This document shows, piece by piece, positions 1-64,000 of a stretch of DNA of 64,000 nt (its first letter is position 1; each line of letters opens with the position of its first letter). Source of the DNA: Natrinema sp. CBA1119. GTDB lineage: Archaea > Halobacteriota > Halobacteria > Halobacteriales > Natrialbaceae. Position numbers and translations under genes: made by a program. The stretch is taken from positions 3,658,001 to 3,722,000 of the forward strand of contig NZ_PDBS01000001.1 of assembly GCF_002572525.1 (NCBI RefSeq), in the 5' to 3' direction. Under the pieces are notes generated by a model. The model saw nothing but the letters and a program-made list of their open reading frames with translations, was not told the DNA's origin and searched no databases.

Positions 1-810
1 TTAGACCGTACTTTCGAAGTCCTCGAGCGAGTACGACGGCTCGGCACCGCGTCGATCGAGGACCTCGTTGGCGAGGAGCCAGTAGACGACCGAGAGGGCC
101 TTCCGACCCTTGTTGTTCGTCGGGACGACGAGGTCGACGTTACTGACCTGGTTGTTCGAGTCACACATCGCGATGACCGGGATACCGACCGTGATAGCCT
201 CTTTGACGGCCTGGGCGTCACCGATCGGGTCGGTGACGACGAGCACGTCCGGCTCGATATAGCCATCGTACTTCGGGTTCGTCAGCGTGCCCGGGATGAA
301 GCGGCCGGTGCGGGCGCGAGCGCCCACGGCATCGGCGAACTTCTCCGCCGGGAACCGACCGTACTGACGGCTCGAGGTGACCAGGATCTGCTCCGGGTCG
401 TAGTTCGCGAGGAAGTCCGCGGCCGTGCGGATGCGGCCGTCGGTCTTCGAGACGTCGAGCACGTAGAGACCGTCGGTTCGGACACGGTGGATGAACCGAC
501 CCATGTCCTCGGTCTTCTGTTGGGTCCCGATGTGGACGCCAGCGCCGAGGTAGTCCTCGACGGGGATCAACAGGTCCGCCTCCTCGTCGGACATGACGTC
601 GTCGTCGAGGGTTGGACCGGCGTCTTCCTCCTCGGCGTCGTCGTCGGCTGGTTCTGCGTCGGCCGCGGGCGCTCCCCCGGCGTCGGCGGGCTGTTCGTCT
701 ACTGGCTCGACATCCTCCTCGGCGGCGGGGCCAGCCCCTTCGGCTGGCTCCTCGTCGATTTCCTCCTCGGCGGCGTCGAGCCCTTCCTGGGTTGCGTCGT
801 TTTCTGTCAT
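1..810 (-). CDS. rpsB: 30S ribosomal protein uS2
   Basis: Small-subunit ribosomal protein uS2, 269 residues, complete (TAA at the window edge). The folded core starts near residue 80 ([16 protein letters not shown]) and contains the conserved VTDP and PVIAMCDSN segments. Residues 1-78 form a strongly acidic, Ala/Glu/Asp-rich extension, as in other haloarchaeal S2 proteins. It is the last gene seen in the operon led by uS13 and overlaps the end of enolase by 4 bases, so translation is probably coupled. The identification is secure. Confidence 0.97.
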
Positions 811-2012
811 GTCGCGTCGTCTGCGATTCGAATGAGCTCGTTGAGCTTTGCGGTTCGCTCGCCGCCGACGGTTCCCGTCTTGATGAAGGGAGCGTCGGTC
901 GCAACGGCGAGGTGTGCGATCGTCGCGTCTTCGGTCTCGCCCGACCGGTGGGAGACGACCGAGTCGTAGCCGTTCTCCGTCGCGAGTTCGATCGCGTCGA
1001 ACGCGTCCGACAGCGTCCCGATCTGGTTCGGCTTGATCAGGATGCTGTTGGCCGCGCCGCGGTCGATTCCCTCGACGAGACGGTCGGTGTTGGTGACGAA
1101 CAGGTCATCACCGCAGATCAGCGTCTGGTCGCCGACTTCCTCGGTCAGTTCGGCGAAGGCATCGTAATCGTCCTCGTCGAGGGGATCCTCGACGTAGACG
1201 AGGTCGTACTCCTCGACGAGTTCGGCGATGTACGCGATCTGCTCGTCCGTATCGCGGCTCCGGTCGCTGTACTCGTACGTTTCCGACTCGGAATCGTACA
1301 GTTCAGCGCCGGCGACGTCCAGCCCGAAGCCGACGTTGAAGCCGACCTCGTCTTGGACCATCGAGACCGCCTCGGCGACGATTTCGAAGGCCTCGCCGTC
1401 GTCGATCGACGGTGCCCACGCGCCCTCGTCGCCCTTGCCACAGGGAACGCCGCGTTCCTCGAGCAGGTCGGCGACTGCGGCGTGGACGGCCGCGTTCGCG
1501 AAGACCGCATCTTCGACGCTCGGCGCGCCGACGGGTGCGGCCAGGAACTCCTGAATGTCGGTCGCGTCGGCAGCGTGTTCGCCGCCACCGACGACGTTAC
1601 CGAGCGGAATCGGGAAGCTCTCGCCGCGGAACGTGCCACCGAGGTGCTGAAAGAGCGGCGCACCGAGCACGTCGGCACCGGCTTTTGCAGCGGCCATCGA
1701 GATCGCGACTGCGCTGTTTGCGCCGATCTCCGAGAAGTCGTCGGTGCCGTCAGCAGCGTGGAGCGCGGCGTCGACGTCGCGCTGGTTACCCGCATAGATC
1801 TCGCCGACGAGCCGGGGAACGGCGCGTTCCCGGGCCGCCGCGATCGCCTCACCTGGGGCCCGTTCGACGGCTTCGTACTCGCCCGTGCTGGCCCCGCTGG
1901 GCGCTGCGGCGCGGCCGAAACCGCCGCTCTCGGTCACGACATCCGCCTCGACTGTCGGATTCCCTCGCGAGTCGAGGATCCGACGCAGCCGGATGTCGGT
2001 GATGAGCGTCAT
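807..2012 (-). CDS. eno: Enolase (phosphopyruvate hydratase)
   Basis: Converts 2-phosphoglycerate to phosphoenolpyruvate in glycolysis and gluconeogenesis. 401 residues, the usual family length. The N-terminus reads [19 protein letters not shown]; the metal and catalytic regions [26 protein letters not shown] and SHRSGETED are all present. The ATG at 2012 is chosen because the enolase fold starts there and it overlaps the rpoK stop by 4 bases; a longer open frame upstream is only read-through of rpoK. Its place inside the ribosomal/RNA polymerase operon is typical of haloarchaea. Confidence 0.97.
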
Positions 2013-2194
2013 TTCCGGTCGTACCCCCGCTTGACGGTAAAGGGCAACACGCCGGCGTCGTACTCCTCGGCGGCGATGAGGATCGGTTGGGTCTGCTCCG
2101 TCTCGATCAACACCGGCGCGCCGTAGGAGACCTGCAGCGCTCGAGCGCCGAGGATGCGTGCCTTCTCGTAGCGGTTGTGCTGTTGTTGTTGCAT
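2009..2194 (-). CDS. rpoK: RNA polymerase subunit Rpo6 (K)
   Basis: Small RNA polymerase subunit, homologous to bacterial omega and eukaryotic Rpb6, which helps assemble the core enzyme. 61 residues, with the family pattern [21 protein letters not shown] and the C-terminal [12 protein letters not shown]. The start with four Gln after Met is the only one that gives the family length. It sits between rpoN and eno and overlaps eno by 4 bases. Confidence 0.94.
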
Positions 2195-2196
2195 GG

Positions 2197-2391
2197 TTAC
2201 TGGTACGGGGAGACGACGTCGACGAGGTCCTTGTGACTGACGAGCATGCGCCGACAGCAGTAGCGCTCGACGCCGAGTTCGTCCAGAACCTCTTCCGGAT
2301 CCTCGTCGCCCTCGTTCGCTCGCTCGTCGAACGCTTCCCAGTGTTCGGCGACGACGTTGCCACAGGTGAAACACCGGACCGGTACCATCAT
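2197..2391 (-). CDS. rpoN: RNA polymerase subunit Rpo10 (N)
   Basis: Zinc-binding RNA polymerase subunit homologous to Rpb10. 64 residues, with the diagnostic zinc ligands CFTCG near the N-terminus and the unusual adjacent cysteines in RYCCRRML. Only two bases separate it from rpoK, and it follows rpsI, the standard archaeal S9 operon order. Confidence 0.96.
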
Positions 2392-2403
2392 GATTGAATC
2401 ACC

Positions 2404-2802
2404 TTAGCGGTAGGACTTCTGGTAGCGCGCCCGAGCGCCCGGGCCGCCCCACTTCTTCGGTTCAGACTGGCGAACGTCGTTGACCAGCAACGACCGGTCG
2501 AACTCCATGAACGCGTCGCGGAGTTCGGCGTCGTTGGAGTGCTGGACGATCCCGCGTGCGACGGCGGTGCGGACGGCGTCTGCCTGTCCGCTGATACCGC
2601 CACCCTCGACGCGAACATCGATGTCCATCTCGCCGCGCAGATCGTCGCCGACGATGCGGAACGGCTCGAGCATCTTGAGTCGGGACGTCTCCGGTTCGAC
2701 CAGTTCGACGGGTTGCGAATTAATTCGAACGCGACCCTCGCCCTCGCGCACCGTGGCGCGGGCGACGGCCGTCTTTTTCTTGCCACTCGTGTTGGTTACC
2801 AT
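2404..2802 (-). CDS. rpsI: 30S ribosomal protein uS9
   Basis: Small-subunit protein uS9, 132 residues. It starts with a short basic segment ([13 protein letters not shown]), contains [17 protein letters not shown], and ends in the basic tail RYQKSYR that reaches the P-site in ribosomes. It overlaps uL13 by seven bases, in the uL13-uS9-Rpo10 order common to archaea. Confidence 0.96.
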
Positions 2803-3245
2803 GTGACGTTAGCACCTAACTGTTCGGACACTTCGTGTAGGTGAACGAAGCGGATGTTCGACAGCCGATCCAGTGACGTCCCCTCGAGCACTTCCAGCTC
2901 GTGATCGTCGTCGTTCTCGTAGGGGTTGCCGACGTAGACGCGGACGCTGTCGAGTGCCTCGCGGCCACGGGTTTTCTTGTACGGCAACATCCCGCGAACG
3001 GACCGCTTGAAGATCGTGTCCGGTCGCTTGGGGTAGTAGGGTCCGCGGTCCGAACCCAGCTGTAGCCGCGTACGGTACGTCTCGAAGATGTCTTCCTTGT
3101 CGCCGGTGATGACCGCGTCCTCTGCATTGACGATCGCGACGCGATCGCCGTCCAGCGCGCGCTGGGCGACCTCGCTCGCGACTCGTCCAAGGATACAGTC
3201 ACCGGCATCGACGACAAGATCTGCGTCAAACTCTGCGAGACTCAT
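2796..3245 (-). CDS. rplM: 50S ribosomal protein uL13
   Basis: Large-subunit protein uL13, 149 residues. The family signature is seen in [23 protein letters not shown], the Arg-rich middle [10 protein letters not shown] and [15 protein letters not shown]. It overlaps eL18 by 4 bases upstream and uS9 by 7 bases downstream, so this stretch is tightly coupled. Confidence 0.96.
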
Positions 3246-3595
3246 CGAATCACCCGGACATCCGATCCGTCGGGGTTCTCTTCGAGCACTTGCTCGAGTG
3301 ATACCGGCTCGCCGACCTGGTCGATCTTCGTCTCTGCGGACGAAGAGAACTTGACGGCGGCGACGGTGACGTTCTTCTGTAGTGCGCCAGATCCCAGCAC
3401 TTTGCCGGGAACGACGACAGTCTCTTCTTCGCGTGCGTACCGCTCGATGCGGCCCAGATTCACCTCAGCGTGGGTGCGTCGGGGCTTCTCGAGTCGATCC
3501 GCAACGTCTCGCCAGACATCGGCGTCCGTTTCGCGGGACGTCGACTTCAGCTCGGCGATGAGATCGTTGAGCCTCGGATTAGTCTTGCTACTCAT
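3242..3595 (-). CDS. rpl18e: 50S ribosomal protein eL18
   Basis: Archaeal/eukaryotic-type large-subunit protein eL18, 117 residues. The family pattern is [19 protein letters not shown], the basic NLGRIERYA and the [13 protein letters not shown] motif. It follows the tRNA-Leu in the operon and overlaps uL13 by 4 bases. The ATG at 3595 is the first in-frame start. Confidence 0.95.
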
Positions 3596-3682
3596 TGGTT
3601 TCCTCCAAATACTGCAACTGCCGGCACGTCGGCGACGCGGGATACTGCGCCGTCGACGGTGGAATCGAGTTTAGAGAAGTGA

Positions 3683-3767
3683 TGCAGGGAGCAGGATTTG
3701 AACCTGCGGACTCCTACGAGACAGCGCCCTGAACGCTGCGCCGTTGGCCTAACTTGGCTATCCCTGC
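3683..3767 (-). tRNA. tRNA-Leu (anticodon CAG)
   Basis: On the minus strand the acceptor stem GCAGGGA pairs with TCCCTGC, followed by discriminator A. The T-arm contains GGTTCAAATCC. The anticodon stem CAGCG/CGCTG closes the loop TTCAGGG, giving anticodon CAG (leucine CUG). A long variable arm fits a class II tRNA. No CCA is encoded. It lies between rpoD and eL18 inside the operon, so it may be cut from the mRNA. Confidence 0.95.
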
Positions 3768-3896
3768 TCGCACTTCCGTCTACCCGTCGCCCCTTCAAAC
3801 CCCTTTCGATTCCAGCAGGAACGCGATCGCCGGTCTCGTCGCTCACGGCGTCGGCGAACGGCGTTCCTTGATCGGGTCGGGGGCGTCGGTTCATAT

Positions 3897-4646
3897 CTAT
3901 AGCTGTACTGCGTCTTCGAGGTCGGTCGCGCGTTCGGCGAGCGTCTCCGCTGCTCGCGTCACGAGCTCCTCGATGGGGAACGAGCCGTCGGTCTCCACGT
4001 GGAAGACGAAGGCGTTCGGCACGTCCTCGACCCGGACCTCCTTGCCCGGGTAGCGATTCGAGAGGTCGTGGTCGAACTCGCTCGTCGACACGAGTTCGCC
4101 GTCGTCCTCAATGACGCCGCGGATGATCCGGCTCTCCTCGTCCTCGAACTCGGGAAGATCACCGTCGACCGTCACGCGCTGGAGGTGTCGATACCCGACC
4201 GCGACCCCACCCTGATGCTTGGCGTGGTTTCGTCCGCGGTCGATCACGGTATCGGCCTCGGCTTCGAGGCGCTGGCCGTCCTTGAGGTCGATGATCGGAA
4301 TGTTGTCGTCCGCGGGACGGACGAGGTCGTCGCTCGAGACGAGATCGCCGGAGTAGGCGGTCGCCGGCCCTTCGACGTCGATCGAGAGCGTAACGGTGTC
4401 GTCCTCGGTGAACTCGCCGACCGGCGGGGTCGTCAGCGGGACGAGCCCGAGTCGGAGCGCGAGTTGCTCGTCGAACATGACCGACGAGTTCTCGACGAAC
4501 CGGACGGTGTCGATCGCCATCGTAGGTACGTCGGCGACCATCGCGCGGCGGATGCCGTTCGCGAATGCGGGCGTCACGCCGCGAACGAGGAACCGTGCCT
4601 CACGATCCTCGCGTTCGACGAACTCGACGTCGTACTCCTCTGTCAT
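3897..4646 (-). CDS. rpoD: RNA polymerase subunit Rpo3 (D)
   Basis: Alpha-like RNA polymerase assembly subunit, 249 residues. The dimerisation region reads [21 protein letters not shown] and the C-terminal one [16 protein letters not shown]. There is no cysteine in the whole protein, so the ferredoxin-like iron-sulfur insert found in some archaeal Rpo3 proteins cannot be present here. It is placed between uS11 and tRNA-Leu in the operon. Confidence 0.96.
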
Positions 4647-4649
4647 GGT

Positions 4650-5039
4650 CTAGTAGCCGCCCTTGCCTTTCGGTGCGCGCGATCCGTCGTGGGGGATCGG
4701 CGTGACGTCCTCGATTCGCCCGATCTCGATGCCCGAACGGGCGAGCGCGCGGATCGTCGCCTGCGCGCCGGGACCGGGGGATTTCTGGAGGTTGCCGCCG
4801 GGGCCGCGCACGCGAACGTGAAGGCCCGTGATACCGGCTGCTTTGACCTCTTCGGCGACGGACTCGGCCATCTGCATGGCCGCGTACGGCGACGCCTCGT
4901 CGCGGTTTTGCTTGACCGCCGTCCCGCCGGAGGACTTGGCGATCGTCTCCGCGCCCGTGAGGTCGGTCACGGTCATGACGGTGTTGTTGAACGATGCGTG
5001 TACGTGGGCGACTCCCCATTTATCGTCGTTCTGGCTCAT
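4650..5039 (-). CDS. rpsK: 30S ribosomal protein uS11
   Basis: Small-subunit protein uS11 of the platform, 129 residues. Family motifs include [33 protein letters not shown] and the C-terminal [19 protein letters not shown]. It overlaps uS4 by 4 bases and is followed after three bases by rpoD, as in most archaea. Confidence 0.97.
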
Positions 5040-5560
5040 TGGTTACCCTCCGCGCGTTCGGGGTGGAGTTCGTCCGCGAGCGGACTGTTCTCGTCGAAGG
5101 CCACCAGATCCTCCTCGTCGGTGTCGACGACGTAGGACGGAACGAGGTGGCGCTGTCCGTCGACCACGACGTGGCCGTGGACGATGAACTGGCGGGCCTG
5201 CTGGGGCGTGTTCGCCAGACCCGTCCGGTAGACGACCGTCTGGAGTCGGCGCTCGAGGATGTCCTCGATCTCGAGCGACAGGATGTCGCCGAGTTCGTCC
5301 GTCTCGTTGAGGATGCCGACGCGTTTGAGTCGGTTGAGGAATTCCTCGGAGCGTCGGATGACGGTTTCGTCGTCCTGGGCCTGGCCGAGCAGTTCTCGAG
5401 CCTCGCGCCGGTAGGAGCGAAGTTCGGACTGCGCTCGCCAGAGCTCTTCTTTGTTCGAGAGCCCGTAGCGGTCGACGAGGGAGTGTTCGGAGGCAATGCG
5501 CTCACCCTGGTAGGGGTGGTTCGGCGTCTCGTATTGCTTGGTGTCAGTGCCGAGTGGCAT
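5036..5560 (-). CDS. rpsD: 30S ribosomal protein uS4
   Basis: Small-subunit protein uS4, 174 residues, shorter than the bacterial form as expected for archaea. The S4 RNA-binding domain is seen in [19 protein letters not shown] and [16 protein letters not shown]. The first base of its ATG overlaps the last base of the uS13 stop, and its own end overlaps uS11. Confidence 0.96.
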
Positions 5561-6096
5561 TATTCACCCTCGTCCTCTTCTTCTTCTTCGGCGGCTGCGG
5601 CCTCTTCGGCCTGTTCTTCGCGGATCTCTTCGACGTTGACTCCGATGGTGCCCTCCGTTCGGCCGGTGGACTTGGTTCGCTGACCGCGAACCTTCTGGCC
5701 TCGCTTGTGGCGAGAGCCCTTGTAGGAGTCGATCATCTTCATCCGGTTGATGTCGTGCTGTCGGGTCAACTGGAGATCGTTCCCGATCTCGTGGGTCGTT
5801 TCGCCGCTGTAGAAGTCTCCCTGACGGTTGTTGAGCCAGTCGGGGACCTGTTCGGCGTAGTTCTCCACGGCCTCGATGACGCCGTCGATGACGTCGTCGT
5901 CGAGTCGACCGAACGTCGCGGTTCGGTCGACGCCCGCTTCCTCGGCGATGAGTCGGGCGGTCCGGCGACCGATCCCGTTCATCTCCGAGAGCGAGCGCTC
6001 GACGGACTTCGTCCCATCGAGGTCCGTTTGTCCGATGCGGACGAAGTATCGGAGGTCTTCGTCGTCTTCTTGTTCTTGAGGTTCTTCCGCGCTCAT
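5560..6096 (-). CDS. rpsM: 30S ribosomal protein uS13
   Basis: Small-subunit head protein uS13, 178 residues, with [18 protein letters not shown], the helix-hairpin-helix region [12 protein letters not shown] and the basic [20 protein letters not shown]. The C-terminus is a Glu-rich tail ([19 protein letters not shown]) typical of halophiles. The ATG at 6096 is chosen because the frame upstream of it runs into tRNA-Ser. It is the first protein gene of the operon. Confidence 0.95.
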
Positions 6097-6168
6097 GTAT
6101 CGTGTATCTGTCTCTGGTCTGCCTGCGATGCAAATCGACTGGCGGGAAAACGCCAGCGAAGTGTCCGA

Positions 6169-6251
6169 CGTTGTGGCGGGGATTTGAACCCCGGAGGCTT
6201 GACGCCACATGGTTAGCAACCATGCGCCTTGGGCCGCTTGGCTACCACAAC
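6169..6251 (-). tRNA. tRNA-Ser (anticodon GCT)
   Basis: On the minus strand the acceptor stem GTTGTGG pairs with CCACAAC, followed by discriminator G. The anticodon stem CATGG/CCATG closes the loop TTGCTAA, giving anticodon GCT (serine AGC/AGU). A long variable arm and the T-loop GGTTCAAATCC are visible. It lies 72 bases before uS13 on the same strand and may share its transcript. Confidence 0.94.
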
Positions 6252-6543
6252 ACCGTTTCCGTCTATCATCGCCCTCTCGGACTCGGGGATCACTCCCCTA
6301 CACGTATTGCACCCGAACCTACCCCCGTCGACTACTTAAGGGCAACGAAAGGTAGCCGCTCCTCGTTCAAATCGATTCCACTGTTGATCACACTCGAGTC
6401 CGACTATCTTTCTACGAGGAGAGAATCCCGTCGTTTACGACGAGAGTGAATCTGACAACCCTGACGCCAACTACCGTCGATAGCAGTCCGGATATTCACC
6501 GTTAATACACACCATTAAGTCGATTCATCCACATAGGCTATGT
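6252..6543. other. Intergenic region before tnpB
   Basis: About 290 bases with lower GC than the neighbourhood and no convincing gene. The sequence CATTAAG near 6510-6516 is a possible TATA-like box about 30 bases before the tnpB ATG. The left end of the TnpB element probably lies in the last part, but I cannot fix its boundary. Confidence 0.5.
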
Positions 6544-7854
6544 ATGGCGATTGAGGTCACTCGCACCTACGTTGGTTCCATTCAGAACCAGCGTCAGGTT
6601 TGCGACGGCCTTGATTCGCTCGGAGACTCCGCCTCGAAAATCTGGAATGTCGCACGATGGACAGCCGACCGTATCTGGGACGCAACTGGCAAAATTCCAG
6701 ATGAGGGGGCGCTGAAATCGTATATGAAGAACCGCACGTGCTGGAAAGACTTGAATGCCCAATCCAGTCAGAAAGTCATCGAAGAACTTTCTGACGCTTT
6801 TCAGTCGTGGTTCGACCTGCGGCACAAAGACCCGAAGGCGAATCCGCCCGGCTACCGCAAACACGGCGACACCCGGCCCCGAAGCACTGTGACGTTCAAA
6901 GCAGACGGCTTCAAGCACGACCCCGAAAACAACCGCGTCCGACTCAGTAAAGGGTCGAACCTCAAAGAATCGTGGTCAGATTTCATCCTCTGCGAGTACC
7001 AGACTCGCCCGGACGTTGACCTCTCAGAAGTCAACCGGGCGCAGAACGTTCGCGCCGTCTGGAACGGCAATGAGTGGGAACTACACTTCGTCTGTAAAGT
7101 CAAACTCGAAACTACCGACTCCGCAGGCGACGAATTGGCGGGTATCGACCTCGGCATCAAGAACATTGCAACGATCGCCTTCCCCGCCGAATACGTCCTG
7201 TTCCCCGGGAACTCGCTCAAACAGGACAAGCACTACTTCACCCGATCAGAGTACGATACTGAGGGAGAGAACGGCCCCTCAGAGAAGTCGATGTGGGCAC
7301 GTCAAAAACTCGCAGACCGTGAAACCCACTTCTACCACGTCCTCACGGACACCATCATCACCGAGTGTGTTGAACGCGGTGTTGGAACGCTCGCGGTGAG
7401 TTGGCCTGAAGACGTACGTGAGTCAGACTGGGGCAAAACTGGCAATAAGAAGTTGCACTCGTGGGCGTTCAACCGCATCTACCAGTACCTCGAATACAAA
7501 GGCGAGATCTGTGGCGTTGAGGTGCTGAAAGAGAACGAGTGGGACACTAGTAAGACCTGCTCACGATGTGGTGACGACACGAAGTCGAACCGTGTCGAAC
7601 GTGGCCTGTACGTCTGCTCGTCGTGCGAGTTGGTCGGGAACGCGGATTGTAACGGGGCGGAAAATATGCGCCAGAAGATAACTCCGAGTCCTCACGGCGA
7701 GGATAGGAGTAACGGCTGTGTGGTGGTTCGAGAGACCGGAGGTCTCTCGTCATCACGAAAGGCGCAAAGCGCCTTTCGAACGACACAGCCATCGACATAC
7801 CTGTTCGACCGCGAGAGCGGGACGTTTCACACGAGAGAACAGGTCGTGTCGTAG
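6544..7854 (+). CDS. tnpB: TnpB RNA-guided nuclease, IS200/IS605 OrfB
   Basis: 436 residues. An N-terminal helical/OB-like part (1-190) is followed by a RuvC-like nuclease with RuvC-I GIDLGIKNIATIAF, a zinc finger CSRCG...CSSC and RuvC-III NADCNGAENM. At the usual RuvC-II place the sequence is LAVSWPEDVRES: the expected glutamate after the hydrophobic strand is Ser, with Glu residues a few positions later. The last 60 residues after RuvC-III are low-complexity and coincide with DNA hairpins, suggesting they are read-through of the guide-RNA region. TnpB proteins are known as RNA-guided DNA nucleases that help keep the element in place. Confidence 0.9.
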   Translation: MAIEVTRTYVGSIQNQRQVCDGLDSLGDSASKIWNVARWTADRIWDATGKIPDEGALKSYMKNRTCWKDLNAQSSQKVIEELSDAFQSWFDLRHKDPKANPPGYRKHGDTRPRSTVTFKADGFKHDPENNRVRLSKGSNLKESWSDFILCEYQTRPDVDLSEVNRAQNVRAVWNGNEWELHFVCKVKLETTDSAGDELAGIDLGIKNIATIAFPAEYVLFPGNSLKQDKHYFTRSEYDTEGENGPSEKSMWARQKLADRETHFYHVLTDTIITECVERGVGTLAVSWPEDVRESDWGKTGNKKLHSWAFNRIYQYLEYKGEICGVEVLKENEWDTSKTCSRCGDDTKSNRVERGLYVCSSCELVGNADCNGAENMRQKITPSPHGEDRSNGCVVVRETGGLSSSRKAQSAFRTTQPSTYLFDRESGTFHTREQVVS

Positions 7855-7916
7855 ACCGGCAAATATCCCAACTGCGGTACGGGAAGCCCTGCCGTTTACG
7901 GCGGGGAGGATGTCAC
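7680..7916 (+). ncRNA. Candidate omega-RNA region overlapping the tnpB 3' end
   Basis: Three hairpins lie in order on the plus strand: AGAGACC-GGA-GGTCTCT (7731-7747), CGAAAGGCGC-AAA-GCGCCTTTCG (7756-7778) and CCCTGCCG-TTTA-CGGCGGGG with one G-T pair (7887-7906). TnpB guide RNAs are known to come from the 3' end of tnpB and the right end of the element. The exact 5' end is not visible. Confidence 0.45.
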
Positions 7917-7970
7917 TCGGCTCGAGTCGGTTCCCGAACGCACGTGACAAAACGAAGACGGGGGGTTAAC

Positions 7971-8960
7971 TCAGGCTCCGGCGTACTCTTCGATGTACTT
8001 CTCGTTGATCTCCCACTGCCCCTCCTCGTTCTGGATCATGTACTCGCCGTAGTAGGGAACCCGGTTCGCGACGGTATTGCGGAATGCCTCGCGGATCTCC
8101 GACTTGGTCATCTCGCCCATCGACTTGAGGTCGTCGTTGCGGTTGAGACAGCCCTTCAGATAGCCCTCGTGGGTGACCCGAACCCGATGGCAGTTCGCAC
8201 AGAACGTCGGGTTCTCGACGGGGTCGACGATCTCGACCATGCCACCGCCGCTCCCGTCGTCGCCGCCGATCCAGTAGCGCTTTCGATCGTGCATCTCCCG
8301 GTGTTCGATTTCGTCGGCCTGCTCGGCCAACCAGTCGTGAACCCGCTGGATGTCGATGTTCCACTCCGGCTTCCCCGTCAGCTCCGGCATGTACTCGATC
8401 AACTGGAGCTGTAGCCCGTCGTTTTCCGCGACGTGATCGACCATCTCCGGCACGTACCCCGCGGTGTGCTCGAAGACGACCATGTTGAGTTTGACCGGGT
8501 CCAGGCCCGCCTCGAGCGCGGCCTCGACGCCCTCGAGGACCTTCTCGTAGGCCCCGCTTTTCGTCACCGCGGCGAAATCCTCGGGATCGAGCGCGTCCTG
8601 GGAGACGTTGACCCGCTCGAGTCCAGCGTCGACGAGCGCCTCCGCGCGGCCGGGGAGGAACGTCCCATTCGTCGTCAGCGAGACCTCCATCTGGTCGGGT
8701 GTGCGCTCGATAATTTCCTCCAGGTCCTGTCGCAGCATCGGCTCCCCACCGGTGAACTTGACCGCGTCGACGTCGAACTCGGCGGCGACCTCGAGGAATC
8801 GGACGACGTCGTCGGTCGACATTTCGTCGTCCTGCGGATCCATCGGTCCGCGAGTGTCCCCGAGCCCCTCATTGTGACAGTAGACGCAGTCGAAGTTACA
8901 CCGATCGGTGAGAGAGACGCGAACCCCGGAGACCTCTCGCCCGAACTCGTCGGTGAGCAT
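7971..8960 (-). CDS. moaA: GTP 3',8-cyclase MoaA (molybdenum cofactor)
   Basis: Radical-SAM enzyme for the first step of molybdopterin synthesis, 329 residues. The SAM cluster motif is C21-x3-C25-x2-C28 ([10 protein letters not shown]), followed by KFTGGEP. The C-terminal second cluster is carried by PTFCANC and a later GC (GYLKGCLN). The start at 8960 is chosen because a TTTAAG box (minus strand, 8985-8990) lies 24 bases upstream, fitting a leaderless transcript; a longer frame would place the box inside the gene. No other molybdopterin gene is next to it. Confidence 0.93.
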
Positions 8961-8984
8961 GCCACTGGGTTGCAGCCGGATCCG

Positions 8985-8990
8985 CTTAAA
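8985..8990 (-). promoter_or_regulatory. TATA-like box of moaA
   Basis: TTTAAG on the minus strand, 24 bases before the ATG at 8960. In haloarchaea this spacing places transcription start at the start codon, which decides the moaA start. Confidence 0.55.
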
Positions 8991-9186
8991 CACGCCGGGG
9001 ATTTCAGCGGCTCGTAACCAATTTCGGTTTCTAGGTACTGTCAACGAGGTTGTGAGACGCCGTTCGACTCGAGAGTTCGCGGAGACTCGTCAGGACCGCG
9101 AAATCGGGTGGGCGGTATCCCCCAGAGCAGGGTCACTCCCACCTTCCGACGGAAGACATACCTCTCCGCCGCTCGAACGAGACGCT

Positions 9187-9399
9187 ATGGACGAGGACAT
9201 GCTCGCGGACCAGCGCCGGCTCGTGGAACTCGTCGAGGAGGAGGGATGGGACGTGACCGACCTCGAGATCTCGGCCTACGACAGCCCGTGGGCCGACGAG
9301 GACGACCCCGAAGCGACCGTGACGATCACGGCGCGGAAGCCGTACGAGAGCGAGGACGACGATGACGAGGATAGCGGAAGTCCGTATCGTCTGAAGTAG
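9187..9399 (+). CDS. Small acidic protein of unknown function
   Basis: 70 residues, very acidic, ending in a Glu/Asp run (YESEDDDDEDSG). I recognise no domain. It has an ATG start, and a CATACC sequence about 30 bases upstream could be the promoter. It is divergent from moaA, with 226 bases between. Acid composition and third-position GC fit a real halophile gene. Confidence 0.6.
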   Translation: MDEDMLADQRRLVELVEEEGWDVTDLEISAYDSPWADEDDPEATVTITARKPYESEDDDDEDSGSPYRLK

Positions 9400-9515
9400 A
9401 GCTCGGTCCTCACTTCGGTGGAAATGACGGCCTCACCGTGGTGTAAACGGAATCGATACCCGAGGAGATACGTGTGTCACAAACTACATGTAGTTGCACC
9501 TGAAACGAGGACGAG

Positions 9516-9764
9516 ATGGCCGCAATCGGAATCGGTGCTCCTGTATACGTCGCGACTCAGGCACTGTTCTCAGCCTACGTGTATCGCGAGGCCGAGAGTC
9601 ACAATCGTCGGTCGCCACTGATTCTGGCGATCACCGCGTTCGTTTTCGGCATCGTTGCGGCTGTGATGACAGGGAGTGTGCTTCTCATGCTGGTCGTTCA
9701 AGCGCTCGCGATAGCGCTATATCTCGGTCTCCGATTGCAAAGAGGGCCACCGGCCGAACACTGA
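9516..9764 (+). CDS. Small membrane protein of unknown function
   Basis: 82 residues with about three hydrophobic segments (roughly 5-20, 33-52 and 53-73) and a short charged C-terminus (RLQRGPPAEH). No catalytic motif can be seen. It stands alone between the small acidic protein and rtcB. The GAGGACGAG before the ATG could act as a weak ribosome binding site. Confidence 0.5.
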   Translation: MAAIGIGAPVYVATQALFSAYVYREAESHNRRSPLILAITAFVFGIVAAVMTGSVLLMLVVQALAIALYLGLRLQRGPPAEH

Positions 9765-9890
9765 TTCGATTCCGTTTGGAACCGCTCCTGAAGGGATGAC
9801 TTTGTCTGCGAACTCTCACTTTTGCCGTAAGAGATAATCCCGCTCCGTACTTCCTGGTTACTCGAGGGCTATGACCGAGAACGAGATCCG

Positions 9891-11357
9891 TTACCCCTTG
9901 ATGTTACACACGGGGAACGTCCGCGCGACTTTGTCGCCGATGCCGAGTTCGTCCGAGACGCGGACGACCTCGTCCACGTCCTTGTAGACGCCCGGCGCTT
10001 CCTCGGCAATCGTTGCTCCCGACTGGGCCTTGACGTAGATCGCCTGCTGGTCCTCGAGGTCCTGCTGGACGTCGCCGCCCCAGAACTCGTTTTTGGCCTG
10101 CGTGCGACTCATCAGCCGACCCGCACCGTGAGCGGTCGAGCCGAAGGTCAAATCCATCGAGTTCTCGCCGCCTCGGAGGACGTAGCTGCCCGCGCCCATG
10201 CTGCCGGGGATGATCACCGGTTGGCCGACATCGCGGTACGCCTTCGGAACCTCCGGGTGGCCGGCGGGGAACGCCCGCGTGGCACCCTTGCGGTGGACGT
10301 AGAGTTCGCGCTCCTCGCCGTCCTCGTTCACGGTGTGGGTCTCCTTCTTCGCGATGTTGTGTGCCACGTCGTACAGCAGGTCCATCTCCATCGACTCCCA
10401 GGATCGATCGAAGACGCGCTCGAAGACCTGCCGCGTGCGGTGCATGATCAGCTGCCGGTTGACCCACGCGAAGTTAATCGCCGCGTTCATCGCGCCGTAG
10501 TAGTCCTCGGCGAGTTGTGATCCCGCGGGCGCGGCCGCGAGTTCCTTGTCGGGCAACTGGTCCAACAGCCCCTTGTGTTGTTGCTCGATCTTCCGCAGGT
10601 AGTCGTTACAGGTCTGATGGCCCAGTCCGCGGGAGCCACAGTGGATCAACACGACGATCTGGTCTTCCTCGAGCCCGTAGGCCTCGCCCACGCCCGAATC
10701 GAAGACGTCGGTCACGCGCTGGACCTCGAGGAAGTGGTTCCCCGAGCCCAGCGAGCCGATCTGGTTCTTCCCGCGGTCCTTGGCCTTCTGACTCACTTTG
10801 TCCGGGTCCGCGCCCTCGCGCATCCCCTCGTCCTCGCAGTGCAGCAAGTCGTCCTCGACGGCGTGGCCGTTCTCGAGCGCCCAGTCGACGCCGCGGGCGA
10901 GGATTTCGTCGATCGTATCGACGCCGGCTTCGACGATGCCGCCCCCGCCGAGACCTGACGGGATGTTGGCGAATAGCGAGTCGACGAGCTCTTCCTCGTG
11001 ACCCTGTACCTCGTCGTAGGTCAGGTTCGTTCGCATCATCCGGACGCCGCAATTGATGTCATAGCCGACCGCTCCCGGCGAAATACAGCCGTTCTCGGCG
11101 TCGAGCGCGCCCACCCCGCCGACCGGGAAGCCGTATCCCTGGTGGGTGTCGGGCATACAGATCGCGTGGTTGGTTATTCCGGGCAAATGGGTCGTGTTTT
11201 TGATTTGCTCGAGGGAGTTGTCCTCCTTGATCTCCTCGAGCAGCGCTTTGCTCGCCAGTACCCGCGCCGGAACGCGCATGTCGCCCTCCTGGGGGATCTC
11301 CCAGACGTACTCGCGCACCCGCTCGAGCGTGATGCCGTTCGCGTCAAACGTGGTCAT
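9891..11357 (-). CDS. rtcB: tRNA-splicing ligase RtcB
   Basis: GTP- and Mn-dependent RNA ligase that joins 2',3'-cyclic phosphate to 5'-OH ends, mainly tRNA exon halves in archaea. 488 residues. Metal-binding D100 and C103 lie in GAVGYDINCGVR; further metal His residues lie in IHCGSRGLGHQ; the GMP-accepting His is in TAHGAGRLMSRTQA. The start at 11357 (MTTFDANGITLERV) begins the conserved fold. The archease gene lies 100 bases upstream on the same strand, its known cofactor. No intein is present. Confidence 0.96.
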   Translation of the reverse strand: MTTFDANGITLERVREYVWEIPQEGDMRVPARVLASKALLEEIKEDNSLEQIKNTTHLPGITNHAICMPDTHQGYGFPVGGVGALDAENGCISPGAVGYDINCGVRMMRTNLTYDEVQGHEEELVDSLFANIPSGLGGGGIVEAGVDTIDEILARGVDWALENGHAVEDDLLHCEDEGMREGADPDKVSQKAKDRGKNQIGSLGSGNHFLEVQRVTDVFDSGVGEAYGLEEDQIVVLIHCGSRGLGHQTCNDYLRKIEQQHKGLLDQLPDKELAAAPAGSQLAEDYYGAMNAAINFAWVNRQLIMHRTRQVFERVFDRSWESMEMDLLYDVAHNIAKKETHTVNEDGEERELYVHRKGATRAFPAGHPEVPKAYRDVGQPVIIPGSMGAGSYVLRGGENSMDLTFGSTAHGAGRLMSRTQAKNEFWGGDVQQDLEDQQAIYVKAQSGATIAEEAPGVYKDVDEVVRVSDELGIGDKVARTFPVCNIKG

Positions 11358-11457
11358 ACGCGAAACTCGGACCGCAGTGATGAAAGATGTTCGTCTCGCG
11401 TCGCGGATTAGGATCCTCCCGGCGGTCGATTCTCGCGTCGCCGGATCCACCGACCGG

Positions 11458-11889
11458 TCAGACGTCGAAGACGACGTACGCCTCCCAGCCGTCGTCGGTT
11501 CGCTCGAGGCGCATCTCCGAATACGTCACCGCTTTTACTTCTCGTGCGTCGATCTCGGCGAGTGGGACGCCGCGTGCGCTGGCCTCGAGACGGAACGCCT
11601 CGGACCCGTCAGCCGACTCGGTGACTTCGATCGACTCGACCCGATGGTCGACGGGGAGTTCCACTCGAGTGTCTCGCAGGTAGATCAGTTCGTCGAGGTA
11701 GTCGAACAACAGCGCCTCGCGGTTCTCCGCGGTCACGGTCACCGAAAACCGATCGCCGGCCTCGTCCGGAATCTCGTCGCACGACGCGGCCGCGAGGCCG
11801 TCGGCTACCGAGCCGAAAACCGCCTCGAGCGATTCGCCGGTCGCCGAGACCGCGATATCGGCCGTATGATCGCGGAGTTCGAATCCCAT
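11458..11889 (-). CDS. Archease, RtcB activating factor
   Basis: 143 residues, the normal archease length. The N-terminal metal-binding motif is DHTADIAV and the C-terminal part has REVKAVTYSEMRLE. In characterised systems archease speeds RtcB guanylylation and allows multiple turnover. It is placed directly ahead of rtcB on the same strand, and the two are probably cotranscribed. Confidence 0.93.
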   Translation of the reverse strand: MGFELRDHTADIAVSATGESLEAVFGSVADGLAAASCDEIPDEAGDRFSVTVTAENREALLFDYLDELIYLRDTRVELPVDHRVESIEVTESADGSEAFRLEASARGVPLAEIDAREVKAVTYSEMRLERTDDGWEAYVVFDV

Positions 11890-12067
11890 GTCGAATTGGG
11901 ATTTTACGTCCGGCCCCCTATGTCCGTCGTTTCGGCCCCATCGCCCGCAGATTCTTCTGGTCGGGAATCACGTTCAGGTGGAACTGCCAGCGAATACATT
12001 GCTGTCTGACGTTCCGGAGCGTTGACTGCCGGTGGAATTATATTGGCGACGATGGTATACTGTGGTA

Positions 12068-12544
12068 GTGAGCGTCAACATCGACAGTCGCGTCGTCGCC
12101 CCGGGGAGCGACGATTACGTCGACGAAGCCTGGCAGCTAAAGGAGGAGATCAACCGTCAGGAGGATGTGCTCAAACAGCGGTACGACTTCTTTACTGATG
12201 CGTATCGCCGGTCGAAGGTACACTGTTACGTCCAAGACAGCGACCTCGTCGGATTCGCCGCCGTTCGACGCGACGGGTACATTCTCTTTCTGGCCGTGGA
12301 CCCCGATTTCCGCGGCCAGGGCGTCGGCAAACGGCTCGTCGCCCACGTCGCGGAGGACCACGATACGATTACGTGTCACGCCCGGACGAGCAACGAAAAC
12401 GCGTTACAGTTCTACGAGTATCTCGGCTTCGAGATCAAACGGCGGATCGACGACTATTACGAGGACGGCGGCGACGCCTACTACCTGAAACTCGGCTCGG
12501 ATGTCGGTATCGCCGATCGGATTTCCGACCTGATCCGGCGGTAA
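12068..12544 (+). CDS. GNAT-family N-acetyltransferase
   Basis: 158 residues. The acetyl-CoA binding loop is VDPDFRGQGVGKRLVAHV, followed by HARTSNENALQFYEYLGFE, the typical GNAT C-terminal part. The substrate is unknown. The GTG at 12068 (SVNIDSRVV) is preferred over nearby GTG and upstream ATG codons because a TTATATT box lies roughly 30 bases before it. It is divergent from archease and is followed by priS on the same strand. Confidence 0.8.
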   Translation: MSVNIDSRVVAPGSDDYVDEAWQLKEEINRQEDVLKQRYDFFTDAYRRSKVHCYVQDSDLVGFAAVRRDGYILFLAVDPDFRGQGVGKRLVAHVAEDHDTITCHARTSNENALQFYEYLGFEIKRRIDDYYEDGGDAYYLKLGSDVGIADRISDLIRR

Positions 12545-12667
12545 CGAGCGGATCGGTTGCGAACCGGACCCGGTTTGTATTCAGTTTTTCACCCGCCGTT
12601 CGCGAAGGCTCGATTGTCGCTTCATTCGGCAGGATTATACACCCCCACCGACGACTACTCGAAGCGC

Positions 12668-13843
12668 ATGGAGGAGCGAACGAGGGCCTATCTTCGGGGG
12701 CGATTCCGCGATCACTACCGGCGGACAGAGATCACGCCACCGCCCGCGGCCAACGAACGCGAGTGGGGGTTCATCCCCTGGACGGACGGTCCCGACACGA
12801 CGATGGTCCGCCACCGTTCGCTCCTCGAGCTGGGCGATCTCTCGGAGTTTCTCGTCCGAAAGCGCCCGCGACACGTGTATTTCTCCGCGGGCCGGTTTCG
12901 CGATCCCGGCGCGAGTTCGATGAGCGAGAAGGACTGGCAGTCCGCGGATCTCGTCTTCGACCTCGACGCCGACCACTTGCCGAGCGTCACGCTCGGCGAG
13001 GACACGTACGCCGAGATGCTCGCGAAGTGCAAGGACGCCCTGTTTCGACTGCTCGAGTTCCTCGAGGATGACTTCGCGTTCGAGGACCTCGAGATCGTCT
13101 TTTCGGGGGGCCGCGGCTATCACGTTCACGTCCGGGACAAAAACGTCCTGCACTTAGAGCGGGAACACCGCCGTGAAATCGTCGACTACGTCCGCGGCAT
13201 CGGCCTCGAGTACGACGAACTGATCGAGACCGAGACCGTCGCCGGATTGGGTCGGAAGACACCCACGGAGCGACGCACCCTGCAGATCGAGGGTGGCTGG
13301 GGCGCTCGGACGCACGACCACTTCATGGCCTTCGTCGATGAACTGCTCGAACTCGAGGAGGACGACGCCCTCGAGCGCTTGCAGGAGTTCGACGGCATCG
13401 GCGAGGGGAAGGCAGCGGCCACGCTGAACGCGGCCCGCAACAATCGGGAGCAACTCGAGGCCGGCAACGTGACCGTCCACACTGCAGTCTCGCAGTTGGC
13501 CGAACGGTTCGCGAGTCAGGCCGTCGAGCGGGACAACGCGCCCATCGACGAGCCGGTCACCACCGACACGAACCGCCTCATTCGCCTGCCCGGGAGCCTC
13601 CACGGCGGGAGCGGGCTGAAAACGGTCCGCCTCGAGCGCGACGAGATCGCAGACTTCGATCCGCTCGTCGACGCCGTCCCCGAGACGTTCACGGGCCACG
13701 AGATCACCGTCGACGTCACCGACGGCGGGGAGATCGAACTCGGTGGGGATAGCTTTACGGTCTCCGAGGGAGACCAGTCACTACCCGAGTACGTTGCCGT
13801 GTTCCTGATGGCACGCGGCCGCGCCGAGAAGGAGAAAGAATGA
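12668..13843 (+). CDS. priS: DNA primase small (catalytic) subunit PriS
   Basis: Archaeal/eukaryotic-type primase catalytic subunit, 391 residues. The catalytic acid pair is D98 and D100 in VFDLDADH; the nucleotide-binding site includes VFSGGRGYHVHV and the later NRLIRLPGSLHGG. It works with PriL to make primers at the fork. The ATG at 12668 begins MEERTRAYLRGRF; the TTATAC box lies about 33 bases upstream. It overlaps the next gene by 4 bases, so PriS and GINS are translationally coupled. Confidence 0.96.
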   Translation: MEERTRAYLRGRFRDHYRRTEITPPPAANEREWGFIPWTDGPDTTMVRHRSLLELGDLSEFLVRKRPRHVYFSAGRFRDPGASSMSEKDWQSADLVFDLDADHLPSVTLGEDTYAEMLAKCKDALFRLLEFLEDDFAFEDLEIVFSGGRGYHVHVRDKNVLHLEREHRREIVDYVRGIGLEYDELIETETVAGLGRKTPTERRTLQIEGGWGARTHDHFMAFVDELLELEEDDALERLQEFDGIGEGKAAATLNAARNNREQLEAGNVTVHTAVSQLAERFASQAVERDNAPIDEPVTTDTNRLIRLPGSLHGGSGLKTVRLERDEIADFDPLVDAVPETFTGHEITVDVTDGGEIELGGDSFTVSEGDQSLPEYVAVFLMARGRAEKEKE

Positions 13844-14823
13844 ATCTAGACGAGTTGCGTTCGGTCCAGAGCAAGGAGCGCCAGAAGGATAGCCTCCAGA
13901 ATCTGCGCCCCTCGTTCTACCAGGAGGTCGGCGACTACATCGCCGACCTCGAGGACGAACGCGACCGCGCCGCCGAGCGGGCCGATAACCCCTTTTCCGC
14001 GCCCGAGGTCGGCCAGCTGACCGACGAGATCGAGACCGCGAAGGACGTCGTCGAGGCGATCTACGAGCGACGGATGGGAAAACTCGTCAAGCAGGCTAGC
14101 CTCGCCGCGGCCGGCATGGCGGCCGACGACGAGGGGCTGACGGCGGAAGAAGCCGACCTCTTCGACGATCTCGTCGACCGAATCGGCTCGAACAAGACGC
14201 GCGTCCTTGACGTCCTCGAGGGTGCCGAAGGTGGCGCTGCCGGTTCGGGGACCGACGCAGCCACGGCGACCGATACCGGACCGACACCGGCCGGTGAGTC
14301 CGGTGATCCGGCGGGCCGGCCCGGAGAACAGTCATCCGGCCGATCGCCCGCGGACGACGCTCCATCGGTACCGCCCGAAGATCGATCGACGGACGCCGAT
14401 CCCGCCGCCGACGTGGATCCGGGGACGGGGGACTCCGGTGGCGTCTCCCCTGCGGACGTCATGGGTGGAGAGGGGCTGGGCGGAGACGGTCCGGGCGAAG
14501 ACGGTCCACCGGTCGACGAGGCGGACCGAACCGATGGAAACGACGCACCGGATCCGACGACCGCCCGACAGGATCAGTCAGCGGACGGCCCCGGCTCGAA
14601 TGCCGGCCCCGATTCGGAACCGACGGGGTCCGCCGCCGATTCCGGTGCCGGCGGGCAGGCCGACGATGTCGATCGCACGACCGTCAGGATCACCAGCGAT
14701 ATCGGCGACATTCTCGGCGTCGACGACCGCGAGTACACCCTGAGCAGCGATGACGTCGTCACGCTCCCGGAGCAAAACGCCGCCCCTCTCGTCGATCGGG
14801 AAGCTGCCGAGCGCCTCGAGTGA
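13840..14823 (+). CDS. Archaeal GINS subunit (Gins51/Gins15 type)
   Basis: 327 residues. The N-terminal alpha-helical A domain (about 1-125; LRPSFYQEVGDYIADLE) matches archaeal GINS, and the C-terminal 50 residues (TVRITSDIGDILGVDDREYTL...VVTLP) form the small B domain. Between them lies a long disordered Asp/Gly/Pro-rich linker of about 140 residues. GINS bridges the MCM helicase and Cdc45/RecJ at the fork. The overlap with priS is the common archaeal arrangement and supports the call. Confidence 0.85.
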   Translation: MNLDELRSVQSKERQKDSLQNLRPSFYQEVGDYIADLEDERDRAAERADNPFSAPEVGQLTDEIETAKDVVEAIYERRMGKLVKQASLAAAGMAADDEGLTAEEADLFDDLVDRIGSNKTRVLDVLEGAEGGAAGSGTDAATATDTGPTPAGESGDPAGRPGEQSSGRSPADDAPSVPPEDRSTDADPAADVDPGTGDSGGVSPADVMGGEGLGGDGPGEDGPPVDEADRTDGNDAPDPTTARQDQSADGPGSNAGPDSEPTGSAADSGAGGQADDVDRTTVRITSDIGDILGVDDREYTLSSDDVVTLPEQNAAPLVDREAAERLE

Positions 14824-14932
14824 GCGCACCTCGAGCCCCACTATGATGGACGGTTTCGTCGCGACGACTCGCTCTTCGCGGACCCCAGTGTGAAATCGCA
14901 ACGCATACATGAGCGCTCGCTAACTCCCGTGC

Positions 14933-15406
14933 ATGCTCGATGTCGGCGACGAGGCACCGGAGTTCGAACTGCTCAATCAACACGGCGAGACGGTCAGGCG
15001 CTCCGATTTCGAGGGGCAGCGACTCGTCGTCTACTTCTACCCTCGTGCCAACACCGAGGGCTGTACGACCGAGGCCTGCGGGTTCAACGACGCGCTCTCG
15101 CAACTCGCGGACCGCGACGCCGCGGTCGTCGGGATCAGCGACGATCCGGTCGACGACCTCGCGGACTTCGCGGCCGACTACGATCTCGAGTTCGATTTAC
15201 TGTCCGACGAATTCGGCGAAGTCGCGACGCTGTATGACTCCTACGGCGAGAAAAAGATGTTCGGCAACACCTTCGACGGCGTCTTCCGGAACACCTACCT
15301 CGTCGGTCCGGACGGACGGATCGAAGCGGTGTACGAAGGGGTCTCCCCTGAGGGCCACGCCGACGAGGTACTGGCGGATCTCGAACCGGTCGACGTCACA
15401 CACTGA
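14933..15406 (+). CDS. bcp: Peroxiredoxin, BCP/PrxQ family
   Basis: Thiol peroxidase that reduces hydrogen peroxide and organic peroxides, 157 residues. The active-site region is FYPRANTEGCTTEACGF, with the peroxidatic Cys44 and the resolving Cys49 five residues later, as in Escherichia coli BCP. The later GVFRNTYLVGPDGRI strand is also typical. It is a single gene on the plus strand, 109 bases after gins51. Confidence 0.92.
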   Translation: MLDVGDEAPEFELLNQHGETVRRSDFEGQRLVVYFYPRANTEGCTTEACGFNDALSQLADRDAAVVGISDDPVDDLADFAADYDLEFDLLSDEFGEVATLYDSYGEKKMFGNTFDGVFRNTYLVGPDGRIEAVYEGVSPEGHADEVLADLEPVDVTH

Positions 15407-15630
15407 GGAAGCCGCTTGCGAGTTGGCTGAATCACGCAGCCCACCCTCGCTATCCACCGGGGACCGCATGCAGGGTTCAGAGACTGTGCTCACGAGTGCT
15501 GGCCATCAGCAGAAGTACACCCAGAACCTGTGACCGGCAGAACACTCGACGGTCGTATGATCGCCGTAGAGTGTGACGGATCGTCTGACCTCGAGTACTA
15601 CGTCTCCGTCCGGAACCGAAATGGTCGTTT

Positions 15631-15638
15631 CCTGCTCG
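15631..15638 (+). repeat. IS66 target-site duplication, left copy
   Basis: CCTGCTCG directly before the left inverted repeat; identical to 17223-17230. Eight bases is the known duplication length of IS66 elements. Confidence 0.85.
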
Positions 15639-17222
15639 GTACGTGTTTAGCCCGAGCTAATTTCGGTACTGTCTCGTAGGAAGCGTTCAACGGACACGAT
15701 ATGAACAGGCAGCAGACATCGGATACGACTCTCAGGGATGGGCTCCACTGCGGAGCCCATCCCGTTGCCTCTGCTGTCATAACTCGTTGGTGGAGTCTGT
15801 GAACGCAGACGATTTCACCAAAGAAGAGCTCCTTTCTCGACTTCTTCAACTTGAACAACAAGTCGAAGAACTTCAACAGGAAGTCGATCAGAAGGACGAG
15901 CGGATAGAAGAACTCGAAACACGTCTTCGCAAGTACGAAAATCCGCACACGCCACCCAGTAAGCGACGGTCGGGGACTGACGAGTCCCCGACCTCGCAGG
16001 ACGACGAAGACGAGAATGTTCGAACCGACGGCGGCACTCCTGGACGGAAGGACGGTCATGATCCAGAGTGGCGTGTAACAGCTGGTCCCGACAAAGAGAT
16101 CGAAGTCACCCGTGACTGTTGTCCCGAATGTGGCAAACACTTCGACGAGTCGGTGGGCGTCAGCCCCCGACTCGTTGAGGAGGTTCCTGATCCGCAGCCT
16201 CCTGAAGTCACCCAGTACAACCGCCACTGCTACCAGTGCGACTCTTGTGGAACAGAAACTGTTGCTACACACCCCGACTGCCCCAATGAGGGGCAGTTCG
16301 GGGTGAACGTCATCTCTCAAGCAGCACTTTCTCGGTACGATCACCGCCTTCCCTACCGGAAAATCGCTGATCGCTTCGAGCAACTGCACGGGCTAGAACT
16401 CTCAGGCGCGTCCGCGTGGCACGCGACCGAGCGCGCTGCGCGCGCCGGTCGCTACGAATATGAACAGATTCGAAGACAGATTCAGCAAGCAGAGATCGTT
16501 CACGTCGACGAAACTGGTATCAAACGCGAGGGTGAGCAAGCGTGGATCTGGACGTTTCGGACGAGAGAGCACACACTGTACGCCGTAAGAGAAAGTCGTG
16601 GGAGCGATGTCCCCGCGGAAGTCCTCGGAGAGGACTTCGCGGGAACGGTCATCTGCGATGGGTGGACGGCGTATCCAGCGTTCACCAGTAATCTTCAGCG
16701 GTGCTGGGCACATCTTCTCCGGGAAGCCGAGGACATTGCTAGTGACCACGAGGAGGCAGAGCCGGTTCACCGGTATCTCAAACAGATGTTCGTCGGTCTC
16801 CAGTCGTGGCTGGAGACCGACCCGAGTCCTCGTGAGAGAGCACAGATGCACCGATCATGCCAGAACGGGCTTAGATCGCTCGTTGAGCGGTCAGTAACCG
16901 ACGAAACAGTGGCAACACTACTCGGGAAGATCGAAGGAGGGATCGACCACTGGCTCACCTTCGTCGGTGAGCCAGCGGTCTCCCAGACGAACAACGCAGC
17001 TGAGAACGCACTGCGTGAACCAGTCGTTCTCCGGAAAATCATCGGCACACTCCGTAACGACCGAGGTATGTTCGTTCACGAGACGCTCTTGTCCCTGCTG
17101 GCGACATGGCGCCAGCAGGGACGCAATCCCTACGAAGAACTTCGTCGAGTCGTCAGCAACAATGAGATGATCTTACGGGCTCACGCTGTGCCGGCTGTCG
17201 AGACTTCGGGGTAAACACATAC
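15639..17222 (+). mobile_element. Complete IS66-family insertion sequence
   Basis: A 1584-bp element with one transposase gene. The ends are imperfect inverted repeats: left GTACGTGTTTAGCCCGAGC, right (read inward) GTATGTGTTTACCCCGAAG. It is flanked by an exact 8-bp direct repeat. Matched ends, an intact transposase and an intact duplication suggest a recent, possibly active insertion. The small accessory orfs tnpA and tnpB of bacterial IS66 are not present, so it is a single-gene type. Confidence 0.85.
15790..17214 (+). CDS. IS66-family DDE transposase (TnpC type)
   Basis: 474 residues. Order: an N-terminal Leu/Gln/Glu coiled coil (about 5-50), a disordered charged linker, a zinc-binding region (CCPECGKHF; CYQCDSCG) and the DDE catalytic core with Asp in VHVDETGIKR, Asp in VICDGWTAYP and Glu in TNNAAENALRE. 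The GTG at 15790 is chosen; a TTG one codon earlier is also possible. The gene fills the element, ending 8 bases before its right end. Confidence 0.92.
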   Translation: MESVNADDFTKEELLSRLLQLEQQVEELQQEVDQKDERIEELETRLRKYENPHTPPSKRRSGTDESPTSQDDEDENVRTDGGTPGRKDGHDPEWRVTAGPDKEIEVTRDCCPECGKHFDESVGVSPRLVEEVPDPQPPEVTQYNRHCYQCDSCGTETVATHPDCPNEGQFGVNVISQAALSRYDHRLPYRKIADRFEQLHGLELSGASAWHATERAARAGRYEYEQIRRQIQQAEIVHVDETGIKREGEQAWIWTFRTREHTLYAVRESRGSDVPAEVLGEDFAGTVICDGWTAYPAFTSNLQRCWAHLLREAEDIASDHEEAEPVHRYLKQMFVGLQSWLETDPSPRERAQMHRSCQNGLRSLVERSVTDETVATLLGKIEGGIDHWLTFVGEPAVSQTNNAAENALREPVVLRKIIGTLRNDRGMFVHETLLSLLATWRQQGRNPYEELRRVVSNNEMILRAHAVPAVETSG

Positions 17223-17230
17223 CCTGCTCG
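17223..17230 (+). repeat. IS66 target-site duplication, right copy
   Basis: CCTGCTCG directly after the right inverted repeat, identical to 15631-15638. Confidence 0.85.
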
Positions 17231-17569
17231 CAGTATGGACACGGTATCGCCGCAATCTTTTGGTTTTGTGTCGTCGCCATCGTTATTCACCCATTTTGGC
17301 CGCCATATGATCGAAGACGTCCGTGTGCTCCTCGTGCGGGCTAAAGAGGATGAACTCCTCAGCTCCGCTTTGGATTGATGCATTGGAATCGGCTCGCGTT
17401 CCGCTGGGAGAGCTACGAGCGAACGGAATATGTAGGTCCCTCGTGGTACGCTGCCAGTCGCTGACCGCCGTGCAGACGATGACCGGCGGTCACCGACTGC
17501 AAGCGGGGACGATTACTCGTAAAGAAGAATTGCTAGTCGCGGACCGAACGACGGCTGCGGCCGTCAACC
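17231..17569. other. Intergenic region after the IS66 element
   Basis: About 340 bases between the IS and the end of the CDC48 gene. No gene is supported. It may hold remains of whatever the element disrupted, but the frames are broken by stops. Confidence 0.4.
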
Positions 17570-19831
17570 TTACTGGAAGGTGCGGCCGAGCTGTTCGTCC
17601 TGGCCCGGTTCGGCCTGCTGGAACTCCTCTTCGAGCTCCTCGTACTGTTCCCGGGTTTCGGGGGCGACGCTCGGGTTAACCTCCTCGAGCGCGTGCTCGA
17701 AGTGGTCGCGGCTGATGCGGACGTTCCCGATGGTGTCGGCCATCTCCTCGGGGTCGACCGAGTTGATGAACTCGCGGCTGGCGGCCATCGAGGCCTCGCG
17801 GCAGACCGCTTCGATGTCGGCACCGACGTAGCCGTCCGTCCGACCGGCGAGCCACTCGAGGTCGACCGATTCGGCCAGCGGCTTGTCGCGGGTGTGGACC
17901 TCGAAGATAGCCTTACGAGCGTCCTCGTCGGGGACCGGCACGTGGACGTGGCGGTCGAGTCGACCGGGACGGAGCAGGGCGCTGTCGATCAGGTCCGGCC
18001 GGTTGGTCGTGGCGATCACGACGACGTCCTCGAGTTCCTCGAGGCCGTCCAGTTCCGTCAGGAGCTGGGAGACGACGCGTTCGCCGACGCCGGAGTCGCC
18101 CTGACGCTGGCCGCGTTCGCCCGCGATCGAGTCGATCTCGTCGAAGAAGATCACGGTCGGTGCGTTCGACCGCGCCTTCTCGAAGACCTCGCGGACGCCC
18201 TTCTCGGACTCCCCGACGTACTTGTTCAGCAGTTCGGGGCCCTTGATCGAGATGAAGTTCGACTGGGCCTCGTTGGCGACGGCCTTGGCGAGCAGGGTCT
18301 TCCCCGTGCCCGGCGGGCCGTACATGAGGACGCCCTTGGCGGCCTGCATGTCCATCTGCTCGAACACCTCGGGGTAGTCGAGCGGCCACTGGATCGTCTC
18401 GCGGAGCTGCTCTTTGGTATCGCCCAGCCCGCCGACGTCGTTCCAGGTGACGTCGGGGACCTCGACGAAGACCTCGCGCATCGCGGAGGGCTGGATGCCC
18501 TTGAGCGCCTCCTTGAAGTCCCGTTCGGAGACCTCCAACGACTCGAGGATGTCGGCGTCGATCTCCTCGGACTCGAGGTCGAGTTCGGGGCGGATGCGAC
18601 GGAGCGCGTTCATCGCGCTCTCGCGGGCCAGCGACTCGAGGTCGGCACCGACGAAGCCGTGGGTGTTCTCGGCGTACTGATCGAGGTCGATCTCCTCGTC
18701 CAGGGGCATCCCGCGGGTGTGGACCTGCAGGATTTCCTTGCGGCCCTCCTTGTCGGGAACGCCGATCTCGATCTCGCGGTCGAAGCGACCGCCGCGCCGG
18801 AGCGCGGGATCGATCGCGTCGACGCGGTTGGTCGCGGCGATGACCGTGACGCGGCCCCGTTCCTCGAGGCCGTCCATCAGGCTGAGCAGTTGGGCGACGA
18901 CACGTCGTTCGACGTCACCGCCGGCCTCTTCACGTTTGGCGGCGATGGAATCGAGTTCGTCGATGAAGACGATCGCGGGAGCGTTCTCTTCGGCGTCCTC
19001 GAAGACCTCCCGGAGTTTCTCTTCGCTCTCGCCGTAGTACTTCGACATGATCTCCGGCCCGGAGATCGTCTCGAAGTGGGCGTCGATCTCGTTTGCGACG
19101 GCCTTGGCCATCAGGGTCTTCCCCGTGCCCGGCGGGCCGTGCAGGAGGACGCCCTTCGGCGGCTCGATGCCCAGCTGTTGGAACAGCTCGGGGTGGCGCA
19201 TCGGCAGTTCGATCATCTCTCGGACCTGGTCGAGTTCGTCGTCCAGGCCGCCGATGTCCTCGTAGGCGACGTTCGGGACGCCCTCCGCGGACGCACCGCC
19301 GCCGGATTGGACCTGCTCAGCGGGCGTCTCGGAAATTTCGATGCTCGTCGAGTCCGTGATGACGACGGTACCCGACGGTGAGGTGCTCGCGATCTTCAGC
19401 GGAACCGACTGACCGGAGCTGGCCATGGGCCCGAACGAGAGCGAGAACGGTACCGTCTGGCCCTCGGTAACGGCCTGCCCGCTCAGCTTGTCGCGGACGA
19501 GCGGCCCGATGTCACCGCGGATCCGCAGGTTCTGTGGCAGCGCCACGGTGACCGATTTGGCGGGTTTGACGTCAGCGGGTTCGATGGTGACGTTGTCGTC
19601 GATCCCGACGTCGGCCTCCTGACGCAGGCGGCCGTCGATCCGGACGATACCGCGCCCCTCGTCTTCGGGGTAGCCGGGCCAGACGCGAGCGACAGCCTGT
19701 GCCTCGCTCTTGCCCTTGATGACGATGTAGTCCCCGTTCTCGAGGTCGAGTTCGTTCATGGAGACGCGGTCGATCGCGGCCAGTCCGCGGCCGGCGTCTT
19801 TCTGTTTCAGTGGTTTGACAGTGAGTTTCAT
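17570..19831 (-). CDS. CDC48/p97-family AAA ATPase
   Basis: 753-residue unfoldase that extracts and unfolds proteins, probably feeding the proteasome. The N-terminal double-psi barrel (1-90) and CDC48 domain 2 (about 100-175) are followed by the D1 ATPase (Walker A GPPGTGKT at 232-239, Walker [10 protein letters not shown]) and the D2 ATPase (Walker A 505-512, Walker [10 protein letters not shown]). The C-terminus is acidic and Gln-rich. The start overlaps by 4 bases the stop of a small Hsp20-like gene, so the two form an operon. Confidence 0.95.
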
Positions 19832-20076
19832 CGTTCCTCCTCCAGTTCGACAGTGAGAACGCCGTTTTTGATAAACGTGTGCGGGTTCTCGCTATTCGCA
19901 GGGAGTTCGATTTCGTACTGATCGTCGGTGAGGACGACAATAACCGTGTCGTCGACAACGTCGACCGACGCATCGGCCTCTTCGGTACCGAAGTCGACAG
20001 CCATCACCGTGCTGTCGTCGTATTCGTATTGGCGGGCCACCTGCCCCTCATCGAGGGTGAATTGTTCGAGAGTCAT
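19828..20076 (-). CDS. Small Hsp20-like protein (DUF7127-like) coupled to CDC48
   Basis: 82 acidic residues. The C-terminal part ([28 protein letters not shown]) resembles the last strands of the alpha-crystallin/Hsp20 fold; the rest is predicted beta-rich. I recognise it as a haloarchaeal family but know no assigned function. The start at 20076 is supported by an ATATATAT box at about 20107-20116. Its stop overlaps the CDC48 start, suggesting a substrate-handling or adaptor role with the ATPase; this is inference. Confidence 0.75.
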
Positions 20077-20318
20077 GCTGTAACTAACCCAAGGTAAGCG
20101 CCACTCACATATATATGTTTCGCCGGTAGACCGCATGAGGGCGGCGTATCGGCTGGAAAGTGATTGTTCGTAGTTCACGTTCACAGTGAGAGTTTATGCG
20201 GTTATTCGATCGGTCCAGTGATACTCGATTGGTTCGGAACGATAATATCCTCGTTGCTGGCGTACTCCGGTCTCCACCGAATCGAGTCTTTATGCCGGTT
20301 CCGGTTGTGTCGTTCCGT

Positions 20319-21116
20319 ATGGAAACGGTAACACACTACGGACGGGAGACGGCGTACGAGGTCGTCGACCGGGGCAGCGACGGACCACCTATCTGTTGTA
20401 TCCACGGGAGCGGCGGATCTCACGACGTCTGGGACGGACAGCGGCCGCTCGCGGATCACGCACCGCTCGTCACGGTCGACCTCAGCGGGCACGGTGAGTC
20501 GGACGACATCGATGCCAGCGCGGGGTACTCGGCGCTGTCGGCCTACGCCGACGACGTGCTGGCCGTCGTCGAGGCGACCGACGCGGCGGTGCTCGTCGGA
20601 AACTCCCTCGGCGGTGCCGTCGTCCTCCACATCTTGCTCGAGCGCGAGTTCGATCCCGCGGCGGCCGTCCTGACGGGGACCGGCGCTCGACTCGGCGTGC
20701 TCGAGGATCTCTTGGCGTGGCTTCGGTCCGATTTCGAGCGCGCGGTCGAATTCCTCCACGGCCCGGATCGGCTCTTTCACGACCCCGACTCGGATCTCCG
20801 CGAGCGATCAATGGAACGGATGTACGATACCGGCCAGGCGGTCACGCGCCGGGACTTTCTGACCTGCCACGAGTTCGACGTCCGCGACCGCGTCGACGAG
20901 ATCGACACACCCACGCTCGCAGTGTATGGAGAGTACGACCAGTTGACCCCGCCGTGGTTTCACGAGTACCTCGCCGACGAAATCGACGAGGCCGGACTCG
21001 CAGAGATCGAGGACGCCGCACACCTGGCGATGATCGAACGCCCGTCCGCGTTCAACACGGTCGTCGACGAATTCCTATCCGAGATCGCCGGTGACCGAAA
21101 TCGAGACTGGTACTGA
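20319..21116 (+). CDS. Alpha/beta hydrolase
   Basis: 265 residues. The oxyanion region is CIHGSGGSHDVWDG, the nucleophile elbow is GNSLGGA (Ser), the acid is probably the Asp in YGEYDQLTPP and the base the His in DAAHLAMIERP. A helical cap lies between. The substrate cannot be told. A CTTTATG sequence about 30 bases before the ATG supports the start at 20319. It runs toward panB. Confidence 0.85.
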   Translation: METVTHYGRETAYEVVDRGSDGPPICCIHGSGGSHDVWDGQRPLADHAPLVTVDLSGHGESDDIDASAGYSALSAYADDVLAVVEATDAAVLVGNSLGGAVVLHILLEREFDPAAAVLTGTGARLGVLEDLLAWLRSDFERAVEFLHGPDRLFHDPDSDLRERSMERMYDTGQAVTRRDFLTCHEFDVRDRVDEIDTPTLAVYGEYDQLTPPWFHEYLADEIDEAGLAEIEDAAHLAMIERPSAFNTVVDEFLSEIAGDRNRDWY

Positions 21117-21157
21117 GAGTCGGCTCGAGACAGCTGTCGGACCGAGGCGACGACGGC

Positions 21158-21970
21158 TCAGTAAATGTCCTCGAGATCGCTCTCCTCGTGACTGTGTTCG
21201 TCGGCGGGGAACTCGCCGGATTCGACCGCCGAGACGTACTCCCCGACCGCGGACTCCATCTCCGCACGAACGTTCCCGAACCGTTTCGAGAAGGAGGGCG
21301 ACCACTCGCTGAGCCCGATCGCGTCGTCGACGACGAGCACCTGTCCGTCGCAGTCCGGGCCGGCACCGATCCCGATCGTCGGGGTGTCCAGCGCCGCCGT
21401 CACGTCGGCCGCGAGATTCGACGGCACGTGCTCGAGGACGAGCGAGAACGCCCCGGCCGCCTCGTGGGCTTCGGCCAGTTCGAGGATGCGCTCGGCACCG
21501 TCCCGATCCGTCCCCTGCCGCGGATAGCCGCCGTACTGGTTGACGTGCTGGGGCGTCAGTCCGAGGTGGGCCATCACGGGGATTCCGAGCTGGACCAGTT
21601 TCTCGGTCAGTTCGACGGTGTGGGGACCGCATTCGAGTTTGACCGCGTGAGCGTCAGCCTCCTTGAGCATCCGGCCCGCGTTCTCGACGCTCGCCGCCTC
21701 GTCGACCCCGATCGAGAGAAACGGCATGTCGGCGACGACGAGGGCGTCGTCGGTCGCGCGGGCGACCGCACCGGTGTGGCGAGCCATGTCGTCGACGGTA
21801 ACCGGGAGCGTCGTCTCATACCCCAGATTGGTGTTTCCAAGGCTGTCACCGACGAGGATGATGTCGACGCCGGCCTCGTCCACGACCGCCGCCGTCGGCG
21901 CGTCGTACGCGGTCAGCATCGTGATCGGCTCCTCACCGGCCTTCGCTCTGAGATCCCGCACGGTAGGCAT
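21158..21970 (-). CDS. panB: 3-methyl-2-oxobutanoate hydroxymethyltransferase
   Basis: Ketopantoate synthesis from alpha-ketoisovalerate and methylenetetrahydrofolate, the first step toward pantothenate and CoA. 270 residues. Motifs: ITMLTAYDAPTA, ILVGDSLGNTNLGY (metal-binding Asp), VKLECG, MAHLGLTPQ and IGIGAGPDCDGQVLV. The acidic C-terminus (DEHSHEESDLEDIY) is an addition. ATG 21970 is preferred over a GTG two codons earlier. Confidence 0.94.
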   Translation of the reverse strand: MPTVRDLRAKAGEEPITMLTAYDAPTAAVVDEAGVDIILVGDSLGNTNLGYETTLPVTVDDMARHTGAVARATDDALVVADMPFLSIGVDEAASVENAGRMLKEADAHAVKLECGPHTVELTEKLVQLGIPVMAHLGLTPQHVNQYGGYPRQGTDRDGAERILELAEAHEAAGAFSLVLEHVPSNLAADVTAALDTPTIGIGAGPDCDGQVLVVDDAIGLSEWSPSFSKRFGNVRAEMESAVGEYVSAVESGEFPADEHSHEESDLEDIY

Positions 21971-22085
21971 ACCCACAGCTTAGCCGCCGAGAACTAAACA
22001 GCGTTGTTCTTCCGCCACTGACGGCCGAGCGTCCGCTGGGGCCGTATCCGCGGCGCTTAAGAGGAGTCGGTCGCGATACTCACGC

Positions 22086-22319
22086 GTGCCAGAACCCGTC
22101 GAAACGACCTCGCCCGACGGCGTCGATTACGGCTGGGTGATGCAGACGACCTTCGTCGCAACCATTCTGGTCGGCGCGCCGGTCGTCGTCCTGCTATCCA
22201 CGGCGGCGACCCTCCCGACGTGGGCCGACCGGGTCGAGTTCGCGATCCGAGTCGGTGCACCCGTCTGGTTAGTCACGTCTATCGTCGTCTTCGCCTACGC
22301 GAAGCGAACGCAGACTTAA
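22086..22319 (+). CDS. Small two-helix membrane protein (DUF5822-like)
   Basis: 77 residues with a GTG start. Two membrane helices (about 19-40 and 52-70) follow the polar N-terminus PEPVETTSPDGVDYGW. It resembles a haloarchaeal family of unknown function (DUF5822). GCTTAAG about 30 bases upstream is a likely TATA box. It lies divergent from panB. Confidence 0.65.
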   Translation: MPEPVETTSPDGVDYGWVMQTTFVATILVGAPVVVLLSTAATLPTWADRVEFAIRVGAPVWLVTSIVVFAYAKRTQT

Positions 22320-22348
22320 CGGGCTCGAGTCGCTCTCGAGCCGAGCGC

Positions 22349-22888
22349 TCAGACGCCCGACGGCCCCTCGCCGACGTACTCGAAGTCCATTCCCGCTCGT
22401 TCTGCGGCGTGTCGGTCGCGCGCGGAATCGCCGATAAATAGCGCCGCCGCCGGCTCGACCTCGAGCGCTCGAACCGTCGCAAGCAACGGTTCCGGATCCG
22501 GCTTCCACGTGTCGACCGTGTCGCGACCGACGACGGCATCGACCGCGTCGTCGAGCGCGTGTTCGTCGAGCGCGATCCGACACGCTTGCTCGCAATTGAG
22601 CGAACAGACGCCCGCCGGCAGCGCCCGCTCGAGCAGTTCGTCGGCGTGTGCGAGTCGAACGGAGGTCCGCGCCCCGTCGTGCTCGTGGGCCGCGATAGCG
22701 GCTTCCACCTCATCGGCCAGCCCCACGTCGGCCGCGACCTCGAGCATGTCCCAGAGCCCGTCGCTCGGCGGGTCGACGTTCGCGGCGGTGTACACCTCGC
22801 GGACGTCGACGGCGACGGCGTTCCAGTCGACGTCGAGATCGACGAGCGTTCCGTCCAGATCGTAGACGATGGCCTCGTACCCGGTCAC
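22349..22888 (-). CDS. HAD-superfamily phosphatase (phosphoglycolate phosphatase-like)
   Basis: 179 residues. HAD motif I is YDLDGTLVDLD, motif III includes the Lys in TWKPDPEPL and motif IV is FIGDSARDRHAAERAG. A small helical cap lies between motifs I and III. The substrate is unknown. The GTG at 22888 gives the normal HAD N-terminus, and the TATATTC box lies about 25 bases upstream; a longer frame would include the promoter. Confidence 0.82.
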   Translation of the reverse strand: MTGYEAIVYDLDGTLVDLDVDWNAVAVDVREVYTAANVDPPSDGLWDMLEVAADVGLADEVEAAIAAHEHDGARTSVRLAHADELLERALPAGVCSLNCEQACRIALDEHALDDAVDAVVGRDTVDTWKPDPEPLLATVRALEVEPAAALFIGDSARDRHAAERAGMDFEYVGEGPSGV

Positions 22889-22994
22889 GACCGCCAATAC
22901 GTGCGGGACGCGAATATACTGTTCGCCGTGTCGCCCGCCGCGAACCACCGACTCGGTACTGGACTTCACTCGCCACCGCGCTCTACCCGCTCTC

Positions 22995-24119
22995 TTACTC
23001 GAGCAGTTCCCGAGCGATCACCGTCTTCTGGATCTCGGTCGTCCCCTCGTAGATTTCGGTAATCTTGGCGTCGCGATAGAGCCGTTCGACTTCGCCCTCG
23101 GTGACGTAGCCGTAGCCGCCGTGGATCTGGACCGCCTCGTTCGTCACGAACATCGCCGCCTCGCTCGCGCAGTACTTCGCCATGCTCGCCTCGAGTGCCG
23201 CGCCGCCGGCTGCTCGCTTTCGGGCAGCGTCTCGAGTCAGCAGGCGCGCGGCCCGAATTTTGGTCGCCATCTCGGCGAGTTTGTGCCGGATCGTCTGGAT
23301 GTCCGAAATGGGGCCGCCGAACTGGTCGCGCTCTTGGCTGTAAGCCAGCGCCTCGTCGAGCGCACACTGTGCGAGGCCCACCGACTGGGCGGCGATGGCG
23401 ATCCGGCCGCCGGTGAGGATGTGAAACGCGGCCGAGAGCCCCTTTCCTTCCTCGGTGAGGCGGTTTTCGGCCGGGATCCGAACATCGTCGAAGGTCAGGC
23501 CCGTCGTATCGCTCGCGCGCAGACCGAGTTTGTCCTCTTTTTCGCCAATCGAGAGGCCGTCCACGTCGGCTGGAACGAGAAACTGGGTGACCGAGCCGGG
23601 GTCGTCGCGGTCGGTCTTCGCGAAGAGGACGTAGACGCCCGCGCGCTCGCCGTTGGTGATCCACTGCTTTTCGCCGTCGATGATGTACTCGTCGCCCTCT
23701 CTGCGGGCCTCGGTCGACATCTCCGCCGGGTTCGACCCCGCGTGGGGTTCCGAGAGCGCGAACGCGCCCACGGGGCGGCCCGCGGCCATCTCGGGTAGCC
23801 ACCGCTCTTGCTGGGCGTCGCTCCCGAACTCGGCGATACAGGAGGTCGCCAGCGAGTGGACTGAAAGGGCAGTCGCCACCGAGAGCATTCCGTACGCGAC
23901 TTCCTCGTTAACCACGGCGGCCGTCACCGGATCCGCCTCGTAGCCGCCGTACTCGGCGGGGACCGTCAGCCCCGTCAGATCGAGGTCGGCGAGGCCGTCC
24001 CAGACGGCTTCGGGAAACTCCTGCTCCCTGTCGGCCTCGAGCGCGGTCGGCCTGATCTCCTCGCGCGCGAACTCCCGGACGGCCTCGCGGACCGCTTCCT
24101 GCTCCGCAGTGAGTTCCAT
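22995..24119 (-). CDS. Acyl-CoA dehydrogenase
   Basis: FAD enzyme forming the alpha-beta double bond of acyl-CoA, 374 residues. Motifs: FALSEPHAGSNPAEM, WITNGERAGVYVLFAKTD, FGGPISDIQTIRHKLAEM, IHGGYGYVTEGEVERLYRDAK, and the catalytic Glu in ITEIYEGTTEIQ. It could act on straight or branched short acyl-CoAs. ATG 24119 (MELTAEQEAV) is preferred over an ATG three codons earlier because a TTTTGC box lies 20-30 bases upstream of it. Confidence 0.92.
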   Translation of the reverse strand: MELTAEQEAVREAVREFAREEIRPTALEADREQEFPEAVWDGLADLDLTGLTVPAEYGGYEADPVTAAVVNEEVAYGMLSVATALSVHSLATSCIAEFGSDAQQERWLPEMAAGRPVGAFALSEPHAGSNPAEMSTEARREGDEYIIDGEKQWITNGERAGVYVLFAKTDRDDPGSVTQFLVPADVDGLSIGEKEDKLGLRASDTTGLTFDDVRIPAENRLTEEGKGLSAAFHILTGGRIAIAAQSVGLAQCALDEALAYSQERDQFGGPISDIQTIRHKLAEMATKIRAARLLTRDAARKRAAGGAALEASMAKYCASEAAMFVTNEAVQIHGGYGYVTEGEVERLYRDAKITEIYEGTTEIQKTVIARELLE

Positions 24120-24188
24120 AGCGGCCATTGGACGGCCGTCGCAAAAGTCCCGGTGTCGGACGCTCGTCGCGAGTGCGGCGAGTGGAAC

Positions 24189-25106
24189 TCAGATCACATC
24201 GAGTTCCAGCGCCTGAAGCGCCTCGCGCATCTCCCGTGCGGAGTCGTCATCCTTCAGCCGGAGCGGGCTCCGCAACGGGCCGGCGTCGAAGTCCCGCATT
24301 CTGAGTGCGGTCTTGACGCCGGACATGTACGCGCCGCCGGTCTTGAACGCGTCTCGCACATCGAATATTTCGCTCTGGAGTTCCCGCGCTCGTTCGTCGT
24401 CGCCCGCGTCGTAGGCGTCATAGCAGTCGACGACGAGTTCCGGGAACGCGTTTGCGACCGCGCTGACCGCGCCCGAACAGCCGACGGCGAGCCCGGTGAA
24501 GATCAGCGAGTCCGACCCCGCGAGGAAGGTCAGGTCGGGGTGGGCGTCGATCGCCTGGGCGAGCCACGGCACGTCCTTGCTCGAGTCCTTGCAGCCGACG
24601 ACGTTGTCGATATCTGCGAGCGCAGCGAGGGTGTCGAGCGACAGTTCGTTGCCGGTCTTGCTCGGGATGTGGTAGATATAGACCGGTACGTCGACGGCCT
24701 CGGCGACCCGTCGATAGTGCTCGAGGGCACCGTCGTGGTCCAGCGGATAGTAGTACGGCGTCACGACGACGATGCCGTCCGCGCCAACGGATTCGGCGTG
24801 TTCGGCGTGGGCGACTGTCCGATAGGTACTGGGAGCGCCGACGCCGGCGATGACTGGCACGTCATCACCGACTTCATCGACGACCGCCTCGACGATCCGG
24901 TCGCGCTCCGGGCCCGAGAGCAGCGGGAACTCGCCGTTGGTTCCGAGCGGAAAGACGCCGTGTACCCCGCGGTCGACGACGAAACGGGCGTGTGCAGCCG
25001 TCGTCTCGTAATCGACGGACTCGTCCTCCCGGAACGCGGTGACGGTCGGCGGCACGACGCCGCGAAGCGACAGCGGGTCGGCGGCGCCGGAATCGTGATT
25101 CGCCAT
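24189..25106 (-). CDS. Dihydrodipicolinate synthase-family aldolase
   Basis: TIM-barrel class I aldolase, 305 residues. The Schiff-base lysine is in NVVGCKDSSKD, the catalytic Tyr in VYIYHIPSKTG, and the substrate loop in PLGTNGEFPLLS. This family includes DapA, N-acetylneuraminate lyase and keto-deoxy-sugar acid aldolases, and the sequence alone does not decide. No lysine-pathway gene is adjacent, so a catabolic aldolase is possible. A GTTTTTTGG stretch about 28 bases upstream supports the start at 25106. Confidence 0.85.
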   Translation of the reverse strand: MANHDSGAADPLSLRGVVPPTVTAFREDESVDYETTAAHARFVVDRGVHGVFPLGTNGEFPLLSGPERDRIVEAVVDEVGDDVPVIAGVGAPSTYRTVAHAEHAESVGADGIVVVTPYYYPLDHDGALEHYRRVAEAVDVPVYIYHIPSKTGNELSLDTLAALADIDNVVGCKDSSKDVPWLAQAIDAHPDLTFLAGSDSLIFTGLAVGCSGAVSAVANAFPELVVDCYDAYDAGDDERARELQSEIFDVRDAFKTGGAYMSGVKTALRMRDFDAGPLRSPLRLKDDDSAREMREALQALELDVI

Positions 25107-25219
25107 GCAACACACTCCGTCGGGGACGGCCAAAAAACGCCTGCCGCCGCGACTCGCTCGACCGCTCGAATAGCCACCGGTCGCCGAACGCGAGCGAACG
25201 ACGCCCCGCCGACCTCGAG

Positions 25220-25900
25220 TCAGTCCGGCGTCGCCACCTCGCCCGACGGGCTCTCCAACTGCTCGCCCGCGAGGACGCGGTTCGCCCGACGGAGCCGCTC
25301 GGAGAGCGCCTGATGAGAGATGTCGAGTTCGTTCGCGAGCTCCTCGAGCGAGATTTCCCGCGGGACGTCGTAGTAGCCCTGCCGATACGCCTCGGCGATC
25401 GCCTCCTGCTGGGGCTCGGTCAGCGCCGCCGTCGTCTCGAGTTCCTCGTCCTGTCCGGCCTCGACCATGCGTCTCACGTCGACCCGAACGCCGCAGTCCT
25501 CGATGGCTGAGACAGCGTCCGACAGCTCCTCACGGTGGGGGAAGAGGAGCCGGAGCGTCCACTGGCCGTCGGTCACCTGCGCGTCGAGAACCGTCCCGCC
25601 GTCGGTGTAGACGCACTGACAGACGGACTCGACGGTCGCCGCGTACTCCAAGCGGTAGAACAGTTCGCCGTCCTCGGTGTTCCCGAGCAGCCGTCGGTAC
25701 TCGGCAACGGTCGGATCCGATTCGAGAGCCGTCTCGAGGTCGTCGCGGTCGACGTTCGAAAACCAGACGAGCGGGACGGTCCGGGTCGGCCCTTCCGCGA
25801 CGACGCTTTCGACGCGGACGTCGAGGGACGGTAGTTGCTGGAGGGTCTCTGCGAGTGCGAACTCGTCCGTCGAAAGCGAAAGTTCTGCGATCGTCGTCAT
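25220..25900 (-). CDS. Bat-type helix-turn-helix regulator (HTH_10)
   Basis: 226 residues. The N-terminal GAF-like sensor-type domain of bacterioopsin-activator proteins (about 1-160) is followed by the C-terminal HTH_10 (LTEPQQEAIAEAYRQGYYDVPREISLEELANELDIS in pieces, then SERLRRANRVL). The target genes are unknown; no rhodopsin gene is near. The start at 25900 is supported by an AGGTGAT ribosome binding site just before it. Confidence 0.88.
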   Translation of the reverse strand: MTTIAELSLSTDEFALAETLQQLPSLDVRVESVVAEGPTRTVPLVWFSNVDRDDLETALESDPTVAEYRRLLGNTEDGELFYRLEYAATVESVCQCVYTDGGTVLDAQVTDGQWTLRLLFPHREELSDAVSAIEDCGVRVDVRRMVEAGQDEELETTAALTEPQQEAIAEAYRQGYYDVPREISLEELANELDISHQALSERLRRANRVLAGEQLESPSGEVATPD

Positions 25901-26277
25901 TGGTGGATCACCTCGTAGCGCTGGCTCGAGTCCGGTCGGTGAACGACGCCGCTGTCGTGGTGCTGGGACTCGATTCGTCTCATAAATCTCCAGCCGATCC
26001 GCTCGGTGTCGTCGCGAACGCCTCGTCCATTGCGGCTGTGAGGGCGCCGTCGACAGTACGCTCACCGGATCGTGCTGAGAGAAGGAACAACTCGGATACG
26101 CTTGATGAGCGGGCCTTTGTATTCCGGCCGTTTAAGAGAGTAAGTCGCGTCTGACGACGGTCAGAATCACGTGACTGAGACGGAATGTCGACGGGATCTA
26201 TCGGACGGCAATGTCGAACGGACGGCAGTTCGGATCCGGATCGGGTGACACTGTACGCGCGAAACGAGTACGATCGA
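25901..26277. other. Intergenic region between the Bat-type regulator and a HAD protein
   Basis: About 380 bases without a supported gene. The first bases hold the ribosome binding site of the Bat-type gene. A GTTTAAGAGAG sequence near 26130 looks like a TATA box reading to the right, but no convincing frame follows it. Confidence 0.4.
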
Positions 26278-27588
26278 TCACCCGAGATGCGCCAGCCGAT
26301 TGAGCGCGTACACCGTCCGGAGCACGTCGACGCTCTTCCCGCGATCGAAGACGAGTTCGTCCGTCTCGAGGACGTGCTGGAGGGTCTCCTGCGAGGCGTG
26401 TTCCGGGGCGGCCGCGATCCCGGCGTCGGTGTCGGCGACCCACTCCATCACGCGCAGATCGCTCTTGGAGTCGCCCATCACGAGCGCGAAGGGGTTCTCG
26501 ACTCCGAGTACGTCGAGCGCGCGTTGGACGCCCACCACCTTATTCAACTCGAGGCTACCGATTTCGGCCGCATCGGCCTCGTAGTAGGCGACGTCGATCC
26601 GTTCGAGGGTCGCTTCGAGCCGGTCGGGGACGTCGTCGGTCGCGAGGTCGGGGTACGCCCCCTCGCCCTCGAGGACCGCCCTGATCTCCGGGTCCTGGCC
26701 GGCGTAGAAGGCGCGGGTCCAGTCGGTGATCGTTTCGTCGCCGGGCGTCAGCTCACTCTCGCCGCCGGTGGCTGATTCCCCGTTCTCACCGTTCACCTCC
26801 TTGCCTGCATCCTCGAGCACCCGTCCGACGGCATCGGCGAGCAGATCGATGAGATAGACCAGCGCCTCGTCGATGATTTCGCGGGCGTCCGCGGACCCGG
26901 TTTCGTAGTTGGGCTTCATCGTGACGTTGAACTCGTTGCCCTGGAGGTGGCAGCCCCGGCGGAGTTCCTCGGGCGCCTCCGGTAAGACGCGCGACCGGAC
27001 GTCGTCGAAGACGGTTCGAATGGACTCATCGAGGTCTTCGTAAAGCAACTGTTTCGTCTCCGCACCGTGGCCCGGCGTGAACACGCCCGTCCCCGCCTCG
27101 TAGACGATCGAGAGGTTCCCCGAGTGGACGATCTCACTCCCCAGCCCCTGGATCGCAAAGCCCTTGACGTTCTCTAAGGTCTGGCCCGTGCAGATGACGA
27201 TCGGGACGCCGGCCTCGTGGAACTCCGTCAGGAAGTGCAGCGTCTCCCGGGGGATCTCGTTGTCCGTTCCACCGGCGGAGCGCAGCGTCTCGTCGACGTC
27301 GAGCACGAGGACGTTCACCGCGCGGCCGTACTTCGCCTCGAGGTCGAGCGCGGTGAAGGCCTGATCGCGAGTCGTGCGGGCGGCGATCTCCGCGAACGTC
27401 TCGCCGGCCGCGAACGCCGACCGGATCTCGTCCTTACGATCCTCGAGTTCCTCGGTCGCCTCCTGCCAGTGCTCGAGCGCGACTCTGGAGTCGACCGCCG
27501 GGAAGACGTCGACGAACTCCTGGTACTCCCGCAACGTCGCCGTGTCGTGCTCGTCGTAGAGCCGATAGACGAGATCGTACCGTTCCAT
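26278..27588 (-). CDS. HAD-superfamily hydrolase with long N-terminal region
   Basis: 436 residues. A helical N-terminal part (1-90) precedes HAD motif I VLVLDVDETLRSAGG, motif II VICTGQTLENV and motif IV ALVMGDSKSDLRVMEWV. The protein thus looks like a Cof-type phosphatase with a large cap and an acidic insert (GENGESATGGESE). The substrate is unknown. ATG 27588 (MERYDLVYRLYDEHD) is chosen because GGTTATCC lies about 28 bases upstream. Confidence 0.78.
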   Translation of the reverse strand: MERYDLVYRLYDEHDTATLREYQEFVDVFPAVDSRVALEHWQEATEELEDRKDEIRSAFAAGETFAEIAARTTRDQAFTALDLEAKYGRAVNVLVLDVDETLRSAGGTDNEIPRETLHFLTEFHEAGVPIVICTGQTLENVKGFAIQGLGSEIVHSGNLSIVYEAGTGVFTPGHGAETKQLLYEDLDESIRTVFDDVRSRVLPEAPEELRRGCHLQGNEFNVTMKPNYETGSADAREIIDEALVYLIDLLADAVGRVLEDAGKEVNGENGESATGGESELTPGDETITDWTRAFYAGQDPEIRAVLEGEGAYPDLATDDVPDRLEATLERIDVAYYEADAAEIGSLELNKVVGVQRALDVLGVENPFALVMGDSKSDLRVMEWVADTDAGIAAAPEHASQETLQHVLETDELVFDRGKSVDVLRTVYALNRLAHLG

Positions 27589-27753
27589 GTGGGCTACAGG
27601 CATGGGCGGACGGATAACCGTTTCCGGTCGCAGTCGTTCTGGCCGAAACCGTTTCGATCGCAGTCGTTCCGATCGCAGTCAGTTCGCCGCTCGATCGATC
27701 CCGGCCGGACGATCTCACGTCTCCGATATCCGAGCATGATGATATTTACTCGA

Positions 27754-27786
27754 GTAGGAATAAATATTTAACGTCACGGTTCCTAC
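27754..27786 (+). promoter_or_regulatory. gdh-gfcR promoter with inverted repeat
   Basis: GTAGGAA (27754-27760) and TTCCTAC (27780-27786) are a perfect 7-bp inverted repeat. Between them lies the AT-rich box TAAATATTTAAC (27761-27772), a good TATA element for the ATG at 27796. An operator that brackets TATA box and start site is a natural control point; GfcR is the obvious candidate but this is inference. Confidence 0.5.
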
Positions 27787-27795
27787 CGGGAGACA

Positions 27796-28920
27796 ATGAA
27801 GGCCATCGCAGTCCAGCCCGGAGCGGGTCTCCCGGAGGTCGTCGACCGACCCGTTCCGGAACCCGCTCCCGGCGAAGCGCTCGTACGGATCTGTCGCGTC
27901 GGTATCGACGGGACCGATTACGAGGTCATCGACGGGGACCACGGAAGCGTTCCCGACGGAGACGACCGGCTGATCCTCGGACACGAGGCCGTCGGCATCG
28001 TCGAAGACGCGAACGGAACCGACCTCGAGGACGGACAGTACGTCGTCCCGACGGTGCGACGGCCGCCAGCGGGCGCCGAGACGAACGACTACTTCGAGGC
28101 GGGCGAGCCTGACATGGCCCCCGACGGCGAGTACGTCGAACGCGGTATCGTCGGCGCACACGGGTTCATGGCGGAGTACATTACAAGCCCGGCAGCTGAT
28201 CTCGTTCCGATTCCGGCCGAGCTAGCGCAGTGGGGCTTTCTCGTGGAACCGATCAGCATTACCGAAAAGGCGATCGAACACGCTCGCGCGACGCGCTCAG
28301 CGTTCGACTGGCGGCCCGAATCCGCGCTCGTCCTCGGCACCGGCTCGCTGGGGCTGTTGACCGTCGCGATGTTCGCGGAGACGCTCGATTACGAGCGGGT
28401 CTACTGTCTCGGGCGGAAGGATCGACCACACCCAACGATCGACATCGCGGAGCGACTCGGCGCGACCTACATCGATTCCCGCGAGACGCCGGTCTCCGCT
28501 ATCACGGGCGCGTACGAGCCGATGGACGTCGTCTACGAGGCGACCGGTCACGCGAAACACGCCTTCGAATCAATCGACGCGCTCGCCCCCAACGGCGTCG
28601 CCGCCCTGCTCGGCGTCCCCGCCGACTGGTCGTTCGAAGTCGACGGCGGCCGACTGCACCGCGAACTCGTGTTGCACAACAAGGCACTTGTCGGCAGCGT
28701 CAACTCCAACCGCCGCCACTTCGAGCGGGCAATCGAGACGCTCTCGAGCCTTCCCGACTGGGTGCTCGAGTCGACCGTGACCGGCGTCTACGACCTCGAG
28801 TCGGTCGATCGGGCGTTCCCCAAGGCGACCGCGCGCGTCCCGGCGGCCGGACACGCATCGACGGCGGGGGCGGATGACGACACGACTATAAAAACGGCGG
28901 TCGAATTCGCATCCATATGA
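27796..28920 (+). CDS. gdh: Glucose 1-dehydrogenase, zinc-dependent
   Basis: Medium-chain dehydrogenase that oxidises glucose to gluconolactone with NAD(P), the entry to the semiphosphorylative Entner-Doudoroff pathway of haloarchaea. 374 residues. The zinc ligands known from the Haloferax mediterranei enzyme are recognisable: Asp38 in GIDGTDY, His63-Glu64 in LGHEAVG, and Glu151 in FLVEPISITEKA. The Rossmann motif is LGTGSLGLL. The C-terminus has a short Ala/Asp-rich extension. It overlaps gfcR by 4 bases. Confidence 0.94.
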   Translation: MKAIAVQPGAGLPEVVDRPVPEPAPGEALVRICRVGIDGTDYEVIDGDHGSVPDGDDRLILGHEAVGIVEDANGTDLEDGQYVVPTVRRPPAGAETNDYFEAGEPDMAPDGEYVERGIVGAHGFMAEYITSPAADLVPIPAELAQWGFLVEPISITEKAIEHARATRSAFDWRPESALVLGTGSLGLLTVAMFAETLDYERVYCLGRKDRPHPTIDIAERLGATYIDSRETPVSAITGAYEPMDVVYEATGHAKHAFESIDALAPNGVAALLGVPADWSFEVDGGRLHRELVLHNKALVGSVNSNRRHFERAIETLSSLPDWVLESTVTGVYDLESVDRAFPKATARVPAAGHASTAGADDDTTIKTAVEFASI

Positions 28921-29576
28921 AAAACGTCGACGACTTGATCGAGAGCGCGGCCGAGCTCGCGGCTCGCGGTCTCTCGAAGGGAGAGATCGCAGACGAGTTG
29001 AACGTCTCCCGGGAGACCGCAAGCTGGCTCGTCGAGCGTAGCGGAACGACCCCGCAGGCGACCGAACAACCGCCCCAGCGAACCGATGAAACCCCCGGTG
29101 CGAGCGGCCCACAGGACATCCACGTCGACTGGTCCGCGATCGGCCGGGACAGCAAACGGATGAGCGCCATCGCCTCGGCGATGGCCGACATGCTCGCCAA
29201 ACACGGCGAAGACGTGGATCTGACGATCGGCATCGAGAAAGCCGGCGGCCCGATCGCGACGCTGGTCGCCCGTGAACTCGAGACCGATCTCGGGACCTAC
29301 ACCCCCGCGAAACACCAGTGGGAGGAAGGCGACATCGAGGATCTCGGTGGCACGTTCTCCAGGAATTTCGCCGGTATCCGCGATCGGGAATGTTACATCG
29401 TTGACGATACAATCACCAGCGGCACCACCATGCGCGAGACGATCGAGGCGATCCGCGCCGAGGGCGGCAAACCGCTCGCCTGCGTCGTCATCGCCGACAA
29501 ACAGGGTCTCGAGGAACTCGAGGGCGTCCCCGTCTACTCGCTCTTGCAGGTCATCAGCGTCGGCAAGGACGACTAG
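28917..29576 (+). CDS. gfcR: GfcR, PRTase-like sugar-catabolism regulator
   Basis: 219 residues: an N-terminal helix-turn-helix (about 1-45; LSKGEIADELNVSRETASWLVE) fused to an orotate-phosphoribosyltransferase-like domain whose PRPP loop reads CYIVDDTITSGTTM. In Haloferax, GfcR activates genes of sugar breakdown. Overlap with gdh by ATGA makes this a two-gene operon of enzyme and likely regulator, which supports the name over orotate phosphoribosyltransferase. Confidence 0.9.
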   Translation: MKNVDDLIESAAELAARGLSKGEIADELNVSRETASWLVERSGTTPQATEQPPQRTDETPGASGPQDIHVDWSAIGRDSKRMSAIASAMADMLAKHGEDVDLTIGIEKAGGPIATLVARELETDLGTYTPAKHQWEEGDIEDLGGTFSRNFAGIRDRECYIVDDTITSGTTMRETIEAIRAEGGKPLACVVIADKQGLEELEGVPVYSLLQVISVGKDD

Positions 29577-29648
29577 CCGACGGACGCAGTCGCTGGATCG
29601 AATACGTGATGCGATAAAGTCGAGAGAGGGTACCGAGTTCGCCTTCGG

Positions 29649-30611
29649 CTACCCGTGAATGCCCATCGCTTCGATCTGCTCCTGATAGCGGTTCCGGATC
29701 GTCACCTCGGTCACCTGTGCGACGTCGGCGACCTCGCGCTGGGTCTTCTTCTCGTTGCAGAGCAGGGACGCAGCGTAGATCGCGGCCGCGGCGTACCCCG
29801 TCGGTGACTTGCCCGAAAGTAGTCCTTCCTCGGCCGTCTTCTCGATAATTTCGTTGGCCTTGGTCTGGACCTCTTCGGACAGTTCGAGTTCAGAACAGAA
29901 GCGCGGGACGTACTTTTTCGGGTCGACGGGACGCATCTCGAGGCCGAGTTCCTGCGAGATGTATCGATACGTGCGACCGATTTCTTTGCGTTCGACGCGC
30001 GAGACTTCCGAGATCTCCTCGAGGCTTCGCGGGATCCCTTCCTTGCGACAGGCGGCGTACAGCGCGGACGTCGCGACCCCTTCGATCGATCGTCCGCGGA
30101 TGAGGTCTTCTTTGAGCGCGCGCCGATAGATGACCGACGCGACCTCCCGAACCGAGCGCGGGACGCCGAGCGCGGATGCCATCCGATCGATCTCGCTGAG
30201 CGCGAACTGGAGGTTCCGCTCGCCGGCGTCTTTGGTTCGAATGCGTTCTTGCCACTTGCGCAACCGGTGCATCTGGCTGCGTTTTTTCGAAGAAATCGAG
30301 CGGCCGTAGGCGTCCTTGTCTTTCCAGTCGATTGTCGTCGTCAGCCCCTTGTCGTGCATCGTCTGGGTCGTCGGCGCGCCGACGCGGGACTTTTCTTGCC
30401 GTTCGGAGTGATTGAACGCCCGCCACTCCGGGCCTGGGTCGATCTGTTCCTCCTCCACGACGAGCCCACAGTCTTCGCAGATGAGCTCTCCCCGGTCGGA
30501 GTCCTTGACGAGATTGTCCGATTCACACTCGGGGCAGGCACGTTCCCCCTCTTGTTCCTCGGTCTCGTCCGTCTCGCGCGTTCGCTCCCGCTGGCGGGTG
30601 GACCGTGTCAT
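29649..30611 (-). CDS. tfb: Transcription initiation factor TFB
   Basis: Archaeal TFIIB homologue, 320 residues. The zinc ribbon [13 protein letters not shown]...[10 protein letters not shown] lies near residues 25-50, followed by the B-finger region ([15 protein letters not shown]) and two cyclin repeats, the second ending in the helix-turn-helix [20 protein letters not shown] that reads the BRE. Haloarchaea carry several TFBs; which paralogue this is cannot be told. Confidence 0.95.
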
Positions 30612-30773
30612 CGCACTTTTATAGTAGTCTCATTATGGTACATAAAGATTTGGGAGGGGGTTTCGGCTGGTGCTCCGTATCGCTCGAAAACAGCCGACTC
30701 AAGGGTATACTCCCGAGTTTTACGAAACGGAACCGGAAAACCTTTATCCGATTCTGGCCGATCACGGAGACGA

Positions 30774-31367
30774 ATGCCGGTCATCGAGTGCGACGTCGAG
30801 GCGGCCCGCGAACGACTCGAGGAGGCGGACGTCGCCGTCGACTCGGGAAACACTGACCACGAGCGCTGGCGGGCGAGCCGCGGCGGTGCCACGGCCGTCG
30901 CCTATGACGACAAGATTGTGATTCAGGGATCGGACCCGCGGGATATCGAGGCATTGCTCCGCGAGCACGGCGGACGCGCCCACGTCTATTTCGACGGCGG
31001 TTCCCGTGGCAATCCCGGTCCCGCCGGAATCGGCTGGGTGATCGTCACCGGCGACGGAATCGTCGCCGAGAACGGCGAAACGATCGGGACGGCCACGAAC
31101 AACCAGGCCGAGTACGAGGCGCTGATCGCGGGCCTCGAGGCCGCGCGCGATTACGACTACGACGAGGTACACGTCCGCGGCGACTCCGAACTCATCGTCA
31201 AGCAGGTCCGCGGCGAGTACGATACGAACAACCCAGAACTCCGCGAGAAGCGCGTGACCGTCCACGAGCTGCTGCAGTCGTTCGACGAGTGGACCCTCGA
31301 GTACGTCCCTCGAGAGGCCAACGACCGCGCTGACGGCCTCGTGAACGAGGCTCTAGATCAGGCCTAG
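30774..31367 (+). CDS. rnhA: Ribonuclease HI
   Basis: Cuts RNA in RNA-DNA hybrids. 197 residues: an N-terminal region of about 70 residues, as in halobacterial RNase HI, then the catalytic core with Asp in VYFDGGSRGNPGPAG, Glu in NNQAEYEAL, Asp in VRGDSELIVKQV and the final Asp in REANDRADGLVNEAL. CCTTTATCC about 28 bases upstream supports ATG 30774. It is divergent from tfb. Confidence 0.93.
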   Translation: MPVIECDVEAARERLEEADVAVDSGNTDHERWRASRGGATAVAYDDKIVIQGSDPRDIEALLREHGGRAHVYFDGGSRGNPGPAGIGWVIVTGDGIVAENGETIGTATNNQAEYEALIAGLEAARDYDYDEVHVRGDSELIVKQVRGEYDTNNPELREKRVTVHELLQSFDEWTLEYVPREANDRADGLVNEALDQA

Positions 31368-31785
31368 GGTCGCTCAATTCGGGGGAACGACGTATCACTT
31401 CGGACTGGTCAATCGGAATGGTGGCGCGCGCTGTGCCGCGGCGAACGGAGGCGAGGCGTGAACGAAGTGAGCGCCTCAGAAAGCGAACGGTGACCGCAGG
31501 GAGCCGTGAGCCGTGTGAGCCGCGGCCCGAAGCCGTGCGAGGTCTTCGCGAACTCTGTGAGCGAAGGCTTGTCAGAGCTTGCTCTGACGGTGGATGAGCG
31601 AACGACCGCAGGGAGTGAGCGAATCGGTTGGGGAGGGTGTGGCCTCTCCGTGTTGCCACGATAGTAGGACGCTTCTTTTACCATATTCCATCAGCACCTA
31701 CTGTTCCATTCCCAACTCGTTCTTCGCTGTGCTCACTCGGAGTGAATCAGCAAGGGGAAAACCGTTCGAGCGCGTACGCTCTCCC
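31368..31785. other. Modular intergenic repeat region
   Basis: About 420 bases without a gene. From 31430 to 31640 it is made of short GAGCGAA/GTGAGC-type modules, two copies of ACCGCAGGGAG, and a perfect hairpin GTCAGAGC-TT-GCTCTGAC at 31571-31588. Such modules are common between haloarchaeal genes. A promoter for the next gene should lie in the last 60 bases. Confidence 0.55.
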
Positions 31786-32421
31786 ATGACCGATCCGAAC
31801 GCAGTCGACGCCGACGCTTCGGGTGACCAGCAGGGCGGAGACGATGCCACCGATCCGAGCAAGTCGGACATCCCCAGAGAGGTCGTCGACGAAGTCGAAC
31901 GACTAACCCGGCTCGAGCGCACCGCGGTCGACGAAAACGAAGTTGAGGCCTACGAAAATCGATCCGATGAACTGCTCGACGAGCACGACTTCACGTCCCG
32001 CATCCGCAACGAAGACGGCGACGATGTTCTGGTACTCCATCCCGAGGAGTGGCACGAGGACGGCGTCATCCGAACCGATCGCATCGAGGACATCGACCGC
32101 GCGGTCGAGATTCCGCTCGAGGGGGCCGAGAGTCCGGACGACTGGGAAGCAGTCGACGAGCACAACCGCGACCTCGTCGCGGCGGTCCGAGCGGATCACG
32201 GCGACGTGCACGGCGACAACGCGGCGATGCTGGCCGATTTCGCGGGCAATCACTACGCGAAGCCGATGGATGAACTAACGGGTGACGAACTCGCGGAGTT
32301 TCGGACGGAATACGTCGTCAGGAACGCCTGGCCGTCCGAAAAACAGCAAAATGTGTTGGCGGAGTCGATCGAACTCGTCTTCGAGGCGGCAACCGAGCCG
32401 GTCCCGAAGCGCCAGTTCTAG
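31786..32421 (+). CDS. Acidic protein near rnhA (DUF7108-like)
   Basis: 211 residues, strongly acidic. It has a disordered N-terminus (about 1-25), then a conserved-looking body with DEVERLTRLERTAVDENEVEAYENRSDELL and a C-terminal helical part EYVVRNAWPSEKQQNVLAESIELV. No catalytic motif is seen. A protein of this type commonly follows RNase HI in haloarchaea (from memory), but its role is unknown. It ends 4 bases into the convergent PadR gene. Confidence 0.75.
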   Translation: MTDPNAVDADASGDQQGGDDATDPSKSDIPREVVDEVERLTRLERTAVDENEVEAYENRSDELLDEHDFTSRIRNEDGDDVLVLHPEEWHEDGVIRTDRIEDIDRAVEIPLEGAESPDDWEAVDEHNRDLVAAVRADHGDVHGDNAAMLADFAGNHYAKPMDELTGDELAEFRTEYVVRNAWPSEKQQNVLAESIELVFEAATEPVPKRQF

Positions 32422-32777
32422 TAGCTGTTCTCGACGATGTCGCGGATCTCGTCGGCGCGGTCGTCGCCCGTGACGACCTTCGAGAGCGACCACTGAATGC
32501 CGTCGAGGACGGCGTCGTAGCCGTCGTCGGTCAGCGAGTACTGGTTCGTTCGCTTGTCGAGTTCGCTCTTCTCGACCAGGCCCAGATCGACGAGCTCGTC
32601 GAGGTTGGGGTAGAGTCGTCCGTGGTTTACTTCCGTCCCGTAGTAGTCCTCGAGCTCTCGCTTGATCGCCAGGCCGTACATCGGCTCCTTCGCGAGGATG
32701 ACGAGGATGTTGTTCTGGAAGGCGGTGAGTTCGCGTGCAATACTCTGTTCGCCGGTGATTGATTGTGCCTCTGACAT
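32418..32777 (-). CDS. PadR-family transcriptional regulator
   Basis: 119 residues. The winged helix spans about 20-100 with the PadR pattern PMYGLAIKRELEDYYGTEVNHGRLYPNLDEL (in order) and LVEKSELDKRTNQYSLTDDG for the wing. The C-terminal helix is short, so dimers are likely small. CTTAAATAC about 30 bases upstream of 32777 supports the start. It is divergent from ppa; the signal and targets are unknown. Confidence 0.88.
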   Translation of the reverse strand: MSEAQSITGEQSIARELTAFQNNILVILAKEPMYGLAIKRELEDYYGTEVNHGRLYPNLDELVDLGLVEKSELDKRTNQYSLTDDGYDAVLDGIQWSLSKVVTGDDRADEIRDIVENSY

Positions 32778-32981
32778 ACGTGTGCAAATGTTACCAGAGT
32801 ATTTAAGACTTGTCAACTATTCCTTCGTATCAGCCGGTGTACAACCTGCTACCAGCCACAATACCGCCGGATACGGGTGTATGTGCCTGATTCGTGTCTT
32901 TTGGATATCTGGCAACCGTCACGTAGTTCGTGACACTCGATTACGAAAGTACTTTTTGATCGACCGTGAACTCTCAGGTAC

Positions 32982-33512
32982 ATGGTCAACCTCTGGGAAG
33001 ACCTCGAGACCGGACCGAATCCGCCAGAAGAGATCTACGCCGTCGTGGAGTGTCTCAAGGGCGAGCGAAACAAGTACGAGTACGACAAGGACGTTCCGGG
33101 CGTCGTCCTCGATCGGGTCCTGCACAGCAACGTCCATTATCCGAGCGACTACGGCTTCATCCCGCAGTCCTATTACGACGACGAGGACCCCTTCGACGTA
33201 CTCGTGCTCGTCGAGGATGCGACGTTCCCCGGGTGCGTTATCGAGGCCCGTCCCGTCGCACTGATGAAGATGGACGACGACGGTGAGCAAGACGACAAGG
33301 TCATCGCCGTCCCGAGCGAGGACCCGCGCTACGACCACATCCAGAATCTCGACGACATCCCACAACAGGAACTCGACGAGATCGACGAGTTCTTCTCGAC
33401 GTACAAGAACCTCGAGGAGGGCAAGGAAGTCGAGACGCTAGGCTGGGAGGACAAACAGGCGGCCTACGACGCGATCGAACACGCCCAGGATCTCTACGAC
33501 GAGAACTTCTAG
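32982..33512 (+). CDS. ppa: Inorganic pyrophosphatase, family I
   Basis: Soluble, Mg-dependent hydrolysis of pyrophosphate, 176 residues, the usual length for a hexameric family I enzyme. Motifs: ERNKYEYDKD, the metal-binding DPFDVLVL with the nearby Asp in DYGFIPQSYYDDEDP, and MKMDDDGEQDDKVIAVPSEDPRY (in pieces). A TACTTTTTG box about 28 bases upstream fits a leaderless transcript. Confidence 0.96.
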   Translation: MVNLWEDLETGPNPPEEIYAVVECLKGERNKYEYDKDVPGVVLDRVLHSNVHYPSDYGFIPQSYYDDEDPFDVLVLVEDATFPGCVIEARPVALMKMDDDGEQDDKVIAVPSEDPRYDHIQNLDDIPQQELDEIDEFFSTYKNLEEGKEVETLGWEDKQAAYDAIEHAQDLYDENF

Positions 33513-33760
33513 CGACGGACCGAACTGCAGTGCGATCTGCGTTTCGATCTGTTTGTTCTCGCGGGACGCTGATAAGGTGTATCGGAGATGGCCATCAAGT
33601 CGGAATACAGGACCGAGAGACACGACCGAGTCGTGAATTACGAAACGCCCGAGTAGCGACGATACTCCCGTTGATTCCCGTGAGTAATCCGCGGCCGGTC
33701 GGGACATGCATTATGAGCATGGGTAATTTTATCCCCGTACATCCCGTTATTCCTCCGTGT

Positions 33761-33895
33761 ATGGCAGCATCCGACTACCCCGCGCGAACGCCTCCGTCGG
33801 CCGACGACGCGGTCGAGGCCGCCGCCGGCATGGCCCATCCCACGGTCGTTCCAACTAACTTCGACCCCGAGGACGCGAACGGCCGCGAGGAGTAA
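33761..33895 (+). CDS. Possible small protein, 44 residues
   Basis: 44 residues with many Ala, Asp and Pro (AASDYPARTPPSADDA...). No family is recognised. The support is an ATG with a TTTTATCC box about 30 bases upstream, normal halophile codon use and an acidic composition. It stands between ppa and the phosphatase-superfamily gene. Confidence 0.4.
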   Translation: MAASDYPARTPPSADDAVEAAAGMAHPTVVPTNFDPEDANGREE

Positions 33896-34089
33896 CGATT
33901 CCGCCGTCCGCCCCGATTCAGCGATCGTCTGTCCCGGCCCATTAATCAACTACCGATCACCGACATCCCCGGCGGCTGACTCCCGAATTCCCGACGGCCG
34001 TCCGGCGGTGTAGCGACCGGAGTGTCAGCCGTTCGCAAAAGACTGTCTCGAAACGAAGCTTCTTGTATCCGGTCGGACTACGTCCGCCC

Positions 34090-35433
34090 ATGGGTCTGTT
34101 CGACCGACTACGGGGCGACGGCGACCCCCGTGTCGCATTTATCGGGGTCGACGGCGTGCCGTATAGTCTCCTCTCGGAGAACGAGGAACTGTTCCCGAAC
34201 TTCGCTGCGATCGCCGACGACGGGACCGCCGAGGAAATCTCGAGCATCGTTCCACCGGAATCCAGCGCCTGCTGGCCGTCGCTAACGACCGGTGTGAACC
34301 CCGGTGAGACGGGGGTGTATGGCTTTCAGGACCGCGAGGTCGGCACCTACGACACGTACGTCCCGATGGGCCGCGACGTCCAGGCTGACCGCGTCTGGGA
34401 CCGCGTCCAGGAGAACGGACGCAAGGCAACGGTGATGAACGTCCCCGTCACCTTCCCGCCCCAGCGCGACGTCCAGCGGATGGTGTCGGGCTTCCTCTCA
34501 CCCGGCCTCGACAAGGCGGCCTATCCCGATGACGTCCGCGACTACCTCGAGACACTCGACTACCGGATCGACGTCAATCCGAAACTCGGCCATCAGGACG
34601 ACAAATCCGATTTCATTGAGGACGCCCACGCGACGGTCGATGCGCAGTACGAGGCCTTCCAGCACTACATCGAGGAGGACGATTGGGACCTGTTCTTCGG
34701 CGTCTTCATGACCACCGACCGGGTCAACCACTTCTTGTTCAAGGACTACGAGCGCGACGGGGAGTACCGCGACGAGTTTATCGAGTTCTACAGGAAGGTC
34801 GACGACTACATCGGTCGGCTGCGCGACTCGCTGCCGGAGGACGTCACCCTGATCGTCGCCTCCGATCACGGCTTTACCAGCCTCGACTACGAGGTCCACT
34901 TCAATGAGTGGCTCCGGGAGGAGGGCTGGCTCTCCTTCGGAACCGACGAGCCCGAAGAGTTGGGCGACATCGCCGACGACGCGAAGGCGTACTCGTTCAT
35001 CCCCGGGCGTTTCTACATCAACCTCGAGGGCCGCGAACCCCGCGGTGCCGTCCCCGAAGACGAATACGACGCGGTTCGCGACGAACTCAAAGCTGACCTT
35101 GAGGCGCTCGAGGGGCCAAACGGCAACAAGGTGGTCGACCGCGTCGTCGAGAAGGAGGAAGCCTTCCGCGGTGATCACGCCGACATCGCACCCGACCTGG
35201 TCGCGATTCCGACCAACGGCTTCGACCTCAAATCCGGCTTCAAGGCCGACTCCGAGATCTTTACCACGGGGCCGCGCAACGGGATGCACAGCTTCGACGA
35301 TACGTCGCTGTACATCGACAGCCCGGACGCGACGATCGAGGACGCCGATCTGTTCGACATCACGCCGACGATCCTCGATCTGATGGAGATCGAGTACAGT
35401 CGTGGCGATTTCGACGGCACGAGTCTCGCTTGA
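34090..35433 (+). CDS. Alkaline-phosphatase-superfamily protein (phosphodiesterase-like)
   Basis: 447 residues of the type I phosphodiesterase/nucleotide pyrophosphatase group. The first metal Asp is in AFIGVDGVPYSLL, the nucleophile loop is around SSACWPSLTTGVNPGETG, and the second metal site is TLIVASDHGF, with a further metal His probably in NGMHSFDD. No signal peptide is seen, so it is cytoplasmic. The substrate is unknown; related archaeal proteins are annotated as nucleotide or phosphoglycerate hydrolases. Confidence 0.85.
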   Translation: MGLFDRLRGDGDPRVAFIGVDGVPYSLLSENEELFPNFAAIADDGTAEEISSIVPPESSACWPSLTTGVNPGETGVYGFQDREVGTYDTYVPMGRDVQADRVWDRVQENGRKATVMNVPVTFPPQRDVQRMVSGFLSPGLDKAAYPDDVRDYLETLDYRIDVNPKLGHQDDKSDFIEDAHATVDAQYEAFQHYIEEDDWDLFFGVFMTTDRVNHFLFKDYERDGEYRDEFIEFYRKVDDYIGRLRDSLPEDVTLIVASDHGFTSLDYEVHFNEWLREEGWLSFGTDEPEELGDIADDAKAYSFIPGRFYINLEGREPRGAVPEDEYDAVRDELKADLEALEGPNGNKVVDRVVEKEEAFRGDHADIAPDLVAIPTNGFDLKSGFKADSEIFTTGPRNGMHSFDDTSLYIDSPDATIEDADLFDITPTILDLMEIEYSRGDFDGTSLA

Positions 35434-35497
35434 CCGCCGTCCCGTCAGTTCGCTGAACAGGCGAAGGTGTACTTTTGTCCGTATCCCGGCTGATAGT

Positions 35498-35884
35498 ATG
35501 AATGATGAAATGAGTGATATTCGTGTCGTCGGAGCGAGTGTGCCGCTCGCCTTCTTGCTCGCCGGCGTCGTTAGCGCGATCACCGAGAGCCCGGCCGTGC
35601 TCGGCGTCACGCCGGTCGGAATCGCGATCTATCTGGCCGTCGGCGTTGGACTGCCCCAGTACCTGCTGTCGCGTCGGACTGGCTCGCGACTCCGACTGGG
35701 ACTTGCCCGTCTCGCAGCCGCCGGTGGGGCGTTCGTCGCGGTCGCGGGCATCGGGACCGGTTCTCTGCACGCCGAGTGGAGCGGCGGGCTCGTCGCGATC
35801 CTGTTCGCCGTCGTCCTCGGAAACGTCCTCGGCGCGGGCGTCCGCGAATTCCAGTCGGGGTATCGATCGACGTCGCGGCCGTAA
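35498..35884 (+). CDS. Membrane protein of unknown function
   Basis: 128 residues with about four hydrophobic helices (roughly 13-30, 36-57, 68-88 and 94-113) and basic loops (SRRTGSRLRLGLAR). No motif identifies a function. The start at 35498 has a TACTTTTG box about 27 bases upstream; an ATG four codons later is also possible. Confidence 0.65.
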   Translation: MNDEMSDIRVVGASVPLAFLLAGVVSAITESPAVLGVTPVGIAIYLAVGVGLPQYLLSRRTGSRLRLGLARLAAAGGAFVAVAGIGTGSLHAEWSGGLVAILFAVVLGNVLGAGVREFQSGYRSTSRP

Positions 35885-35944
35885 TCCACCACCGCCACCG
35901 CTCCGATTCGATCCCGTTTTCCGGCCGGCACCGAACCGCCCTCT

Positions 35945-36358
35945 ATGGACGAGGTCATTCACGCTCGCGGCCACGAGAACGTTAGCGCCGAGCACGCGAG
36001 CACCTTCGAAGTGACGACGGACGACTTTCTCACCGCCGCCGGCGACTGCATCCTCGCGATCGAGGCCGACCGCGCGCCGGCGGATTTCGATCCCGACTTC
36101 GTCGCGGCCTGCCGGGACGTCGACGCGACGATCACGGTCACCCTCGAGGCCGACGGGCACACGGAATCCGTGACGGGGCGCGGCGATCCGGCTCTCGAGT
36201 TCACGAGCGAGCGCAGCGCGGTCGGCCGGACGAGCGACTACGTGGACGACCGAACGATCGTTCTCGGTACCGAGTTTGCGGCCGAGGGGTTCGACCGCGA
36301 CCTCGTCGCAGCACTGGCCGACGGGGCCGAAGCGACGGTGACCATTTCCGTCGAGTGA
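35945..36358 (+). CDS. DUF371 family protein
   Basis: 137 residues. The pattern EVIHARGHENVSAEHASTFEVTTDDFLTAAGDCILAI (in order) is typical of the archaeal DUF371 family, a small beta-rich protein of unknown role. There is no signal peptide or membrane helix. It lies between a membrane protein and nth on the same strand. Confidence 0.82.
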   Translation: MDEVIHARGHENVSAEHASTFEVTTDDFLTAAGDCILAIEADRAPADFDPDFVAACRDVDATITVTLEADGHTESVTGRGDPALEFTSERSAVGRTSDYVDDRTIVLGTEFAAEGFDRDLVAALADGAEATVTISVE

Positions 36359-36437
36359 GCTCGGTCGCAGTACGGAACCGGCGGGGACGAGTCCGACCTC
36401 CGTCGCGGTTTTGGTCGCCGAGTCCGAACGGACGGCT

Positions 36438-37364
36438 ATGAGCGACGATCCTGAGCCGACCATGAACATCAGCGGCGGCAGGGCGGGCGGCGGTGCGGCC
36501 GCGGAGTTCGATCCCGCGACGGCCGACACACGCGCGGAACGCGTCGTCGATCGACTGGGCGAGCGATACTGGCAGAAAACGTACGGTGGACAGGACGCCT
36601 TCACCTGCCTCGTCCGGACAATTCTAAGTCAGAACACCAGCGACAAGGCGAGTCAGCCGGCCCACGACGCGCTGCTCGAGCGCTATGACGGCGGTGCGTC
36701 CCAACGCGACGCGAACGGTGCGAACAGTGTGAGCGGTGCGAGGCGCGAACGACGCGAGGGTCTCGATGATGCGAACGACGAAGCCGTGAGCGGGCACCCG
36801 CGAGCCGAAGGCGTCGACCTCGCCGAATCGCTCGCGGACGCCGAGCAGTCGATTCTCGCCGAAACGATCAGCGGTGCGGGGTTGTACAACCAGAAGTCCG
36901 AGACGCTCATCGACACCGCGGCGTGGGTCGTGGAGACGTTCGGCTCCGCAACCGAATTTGATGCGTTCGTCAGGGACGAGGACCCCGAAACGGTGCGCGA
37001 GACGCTGCTCGAGGTCCGCGGCGTCGGGCCGAAGACCGCCGACTGCGTGTTGCTCTTCGCGGGCGGTCGCAGCGGCGTTTTCCCCGTCGACACGCACGTC
37101 CACCGGATCTATCGGCGCATGGGGATCGCCCCGCCGGATGCGGACCACGAGGAGGTTCGGGCCGTCCTCGAGCGCGACGTGCCCGCGGCGAAGTGCGGCT
37201 TCGGCCACACGGCGACGATCCAGTTCGGCCGCGAGTACTGCACGGCGCGCAAGCCCGCCTGCCTCGAGGATCCCGACGCCTGTCCGATGGCCGATAGCTG
37301 CGATCAGGTGGGAGTCTACCCCGCGACGGGCGAGGTCGTCGACCCCGCAGAGGCACCCGAGTGA
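36438..37364 (+). CDS. nth: Endonuclease III-like DNA glycosylase
   Basis: Base-excision repair glycosylase/AP lyase, 308 residues, longer than the usual 210-250. The helix-hairpin-helix with catalytic Lys is LLEVRGVGPKTADCVLL and the catalytic Asp is in VFPVDTHVHRI. Four Cys for a [4Fe-4S] cluster follow, but the spacing is C-x6-C-x6-C-x5-C, not the common C-x6-C-x2-C-x5-C. Residues about 84-126 are a hydrophilic insertion (ANGANSVSGARRERREG...) between the first helices, and the N-terminus is also extended. Confidence 0.9.
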   Translation: MSDDPEPTMNISGGRAGGGAAAEFDPATADTRAERVVDRLGERYWQKTYGGQDAFTCLVRTILSQNTSDKASQPAHDALLERYDGGASQRDANGANSVSGARRERREGLDDANDEAVSGHPRAEGVDLAESLADAEQSILAETISGAGLYNQKSETLIDTAAWVVETFGSATEFDAFVRDEDPETVRETLLEVRGVGPKTADCVLLFAGGRSGVFPVDTHVHRIYRRMGIAPPDADHEEVRAVLERDVPAAKCGFGHTATIQFGREYCTARKPACLEDPDACPMADSCDQVGVYPATGEVVDPAEAPE

Positions 37365-37469
37365 GCGGCCGGCCGATCGAGCGGCGTCCGTCGGCGTTCG
37401 CCGGACTCGAGTTCGCATCCCGAGGCCCAGTCAGCGGTTTTAACCAACCGTTCTTTCATAGATGAATCA

Positions 37470-38168
37470 ATGGTTGCATTCACGGAGGCGGAACGGGACG
37501 CGGTGTACAAGACGATCTACGCCCGACGCGATATCCGGCGATTTCGTGACGACCCGATTCCGGATGAGCTCCTCGAGCGGCTGATTCGAGCGGCACATCA
37601 CGCCCCGAGCGTCGGCTTTTCGCAACCGTGGGACCTCGTCGTCGTCAGCGACGACGGGACGAAAGCCGACATCGCCGCGATTGCAGAGCGTGCCATCGCG
37701 GCCGCTCGCGAAGGCTACGAGGAGCCCCGGAAAAGCGAGTTCGCCGCGCTGAAACTCGAGGGGATCCGCGAGTCGCCGATCAACGTCTGCGTGACCTGCG
37801 ATCCGACTCGCGGCGCTCCCCACGTGTTGGGTCGCAGTTCGATGACACAGACCGACGTCTACTCGACCTGTCTCGCAGTGCAGAACCTCTGGCTTGCCGC
37901 TCGAGCGGAAGGCGTCGGCGTCGGCTGGGTGAGCGTCCTCTACCCGCACGAGGTCCGGGAGGTTCTCGGGATTCCACCACACGTGACGCCGGTCGCGTAC
38001 CTCTGTCTGGGCTATCCCGAGGACGGCTTCCCCGAGGAGCCGGTCCTCCAGCAGGAGGGCTGGCGCGACCGGCTCGAGATGGAACCGCTCGTCCACGAGG
38101 AGCGATGGGACGCAGACGAGTCGACCGAGACCGATAGCGAAACAGTCGTTTCGTCGAACAGCAGTTGA
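37470..38168 (+). CDS. bluB: BluB, 5,6-dimethylbenzimidazole synthase
   Basis: Flavin-destroying nitroreductase-fold enzyme that makes the lower ligand of cobalamin from FMN. 232 residues. The BluB signature ARRDIRRFRDDPIPDELLERLI and HHAPSVGFSQPWD is clear; later come RSSMTQTDVYSTCLAVQNLWLAARAEGVGVGWVS (in pieces). The last 25 residues are an acidic tail. TTTTAACC about 28 bases upstream is a good TATA box. No other cobalamin gene is next to it. Confidence 0.9.
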   Translation: MVAFTEAERDAVYKTIYARRDIRRFRDDPIPDELLERLIRAAHHAPSVGFSQPWDLVVVSDDGTKADIAAIAERAIAAAREGYEEPRKSEFAALKLEGIRESPINVCVTCDPTRGAPHVLGRSSMTQTDVYSTCLAVQNLWLAARAEGVGVGWVSVLYPHEVREVLGIPPHVTPVAYLCLGYPEDGFPEEPVLQQEGWRDRLEMEPLVHEERWDADESTETDSETVVSSNSS

Positions 38169-38463
38169 CGATCGCCCGAGCTGGATTCACTGTGGTCCTG
38201 ATCCAGCTGGACTCCCTCTGTCTGTTACACGGTTCGATCGTCCATAGTGGCCGACTCGAGCGCGCGCCTCGATCAGGAGGCGCGCGCTCGAGTGACGGGG
38301 AAGGGCAGGTCACCTGGCGCGGCGCGCGGATCCGCGCGCCGCGCAAGTGCGGTCCTGGTGGACATGAAAAGGGCGAGGCGAGCCCGCCAGGGCTTCGTGG
38401 GAGAATCGAAGATTCTCCCGATGCCGAAAACGCCGACGGCGTTTTCGAGCACGCCGAGGGCTT
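38169..38463. repeat. Tandem hairpins between bluB and fttA
   Basis: Five inverted repeats stand in a row between two convergent genes: ACTCGAGCGCGCGCCTC and its exact complement (38254-38293, 6-base loop); a 28-base perfect palindrome centred on GGATCC (38317-38344); AGCCC/GGGCT (38381-38394); GGGAGAATC/GATTCTCCC (38399-38419); CGAAAACGCC/GGCGTTTTCG (38425-38447). No gene is supported. They could end transcription from both sides or act as structured RNA. Confidence 0.8.
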
Positions 38464-40398
38464 TCAGAGGAAACGAAAGGTCTCGAGGTTCTTCGGCGCG
38501 AAGGTTCGCATGTCGTAGTCGTGGTAGAGGGCGCTCGAGAGGTCCTGCGTGGAGCGTTCGTCGCCGTGGACGCAGAGCACCTTCTCGGGGCGTGGGTTCA
38601 TCGTTTTGACGAAGTTCTCGAGGCCGGCGCGGTCGGCGTGGCCGGAGAAGCCGTCGACGGTCTCGACGCCCATGTTCAGCGAGAGGGTTCCGCGGCCGTC
38701 ACCGGAACCCATCGCACCGACTTCGCTGGTCGGGATCTCGTCCCAACCGTTCTGGATGCGTCGGCCGAGGGTTCCCTGGGCCTGGTAGCCGACGAAGACG
38801 AGCGACGAGTCCGGATCGGGGCCGAGATGGCCGAGCCAGGACATGATCGGGCCGCCGGTGACCATCCCGGAGGTCGAGAGGATGATACAAGGTTCGCCGT
38901 CGGCGACCTCCTGTCGTTCCTCCTCGCCGGCGTCGATGTGGTTGAACTCCTCGGCGAGGAACGGGTTCTCGTCCTCGTGGAAGATCCGGTCTCGCAGATC
39001 GTCCCGGAGGTACTCGGGATAGGTGGTGTGGATCGCCGTCGCCTCCCAGATCATCCCGTCGAGGTGGACCGGCATCTCGGGGATTTTCCCGTTGCGCATC
39101 GCCTCCTCGAGGACGAGCATGATCTCCTGTGACCGACCGACTGCGAAGGCGGGGATAACGACCTTTCCGTCCTTTTCGTAGGTCTCGTTGATGACCTCTA
39201 TCAGGTTCCGCTCGGAGTCTTGCTGGTCGGTCTGATAGTCGTTTCGACCGCCGTAGGTCGACTCGAGGACGAGCGTCTCGACGCGGGGGAAGTCGTTGAC
39301 CGCGCCGTTGAACAGGCGGGTGTCGTCGTAGTGAATGTCGCCGGAGAACGCGACGTTATAGAGGCCATCACCGATGTGGAAGTGCGAGACGGCCGAGCCG
39401 AGGATGTGACCGGCGTTGTGGAAAGTGAGTTTGACGTCCGGCGCGATGTCGGTGACATCTCCATACTCGAGGGGGATGCAGTGTTTGATCGCCTCGCGGA
39501 CCTGCTCGCTCTCGTAGGGCGGGCTCCGGCCTTCCTTGGCCGCGACATCGAGGTAGTCCAGCGTCAGCAGCCCCATCAGATCTCGCGTCGGTTCGGTACA
39601 GTAGATCGGGCCGTCGTAGCCGTACTTGAACAGCAGCGGAATCAGCGCGGAGTGGTCGAGGTGGGCGTGCGTGAGGACGACCGCGTCGATGGTCTGCGGC
39701 CCAGCGCCGAGCGCTTCGGGCGCGTGGAGATAGGGCACTTCACCCTCGGCACCCGGTTTGTCACCGCAGTCGATGAGGATCCGCGTCTCGGGCGTCGAGA
39801 GGATGAACGATGCGCGGCCGACCTCGCGACAGCACCCTAGCGTCGTGATGCGGACATACTCGTCGTCGGACATCTCCTCGCGGTGGATCTGCCGACCGAC
39901 CTTCTCGAGGATATCGCGGCGCTCGTCGCGCTCCTGTTTGAGAAAGCTGCGGACGTTCGAGACGGTCGAGGATTCGATCGGCGGCGTGCGGACGACTTCG
40001 GGCGTCCAGCCGACGGTCTTCGTGATTTCGCGGAGCGTTGACCCGTGGCGGCCGATGACCATGCCGGGCTTTTCGGCCTCAATGACGACCTCGCCGGTGT
40101 CGGCGTGGAAGTCAAGGTCAGTGATCCCCGCGTCCTCGGGGACGACGTTCATGATCTCCTCCCGGGCCTGTTCGGGTCGCGAGAGGACGCTTGGGTCGGG
40201 CCGGACGGTGATCCGCTTGCGGAGTTTGCTCGCGAGCTGCCGAATGAGGTCGCCCTGCTGGGCGAACTTCTTCGGATCGCGCGTGTAGACCACCAGTTCG
40301 GGGCCTTCGTATTTCACCGAGGAGACCGAGATATCGCTCGGTAACTCGCTCGTGATCTGTGCTTCGAGATCGTCGAGTTGCTGCTCTACAGTGCTCAT
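38464..40398 (-). CDS. aCPSF1/FttA beta-CASP ribonuclease, transcription termination factor
   Basis: 644 residues. Two N-terminal KH domains (about 1-150; GMVIGRHGSTLREI is the KH loop) precede a metallo-beta-lactamase domain with zinc site H244-A-H246-L-D248-H249 and a beta-CASP domain (GYQAQGTLGRRIQNG; FSGHADRAGL; CVHGDERS). This family, conserved in archaea, cuts the 3' end of transcripts and drives termination. It is a single gene, convergent with bluB. Confidence 0.94.
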   Translation of the reverse strand: MSTVEQQLDDLEAQITSELPSDISVSSVKYEGPELVVYTRDPKKFAQQGDLIRQLASKLRKRITVRPDPSVLSRPEQAREEIMNVVPEDAGITDLDFHADTGEVVIEAEKPGMVIGRHGSTLREITKTVGWTPEVVRTPPIESSTVSNVRSFLKQERDERRDILEKVGRQIHREEMSDDEYVRITTLGCCREVGRASFILSTPETRILIDCGDKPGAEGEVPYLHAPEALGAGPQTIDAVVLTHAHLDHSALIPLLFKYGYDGPIYCTEPTRDLMGLLTLDYLDVAAKEGRSPPYESEQVREAIKHCIPLEYGDVTDIAPDVKLTFHNAGHILGSAVSHFHIGDGLYNVAFSGDIHYDDTRLFNGAVNDFPRVETLVLESTYGGRNDYQTDQQDSERNLIEVINETYEKDGKVVIPAFAVGRSQEIMLVLEEAMRNGKIPEMPVHLDGMIWEATAIHTTYPEYLRDDLRDRIFHEDENPFLAEEFNHIDAGEEERQEVADGEPCIILSTSGMVTGGPIMSWLGHLGPDPDSSLVFVGYQAQGTLGRRIQNGWDEIPTSEVGAMGSGDGRGTLSLNMGVETVDGFSGHADRAGLENFVKTMNPRPEKVLCVHGDERSTQDLSSALYHDYDMRTFAPKNLETFRFL

Positions 40399-40529
40399 AG
40401 GTCGCCAATGTGGCTTGCGTGAACTCGCCGCCCGGGATCGAGTGCGCCGCCGGGTGGGGCAGAAGCGATAGGAGACTGTCGACGGATTTCAGTGCCGTGA
40501 CGTCTGCTGACGGATAGCCGCCACGCCAC

Positions 40530-40567
40530 GTGTGAGCGTCGTCCAAATAGGACAACGTAGCTCACAC
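40530..40567. repeat. Imperfect inverted repeat upstream of fttA
   Basis: GTGTGAGC at 40530-40537 pairs with GCTCACAC at 40560-40567, and the inner GTCC/GGAC pair extends the arms with a small bulge. It could be an operator or the remains of a mobile sequence. Confidence 0.5.
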
Positions 40568-40809
40568 TCCGTCTCGTCTCCCGAATCATCGTATCCTACT
40601 CCGTACCTGACGAAGACGCTCCCGGATCGGTTATCCTGGTTCGTGCGGGACAATTCCAGGGAGAACCCGCTTACTCGAGGCTATTCTTTGCGTAGTATAA
40701 AAGCCTTCGCAAAACCTGACCACAGAGGGAGCATACTGTCGGCAGACAGTTACTGAACGGTTGACCGCGTCGCGATCACAACCCGGTCACATTCAGATCG
40801 TGGTATGGT

Positions 40810-40896
40810 ACTATAGCAGCCACTGAACGTCATTGCACGCCTGATCGACCGACAGCTGTCCGATCAGTGTGTGAATCGTTTCAGTGGCTACTATAT
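40810..40896. mobile_element. MITE-like near-palindromic element
   Basis: 87 bases with terminal inverted repeats ATAGCAGCCACTGAA (left) and ATAGTAGCCACTGAA (right, read inward). Inner arms CTGATCG/CGATCAG and the centre GACAGCTGTC continue the symmetry, so almost the whole element can fold on itself. It has no coding capacity. Target duplication is not clear. I believe similar sequences occur in Natrinema-type genomes, but that is memory, not a search. Confidence 0.5.
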
Positions 40897-40965
40897 CGCG
40901 CTCGACGACGGCACAGTTAGGACCGATGGTACAGCGTTTTGGGGACCGGTATCGTCCTCCCCTCC

Positions 40966-41451
40966 ATGCACATCACGCCTGCTCGAGTCCGCGAGGAACG
41001 AAATTGGGTCGTCGACCGTACCGATCGGGTCGTCCCCCTCATCAACGACGTTCGCGACGACCTCGGCGAGGTCTTCGGGACCGACGTGGACGCGGTGACG
41101 GCGGACCGGTATCGTGAGGAGGTCGACGCCGTCTTCGCCGACGGCGATCTGGCCGTCAACGTCGCCGCCCTGGTCGCCATCCTCAGGGACCTCGACGTGG
41201 AAAACGATTACCCGGGGTTCGTGGTCGACGAACTCCTCGGCCGCGAACTGGCCGCGACGATCGCCGGCCCACAGCCGCTGCGGACGCTCGGCGAGGCGAC
41301 CTTCCACTACGCCGATCTCCAGGTCCACGGCGATGCGAGCGAAAACGCCGGTATCGACGACTGCGAGGCGGCGCTCGCAGCCGGCTTTCAGGAGCGACTA
41401 CCCGGCTGGAACTGGACCGAACGCGAGAGTCCGTTCTCGCTCGAGCGGTAA
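40966..41451 (+). CDS. Hypothetical haloarchaeal protein
   Basis: 161 residues, acidic, mostly helical by appearance, without membrane segment or known motif. The N-terminus MHITPARVREERNWVVDRTDRVVPLINDV (in order) and the C-terminal FQERLPGWNWTERESPFSLER look conserved in type. The start at 40966 is chosen because the frame before it is short and unlike protein. It is flanked by the MITE and a convergent lipoprotein gene. Confidence 0.65.
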   Translation: MHITPARVREERNWVVDRTDRVVPLINDVRDDLGEVFGTDVDAVTADRYREEVDAVFADGDLAVNVAALVAILRDLDVENDYPGFVVDELLGRELAATIAGPQPLRTLGEATFHYADLQVHGDASENAGIDDCEAALAAGFQERLPGWNWTERESPFSLER

Positions 41452-41494
41452 CTCCGTCGAGAGGGGAATATCCGACTGTCAGCCGGTGTTCGAG

Positions 41495-42070
41495 TTACTC
41501 GGCCGTCTCGTTGCCGGAACCGGATCCGCTGGTCACGTTGCCGGAGTCGGAACCGTTCGTCTCGTTCCCCTCCTGTGCTCGCTGCTGTTCTTCGAGCATC
41601 GCCCGTTGTTGCTCCCGGCGCTGCTGTTGCTGAACGAGTAGCTCGTACTGCTCGCCGGGATAGATCCCGGTGACGTCGCCGTTCCGAAGCGCGTCCATGA
41701 TCGCACCGTCGGAGCCGGTGACGCGGAAGAGTCCGTACTCGGTCTCAGACGCCTCGATCGTGAAGTCGCGTTCGCTCGCCGATTCCTCGAACGCCGTCGC
41801 GGTCTCCGCGACCAGTTCGCGTTGTCGCTCTCGATAGACCTGCTGGGCCTCCTGCTGGCTGAGGTTCTCGTCGCTGGCATTGTTCTGCACCTCCTCTTGC
41901 AGGCTCGTCAGCGCCTCCCGGTCCGGCTGGACTGCGACCGTCACTGCGTTGCCTCCGTCCTCCGAATCGTTCTGTGCGAGCGACTCGAGCTGGGAGCACC
42001 CGGCCAGCGACGCGGCCGTACCGGTGGCGGTCAGTGCGAGGAACCCGCGACGGGTCGATAGGTTCGGCAT
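41495..42070 (-). CDS. Tat-exported lipoprotein, unknown function
   Basis: 191 residues. A twin-arginine signal (LSTRRGFLALTATGTAASLAGC) ends in a lipobox Cys, so the protein is exported folded and lipid-anchored, as most haloarchaeal lipoproteins are. The mature part is Gln/Glu-rich, with a likely coiled coil (QEVQ...QQEAQQVYRERQRELV), a middle domain and a second Gln-rich helix (VQQQQRREQQRAMLEEQQRAQE), and a Gly/Asn/Ser tail with NxT sites. GGTATATCC about 28 bases upstream supports the start. Confidence 0.82.
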   Translation of the reverse strand: MPNLSTRRGFLALTATGTAASLAGCSQLESLAQNDSEDGGNAVTVAVQPDREALTSLQEEVQNNASDENLSQQEAQQVYRERQRELVAETATAFEESASERDFTIEASETEYGLFRVTGSDGAIMDALRNGDVTGIYPGEQYELLVQQQQRREQQRAMLEEQQRAQEGNETNGSDSGNVTSGSGSGNETAE

Positions 42071-42195
42071 CGTGTCTTGCGCGGGGACGAACGTGGATAT
42101 ACCTTCTGCGTCGGGCCGCATTCAAACGCGACGAATCGATGGAGAATCCGCACGACAGCGGGCACCTTTTATCCGTCCCCGGGCTAGCGTGACCA

Positions 42196-42939
42196 GTGAC
42201 GGACTCCGAGTACGGCCACGGAACGGAAACCCTCCAGGGACCGACGCCGGCGGCGGCCCGCGACGTGATCGCCCGCGGAATCGATAGTGACGCCATCGTC
42301 ACCGTCTACGGTCGCTGCACCGTCGATTACGACGGCCGAGCGACGAGCTATCTCGAGGCGGGCGACCGTCACGTCATGCTCAAACCCGACGGGGCGGCGC
42401 TGGTCCACACCGACGAGGGTCAGCAGCCGGTCAACTGGCAGCCGCCGGGCTGCGACCACGACGCGTCCTGCGAGGATGGAACGCTCGTCCTCGAGAGTCT
42501 GCGGTCGACGCCGGACGAACGGCTGCGCGTCCGATTTCAGGAGGTCCTGCAGGTGTCCGCGTTCTCGGGCTCGGACGAGAACGAACTCGCCCTCGTGGGG
42601 ACCGAAGAGGACCTCCGCCAGCGGATTCTCGAGGACCCCGAGCTGCTCGAGACGGGGTTCACGCCGCTGGCGACCGAGCGCGACACGCCGGCCGGTGCGG
42701 TCGACATCTACGGCGAGGATTCGGCGGGCCGAGCGGTCGTGGTCGAACTGAAGCGTCGCCGGGTCGGTCCCGACGCCGTGAGCCAACTCCGACGCTACGT
42801 TGACGCCCTCGAACGTGATTTACACGCCGATGCGGCCGTTCGCGGGATACTGGTCGCTCCGTCAGTGACCGAGCGCGCCCAGCGGCTGCTGACCGAGCAC
42901 GGCCTCGAGTTCGTTTCGCTCGAGCCGCCGGCCGAGTGA
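42196..42939 (+). CDS. nucS: Endonuclease NucS/EndoMS
   Basis: Mismatch-specific double-strand endonuclease of archaea and actinobacteria, 247 residues. The N-terminal DNA-binding/dimer domain (1-120) is followed by a RecB-like nuclease core with catalytic Asp in GAVDIYGED, Glu and Lys in AVVVELKRRRVG, and the helix VSQLRRYVDALE. The GTG start is supported by CTTTTATCC about 28 bases upstream. Haloarchaea often carry it together with MutS proteins. Confidence 0.93.
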   Translation: MTDSEYGHGTETLQGPTPAAARDVIARGIDSDAIVTVYGRCTVDYDGRATSYLEAGDRHVMLKPDGAALVHTDEGQQPVNWQPPGCDHDASCEDGTLVLESLRSTPDERLRVRFQEVLQVSAFSGSDENELALVGTEEDLRQRILEDPELLETGFTPLATERDTPAGAVDIYGEDSAGRAVVVELKRRRVGPDAVSQLRRYVDALERDLHADAAVRGILVAPSVTERAQRLLTEHGLEFVSLEPPAE

Positions 42940-43119
42940 GCGACGTGAGACGTGCTCGGTTCTCGAGTTGGTTCCCTCCCGCTAGATAATACAGTCAGCA
43001 CCGACCACCGAGTCCGAAGGGCAGCTCACTGCTGGAATCGACGGCGAACGTGATGATTCGTCGCTGGCGAGTTGATAGTATTACAAGTCACTGAAAAGCA
43101 TATTAAGTGGCGGAATACG

Positions 43120-43302
43120 ATGGACGACAACCTCTCTCGTTTACAGTCCGCGTTGATCATGGGGTTATCGGGCACAATGGCCCTCTTACTTGTGGCCATT
43201 ATATTCGACTATCCGAGTGTTTCGAGAGCGTTGCTGGTTGGACTCCTGACGACGATCGTCTGGTATGTTTTCGACCCTCGTCTCCTCGCTAACTCAGGTT
43301 GA
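43120..43302 (+). CDS. Small membrane protein of unknown function
   Basis: 60 residues with two hydrophobic helices (about 9-27 and 32-48) and a polar N-terminus. A CATATTAAG box lies about 20 bases before the ATG, fitting a leaderless gene. It stands alone, and codon use is less GC-rich than its neighbours. Confidence 0.5.
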   Translation: MDDNLSRLQSALIMGLSGTMALLLVAIIFDYPSVSRALLVGLLTTIVWYVFDPRLLANSG

Positions 43303-43395
43303 GCAAAGACCCCATCTACTGTCAAGGCGGGAATATCCATACTTCGGTCTCTTATCGAGAGTTCTTTTAGGTGAGATGAGCGTGCGATCCACTCG

Positions 43396-43851
43396 TCAGG
43401 CCGGATACGTTCCCTCGAGCCGCGTTCGCTCGAGGACGTGGCCATCCATCGCCGACTCGAGGTCGTCCGCGCCGGCGTCGGATCCGAGTTCGAGCGTCGT
43501 CTCCAGCGCGAACAGTTTGAACCGGTAGGTGTGTTCTCCATCCGGCGGATTCGGACCGCCGTAGTCGCGCTCTCCCCAATCGTTCGTTCCGACGGTCGCC
43601 TCGTCCGACTGCCAGTCTTCCGGAATCGTCTCCGTCTCCGGCGAGACGTTCCAGACCACCCAGTGGTCCCACACTTTTCCGGCGGGTTCCTTCGCGTCGG
43701 GGTCGTCTACGATCAGCGCGAGCGCCTCGGCATCGTCCGGAACGCCGTCGATTTCGAGCGGCGGGTTGACGTTGTCTTTCGTGTAGCCGTACTCCTCCGG
43801 GATTCGGTCGCCGTGGTCGAACGCGGGACTCTCGAGTGTGAAATCTTCCAT
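43396..43851 (-). CDS. YbhB/YbcL-family (PEBP) protein
   Basis: 151 residues of the phosphatidylethanolamine-binding-protein fold. Motifs: FDHGDRIPEEYGYTKDNVNPPLEI, the anion-site DDPDAK with KVWDHWVVWNV, and the late YGGPNPPDGEHTYRFKLFAL. The function in archaea is unknown; bacterial and eukaryotic relatives bind small anionic ligands or inhibit kinases and proteases. No signal peptide. Confidence 0.9.
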   Translation of the reverse strand: MEDFTLESPAFDHGDRIPEEYGYTKDNVNPPLEIDGVPDDAEALALIVDDPDAKEPAGKVWDHWVVWNVSPETETIPEDWQSDEATVGTNDWGERDYGGPNPPDGEHTYRFKLFALETTLELGSDAGADDLESAMDGHVLERTRLEGTYPA

Positions 43852-43984
43852 GTCGATTTGTACCTCGTGTGACTTCCGCGTCGGCCGTTCACCACCGGAA
43901 TAGAAGAAACTTACAGTTCCTCCGGGTCACGACCAGTACGACTGGAATCGTTGCGATCGAATCTGTTTCCGGTCAGCGCAGCTG

Positions 43985-44128
43985 TTATCGGCGAACAGCG
44001 AATACCACGATCCCCAGCACCAGCAGTCCGACTCCCCACATCCACGACTGCCCCGGGAGATACGCCAGCAACAGCGTGACGATACCCGAGGTGATGAGCG
44101 ACCAGCCGATCGTCGTTCGATATGTCAT
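43985..44128 (-). CDS. Small two-helix membrane protein
   Basis: 47 residues: two membrane helices (about 6-22 and 27-45) with a short PGQSWMWG turn and a final RR. No function can be suggested. ATG 44128 gives the compact form; a longer frame to 44194 is possible but adds a polar, unlikely leader. Confidence 0.45.
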   Translation of the reverse strand: MTYRTTIGWSLITSGIVTLLLAYLPGQSWMWGVGLLVLGIVVFAVRR

Positions 44129-44234
44129 GAAACCCACGACAGCATCGGGATAGTTGTGTGTTGTGCCGGTCACTGCAGCCCGACGACGCACCAAACCGAT
44201 ATTATTTTTCAGGTCGGGTTCGACCTATTCGAAT

Positions 44235-44762
44235 ATGGGGAACGATCCGACGATCCGTCGATATCGGCCGGAAGACGGCGATGAGGTCCGTGAGCTACAC
44301 GAAACGGCCATGCGAGACGTGGGGGCCTACGTCGACACCGTTCCGGATACCGATCTCGAGCGAGTTCTCGAGACATACATCGACGGTGATGGGGAGTTCC
44401 TCGTCGGCGACCTGGACGGACGCATCGTCGCGATGGGCGGCTTCCGTCCGGTGGAGGAGACGGACTACATCGCGGAGGTCAGTCCCGGCCTGCTGGACGG
44501 CGCAGTCGAACTCACTCGAATGCGCGTCGACCCCGACTATCAGCGACGAGGATACGGCCGACGGATCTACGAGGAACTCGAGCGGCGCGCTCGGTCGCAG
44601 GGTGCCACACGGATCGTCCTCGACACGATGGCGAAACAAACCGCAGCGCGCCGACTCTACGAGGCACAGGGCTTCGAAGAAGTCCACCGCGAACGGATCG
44701 AGGCGTTCGACGACCCCTTCGAACTCCTCGTCTATCGGAAACCCCTGGTCGACGACGGCTGA
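44235..44762 (+). CDS. GNAT-family N-acetyltransferase
   Basis: 175 residues. The N-terminus IRRYRPEDGDEVRELHE, the strand VELTRMRVDPDYQRRGYGRRIYEEL (acetyl-CoA loop) and TAARRLYEAQGFEEVHR are classic GNAT parts. The substrate is unknown. It runs toward mutS, ending 16 bases from the mutS stop. Confidence 0.85.
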   Translation: MGNDPTIRRYRPEDGDEVRELHETAMRDVGAYVDTVPDTDLERVLETYIDGDGEFLVGDLDGRIVAMGGFRPVEETDYIAEVSPGLLDGAVELTRMRVDPDYQRRGYGRRIYEELERRARSQGATRIVLDTMAKQTAARRLYEAQGFEEVHRERIEAFDDPFELLVYRKPLVDDG

Positions 44763-44778
44763 GTGGAAAGCGCCGAAC

Positions 44779-47523
44779 TCACTCCTCGAGCGATTGCTTC
44801 AGCCGATCGAGTTCCGTCAGCGCCTCGACGGGCGTGAGGTGGGCGAGATCGAGCGCTCGGAGTTCTGCAGCCACGTCTGTCGGCACGTCTCCTCCGTCTG
44901 TGGTAGCTGCCGATTCCGCGATCTCGGTTGCTTCGGGCACCGCATCCTCGTTCGAATCACGAGCGGTCGACCTGTCGTCACTCTCCGTCTCGAGGGCATC
45001 GTCCGCTTCGCCCGCGACCAGGATCCGCGCGCGGTCGACAACGGAGTCGGGGACGCCGGCCGCGGTCGCGACCTCGACGCCGTACGAGCCCGTCGCCGCG
45101 CCGGGCGCGATCTCGTGATGGAAGACGACCTCGCCGTCGACCTGCTCGACCTCGAAATGCAGCGTGAACGCGGCCGCGAGGTCGTCGGCGAGTTCGGTCA
45201 GCGGGTGATGGTGGGTCGCGAAGAGGGTCGTCGCACCGACCGCGTCGTGGAGGTGTTCGGTGATCGCCTGCGCGATGGCCATCCCGTCGGCCGTCGAGGT
45301 CCCCCGTCCGACTTCGTCCAGGAGGACGAGCGAGTGCTCGTCGGCCTCCCGCAGGATGGTCGCGAGTTCGTCCATCTCTACCATGAACGTCGATCGCCCG
45401 CCAGCGATGTCGTCGCTGGCCCCGACGCGGGTGAAAATCCGATCGACCGGCGTGATCCGGGCCGCGCTAGCGGGGACGAAACTTCCGACCTGCGCCAGCA
45501 GGACGATCTGGGCAACCTGCCGCATGTAGGTCGACTTCCCAGACATGTTCGGCCCCGTGATCACCGCCAGCCGCCGATCGCGCGCGAATCGGGCGTCGTT
45601 CGGGACGAACGACTCCTGCATGCGCTCGACGACGGGATGGCGACCGCCCTCGATCTCGAGGGTCTGACTCCCGTTGCGATCGAGAATCTCTGGCCGGCAG
45701 TAGTCGTACTGGGCCGCGGCGCTCGAGAGGGAGACGAGCGCGTCCAGCGTCGCGAGCGCCTCGGCGAGCCTCTGGACGCGTTCGACCTCGTCTGCGATCT
45801 CTCGGCGGACCTCGCAGAACAGTTCGTACTCGCGTTCATCCGCGCGTTCTTCCGCGCCGACGATCTGATCCTCGCGCTCCTTGAGTTCCGGCGTGACGAA
45901 CCGCTCGGAGTTCTTGAGGGTCTGGCGGCGCTGATAGTCCTCGGGCACAGACTCGAGGTTCGGGTTCGTCACCTCGATGTAGTAGCCGTGGACCGAGTTG
46001 TAGCCGACCTTCAACGAGTCGACCCCCGTCCGCTCGCGTTCGCGCTCCTCGAGGTCGTCGATCCACCGTTTGCCGTCGCGGGCGGTCCCGCGCAGGTCGT
46101 CCAGATCGTCGTCGTACCCCTCCGCGATGATGTCCCCCTCGGTGATCTCGATCGGCGGGTCCGAGACGATCGCGTCCTCGATCAGCTCGCGGATGTCGGC
46201 CAGCGGATCGAGGGCCTCGTGGAGCCGTTGCAGTCGCTCACAGTCCGCGTCGGCGAGCTCCTCGCGAACGTCGGGAACGACGGCGAGGGTGTCCCGCAGC
46301 GAGCGCAGATCTCTGGCGTTCGCCCGCTCGCGGGAGATCCGTCCGATCAGCCGCTCGAGATCGTAGACCGACCGCAACCGGTCGTGAAGCCGCTCGCGCG
46401 TCTGGACCGCGCTCGTGAGTTCCTCCACGGCGTCCAGCCGCGCCTCGATCCGGTCGGGCTCGAGCAGCGGCCGCCGGAGCCAGTCCCTGAGCTTTCGGCC
46501 GCCGAGCGCGCTGGCGGTGTCGTCGAGCACGCCGATCAGCGTCGCCTCGTCCCGCCCGTGAACGGCACGGGGTTCGAACAGCTCGAGGCTCCGCAGGGCG
46601 ACGGCGTCCAGCAGCAGGTACTCCCGCGGATCGTATCGCGTGAGGTGGGTGAGATACTCGAGGTGTGCGTCGTCACTCTCGATACCGTCCGCAGCTCCGG
46701 AATCGTCCTCGATCTCGTCGTCCGCTTCACCGCGTTCGCCGACGTGTGTGCCGCCGCGGACGTACTCCGCATAGGCGAGCACCGCGCCGCAGGCTCGAAT
46801 CTCGGCGTCGCTCGCGAGCAGCGCATCGGGGTTACGAAAGTACGCGGAGAGTTTTTCGCCCGCCCGCTCGCGGTCGAACGCGCTCTCGTCGTACGGCGTA
46901 ACCATGCAGTTATCGGGAACGAGATCGGCGGGCGCGTCCGGGCCGACGACGGCCTCCGCGGGATCGAACCGACTCACCTCGTCGACGATCGACTCCCTCG
47001 AGGTGGAACTCGTGGCGAGGAAGTCACCCGTCGAGACGTCGAGTAACGCCAGCGCGAGTTCGGGGTCTTCGCCGGCGGCTGCGTCGCCGCGAGCCACCGC
47101 GGCCACGAAGTTGTTGTCGTCACTGGCGAGCAGTTCGTCCTCGGTGAGCGTCCCGGGGGTGATAACTCGGGTGACGGCTCGCTCGACGACGCCCGACGTC
47201 TCGCCGGGCTCTTCGACCTGATCAGCCACCGCGACCCGGTAGCCGGCCTCGAGCAACTCCTCGATGTACGACTCGGCGTTGTCGATCGGGATGCCCGACA
47301 TCGGGTACTCGCCGGTGTTGTCCTCCCGGCTGGTCAGCGCGATTTCGAGTAGGCGTGCCGTCCGTTCGGCCGCGCCGCAGAACGTCTCGTAGAAGTCCCC
47401 GACCTGAAAGAGGACGATCGCGTCGTCGTAGCGCGCGCAGAGATCGTGATACTGGCGCATCATCGGCGTCAGCTCGTCGCGTATCTCGGCCATCTCCTCG
47501 GGAGGGCCAAGCGCCCGATCCAT
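44779..47523 (-). CDS. mutS: DNA mismatch repair protein MutS
   Basis: 914 residues. The mismatch-reading F-x-E is F44-Y45-E46 (VGDFYETF) in domain I. Connector, lever and clamp domains follow, then the ATPase with Walker [16 protein letters not shown], Walker [13 protein letters not shown] and the THHH switch. The C-terminus has a disordered acidic stretch before a final helix. It is of the MutS1 type. ATG 47523 is supported by GGTATTTC about 27 bases upstream; a longer frame is unlikely. No mutL is in the window. Confidence 0.95.
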
Positions 47524-47838
47524 ACGTAAATTCGGCCGCCCGACGCTGAAATACCTTGCTGGATCGGCTGCGTTTCGGGCTCGAGAGCCTCTCGTATCAA
47601 CTGACGCGATTTGCGATTTACACATCGATCGCACAGTTCGCGGTTTTCGCTCACCGTTCGCGTTCCCGCGGTTCTCGCTCACTTCGTTCGCTCCGAACCG
47701 CGCTCGCTCCGAACCGCGCTACTATCGTGCGATCGGGTGTGAAGCAACTGTCAGTGGCAACGGAAGCTATCTAATCACGTGACTGTCACAAAACGGGAAG
47801 AGGTATTACGATTCATCGCTCATGAGTGCACAACAGCT
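47524..47838. other. Intergenic region with tandem repeat
   Basis: About 315 bases between divergent mutS and the membrane regulator. TCGCTCCGAACCGCGC occurs twice in tandem (47688-47703, 47704-47719), next to related TTCGCTC modules. A TATTACG box near 47802-47810 could serve the regulator start at 47839. Confidence 0.5.
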
Positions 47839-49215
47839 ATGGAGTCGGATTCGCCGGTCGCGGTCCGCATCTTCGCGTGTCTCGTCGCCGCCGTGCTCCT
47901 CGGCGGCGCGGTCACGGGTACCGTCGCCGGAGCGGCGAGCGTCGGCTCGGTCGCGACGGCGTCGACGGACTCGCTCGAAACGACCGACGACGGAACGACG
48001 AACTCGACCGAGAACACCAGCGAGGAGCTCGAGAGCACGACTGAGAGCCTCGACAATACCACCGAAAACACGACTGACGAGACGGAGAATGCGACCGAGA
48101 ACACGACCGACGGCCTCGAGGGTACGACCAACGAGACGACCGACGGCCTCGAGAATACGACAACCGACCCGGCCGATACCGTAGAAAACACGACCGGCGA
48201 GACGACGGAGACGGTCACCGACACCGTCTCGAACACGACGGAGACCGTCGATGACACCGTCAATAACACGACGACGATCGCCAACGAGACAGTCACGAAC
48301 ACGACGGCAGCCGTCAATGGAACCGTCAACGAGACGACGGCAGTGATCAATGAGACCGTCGGCGAGACGACGGCGGCCGTCAACGAAACCGTCGGGGAAA
48401 CGGCTGAGACTCCCAATGACACAATAACCGGCATCGACGGGAGGCTCGAGCAAGCGATCGGCGGTGCCGCCGCTCCCGTCGATCCGCCGAGCACGAGCGA
48501 AGCGGCCACGAACGCGATCCTCGTCGGGATGCTGGGTGCGATTTCCGCATCCGGTGTCGCAGCGGGCGGAGCAGGCGGGGCCGCCGGGGCCGGCGCGTCC
48601 GGGGCCGCCGGGGGTGCGAGCACCGCGACCGCCGGCTGGCTCCGTCACCTCCGCGAGACGGACCGCCTTCGACGAGCAGCTGCGGACTGCTGGAAGGTCC
48701 TGCCGATCTTTCGGTACAGCCGCTACGACGATTCGGACCCGCTCGAGCACGACTGCCGTGCGGCGATCTACGAGACGGTTCGGGAGCGACCCGGCGCGTA
48801 CCTCTCGGAGGTCAGCGACCGAATCGAGGTACCCCTCTCGACGGTTCGCCATCACGTCCGCGTCCTCGAGGACGAGGGACTGGTGACCGCGCGCAAGGTC
48901 AACGGCAAGCGCCGCTACTTCCTCGAGGACGACGACGCCGAACTCCTGGCCGCCCTCGCGGAGCCGGCAAAGCGCCAGGTGCTCGAGACGATCGCCGAGT
49001 TCGGACGCGCGCCCAACGGTCGGCTCGCTGACGCGCTCGAGCGCGACCCGAGCACGGTGTCCCACCACCTCGCCGCGCTCGAGGACGACGGACTCGTCGT
49101 GCGCAAAAAAGACGGCCGCTCGATGGTCAATGAACTGCCGCCGCGGGTCGAGGCAGCGCTGGCTGACGAACCGGCCGCCGAAACCGACTCGCGAGCGGTT
49201 CCGGCCGACGACTGA
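47839..49215 (+). CDS. Membrane-anchored regulator with two winged helices
   Basis: 458 residues. Order: an N-terminal membrane/signal helix (about 8-33); a Thr/Asn/Glu-rich stalk (about 35-205) with dozens of NxT/NxS sites, hence probably outside and glycosylated; a Gly/Ala-rich membrane helix (about 222-265); then two tandem winged-helix domains (about 300-365, SEVSDRIEVPLSTVRHHVRVLEDEGLV, and 375-435, NGRLADALERDPSTVSHHLAALEDDGLV). ATG 47839 is preferred; a GTG 20 codons earlier is possible. It looks like a one-component system linking the cell surface to DNA. Partner and target are unknown. Confidence 0.8.
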   Translation: MESDSPVAVRIFACLVAAVLLGGAVTGTVAGAASVGSVATASTDSLETTDDGTTNSTENTSEELESTTESLDNTTENTTDETENATENTTDGLEGTTNETTDGLENTTTDPADTVENTTGETTETVTDTVSNTTETVDDTVNNTTTIANETVTNTTAAVNGTVNETTAVINETVGETTAAVNETVGETAETPNDTITGIDGRLEQAIGGAAAPVDPPSTSEAATNAILVGMLGAISASGVAAGGAGGAAGAGASGAAGGASTATAGWLRHLRETDRLRRAAADCWKVLPIFRYSRYDDSDPLEHDCRAAIYETVRERPGAYLSEVSDRIEVPLSTVRHHVRVLEDEGLVTARKVNGKRRYFLEDDDAELLAALAEPAKRQVLETIAEFGRAPNGRLADALERDPSTVSHHLAALEDDGLVVRKKDGRSMVNELPPRVEAALADEPAAETDSRAVPADD

Positions 49216-49340
49216 TACGGTTTGCTGTAACGATTTACCGGTGGGTCCGCAGGGCGGTCGCGGTCCCACAGGCAATGACTTACAGTAGACCGTATGAGTT
49301 CGGGCGCTCGAGGCGTGCAGGGTGTCTCGAGTCGGCCCGG

Positions 49341-49691
49341 TTACTCGCGGTCCGAATCCGCCGTTTCGAAGTACAGGTCCGCGTGCTTTGCACAGCCGGG
49401 GTTGAAGGGAGCGTCGCAGGCCGGACAGCTGTAGTCGGCCGCGAGATAGTCGGGGACGGTGAGTTCGGTCCCGCAGCCGCCACACAGCACGGACGGCTCG
49501 TCGAACCGGGCTCGAGGCCACGGCACGGCCTCGTGGTCCGTCGTTTCCTCGTGGCAGCGAAAACAGGGATAGTAGCGCTCGCAGCAGGTGAATTTGAACG
49601 CGACCACGTCGCGGTCGGTGTCGTAGTGGGTACACCGGGTTTCCGGACCGACCTCGACGCCGTGGACCGTGTGGCCTCCGATCGATTGCAC
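49341..49691 (-). CDS. CHY zinc-finger protein
   Basis: 116 residues with the CHY zinc-finger pattern: HGVEVGPETRCTHYDTDRDVVAFKF, CCERYYPCFRCHEE and LCGGCGTEL, then CPACDAPFNPGCAKHADLYF. The many Cys/His pairs bind several zinc ions. In archaea the role is unknown. The GTG at 49691 is chosen because it begins the conserved part; an in-frame TTG at 49763 is less likely. Confidence 0.82.
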   Translation of the reverse strand: MQSIGGHTVHGVEVGPETRCTHYDTDRDVVAFKFTCCERYYPCFRCHEETTDHEAVPWPRARFDEPSVLCGGCGTELTVPDYLAADYSCPACDAPFNPGCAKHADLYFETADSDRE

Positions 49692-50673
49692 GAGTGGCTC
49701 GACGGCGAGGGGATGCTTCGGTTTTGTGATTGGACGGGATTGTAATTTGGCCTCGAGGGTCAATTCGTTTGAAACGGTATTGCCCCTAAGGGGCGAGCAA
49801 TTGCCCGGTGCGAGCTCTGCGCGCCGCGATAGTAAAAATTGAACCGGTCGATTCGAGACAGTACAACAGCTCTCACCCTCCGGTAGGAGAGGATGGGACT
49901 TCGAGAAGCAGTGTTGTCAAGTCTGCTTCGGAGAGTGAGAATTAGACATACCCGAGCGGTAAGTACAGGCGAAGGACTTACCGTTGCCAGCATCCGCGAG
50001 CGAAGCGAGCGGTTCACCGCCGGAACGGGCGAAGCCCGTGGAGGCGGCCTTTTTACCGTAGATTTTTGCAAGCAATTCGAGCGACCGAAGGAGGCGAGAT
50101 TATCCAAAACTGCTTCGCCGTTTTCTGATGCGAGAAACACCCGATTTCTCAGAAAACGAAGGAAAATACGTATGCACACGTAGTTACCCATCTATACAGT
50201 AACTTTACTTTCGTCAATACCCTTGTTTATCTCCCTATATTTCTAAGATATTGAATGATAAGGGCCCCAATTCCTGTGAAGACAGTAGGATAGACTTCCT
50301 CTACCAATAACCGTTCTATTATCAAGCACGATATCGGTGCACTTGGATACCATATACTAGTAGGATATTGCCTGTTCAGTTACCAAACCACAGATATAGA
50401 GTCGTACGCCGATAGATGATCTCCGAATATGCACACGAGCCATCGATCGTTGTCTGTATACGAACGCGAGATCACCCAATGTCCCAGCAGTGTGCTGGAT
50501 CTAACGACAGCATTCATAACCAGACATCGCTCAAAACCCCCGAAAACCGATGATTAGCGGGTCGCGTTCACAACTATCGCTGCAAAAAAGGGACGACAGC
50601 AGTGAGCCACGGCCAGCGTTGTCACTCGAGCCGGGACGACCGCGTTTCGAACCCGCGCTCGAGCGTGACACAG
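49692..50673. other. Long non-coding region before the gas vesicle genes
   Basis: Nearly 1 kb without a supported gene. About 49970-50070 is a haloarchaeal modular repeat (GCGAGCGAAGCGAGCG and GGAACGGGCGAAGCCCG). About 50190-50420 is clearly AT-rich compared with the rest and has no long frame, which suggests foreign or remnant DNA. The last part leads to the gvpO end. Confidence 0.5.
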
Positions 50674-51228
50674 TTACTCGAACTCGGCGGTATCGCCGCG
50701 TCGGTAACGGTCGAGTCGGCGGTAGCCGTGAACGGTGGCGTCGGTGTCGAGTTCGATCTCGTAGCGGCCGATGATGTCCTGGGTGTCGGGGACGGCTCGG
50801 CGCTCGACGACCTCGACGACGGCGCGCCAGCCGTCGTCGGTGGGGGAGATCTCGCTGACGCCGTCGAACTCGTGGCCGATGAGTTGCCCGGCGGTCGACT
50901 GCACGGTGTTTCGGACCGCGAGGATGCCCGCGATCTCCTCCTGTTCGACATCGGCTTCCTCGTCGACCTCCCCGGGATCGGTCTTCTCCTCCGCGGTCAT
51001 CGCCGTCGTTCCGCGGGATCGGGGCTGCTCAACGTCGCCGCTCTCGGCCGTGTCGTCCGGTTGGTCGGCCTGTTCTTCCTCTTGGGCTGTCTGACTGTCG
51101 CTCACTGTGTGATCACTCTCGTCGTGTTGGAAGCAGAAGCCGTCATCCTGCGCCGGCCGTGAGCAGCGCTCGCCGTCCGTGGTGAGAGCCTTGCACTGCT
51201 CCTGTGATTGCGTGTCGGCTTCGGCCAT
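50674..51228 (-). CDS. gvpO: Gas vesicle protein GvpO with N-terminal zinc knuckle
   Basis: 184 residues. The C-terminal half (GWRAVVEVVERRAVPDTQDIIGRYEIELD, then GYRRLDRYRRGD) is GvpO, required for normal gas vesicle formation in Halobacterium. The N-terminus is different from the Halobacterium protein: C12, C22, C32 and H35 form a C-x9-C-x9-C-x2-H motif of the DUF5763 kind. A disordered acidic linker (about 37-95) joins the two. It is the third gene after gvpA and gvpN on the minus strand. Confidence 0.88.
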   Translation of the reverse strand: MAEADTQSQEQCKALTTDGERCSRPAQDDGFCFQHDESDHTVSDSQTAQEEEQADQPDDTAESGDVEQPRSRGTTAMTAEEKTDPGEVDEEADVEQEEIAGILAVRNTVQSTAGQLIGHEFDGVSEISPTDDGWRAVVEVVERRAVPDTQDIIGRYEIELDTDATVHGYRRLDRYRRGDTAEFE

Positions 51229-51287
51229 TGGCCTGGGTTTGGTTCGGTCTGTCGTTCGTTCGGATCGATCCGATCGCCTCCGTGTGG

Positions 51288-52322
51288 TTAGATCGTCTCG
51301 GTGATCCGCGATCGAAGGTCGTCGATGTCGCCATCGTTCTCGCCGACGAGCTTCGGCGCGAGGACGTCCGTGAAGACGTTCGCCAGCGTCTCGTCGTCGA
51401 ACTCACCGTCCTCGTCGGTCTCGGCGCGGTCGTCGAAGACGGTCAGTCCCTTCGCGGCCGTGATCGCCGCGCGCGTGCCGATGACGATCTCGAGTTCGTC
51501 GCGAAGCGCCCGCGTCGTGTCGACGATGGTCGCGATCTCGTCCTCGGAGAGGTCGACGTGGGCGGCGACGATCTCGCGTTCGGTCTCGTCGTCGTAGTAG
51601 TCGACGTGGACGCCGATGAACCGATCGAGCAGCGCGTCCTGCTGTTCGTGGACGCCGGCGTACTCCACGTCGTTGGATGTGAGGATCGCTCGGAACTCAG
51701 GGTGGACGTCGATCGTCCGGTCGTCGCCGCGTTTGCCCGGCCGCTCGAGGACGCCCTCCTCGAAGACCGAGAGGAGCACGTTGTGGGCGGCGGGGTCGCT
51801 GCGCGAGAACTCGTTGTAGACGAGCGTCGCGCCCTCTCGCACCGCGACGGACAGCGGGTTGTCCACCCAGCGCTCGCGGACGATCTCCGTCTTCTTGCTG
51901 ACGCCGCTGACGAACTGGTCGTTCTCCTCGTAGCGCTCGCCGCCGGCGTGAGAGCCGACGAGCGCGGCGGTGTCGACCGCCTCGTCGCCGTTGAGCCAGA
52001 CGACCGGCCGGCCTCGCTCCGCCGCGGCTGACAGCGCGAGCGCCGTCTTGCCACAGCCCGTCGGCCCGATCAGGTGAACTGGTTGGTCCGCCTCGAGCCA
52101 GCCGTCGATCCGGTCGCGAAGCGATCGGATCGCGTCGGTCTCGACGAACGGTTCGGGGACGACCGTCTCGGGATCGGAGAGGGAGCTGTCGCCGTTCCGT
52201 TCGCCTGCGTTCGATGCCGTTCGCGCGAGCTCTTTCTTCGCTTTGCGACCGTTCTTCTGCTCGCGGCTGGCCGTGATCTTCCTGCCACGGACCGTGCGCT
52301 TGCGCGACGTGTCGTCGGCCAT
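51288..52322 (-). CDS. gvpN: Gas vesicle AAA ATPase GvpN
   Basis: 344 residues, MoxR-like AAA ATPase that enlarges gas vesicles in known systems. Walker A is IGPTGCGKTALAL, the Walker B region is GATLVYNEFSRSDP, and sensor 1 is AILTSNDVEYAG. A basic, disordered leader of about 50 residues precedes the domain. It starts 6 bases after the gvpA stop; in Halobacterium gvpC would lie here, and it is absent. Confidence 0.95.
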   Translation of the reverse strand: MADDTSRKRTVRGRKITASREQKNGRKAKKELARTASNAGERNGDSSLSDPETVVPEPFVETDAIRSLRDRIDGWLEADQPVHLIGPTGCGKTALALSAAAERGRPVVWLNGDEAVDTAALVGSHAGGERYEENDQFVSGVSKKTEIVRERWVDNPLSVAVREGATLVYNEFSRSDPAAHNVLLSVFEEGVLERPGKRGDDRTIDVHPEFRAILTSNDVEYAGVHEQQDALLDRFIGVHVDYYDDETEREIVAAHVDLSEDEIATIVDTTRALRDELEIVIGTRAAITAAKGLTVFDDRAETDEDGEFDDETLANVFTDVLAPKLVGENDGDIDDLRSRITETI

Positions 52323-52328
52323 GGGGAG

Positions 52329-52607
52329 TTATTCCGCCGATTTCGGCGACGATTCGGGGCGAGGCTCGACCTCGAGTTCCTCGAGCTCGTCGAGGTCGCC
52401 CTCCGCCGTGGCCTGCTCAATTTTTGCGATCTCCTCCGCGTAGTGCAGGAAGGTGTCGACCGAGGCGACTACGACGCGGGCCTCGATCGTCAGCAATTCG
52501 ATCCCGACGACAGAAATGCGCGCCCAGACATCGATGACGACGCCCTTGTCGAGGACGCGGTCGAGTACTTCTGCCAGACTCGATGAATCGGGTGTTCGTT
52601 GTGACAT
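52329..52607 (-). CDS. gvpA: Major gas vesicle shell protein GvpA
   Basis: 92 residues. The nearly invariant shell sequence [58 protein letters not shown] (in order) is present. The C-terminal tail is longer and more acidic than the 76-residue Halobacterium GvpA. It forms the gas-permeable, hydrophobic-inside wall. It is the first gene of the leftward operon, divergent from gvpF. Confidence 0.97.
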
Positions 52608-52989
52608 ACCGTCTTGCGTTTGAGCGGCGTCTCGTAACTCGGCTTGCACTGCGACTGCAAGTCGCCCTATCCTGGCGACTGGTCATCGGTGTCGCGAGCC
52701 GCCAAAGTGATACGACAAGTTGCGACTGCAAGCACCACAATAACCCGCTACGGAAGCGAATCGTCCGTGACGATACTTGAGTGCCCGTCACGGCGGGTGC
52801 GGTACCCGTGAGGAGCAATGCTATCGGAGTCCCTATGTCATCCAGCTATCCCATCACCGACCGAGTTGACGGAATACGAACGCGTGTCACCACCCCATCG
52901 GTCTCACTGACGGAATCTGAACGGGCGTCACCTACGGACTCGAGTCAGCGACGAGACAACGATATGATTAGTCAACGAGTGATCTACCG
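52608..52989. promoter_or_regulatory. Divergent gvpA/gvpF promoter region
   Basis: 382 bases between the two gas vesicle operons. TGCGACTGCAAG is found twice in the same direction (52650-52661 and 52721-52732), each lying on the gvpA side. GATATGATT (52961-52969) about 20-25 bases before gvpF is a likely TATA box for the rightward operon. No gene is seen. Confidence 0.6.
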
Positions 52990-53613
52990 ATGAATAACCG
53001 GTACGTCTACGGCGTCGTCGAGTCGGATACCGTCGAATTCGAGACGGACGCGGTCGCCGGTGCCGACCGCGTCTACACGATCTCACACCGGCGACTCGGT
53101 GCCGTCGTCTCGGATATCAACACGACCGATCCCGAGGAGACGGACGAGGACGCCCAGATTCACGACGATGTCCTTCGAGAAATCATGGCGTACGACGACG
53201 GAACGACCGTCGTTCCCATGCAGTTCGGGATGGCCTTCGAGAGCGATCGAGCGCTGAAGAACGTTCTTCGCGGGGCGCGACCGGCCTTCCGACGTGCGAT
53301 GAGCGACATCGAAGGCAAGATCGAACTCGGTCTCAAACTCGTCCGCGAGGAAAACGCCAACGTCGACCGCGAGGCGATCGAGGCAGACGTCGCGGACCGC
53401 CTCGAGCCCATCGCCGCACAGTCCGTCGAAAACGACCTGTTCAGCGACCGGCTCGTGCTGAACCGATCGTATCTCGTCGACGAGACCGAACGCGAGGCGT
53501 TCGACGACGCGGTCGCCGACTTCGAGGACGACCGCGACGATCTCATGGTCCAGTACACGGGGCCGTTCGCACCGTACAGTTTCGTCAACGTGAAAATCGG
53601 AGCCAAGCAGTAA
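52990..53613 (+). CDS. gvpF: Gas vesicle protein GvpF
   Basis: 207 residues, GvpF/GvpL family. The N-terminus NRYVYGVV and the C-terminal VQYTGPFAPYSFVNVKIG are diagnostic. GvpF is an early assembly factor that binds GvpA in Halobacterium. It is the first gene of the rightward operon; gvpD and gvpE, which stand ahead of it in Halobacterium, are missing. Confidence 0.94.
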   Translation: MNNRYVYGVVESDTVEFETDAVAGADRVYTISHRRLGAVVSDINTTDPEETDEDAQIHDDVLREIMAYDDGTTVVPMQFGMAFESDRALKNVLRGARPAFRRAMSDIEGKIELGLKLVREENANVDREAIEADVADRLEPIAAQSVENDLFSDRLVLNRSYLVDETEREAFDDAVADFEDDRDDLMVQYTGPFAPYSFVNVKIGAKQ

Positions 53614-53615
53614 CC

Positions 53616-53870
53616 ATGTTCATCCTCGACGACCTCCTGTTCCGGCCGTTCGTCGGCATCGTCGACGCGCTCCACACGATCGCACTCGACGAGATGTACG
53701 ATGTGGAGAGTCTCGAGGCCGAACTCAAAGAGAATCAGCTCCTGTACGAACTCGGCGAGCGCTCCGAGACGGAGTATCGACGCCGCAAGGACGAACTCAA
53801 GTCGGAACTCGAGACCGCCCGCGAGGTTCACGAGCAGCTCTCGAGCGGCCGCGTGGAGGTGAAAAAATGA
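53616..53870 (+). CDS. gvpG: Gas vesicle protein GvpG
   Basis: 84 residues. The hydrophobic N-terminus FILDDLLFRPFVGIVDALHTIAL is followed by a charged coiled coil with YELGERSETEYRRRKDEL, the GvpG pattern. It is an accessory assembly protein. It starts two bases after gvpF and overlaps gvpH by 4 bases. Confidence 0.93.
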   Translation: MFILDDLLFRPFVGIVDALHTIALDEMYDVESLEAELKENQLLYELGERSETEYRRRKDELKSELETAREVHEQLSSGRVEVKK

Positions 53871-54469
53871 CCGACAGTTCCCCCGACGACGACCGCGACG
53901 AATCGCCCGGCGACGACCGATCCGACGAGCATCGAACCGACGAGAGTCAGATCGACGAGGACGACCACTGGCTCTCGAGCCTGCTGTCCGTCCTGGATTC
54001 GCTCGACGACGGCCCAGCGTCGCGCTCGGGCCGTCACCGCGGCGATCGAACGGTCTTCGATTACGATATCTCGATCCGATCGGGCGACGGCCTCTCGGCG
54101 GACGATTCGTCGCTCGGGCAGAATCCGTTCGGCGACGAGGGATCGCGAGGGAGGAATAGCGATCGATCGCGAAAGCGCCGTATTCGATCGTCTGGTCCCT
54201 CGAGCGACCACCACGTGGCGATCCGGACGCACGAGGACGAACTGCTCGTCACCGCGGACGTCGCCGGGGCCGATCCGGACGACGTGACGGTGGGCTTCGA
54301 CGACTCGACGCTGGTCATCGGCGTCGAAGGATCCGAACTCGATCGCATCGAAATCCCCTGGCCCGAGACGGAGTCCCGGGCGACGATCAAGAACGGGGTG
54401 CTGACCGTCCAGATCAGGCCGGAGACGGCGGAGCGGACGGACGCCGACGGGACGGAGGGCGACGAATGA
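53867..54469 (+). CDS. gvpH: Gas vesicle protein GvpH (Hsp20-like)
   Basis: 200 residues. Residues 1-105 are disordered and charged; the C-terminal 90 form an alpha-crystallin domain (HEDELLVTADVAGADPDDVTVGFDDSTLVIGV and [12 protein letters not shown]). GvpH acts as a chaperone in gas vesicle assembly. It overlaps both neighbours by 4 bases. Confidence 0.9.
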   Translation: MTDSSPDDDRDESPGDDRSDEHRTDESQIDEDDHWLSSLLSVLDSLDDGPASRSGRHRGDRTVFDYDISIRSGDGLSADDSSLGQNPFGDEGSRGRNSDRSRKRRIRSSGPSSDHHVAIRTHEDELLVTADVAGADPDDVTVGFDDSTLVIGVEGSELDRIEIPWPETESRATIKNGVLTVQIRPETAERTDADGTEGDE

Positions 54470-55395
54470 GCGACACCGAGTCCGAGGAAACGTTCGACGC
54501 GCTACTCGAGGACGCGACGGAGAGTCTTGGCCGACTCGAGGAGACGGTCGGCGAGAGCGAGGCGATCGACGACCTCGACGACGATACCCTCGAGACGGTC
54601 GTCGGCGATGTCGATACTCTCGTGCAAGTCGCCGAGGAAGTTGGCGAACTGCTCGAGGCGATGGATCTCAGCGACCTGCCGGAGGCGGTCGACGGGGACG
54701 AACTCCTCGACGCCATCGAACTCGGCGAGATTCCCGACGTGCTGGCGAACGAGGACGACGGCGTGAGCGAACTCGTCGACTTCACGGAGCTGTTCGATGC
54801 GATCGACCTGCTGAACGCCTGGAACGCGGCGGATCTGACCAACCTCTGGGAGAACAAACGCGAACTCGACGACGCCCTCGACGAACTCGAGGACGGCGAC
54901 GACGCCGGGATGGTCGAAGACGCCGTGTCGGACGTCGCGAACGGCGACGAAGACGGCGATGGCCTGTTCGGAGACGAAGACGAAAACGGGGACGGCGTGC
55001 TCGACACGGGAATGGACGCCGGCTCCGCTGCGAAGGAAGCGCTCGGCGACATCGATGTCGCCGAGGACCCGGAGGCCTATCAGGCCGCAATCCAGCAGCA
55101 GGCGATGGAAGGCATCGACGCCTTCCGGACGGCGCTGCTCGAGACGCACGAGACGTTCGAGAAGCTCTACGAGTTCAACCGCGAGAAGATGCGCCGGCAG
55201 GATACGAGTACGAACTCGCGAAATCCGACCGCGGCGTCGACGATTTCGACCGATCGGCTCGACCTCGGCAGCGGCACCCGCTATTCGACGGTGCCACAGG
55301 CGGTCAAACTCTCGACGGCACCGACGCGAAAGCGGATCTACGGACGCCGGTTCGAACTCGAGCGGGAACGACAACGGAGGAAGAACAATGAGTGA
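54466..55395 (+). CDS. Large acidic protein at the gvpI position
   Basis: 309 residues. Residues 1-190 are very acidic and helical, with repeats such as LEEAMDLSDLPEAVDG-like Leu/Asp/Glu blocks and an EF-like run DGDGLFGDEDENGDGVLD. The middle (about 195-245) is an amphipathic helix region (AIQQQAMEGIDAFRTALLETHETFEKLYEF). The last 30 residues are basic (RKRIYGRRFELERERQRRKNNE). Location and coupling (4-base overlap with gvpH) mark it as a gvp operon member; GvpI is usually only about 120-150 residues, so it may be an enlarged GvpI or a different protein. Confidence 0.65.
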   Translation: MSDTESEETFDALLEDATESLGRLEETVGESEAIDDLDDDTLETVVGDVDTLVQVAEEVGELLEAMDLSDLPEAVDGDELLDAIELGEIPDVLANEDDGVSELVDFTELFDAIDLLNAWNAADLTNLWENKRELDDALDELEDGDDAGMVEDAVSDVANGDEDGDGLFGDEDENGDGVLDTGMDAGSAAKEALGDIDVAEDPEAYQAAIQQQAMEGIDAFRTALLETHETFEKLYEFNREKMRRQDTSTNSRNPTAASTISTDRLDLGSGTRYSTVPQAVKLSTAPTRKRIYGRRFELERERQRRKNNE

Positions 55396-55489
55396 CCCAT
55401 TACTACAGCGATCGAACGGCTGTGAGGGGAGGACGACTGACTTCGACCCCGAGCGGAGCAACGCCGGAGGTGAGCGCCATGGTCGATGA
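55388..55489 (+). CDS. Possible 33-residue peptide between gvpI-like gene and gvpJ
   Basis: ATG at 55388 overlaps the end of the previous gene (ATGAGTGA) and its frame ends at 55489, eight bases into gvpJ. The peptide MSDPLLQRSNGCEGRTTDF... has no known relative. Overlaps at both ends fit translational coupling, but chance is possible. Confidence 0.25.
   Translation: MSDPLLQRSNGCEGRTTDFDPERSNAGGERHGR
55466..55473 (+). promoter_or_regulatory. Ribosome binding site of gvpJ
   Basis: GGAGGTGA ends 5 bases before the ATG at 55479 and matches the 3' end of archaeal 16S rRNA well. It decides the gvpJ start against a GTG at 55392. Confidence 0.7.
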
Positions 55490-56090
55490 GTTCCAGCCCA
55501 GTCGGCAGCAGGCTGACCTCGCCGAAGTCGTCGAGATGCTCCTGGAAAAAGGGATCGTCATCAACGCCGACATCGCCGTCTCGATCGGAGATACACAACT
55601 GCTCGGCGTGCAAGTCCGGGCCGCGATCGCCTCCTTCGAGACCGCGGCGAAGTACGGCCTCGAGTTCCCCGAGGGGACGGACATGCGCCGCGTCGCCGAG
55701 GCGGTCGATGATCCCGAACTCGCGGAGATGGACCGGCCGAACCCGGTGATCGATCCGACTCGAGGCGTCAACGTTACCGCCGATGAAGACGACGCTAACG
55801 GCGAAGCGAGCGCCGACAGCGGCGAGCGCAACGTCGATAGCGATGAGGCGAGCGAGCGCGACGCCGCCGGCAGCGACGAAGCGCTGGTGAGCGAACGCCT
55901 CGGGGCCAGACCGAACCCCGACAGACCGACCAGCGGCGGATTCGACCTGCTCAGCGACGACTCGGCCGACGAGGGCCAATCTGACGCGGAATCGGAAGCC
56001 GACGGCTCCGAAACTGACAGCTCCGAGAATGACGGCTCCGAGAGCGACGAGGCCACCCCGGAAGCGGAGCCGGAGGGTGAGAGTTCATGA
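55479..56090 (+). CDS. gvpJ: Gas vesicle protein GvpJ
   Basis: 203 residues. The first 90 residues are GvpA-like ([45 protein letters not shown]), the GvpJ minor shell/assembly protein. The C-terminal 115 residues are a disordered Asp/Glu/Ser tail, much longer than in the 114-residue Halobacterium GvpJ. It overlaps gvpK by 4 bases. Confidence 0.93.
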
Positions 56091-56431
56091 CGGCGATCGA
56101 CGTCGGCGACGGGGAGGACGCGCGACAGGGACTCGTTACCCTTGTCATAACCGTTGTTGAAATCCTAATCGATGCCCTCGAGCGCGAGGCGGTCCGTCGA
56201 ATGGAGTCTGGTAACCTGTCGGACGAGGAGATCGAACGCCTCGGGAGCCAACTCGCGACGATCGAGGCCGAGATCGAACAGCTCAAAGCCGACGAAGAGA
56301 TCGAGGACGGCGTCGACGATCTCCGGGGCGATCTGGACGGGCTGGTCAACGACGCGATCGAACAGCTTCACGGCGAGCCGACCGCCACGCAGAAACCCGG
56401 TTACTCCGTGTTCGGAGGTGAGGGCGAGTGA
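56087..56431 (+). CDS. gvpK: Gas vesicle protein GvpK
   Basis: 114 residues. The GvpK pattern is [39 protein letters not shown] (in order), followed by a coiled coil ([17 protein letters not shown]). It is an accessory protein needed for vesicle formation. It overlaps gvpJ and gvpL by 4 bases each. Confidence 0.94.
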
Positions 56432-57396
56432 GCTCCGACGGTGCGAACGACGGTGACGGTGCCGCCAAGGGACTCGAGGCGCTCGACGAGCAGCCGGCCG
56501 GCGAGCACACCGAGACGCCGGCTATCGACGAGGGGCGCTACCTGTACTGTCTCGTGCGGGCCGACGAGGACGCCGAACTCGAGACGACAGGCGTCGACGA
56601 TGAACCGGTCTCGATCGTCACTGAAAACGGAATCAGTGCCGTCGTCCACGCGTGTGACGGCATCTACGACTCGGCGGACCTCACACAGATCCGCCGCTGG
56701 CTCGTCCGCCACCAGACGGTCGTCGACGAGGCGGGGCAGGCCTTCGGAACGCCGATCCCGTTCCAGTTCGACACGATTCTGCGCGGCGACGACGCCGCCG
56801 TCCGCAAGTGGCTCCGCGAGGAGTCCGAGACCCTCGAGCGCGCCCTCTCTGGGCTGGCCGACCACTGGGAGTACCGCGTCGAAGTGGTCGAAGTCGATCC
56901 GATCAGCGACGAGGCGCTGATCGAGCGCGACGAACGGCTGCGCGAACTGGACGAGCAGATCGGCGGCTCCGGGGAGGGAACGGCCTTCCTGCTCGAGAAG
57001 CAGTTCGACCAGCGGCTGACTGAACTCCGAGCCGCACGACGGGAATCGCTGACCGCCGACCTCGAGGAGCGACTGGCCGCAAAATCACGGGAAGTCCACG
57101 CGCTCGAGCGATCCCCGAGCGCGAAACTCTCGAACGACATAACCGACACCGAGTCGGAAACGGTCGGAGACTCGAGCGACGGATCGGACGAGTCCAGTGA
57201 CGGCGAAACCCTCTGTCGGCTCACGGTGCTGGCCCACGAGGACGACGAGGAAGCCATCGGCTCGATACTCGACGACGTGGCGGCGAACGACGGACTCGAG
57301 GTCAGGTTCACGGGACCGTGGCCGCCGTACACGTTCGCACCGGAACTCGGCGGTGACGGGACCGCCGCGGACGAGCGGGCGAATCCACAGCCATGA
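56428..57396 (+). CDS. gvpL: Gas vesicle protein GvpL
   Basis: 322 residues, GvpF/GvpL family. The N-terminal domain starts [15 protein letters not shown] after a disordered leader of about 35 residues; the C-terminal part ends [14 protein letters not shown], the mark of the family. An acidic insert ([21 protein letters not shown]) interrupts the last third. GTG start with GGAGGTGA seven bases before it. GvpL binds many Gvp proteins in Halobacterium. Confidence 0.93.
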
Positions 57397-57710
57397 GACC
57401 GCAAAAGAACGACGATGCGCTCGTCGACGTGCTCGACGTGTTGCTCAGAGACGGTGCGATCCTCCGCGCGGACGTGATCGTCTCCGTCGCGGATATTCCG
57501 CTGGTCGGGATCAAGCTCACGGCGGCCATCGCCGGCATGGAGACGATGACGGAGTACGGCCTCTTCGAAGAGTGGGACGCCACCCGCCGGAATGCGGCAG
57601 TCAGCCGACGCCAGTACGATCGGTCGGAACTCGACGAGGACTCGTTCGACGAACTCGGTGTCGGTCGCTCCCACGAGGACGCCGAACCCGGAGACGAGCC
57701 GTCGAGTTGA
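57393..57710 (+). CDS. gvpM: Gas vesicle protein GvpM
   Basis: 105 residues. A GvpA-like domain (ALVDVLDVLLRDGAILRADVIVSVADIPLVGIKLTAAIAGMETM, in order) is followed by a short polar tail. GvpM is a minor GvpA paralogue needed early in assembly. It overlaps gvpL by 4 bases and is the last gene of the rightward operon. Confidence 0.93.
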   Translation: MRPQKNDDALVDVLDVLLRDGAILRADVIVSVADIPLVGIKLTAAIAGMETMTEYGLFEEWDATRRNAAVSRRQYDRSELDEDSFDELGVGRSHEDAEPGDEPSS

Positions 57711-57899
57711 CTGCGGGCTCGAGACTGTCGACTCGAGACTGCTGACAGGAGAGGGACGATCGACGAAGCGATGACGTGCCGATCGAACGGAGCGACGACG
57801 TGCCGATGCAATCGACGGAGAGAGAAACGGCGCTACTGCACTGTACCCGTCCGACCCAGTTCGGTTCCTTCGTTTCCGTTCCCCTCGAGAGGGGGACGG

Positions 57900-58121
57900 T
57901 CAGGCGTACTTTGGACGTTCGGTCGTGTGCTCGACCTCGCCAGTGACGGTCTCTTCCTCGCTATCGTCGTCGTAGACGTACTGCCCGGTCGCCCCACACA
58001 GGGTGCACTCGTACGTCTCGGAGATCTCGTTTATCATCTCGCCGTCCTCGAAGTAGACGCGACTCTGCGTGATCTGCAGGAACTGGGCGGTCTCGCAGTT
58101 AGTGCAGGTGATCATACTCAT
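57900..58121 (-). CDS. Small zinc-ribbon-like protein
   Basis: 73 residues. Two Cys pairs (MITCTNCETAQ and YECTLCGATG) about 33 residues apart can bind one zinc ion; the C-terminus is acidic. Small two-CxxC proteins are frequent in haloarchaea and mostly unstudied. It is convergent with the gvpF-M operon, so a gas vesicle role is not implied. Confidence 0.7.
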   Translation of the reverse strand: MSMITCTNCETAQFLQITQSRVYFEDGEMINEISETYECTLCGATGQYVYDDDSEEETVTGEVEHTTERPKYA

Positions 58122-58505
58122 TTGATGGCCAGCACCAGATGTAGTTATCCGGCTTGTAACCGAAAGGCAAAGACGACTATGAGGGTCTTACCCACCGACC
58201 GCTATCGAACGGGGATCCGGGCGACTCGCCCCGTCGTTCGCGGCCGATCGAGCGAGAGTAACTGTTTCGTACCCCGGGACGGAGGCGGGATCGTCCCGAT
58301 AGCTCGACGACGAGCATACCGTCGAAAAGCCGCTTTTCCAGCCGTAATGAAACGGTTATCGTCTCACTTATCGAGGTGAAACCGAGCGACAACGACCGGT
58401 GCGGAAAGGCGATTCGAGGTCGAGGGAAGCGCGACCGGTTTGCGCCGACGGACGCACCGATCGATACGGTAGCGGAGGGGCAATCATCGGTCGACGGAGA
58501 TTCGA
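58122..58505. other. Intergenic region, no gene seen
   Basis: About 380 bases. The first part must carry the promoter of the zinc-ribbon gene (GGATAACTAC on the minus strand is a candidate). I see no repeat, RNA gene or convincing frame in the rest. Confidence 0.4.
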
Positions 58506-59516
58506 TTATCGATCGACGGAGACCCGATCACCGGTTCGAGCCGCCTCGTAAGCCGCTTCGGTCAGCGCCGTCACCCGGAGCGCGTCGTGGACCGTCGCCG
58601 GCGGCTCGGTTCCGTTTCTGACGCTCTCGAGGAACGCGTCAGCCCGGGTCTGTTCGTCGCGGGGGTCGATGTAGGGAACGTACTCCCCGGCGTCGGGATC
58701 GATTTCGACGACTTTTCGAGACCCCCACTGCGTTCCCTCGAGGTAGATCGCACCCTCACCGTCCCAGAGGTGGATATGCTCGCGGACCGACGGCGCGTCG
58801 CCGTGAAACGAAAACGTGCCCGTCGCACCGTTTTCGAACCGAACGTCGAGGTGAGCGCGGCGGTCGACTCGCTGCTCGTCGTCGTGAAACGCCATGCTCG
58901 CGGCGACGGACGCCGGCTCGAGGCCGGTTGTCCAGAGAACACCGTCGAGGACGTGGCTGCCGGTATCGTAGAGAAAGCCGCCCCCGGACAGATCGGGATC
59001 GAGCCGCCAGGTCCCTCGCGAATCGTCGATCCACCCCTGCGTGATCGAGGCGGTCAGCCACTCCGGTTTCCGGTCGGCGAACCGGTCGCGCGCCGTTCGA
59101 AACGCCGTCTGAAGGTGGCGCTGGTAGCCGACCATCACGGTCCGATCGCTTCGATCGACTCGATCCGCGAGGTCGCGGGCCCGCTCGAGGTCGGTCGTCA
59201 GCGGTTTGTCGCAGTAGACGTGGTGGCCCCGCTCGAGGGCGGCGACGACTTGCTCGTAATGGAGGGTGTGGGGCGTCCCGACGAGCACTGCGTCGAGAGA
59301 CGCCTCCGCGAGCATCGCCTCGTACTCGGCGTATTGCTGATCTGCGGACACGCCGAACCCGCGGCCAACCTCGTCGCGGAGCGCCGCATCGAGATCGCAG
59401 ACCGCGCGGACGGTCGCGTCAGGGTGACGGTGAAACTGGCCACCGACGGTGGTTCCGATGTAGCCCAGTCCGACGATACCGATCCGGATCGGCCGCGATC
59501 CGTCGTCATCACTCAT
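58506..59516 (-). CDS. Gfo/Idh/MocA-family oxidoreductase
   Basis: 336 residues, NAD(P)-dependent sugar or polyol oxidoreductase. The Rossmann motif is RIGIVGLGYIGTTVGGQF, the catalytic Lys is in HHVYCDKPLTTD, and the substrate-domain signature is GGGFLYDTGSHVLDGVLW (Asp and His). The substrate is unknown. ATG 59516 gives the normal N-terminus; the frame upstream is Arg-rich and unlike protein. Confidence 0.88.
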   Translation of the reverse strand: MSDDDGSRPIRIGIVGLGYIGTTVGGQFHRHPDATVRAVCDLDAALRDEVGRGFGVSADQQYAEYEAMLAEASLDAVLVGTPHTLHYEQVVAALERGHHVYCDKPLTTDLERARDLADRVDRSDRTVMVGYQRHLQTAFRTARDRFADRKPEWLTASITQGWIDDSRGTWRLDPDLSGGGFLYDTGSHVLDGVLWTTGLEPASVAASMAFHDDEQRVDRRAHLDVRFENGATGTFSFHGDAPSVREHIHLWDGEGAIYLEGTQWGSRKVVEIDPDAGEYVPYIDPRDEQTRADAFLESVRNGTEPPATVHDALRVTALTEAAYEAARTGDRVSVDR

Positions 59517-60062
59517 ACGATCCCGTACGGGCTGCAGTCCCATCCCTCTGGAGGCGTCGCAAGCAAGTATCTCCACCCGATCGACCATTCGAGTCCGATC
59601 TCGAGACGGGCGAGGGTTCGACCGATCCGCTACTCGAGTCCGTTCGTCCACGCAGGTCCGTTCCGTTCGTCAACGCGAGCGAGTACCAACGGCCGGGGTG
59701 TACCAACCGGTAGCAGGGTGCTACGATCGGAGTAGACGGTGCCTGCGTTCGGTTCGGAGTCGCTACCGGGAGCCAAGCGGATGCATAACAATGGGTAACA
59801 CGTGCAACGTTCGACCTGCGGGGTTGTAACTCCCCGCCGGGTACGCGCTCGGCCCATCTGTGCGCTGACCAGCCGATTGCGTGCGTTCGTGCCCGGATCG
59901 CTCGGACGTGGACTCGCCCCCGCTTCGAGTACGCTCATGTCTCTCACGCCCAGGGCGGTTCCCGCCCGCCCGGGTTTCACGATACGCAAACCGGATAGCC
60001 GCAGCTCTCGGGGACGGAGCCCAGCAGTGAAAAACGAGCGGGACGATGATCCCAGTTCGCGC
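59517..60062. other. Intergenic region, no gene seen
   Basis: About 550 bases between two leftward enzyme genes. Apart from a small imperfect hairpin near 59818-59840 (GCGGGG-TTGTAA-CTCCCCGC) I see nothing supportable. Confidence 0.4.
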
Positions 60063-61124
60063 TCAGAACTCGGTGATGACCGGAATGCCGACCGTTCCGT
60101 AGTCGTCCATCGAGGCGAGCGTCTCGGGAGCCTCCTCGAGCGACAGTGTCTCGCCGATGATCTTGTCTGGCTCGAGGGTGCCCTGTGCGATCAGGTTAAA
60201 CAGTTCCTCGTAGCGGACCAGCGGCATCCCGAAGGAGCCGTGGAAGTCGATCTCCTGCATCGTCATGATGTCGACGGGGAGTTCGATCTGGCCCTCCTCC
60301 TCGCCGGTCGTCAGTCCGACCTGCACGTGGCTACCCCGCGTGCCGAGGCTGTTGACCGAGTTCTTGCAGGTATCGGCGACGCCCAGTGCGTCGATCGAGA
60401 CATCGGCACCGCCGTCCGTGATGGCCTGGACCGCCTGGGCCGAACTGTCGACTTCCGTCACGTTGACCGTCTCCCGGGCACCGAGTTCCTCGGCGCGCTC
60501 GAGTTTGTCGTCGACGAGGTCGATCGCGATCGGGTGGGCACCCAGCGCGTCCGCGATGTGGATCGCCGAGAGGCCGACGCCGCCACAACCGTGGATGGCG
60601 ACCCAGTCGCCGGGTCGAAGGTCGGCCCGGTCGGCCAGCGCGTGGTAGGCCGTCATGAACCGGCAGCCGAGACCCGCCATCTCCGCGAAACCGACATCGT
60701 CGGGGAGTTTCACGCAGTTGAAGTCGGCTTCCCGAACGGGGAACGCCTCCGCGAACGCGCCCTGTGAGTACTCCGACAGACCAAGCGGAAGCACCGTCTC
60801 GCAGTTGTTCGCCCGACCCTCGCGGCAGTGTGGACAGGTGCCGTCGCCCAGGTGGAACGGCACCGCGACGCGGTCGCCTTCCTCGAGGGTCTCGACGTCG
60901 CTTCCGACCGCCGAAACGACGCCGGCGGGCTCGTGGCCGAGGATCTGTCCTTCCGGGACGCCCGCGCCGATCCAGCTCCAGTCGCCCTGCCAGGCGTGCC
61001 AGTCGCTTCGACAGATCCCACACGCTTCTGTCTCGACGATTACCTGATCGGCTCCCGGCTCCGGATAGTCGACGTCTTTGACCGTCAGCGGTTCCCCATG
61101 TTCTTCGAGTACGGCTGCTCGCAT
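60063..61124 (-). CDS. adh: Zinc-dependent alcohol dehydrogenase
   Basis: 353 residues, medium-chain dehydrogenase. The catalytic zinc site includes Cys in TEACGICRSDWHAW and the pair in LGHEPAGVV; the structural zinc loop is DGTCPHCREGRANNC, which has three of the usual four Cys. The NAD-binding motif is HGCGGVGLSAIHIA. The substrate is not known; relatives act on short alcohols or sugars. TTTTATACTC about 25 bases upstream supports ATG 61124. Confidence 0.9.
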   Translation of the reverse strand: MRAAVLEEHGEPLTVKDVDYPEPGADQVIVETEACGICRSDWHAWQGDWSWIGAGVPEGQILGHEPAGVVSAVGSDVETLEEGDRVAVPFHLGDGTCPHCREGRANNCETVLPLGLSEYSQGAFAEAFPVREADFNCVKLPDDVGFAEMAGLGCRFMTAYHALADRADLRPGDWVAIHGCGGVGLSAIHIADALGAHPIAIDLVDDKLERAEELGARETVNVTEVDSSAQAVQAITDGGADVSIDALGVADTCKNSVNSLGTRGSHVQVGLTTGEEEGQIELPVDIMTMQEIDFHGSFGMPLVRYEELFNLIAQGTLEPDKIIGETLSLEEAPETLASMDDYGTVGIPVITEF

Positions 61125-62326
61125 GTTCCAACGGTAGTGGCAGCGAGTATAAAAGTGTAGGCGGTACGCTATCCAGTTGTCAGAAACTATCCGTGAGTTG
61201 TTTCCCGTTGTACAATTGGATTGGGCCGGGAATCCAGCCGAACCCCCTCGATACCAATCGGTGGCGAACAGATCTCGACAACGGGACACAGATGTACAGT
61301 GAAGTTGAAACGATATCGGTACGGGACGGAACGGTCCTTCGAATCGGACGAATCGCTTCGAGGAGCCGATCGCTATCGTACTGGCCCTCGAAAGCGTTGA
61401 CCCGAATACCCTATTCTGAATGATTATCTATTAAAATATGAAAGTTATTATATATTTGTTCGGCCGATGTGGTGGCAATCACAGAAGTTCGCACGATAGA
61501 GGGGAGAAAAAGACGAAACAAGCCGATTTGAGCTCAAAACCAATGCCACTCAGCGATAACGCCGACAGCACGAGGAATCAATGAATTGGGAATGGACCTC
61601 CGAACTGGTAGCCCCTGAATTGGCCCTAAATGGCCGCTAACAGCATATTACGGCGGAGCGTCTGTGATCAAAAACACCAAACTCGATATTATAACAATAA
61701 TAGTATCTTATCAGAGAAGTGTCGATATTCTATTATAGAAGTTGATCGGATCTCCTCAGGATCGATCGGTCGTTGCGGTCGCCCACTGTAACTTACAGCA
61801 CTATGTCTGTAATCGGAATATCGCCGGCACCGGGTAGCGATCGATGGTTCGACTGGAAACCGCGTTCTCAACCGGTTATGAGCCGTCTGATGGCCATCGT
61901 TCGTCCGGACACGTTCTCGTTTCAACGAACTCTCCAGAAGTTATGTGATAACGACAAAAATGGGTAGATGCGGGGTTTCGACCGAAACAATCACCCACGC
62001 GTACGAATAGTTCCCGTACCGTTTTCAGGCGATGCCCTCATCGGTCAGGGAATCGGCGTTCGCGGTCGTTCATTTGTGTCTGCTGGAGTACTACACCGAT
62101 CCCAACGTCGAGAAACATGCGTAGGGTAGTTCGGTATCGGCGAACGGTTTTCTTGAACGGATCGACGGCGGAATCGATCAGTCGGCCCGTTCTCGAGCCG
62201 TCCGCCGGCGGTGCGGTCGAAACCCTCTCCTCGGCCGCGACGACCATACGTCGTCGCGGCCGGATTCCCGCGGTCGTCACACGTTGCCATCGGTCATTTT
62301 TTATCAGATCGCGATATAGAACCGGT
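61125..62326. other. Long region without a supported gene
   Basis: About 1.2 kb. It begins with the adh promoter. From about 61420 to 61760 the DNA is markedly AT-rich (runs such as TTATTATATATTTG), unlike the rest of the window. Short frames exist on both strands but none shows a family or halophile composition. It ends with the promoter of the next gene (TTTTTTATC, about 62297-62305). It may be the scar of a lost element. Confidence 0.5.
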
Positions 62327-63400
62327 ATGCGCGACTGGATCGATACCTACGAGGAGCGAGCGTGGCAGACGACAGAAAGCGGGACCGTCAGATACGCTCT
62401 GATCGGCCTAGGGTGGTGGACCATCGACGTCGCACTGCCGGCGATCGAATCGTCCGATCTGGGCGAGGTGTCGGTACTCGTCAGCGGCTCGACCGACAAG
62501 GCGACGCGACTCGCCGACGAGAACGACGTCGCGAGCGGAATCAGCTACGACGAGTTCCACGACGGTGCGGCCGTCGACGAGTACGACGCCGTCTACGTGG
62601 GAACGCCGAATGCCTTCCACCTCGAGTACGCCGAGACCGCGGCCGAACTGGACAAGGCGGTCCTCTGTGAAAAGCCGATGGAGGCGACCGTCGAGCGCGC
62701 CGAGGCGATGGTGGAGACCTGTGACGCCGCGGACGTGCCGTTGATGATCGCTTATCGTATGCAGACCGATCCGGCAGTGCAACGGGCCCGCGAGTTGATC
62801 GCCGACGGCTTCCTCGGGGAGCCAGTGTCCGTCTACGGTCACAACACCCAGTCGCTGCTCGAGATGATTCCCGACCCCGACCAATGGCGGCTCGACGCCG
62901 ACCTGAGCGGGTACGGTACCTCGGTGATGGACCTGGGAATCTATTCGATCAACACGACTCGATTCCTGCTCCGACGCGACCCCGTCAGCGTGCAGGCCGA
63001 GATGGTCTCGAGCCACGAGGCATTCGCCGACGTCCCGGACGAGCGGTCTTCGTCGCTGCTGATCTTTGAAGACGACGTGCAGATGATCTCGACCTCGAGC
63101 CAGCACGCCCACGAAGACACGCACCTCAAGATCACGGGAACCGAGGGACGAATCGAGCTCCGGCCGGCGTTCCACGGGGAGTGCTCGCTGCACCTCTCGC
63201 GCGGCGACGTGTCGGTCACGGTCGAGCACGGAAGCTTCGACGCGGAGCGCGAGATGGAAGAGGAGTTCGACTACTTCGCGGACCGCCTCCTCGGCGACGG
63301 CGACCTCTATCCGGACGGTCGACACGGCTTGCAGGACATGCGTATCATCGAAGCGCTCCACGACTCCGCGGAACGAGGTGAACCGGTCGCGCTCGAGTAG
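62327..63400 (+). CDS. Gfo/Idh/MocA oxidoreductase, xylose-dehydrogenase-like
   Basis: 357 residues. It begins MRDWIDTYEERAW and has the Rossmann motif ALIGLGWWTIDVALPAI, catalytic Lys in AVLCEKPMEATVERAE, MIAYRMQTDPAVQRA and DPDQWRLDADLSGYGTSVMDLGIYSINTTRFLL (in order). This pattern closely follows the haloarchaeal D-xylose dehydrogenase (XacA/Gfo6 group) as I remember it, so oxidation of a pentose or hexose with NADP is likely. TTTTTTATC about 25 bases upstream supports the start. Confidence 0.85.
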   Translation: MRDWIDTYEERAWQTTESGTVRYALIGLGWWTIDVALPAIESSDLGEVSVLVSGSTDKATRLADENDVASGISYDEFHDGAAVDEYDAVYVGTPNAFHLEYAETAAELDKAVLCEKPMEATVERAEAMVETCDAADVPLMIAYRMQTDPAVQRARELIADGFLGEPVSVYGHNTQSLLEMIPDPDQWRLDADLSGYGTSVMDLGIYSINTTRFLLRRDPVSVQAEMVSSHEAFADVPDERSSSLLIFEDDVQMISTSSQHAHEDTHLKITGTEGRIELRPAFHGECSLHLSRGDVSVTVEHGSFDAEREMEEEFDYFADRLLGDGDLYPDGRHGLQDMRIIEALHDSAERGEPVALE

Positions 63401-63426
63401 ACTGACGACGGGAACCAGTCCGCCGA

Positions 63427-63483
63427 TCAGGACTCGTCGACTTGTGCGTCGACCGTCGCCACGGCCGCGAGGTTCACGATGTC
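63427..63483 (-). repeat. Duplicated scrap of the malic enzyme 3' end
   Basis: Read on the minus strand this gives DIVNLAAVATVDAQVDES and a stop, almost the same as the true C-terminus of the gene at 63629 (DIVNLAAVASVDAQEE). It lies about 145 bases downstream of the real stop in the gene direction. It seems to be a partial duplication or the remains of a second copy. Confidence 0.75.
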
Positions 63484-63628
63484 GCATGGACCTTTTTCCA
63501 CTCGGGTTCGTTCGCTTCGGCGCGGTTCTCACTCACTCCGTTCGATTCGAACCGCCCATCGCTCCTTCACCGCTCGTGCAAAAATCTCCACCAAAAAACC
63601 GCTCACTCCCCGTGGTCGCTCGCGGAAG

Positions 63629-64000
63629 CTACTCCTCCTGCGCGTCGACCGACGCCACGGCCGCGAGGTTCACGATATCCTTGACCTCGTCGCCCCGCTG
63701 AAGGACGTGAACCGGCTCGTCCATGCCGACCAGCATCGGTCCGATGGCGTCGGCCCCGCCGAGTCGCTGAAGCAGCTTGTAGCCGATGTTACCGGCCTCA
63801 AGGTTCGGGAAGACCAGCACGTTCGCCGGTTTCTCGAGGTCGCTGAACTCGTAGGTTCCGGTCAACATCTCCTCGACGACGGCGGTGTCGGCCTGCATCT
63901 CCCCGTCGACGGGGAAGTCGACAGCGGGATCGGCACGGAGCCGACGGGCCGCTTCGCGAGGTTTCCGCGTCCCGTCGTTGTCGACGCTGCCGAAGTCCGA
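63629..64000 (-). CDS. NADP-malic enzyme, C-terminal part (phosphotransacetylase-like domain), partial
   Basis: The last 123 codons of a gene that runs off the right edge. The sequence EKPANVLVFPNLEAGNIGYKLLQRLGGADAIGPMLVGMDEPVHVLQRGDEVKDIVNLAAVA (in order) is the C-terminal phosphotransacetylase-type domain found at the end of large malic enzymes. A free-standing phosphate acetyltransferase is the alternative, since the N-terminal part is not visible. The frame is open to the last base. Confidence 0.8.
   Translation of the reverse strand, partial: SDFGSVDNDGTRKPREAARRLRADPAVDFPVDGEMQADTAVVEEMLTGTYEFSDLEKPANVLVFPNLEAGNIGYKLLQRLGGADAIGPMLVGMDEPVHVLQRGDEVKDIVNLAAVASVDAQEE

Follow-up and report, generated by a model that had tools for sequence, protein, structure and literature searches.

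Archaeal membrane-held transcription regulators are common in genomes, and few of them have been studied. The accessible part of a survey of transmembrane transcription regulators (TTRs), proteins that combine a DNA-binding domain with at least one transmembrane region, reports 1,384 of them in archaea and at least one in 367 of 404 species (PMC10269533). Sulfolobus ArnR and ArnR1, as described in excerpts of PMC6396743, consist of an N-terminal HTH and two C-terminal membrane helices. In the available sections of PMC8241124, HVO_1944 and HVO_0306 are each listed as 'probable transmembrane glycoprotein/HTH domain protein' with predicted Sec processing; HVO_1944 is N-glycosylated (one glycopeptide, 16 spectra) and HVO_0306 is an O-glycosylation candidate. 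The portions of the literature surveyed contained no description of the regulator family treated here, and the accessible text on CsmR (PMC13286277) gives no link to it.

The gene studied lies in a 64-kb stretch of the genome of Natrinema sp. CBA1119 (the window, i.e., the whole of the DNA analysed). With a probability of about two in three, its product is a membrane-tethered one-component transcription regulator acting by the mechanism set out below. An earlier note on this DNA had proposed a surface-to-DNA regulator; the regulator in one chain is retained as the best reading, while the layout is not unusual and dense sequons are not general in the family. The family is widespread and barely studied, and its overall design is already known in archaea.

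Gene and family

The 458-aa ORF occupies positions 47839-49215 on the plus strand, with an ATG start and a TGA stop, as given by the ORF list and the translation. An in-frame GTG at 47779 would give 478 aa if used as the start; an alignment of the sequences upstream in relatives points to 47839 instead. Among ATG codons, M231 is the sole in-frame one that could start a product downstream of 47839 and ahead of the winged helices, and this position is Leu in five of seven aligned rows. In the close pair L001/L002, dN is 0.042 and dS 0.177 overall (425 codons); the corresponding values are 0.059/0.145 for the stalk, 0.026/0.246 for the winged-helix part and 0.072/0 for the signal part (first 34 codons), which indicates coding constraint on the ORF. 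A minus-strand ORF at 47806-49635, with a single Pfam match below the cut-off, was rejected as the mirror frame of GC-rich coding DNA.

A scan of genome contigs gave 57 loci, all of them haloarchaeal by name. In a sample of 148 genomes from the phylum, 19 have a match with E of 1e-20 or lower, the gene's own genome and shorter relatives being counted. Family-wide comparisons were made on 67 haloarchaeal rows, which include the protein itself and some near-copies (e.g., L073 and L077). Left out were L041 (chimeric ORF), L057 and L067 (contig ends), L084 (rearranged), L060 (taken as the same as L059) and L071 (motif not found). From L001-L030, 16 loci were used; L004, L007, L019, L020, L022, L023 and L024 were taken as duplicates of named loci because their contigs are equal in length, L021 was omitted since its frame could not be recovered, and L025-L030 are relatives with tandem winged helices in a shorter chain. 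L041 has an oxidoreductase-like N-terminus running into the winged-helix part and is a chimera or an assembly artefact, while L059 and L060 are apparently the same regulator on two scaffolds of one Natronomonas gomsonensis assembly.

Predicted membrane topology

The chain begins with a signal peptide or first hydrophobic helix (residues 1-34; 47839..47940, plus strand), assigned by hydrophobicity. Its best 19-residue Kyte-Doolittle (KD) mean is 2.42, compared with at most 1.03 at the N-termini of seven other window genes, taken as soluble and given a lenient choice of start. A first hydrophobic segment with KD of at least 1.78 is found in 67 of 67 rows (own protein counted), a figure biased upwards because start codons were picked partly by hydrophobicity. 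The signal peptide contains no twin arginine, and the Sec route is therefore the probable one.

The second hydrophobic segment, a predicted membrane helix, spans residues 223-244 (48505..48570, plus strand), as placed by KD values, the alignment and the AlphaFold model. Its hydrophobicity is modest (KD 1.7 at residues 226-244); L228, G230, L232, G233 and A234 are invariant across seven rows, and 62 of the 67 rows have a second segment with KD of at least 1.1. The AlphaFold model, for which 42 of 45 listed rows were used, contains a 21-residue helix at ~219-239 of low confidence (pLDDT about 50-58), followed by a non-helical Gly/Ala stretch and then by a helix at ~261-291. Since the Gly/Ala run (residues 245-262; 48571..48624, plus strand) is modelled as mostly non-helical and comes after the membrane helix, it is better read as a linker and is probably not the membrane helix itself. 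Thus, of the Gly/Ala membrane helix described in the earlier note, a modest hydrophobic helix stands, with the Gly/Ala run placed behind it; an N-terminal signal-like helix is predicted, and the order of the parts is confirmed. The Arg-rich juxtamembrane helix (residues ~261-291; 48619..48711, plus strand) is assigned from the model, at low to moderate confidence, and from its charge.

Residues 36-222 hold a single K/R residue (one Arg, no Lys) versus eight in residues 269-295. Over the 62 rows with a second segment, the median K/R density is 0.018 in the stalk and 0.122 between the second segment and the winged helices, and the density is higher after the second segment in 61 of the 62, the exception being L058. 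This charge asymmetry fits a predicted arrangement with the stalk outside and the winged helices inside. The membrane region that forms part of the TTR definition would correspond here to the KD 1.7 segment, judged on a hydrophobicity scale only, together with the charge asymmetry and the low-confidence modelled helix.

Of the 67 haloarchaeal rows, 62 show the whole set of parts, from the signal helix and the stalk to a second hydrophobic segment and the winged helices. In the five other rows the second segment is low: L053 has a low score, and L076, L083, L085 and L087 lack the segment. The latter four are short proteins with a signal-like N-terminus and tandem winged helices, which form a basal group among the haloarchaeal rows in the tree (98/68). 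A cleaved signal would put their winged helices outside, and the simple topology does not account for them.

Stalk and glycosylation sites

Residues 35-222 (47941..48504, plus strand) form, by composition, an acidic, Thr-rich stalk of low complexity. It carries 19 N-x-S/T sequons between residues 55 and 193, compared with 6.8 expected in the shuffled stalk; none of 1000 shuffles reaches 19. The earlier note had described a glycosylated stalk with dozens of such sites: the long stalk and the sequon excess are borne out, and the number is 19, not dozens. A repeat search of the stalk DNA found 33-bp (11-aa) and 66-bp tandem repeats at 48030-48161 and 48198-48393 (plus strand), and part of the sequon excess can come from the 33-bp repeats. 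The excess is real but no proof of selection, because repeat growth multiplies any motif in the repeated unit. The Natrinema sp. CBA1119 genome encodes AglB (883.9 bits, cut-off 450), which together with the 19 sequons makes N-glycosylation of the stalk possible, as a prediction.

Family-wide, the sequons exceed those of the row's own shuffles at p<0.05 in 39 of the 67 rows and do not in 28. Among the 62 rows with a second hydrophobic segment, stalks range from 113 to 1264 residues (median 228) and carry 0 to 22 sequons (median 5). Four of these stalks are free of sequons, and dense glycosylation sites are therefore not a property of the family. As judged from the aligned sequences, stalk length, stalk sequence and sequons are not conserved. 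The longest stalk, of 1264 residues, belongs to L069, a 1532-aa chain.

Juxtamembrane motif and winged helices

The Arg-rich helix leads into the juxtamembrane motif FRYSRYDDSDPLEHD (residues 291-305; 48709..48753, plus strand), defined in a seven-row alignment that counts the protein itself. The first winged helix (residues 306-365; 48754..48933, plus strand) is of the HTH_20 / HVO_0163_N type according to Pfam and AlphaFold, and the second (residues 366-441; 48934..49161, plus strand) is of the ArsR/MarR type according to Pfam, NCBIfam, AlphaFold and structure comparison. Pfam matches over the cut-off are HTH_20, HTH_5, MarR and HTH_HVO_0163_N, and both domains are modelled at pLDDT about 90-98. 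The two tandem MarR/ArsR-type winged helices read in the earlier note are thus confirmed, and the DNA-binding domain of the TTR definition is present.

PF24266 reaches 44.4 bits against a gathering score of 31 and matches 13 of 13 rows of a 13-row family alignment at E 0.001. NF033788 (ArsR/SmtB) scores 84.1 bits against 55 for the whole protein, in two stretches. The C-terminal winged helix resembles ArsR/SmtB structures (Z 13.7, rmsd 3.1-3.4 over 91-97 residues) in a comparison that covered mainly model residues 123-231. ArsR/SmtB metalloregulators carry a cysteine-pair metal site in the winged helix; no such site is present here, Cys occurring only at residues 14, 284 and 306. ScpB chains were top in Foldseek, with an rmsd above 10, and this was not read as kinship.

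In the seven-row alignment, invariant positions number 13 of 188 in the stalk, 9 of 44 in the membrane and Gly/Ala part, 13 of 15 in the juxtamembrane motif, the most conserved segment, and 27 of 60 and 35 of 76 in the first and second winged helix. This pattern suggests that function is placed in the relay and DNA-binding part, with the stalk free to drift. Pfam searches recognised no folded sensor domain. That result and the unconserved stalk would suit a chromosome tether or a surface glycoprotein, whose winged helices would serve only to anchor DNA at the membrane or would no longer bind it; conservation of both winged helices and the palindrome found upstream of 13 of 30 subfamily genes argue against such a role, which we consider very improbable.

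A variant compatible with the membrane-tethered regulator is regulated proteolysis, in which an envelope signal would trigger cleavage of a membrane-held precursor in or near the small-residue helix and release the winged helices. Membrane helices rich in Gly, Ala and Ser are a feature of rhomboid and site-2 protease substrates, and here the membrane helix and linker are rich in these residues, with a flexible linker modelled by AlphaFold between the helix and the DNA-binding part. Strong conservation of the motif, as opposed to the membrane and Gly/Ala part, fits tethered signalling at least as well, and release by cleavage seems unlikely.

Candidate operator and promoter

Comparison of upstream regions revealed a perfect palindrome, GTGACTGTCAC, at 47779..47789, 60 nt upstream of the start codon, as a candidate operator. 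It is followed at 47790..47810 (plus strand) by a promoter-like stretch, AAAACGGGAAGAGGTATTACG, which is BRE/TATA-like by eye and conserved before orthologues in 15 aligned upstream regions. An archaeal activator could act just upstream of a promoter, where the palindrome sits. Within 120 nt upstream and with at most one mismatch, GTGACNGTCAC precedes 13 of 30 subfamily genes, the own gene included, each time at 58-61 nt; 300 single-base shuffles averaged 0.12 of 30 and never exceeded 2, and only 1 of 37 genes from other subfamilies has it. The count of 13 is inflated by shared ancestry, 11 of these genes belonging to the own genus or to loci clustering with it in the tree, and the other 17 subfamily genes lack the palindrome at that stringency. 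The fixed distance of the palindrome from the start suggests autoregulation, for which GTGACNGTCAC is the candidate site.

Exact GTGACNGTCAC occurs in 29 copies in the genome, versus two for the reversed pattern. By eye, only the own-gene copy precedes a promoter-like stretch with a start 60 nt away, the minus orientation having been viewed only where A+T was at least 0.45. A regulon defined by exact GTGACNGTCAC was therefore rejected, and no target other than the own promoter was found among the exact copies in the whole genome. With at most one mismatch, the 64 kb hold 12 sites, the perfect copy counted.

Gas vesicle genes in the neighbourhood

The gene is divergent from a minus-strand gene at 44779..47682 (from the ORF list), presumably MutS-like by recognition of its sequence, and convergent with a CHY zinc-finger gene identified by Pfam (49341..49691, minus strand). 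Beyond the latter lie gas vesicle genes (50674..57710): gvpO-gvpN-gvpA on the minus strand, gvpF-like, gvpJ, gvpL and gvpM on the plus strand, and three others. The products of gvpO, N, A, J, L and M score over the NCBIfam cut-offs, and that of the gvpF-like gene scores under. The gvpA-gvpF gap of about 340 bp leaves no room for gvpD or gvpE, and gvpD was not found in the Natrinema sp. CBA1119 genome at E 0.001. Clusters lacking gvpC and gvpDE, with no gas vesicles formed, are reported in the accessible text of PMC4390858 for Halopiger xanaduensis, Natrinema pellirubrum, Natrialba magadii and others.

The same order, with the gene between mutS and the CHY zinc-finger gene and then the gas vesicle cluster, recurs in close relatives. 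Flanks of up to 8 kb contain gvp genes at 13 of the 16 closest named loci (L031-L046), those of L031, L042 and L044 being without them. Co-occurrence was assessed in family f1, 37 genomes that are Natrialbaceae as inferred from named relatives, with the gene counted as present at E below 1e-60. In 14 of the 17 genomes of this family that carry the gene, gvpO lies within 7 kb of it; in another, G033, the two are 196 kb apart. In a genome of another family (G057), a distant relative (L105, 35% identity) is found at a distance of 2.7 kb from gvpO, on the far side of the zinc-finger gene, in the order gvpA-gvpO-CHY zinc finger-regulator and with no mutS match in the stretch. In the tree, 25 of the 26 rows labelled as gvp-linked fall into one 30-row clade (100/88), and this label requires six changes. 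The zinc-finger gene itself occurs with gvpO in 25 of 36 stretches that hold gvpO, and likewise in G033 (L108), whose regulator is distant.

This proximity, the absence of gvpD at the threshold used, the related clusters without gvpDE in the accessible part of PMC4390858, and a one-mismatch copy of the palindrome at 52781-52791, inside the window's gvpA-gvpF gap, would all suit a dedicated regulator of the adjacent cluster in place of the missing GvpDE. The f1 genomes show no co-occurrence of the gene with gvpO: 15 have both, two the gene alone (G006 and G027, which keep it without gvpO), 17 gvpO alone and three neither, i.e., gvpO in 15 of 17 with the gene and 17 of 20 without it (Fisher p = 1.0). 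In 11 of the 17 genomes with gvpO alone, mutS and the zinc-finger gene are no more than ~310 nt apart, which leaves these loci cleanly without the regulator; the stretches of the other six did not show both genes. The palindrome, at no more than one mismatch, was absent from the 46 other gvpA-gvpF gaps compared (1 of 47, the window's own), and similar two-mismatch copies occur in gaps both with and without the regulator. Since presence is uncorrelated and the palindrome is not conserved in these gaps, control of the gas vesicle module is not our main reading, and a dedicated role of this kind is quite improbable. The gas vesicle link is a conserved neighbourhood and, as a function, putative: a candidate regulator stands beside clusters seemingly without gvpDE, and the co-occurrence test does not support the link. 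When conserved partner genes were sought in other subfamilies, neighbourhoods seemed to vary by subfamily among the stretches listed, where many ORFs were spurious.

Proposed mechanism

The membrane-tethered one-component regulator would work as follows. The signal helix would direct Sec export, leaving the stalk outside as a disordered acidic spacer, which may be N-glycosylated by AglB in this species and for which glycosylation would be optional family-wide. The hydrophobic helix at residues 223-244 is predicted to stop transfer, and the Arg-rich region behind it, judging by its charge, to stay inside. Conservation suggests that the state of the envelope or membrane could reach the tandem winged helices by way of the Arg-rich helix and the FRYSRYDDSDPLEHD motif. 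The winged helices would bind DNA while held at the membrane. Most likely they would occupy the own-promoter palindrome as a dimer, giving autoregulation, and they would have further targets.

A bolder reading, on which the present data do not bear either way, makes the stalk the sensor. The family would then consist of regulators that expose nothing but a disordered stalk, about 110 to 1260 residues long, grown by repeats and glycosylated to a varying degree. The stalk would report the envelope state (S-layer packing, glycosylation or salt) by polymer physics and not by ligand binding, and the signal would reach the membrane-held winged helices via the juxtamembrane motif; in the lineage linked to gas vesicles, these may be tuned by it as well. 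We hold this to be decidedly unlikely as a whole. In this family, a conserved juxtamembrane motif and a candidate operator are combined with a length-variable stalk, and the free variation in stalk length makes stalk sensing amenable to test by swapping or shortening.

Comparison with known regulators

The layout, which the earlier note had thought unusual for a transcription regulator, is shared beyond the 62 haloarchaeal rows. Ten frames of short relatives from other genomes of the phylum (L146, L148, recognised by eye, and L149-L156), whose hosts are probably methanogens, have the signal-like helix, ectodomain, hydrophobic segment and tandem winged helices in common with this protein, but their ectodomain is of a few tens of residues, without the long stalk. 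At least two hydrophobic segments precede the tandem winged helices in seven of the eight frames L149-L156, L154 having one above the threshold, and PF24266 is over the cut-off in L149, the one scanned. The phylogenetic place of the eight rows from other genomes is unsure because the tree warns of long branches.

Within the Natrinema sp. CBA1119 genome, DUF7343 is over the cut-off at 8 of 13 matches. Of six frames read there, four (L160-L163) combine an N-terminal hydrophobic segment with a second one at a distance from it, and in the two scanned (L161 and L163) Pfam confirms DUF7345 and DUF7343. They share with this protein the order of N-terminal hydrophobic segment, outside part, second segment and winged helix, but have a folded DUF7345 ectodomain and one DUF7343 winged helix in place of a stalk and tandem winged helices. 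On this protein DUF7343 scores 16.9 bits, under its 27.6 cut-off; it matches 5 of 13 rows of the 13-row family alignment at E 0.001 (best 2.1e-5), and DUF7345 (cut-off 27.5 bits) is absent among the best 25 of 35 Pfam families, down to E 0.02. The probable methanogen relatives and the DUF7345-DUF7343 proteins make the layout an ordinary one for archaea, and TTRs are widespread according to the accessible part of PMC10269533. Two proteins of the HVO_0163 type in the same genome (L088 and L089) likewise have PF24266 over the cut-off; no signal helix or stalk is visible by eye in their sequences.

HVO_1944 and HVO_0306 are comparable by description only, as given in the available sections of PMC8241124. 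ArnR and ArnR1 are likewise membrane-bound archaeal one-component regulators, but in the excerpts of PMC6396743 their domain order is the reverse, and the protein does not have the ArnR arrangement. It agrees with the TTRs in joining a DNA-binding domain and a predicted membrane region in one chain; the family is not named in the accessible part of PMC10269533, and it differs from the TTRs described there in that a long low-complexity stalk replaces a recognised sensor domain.
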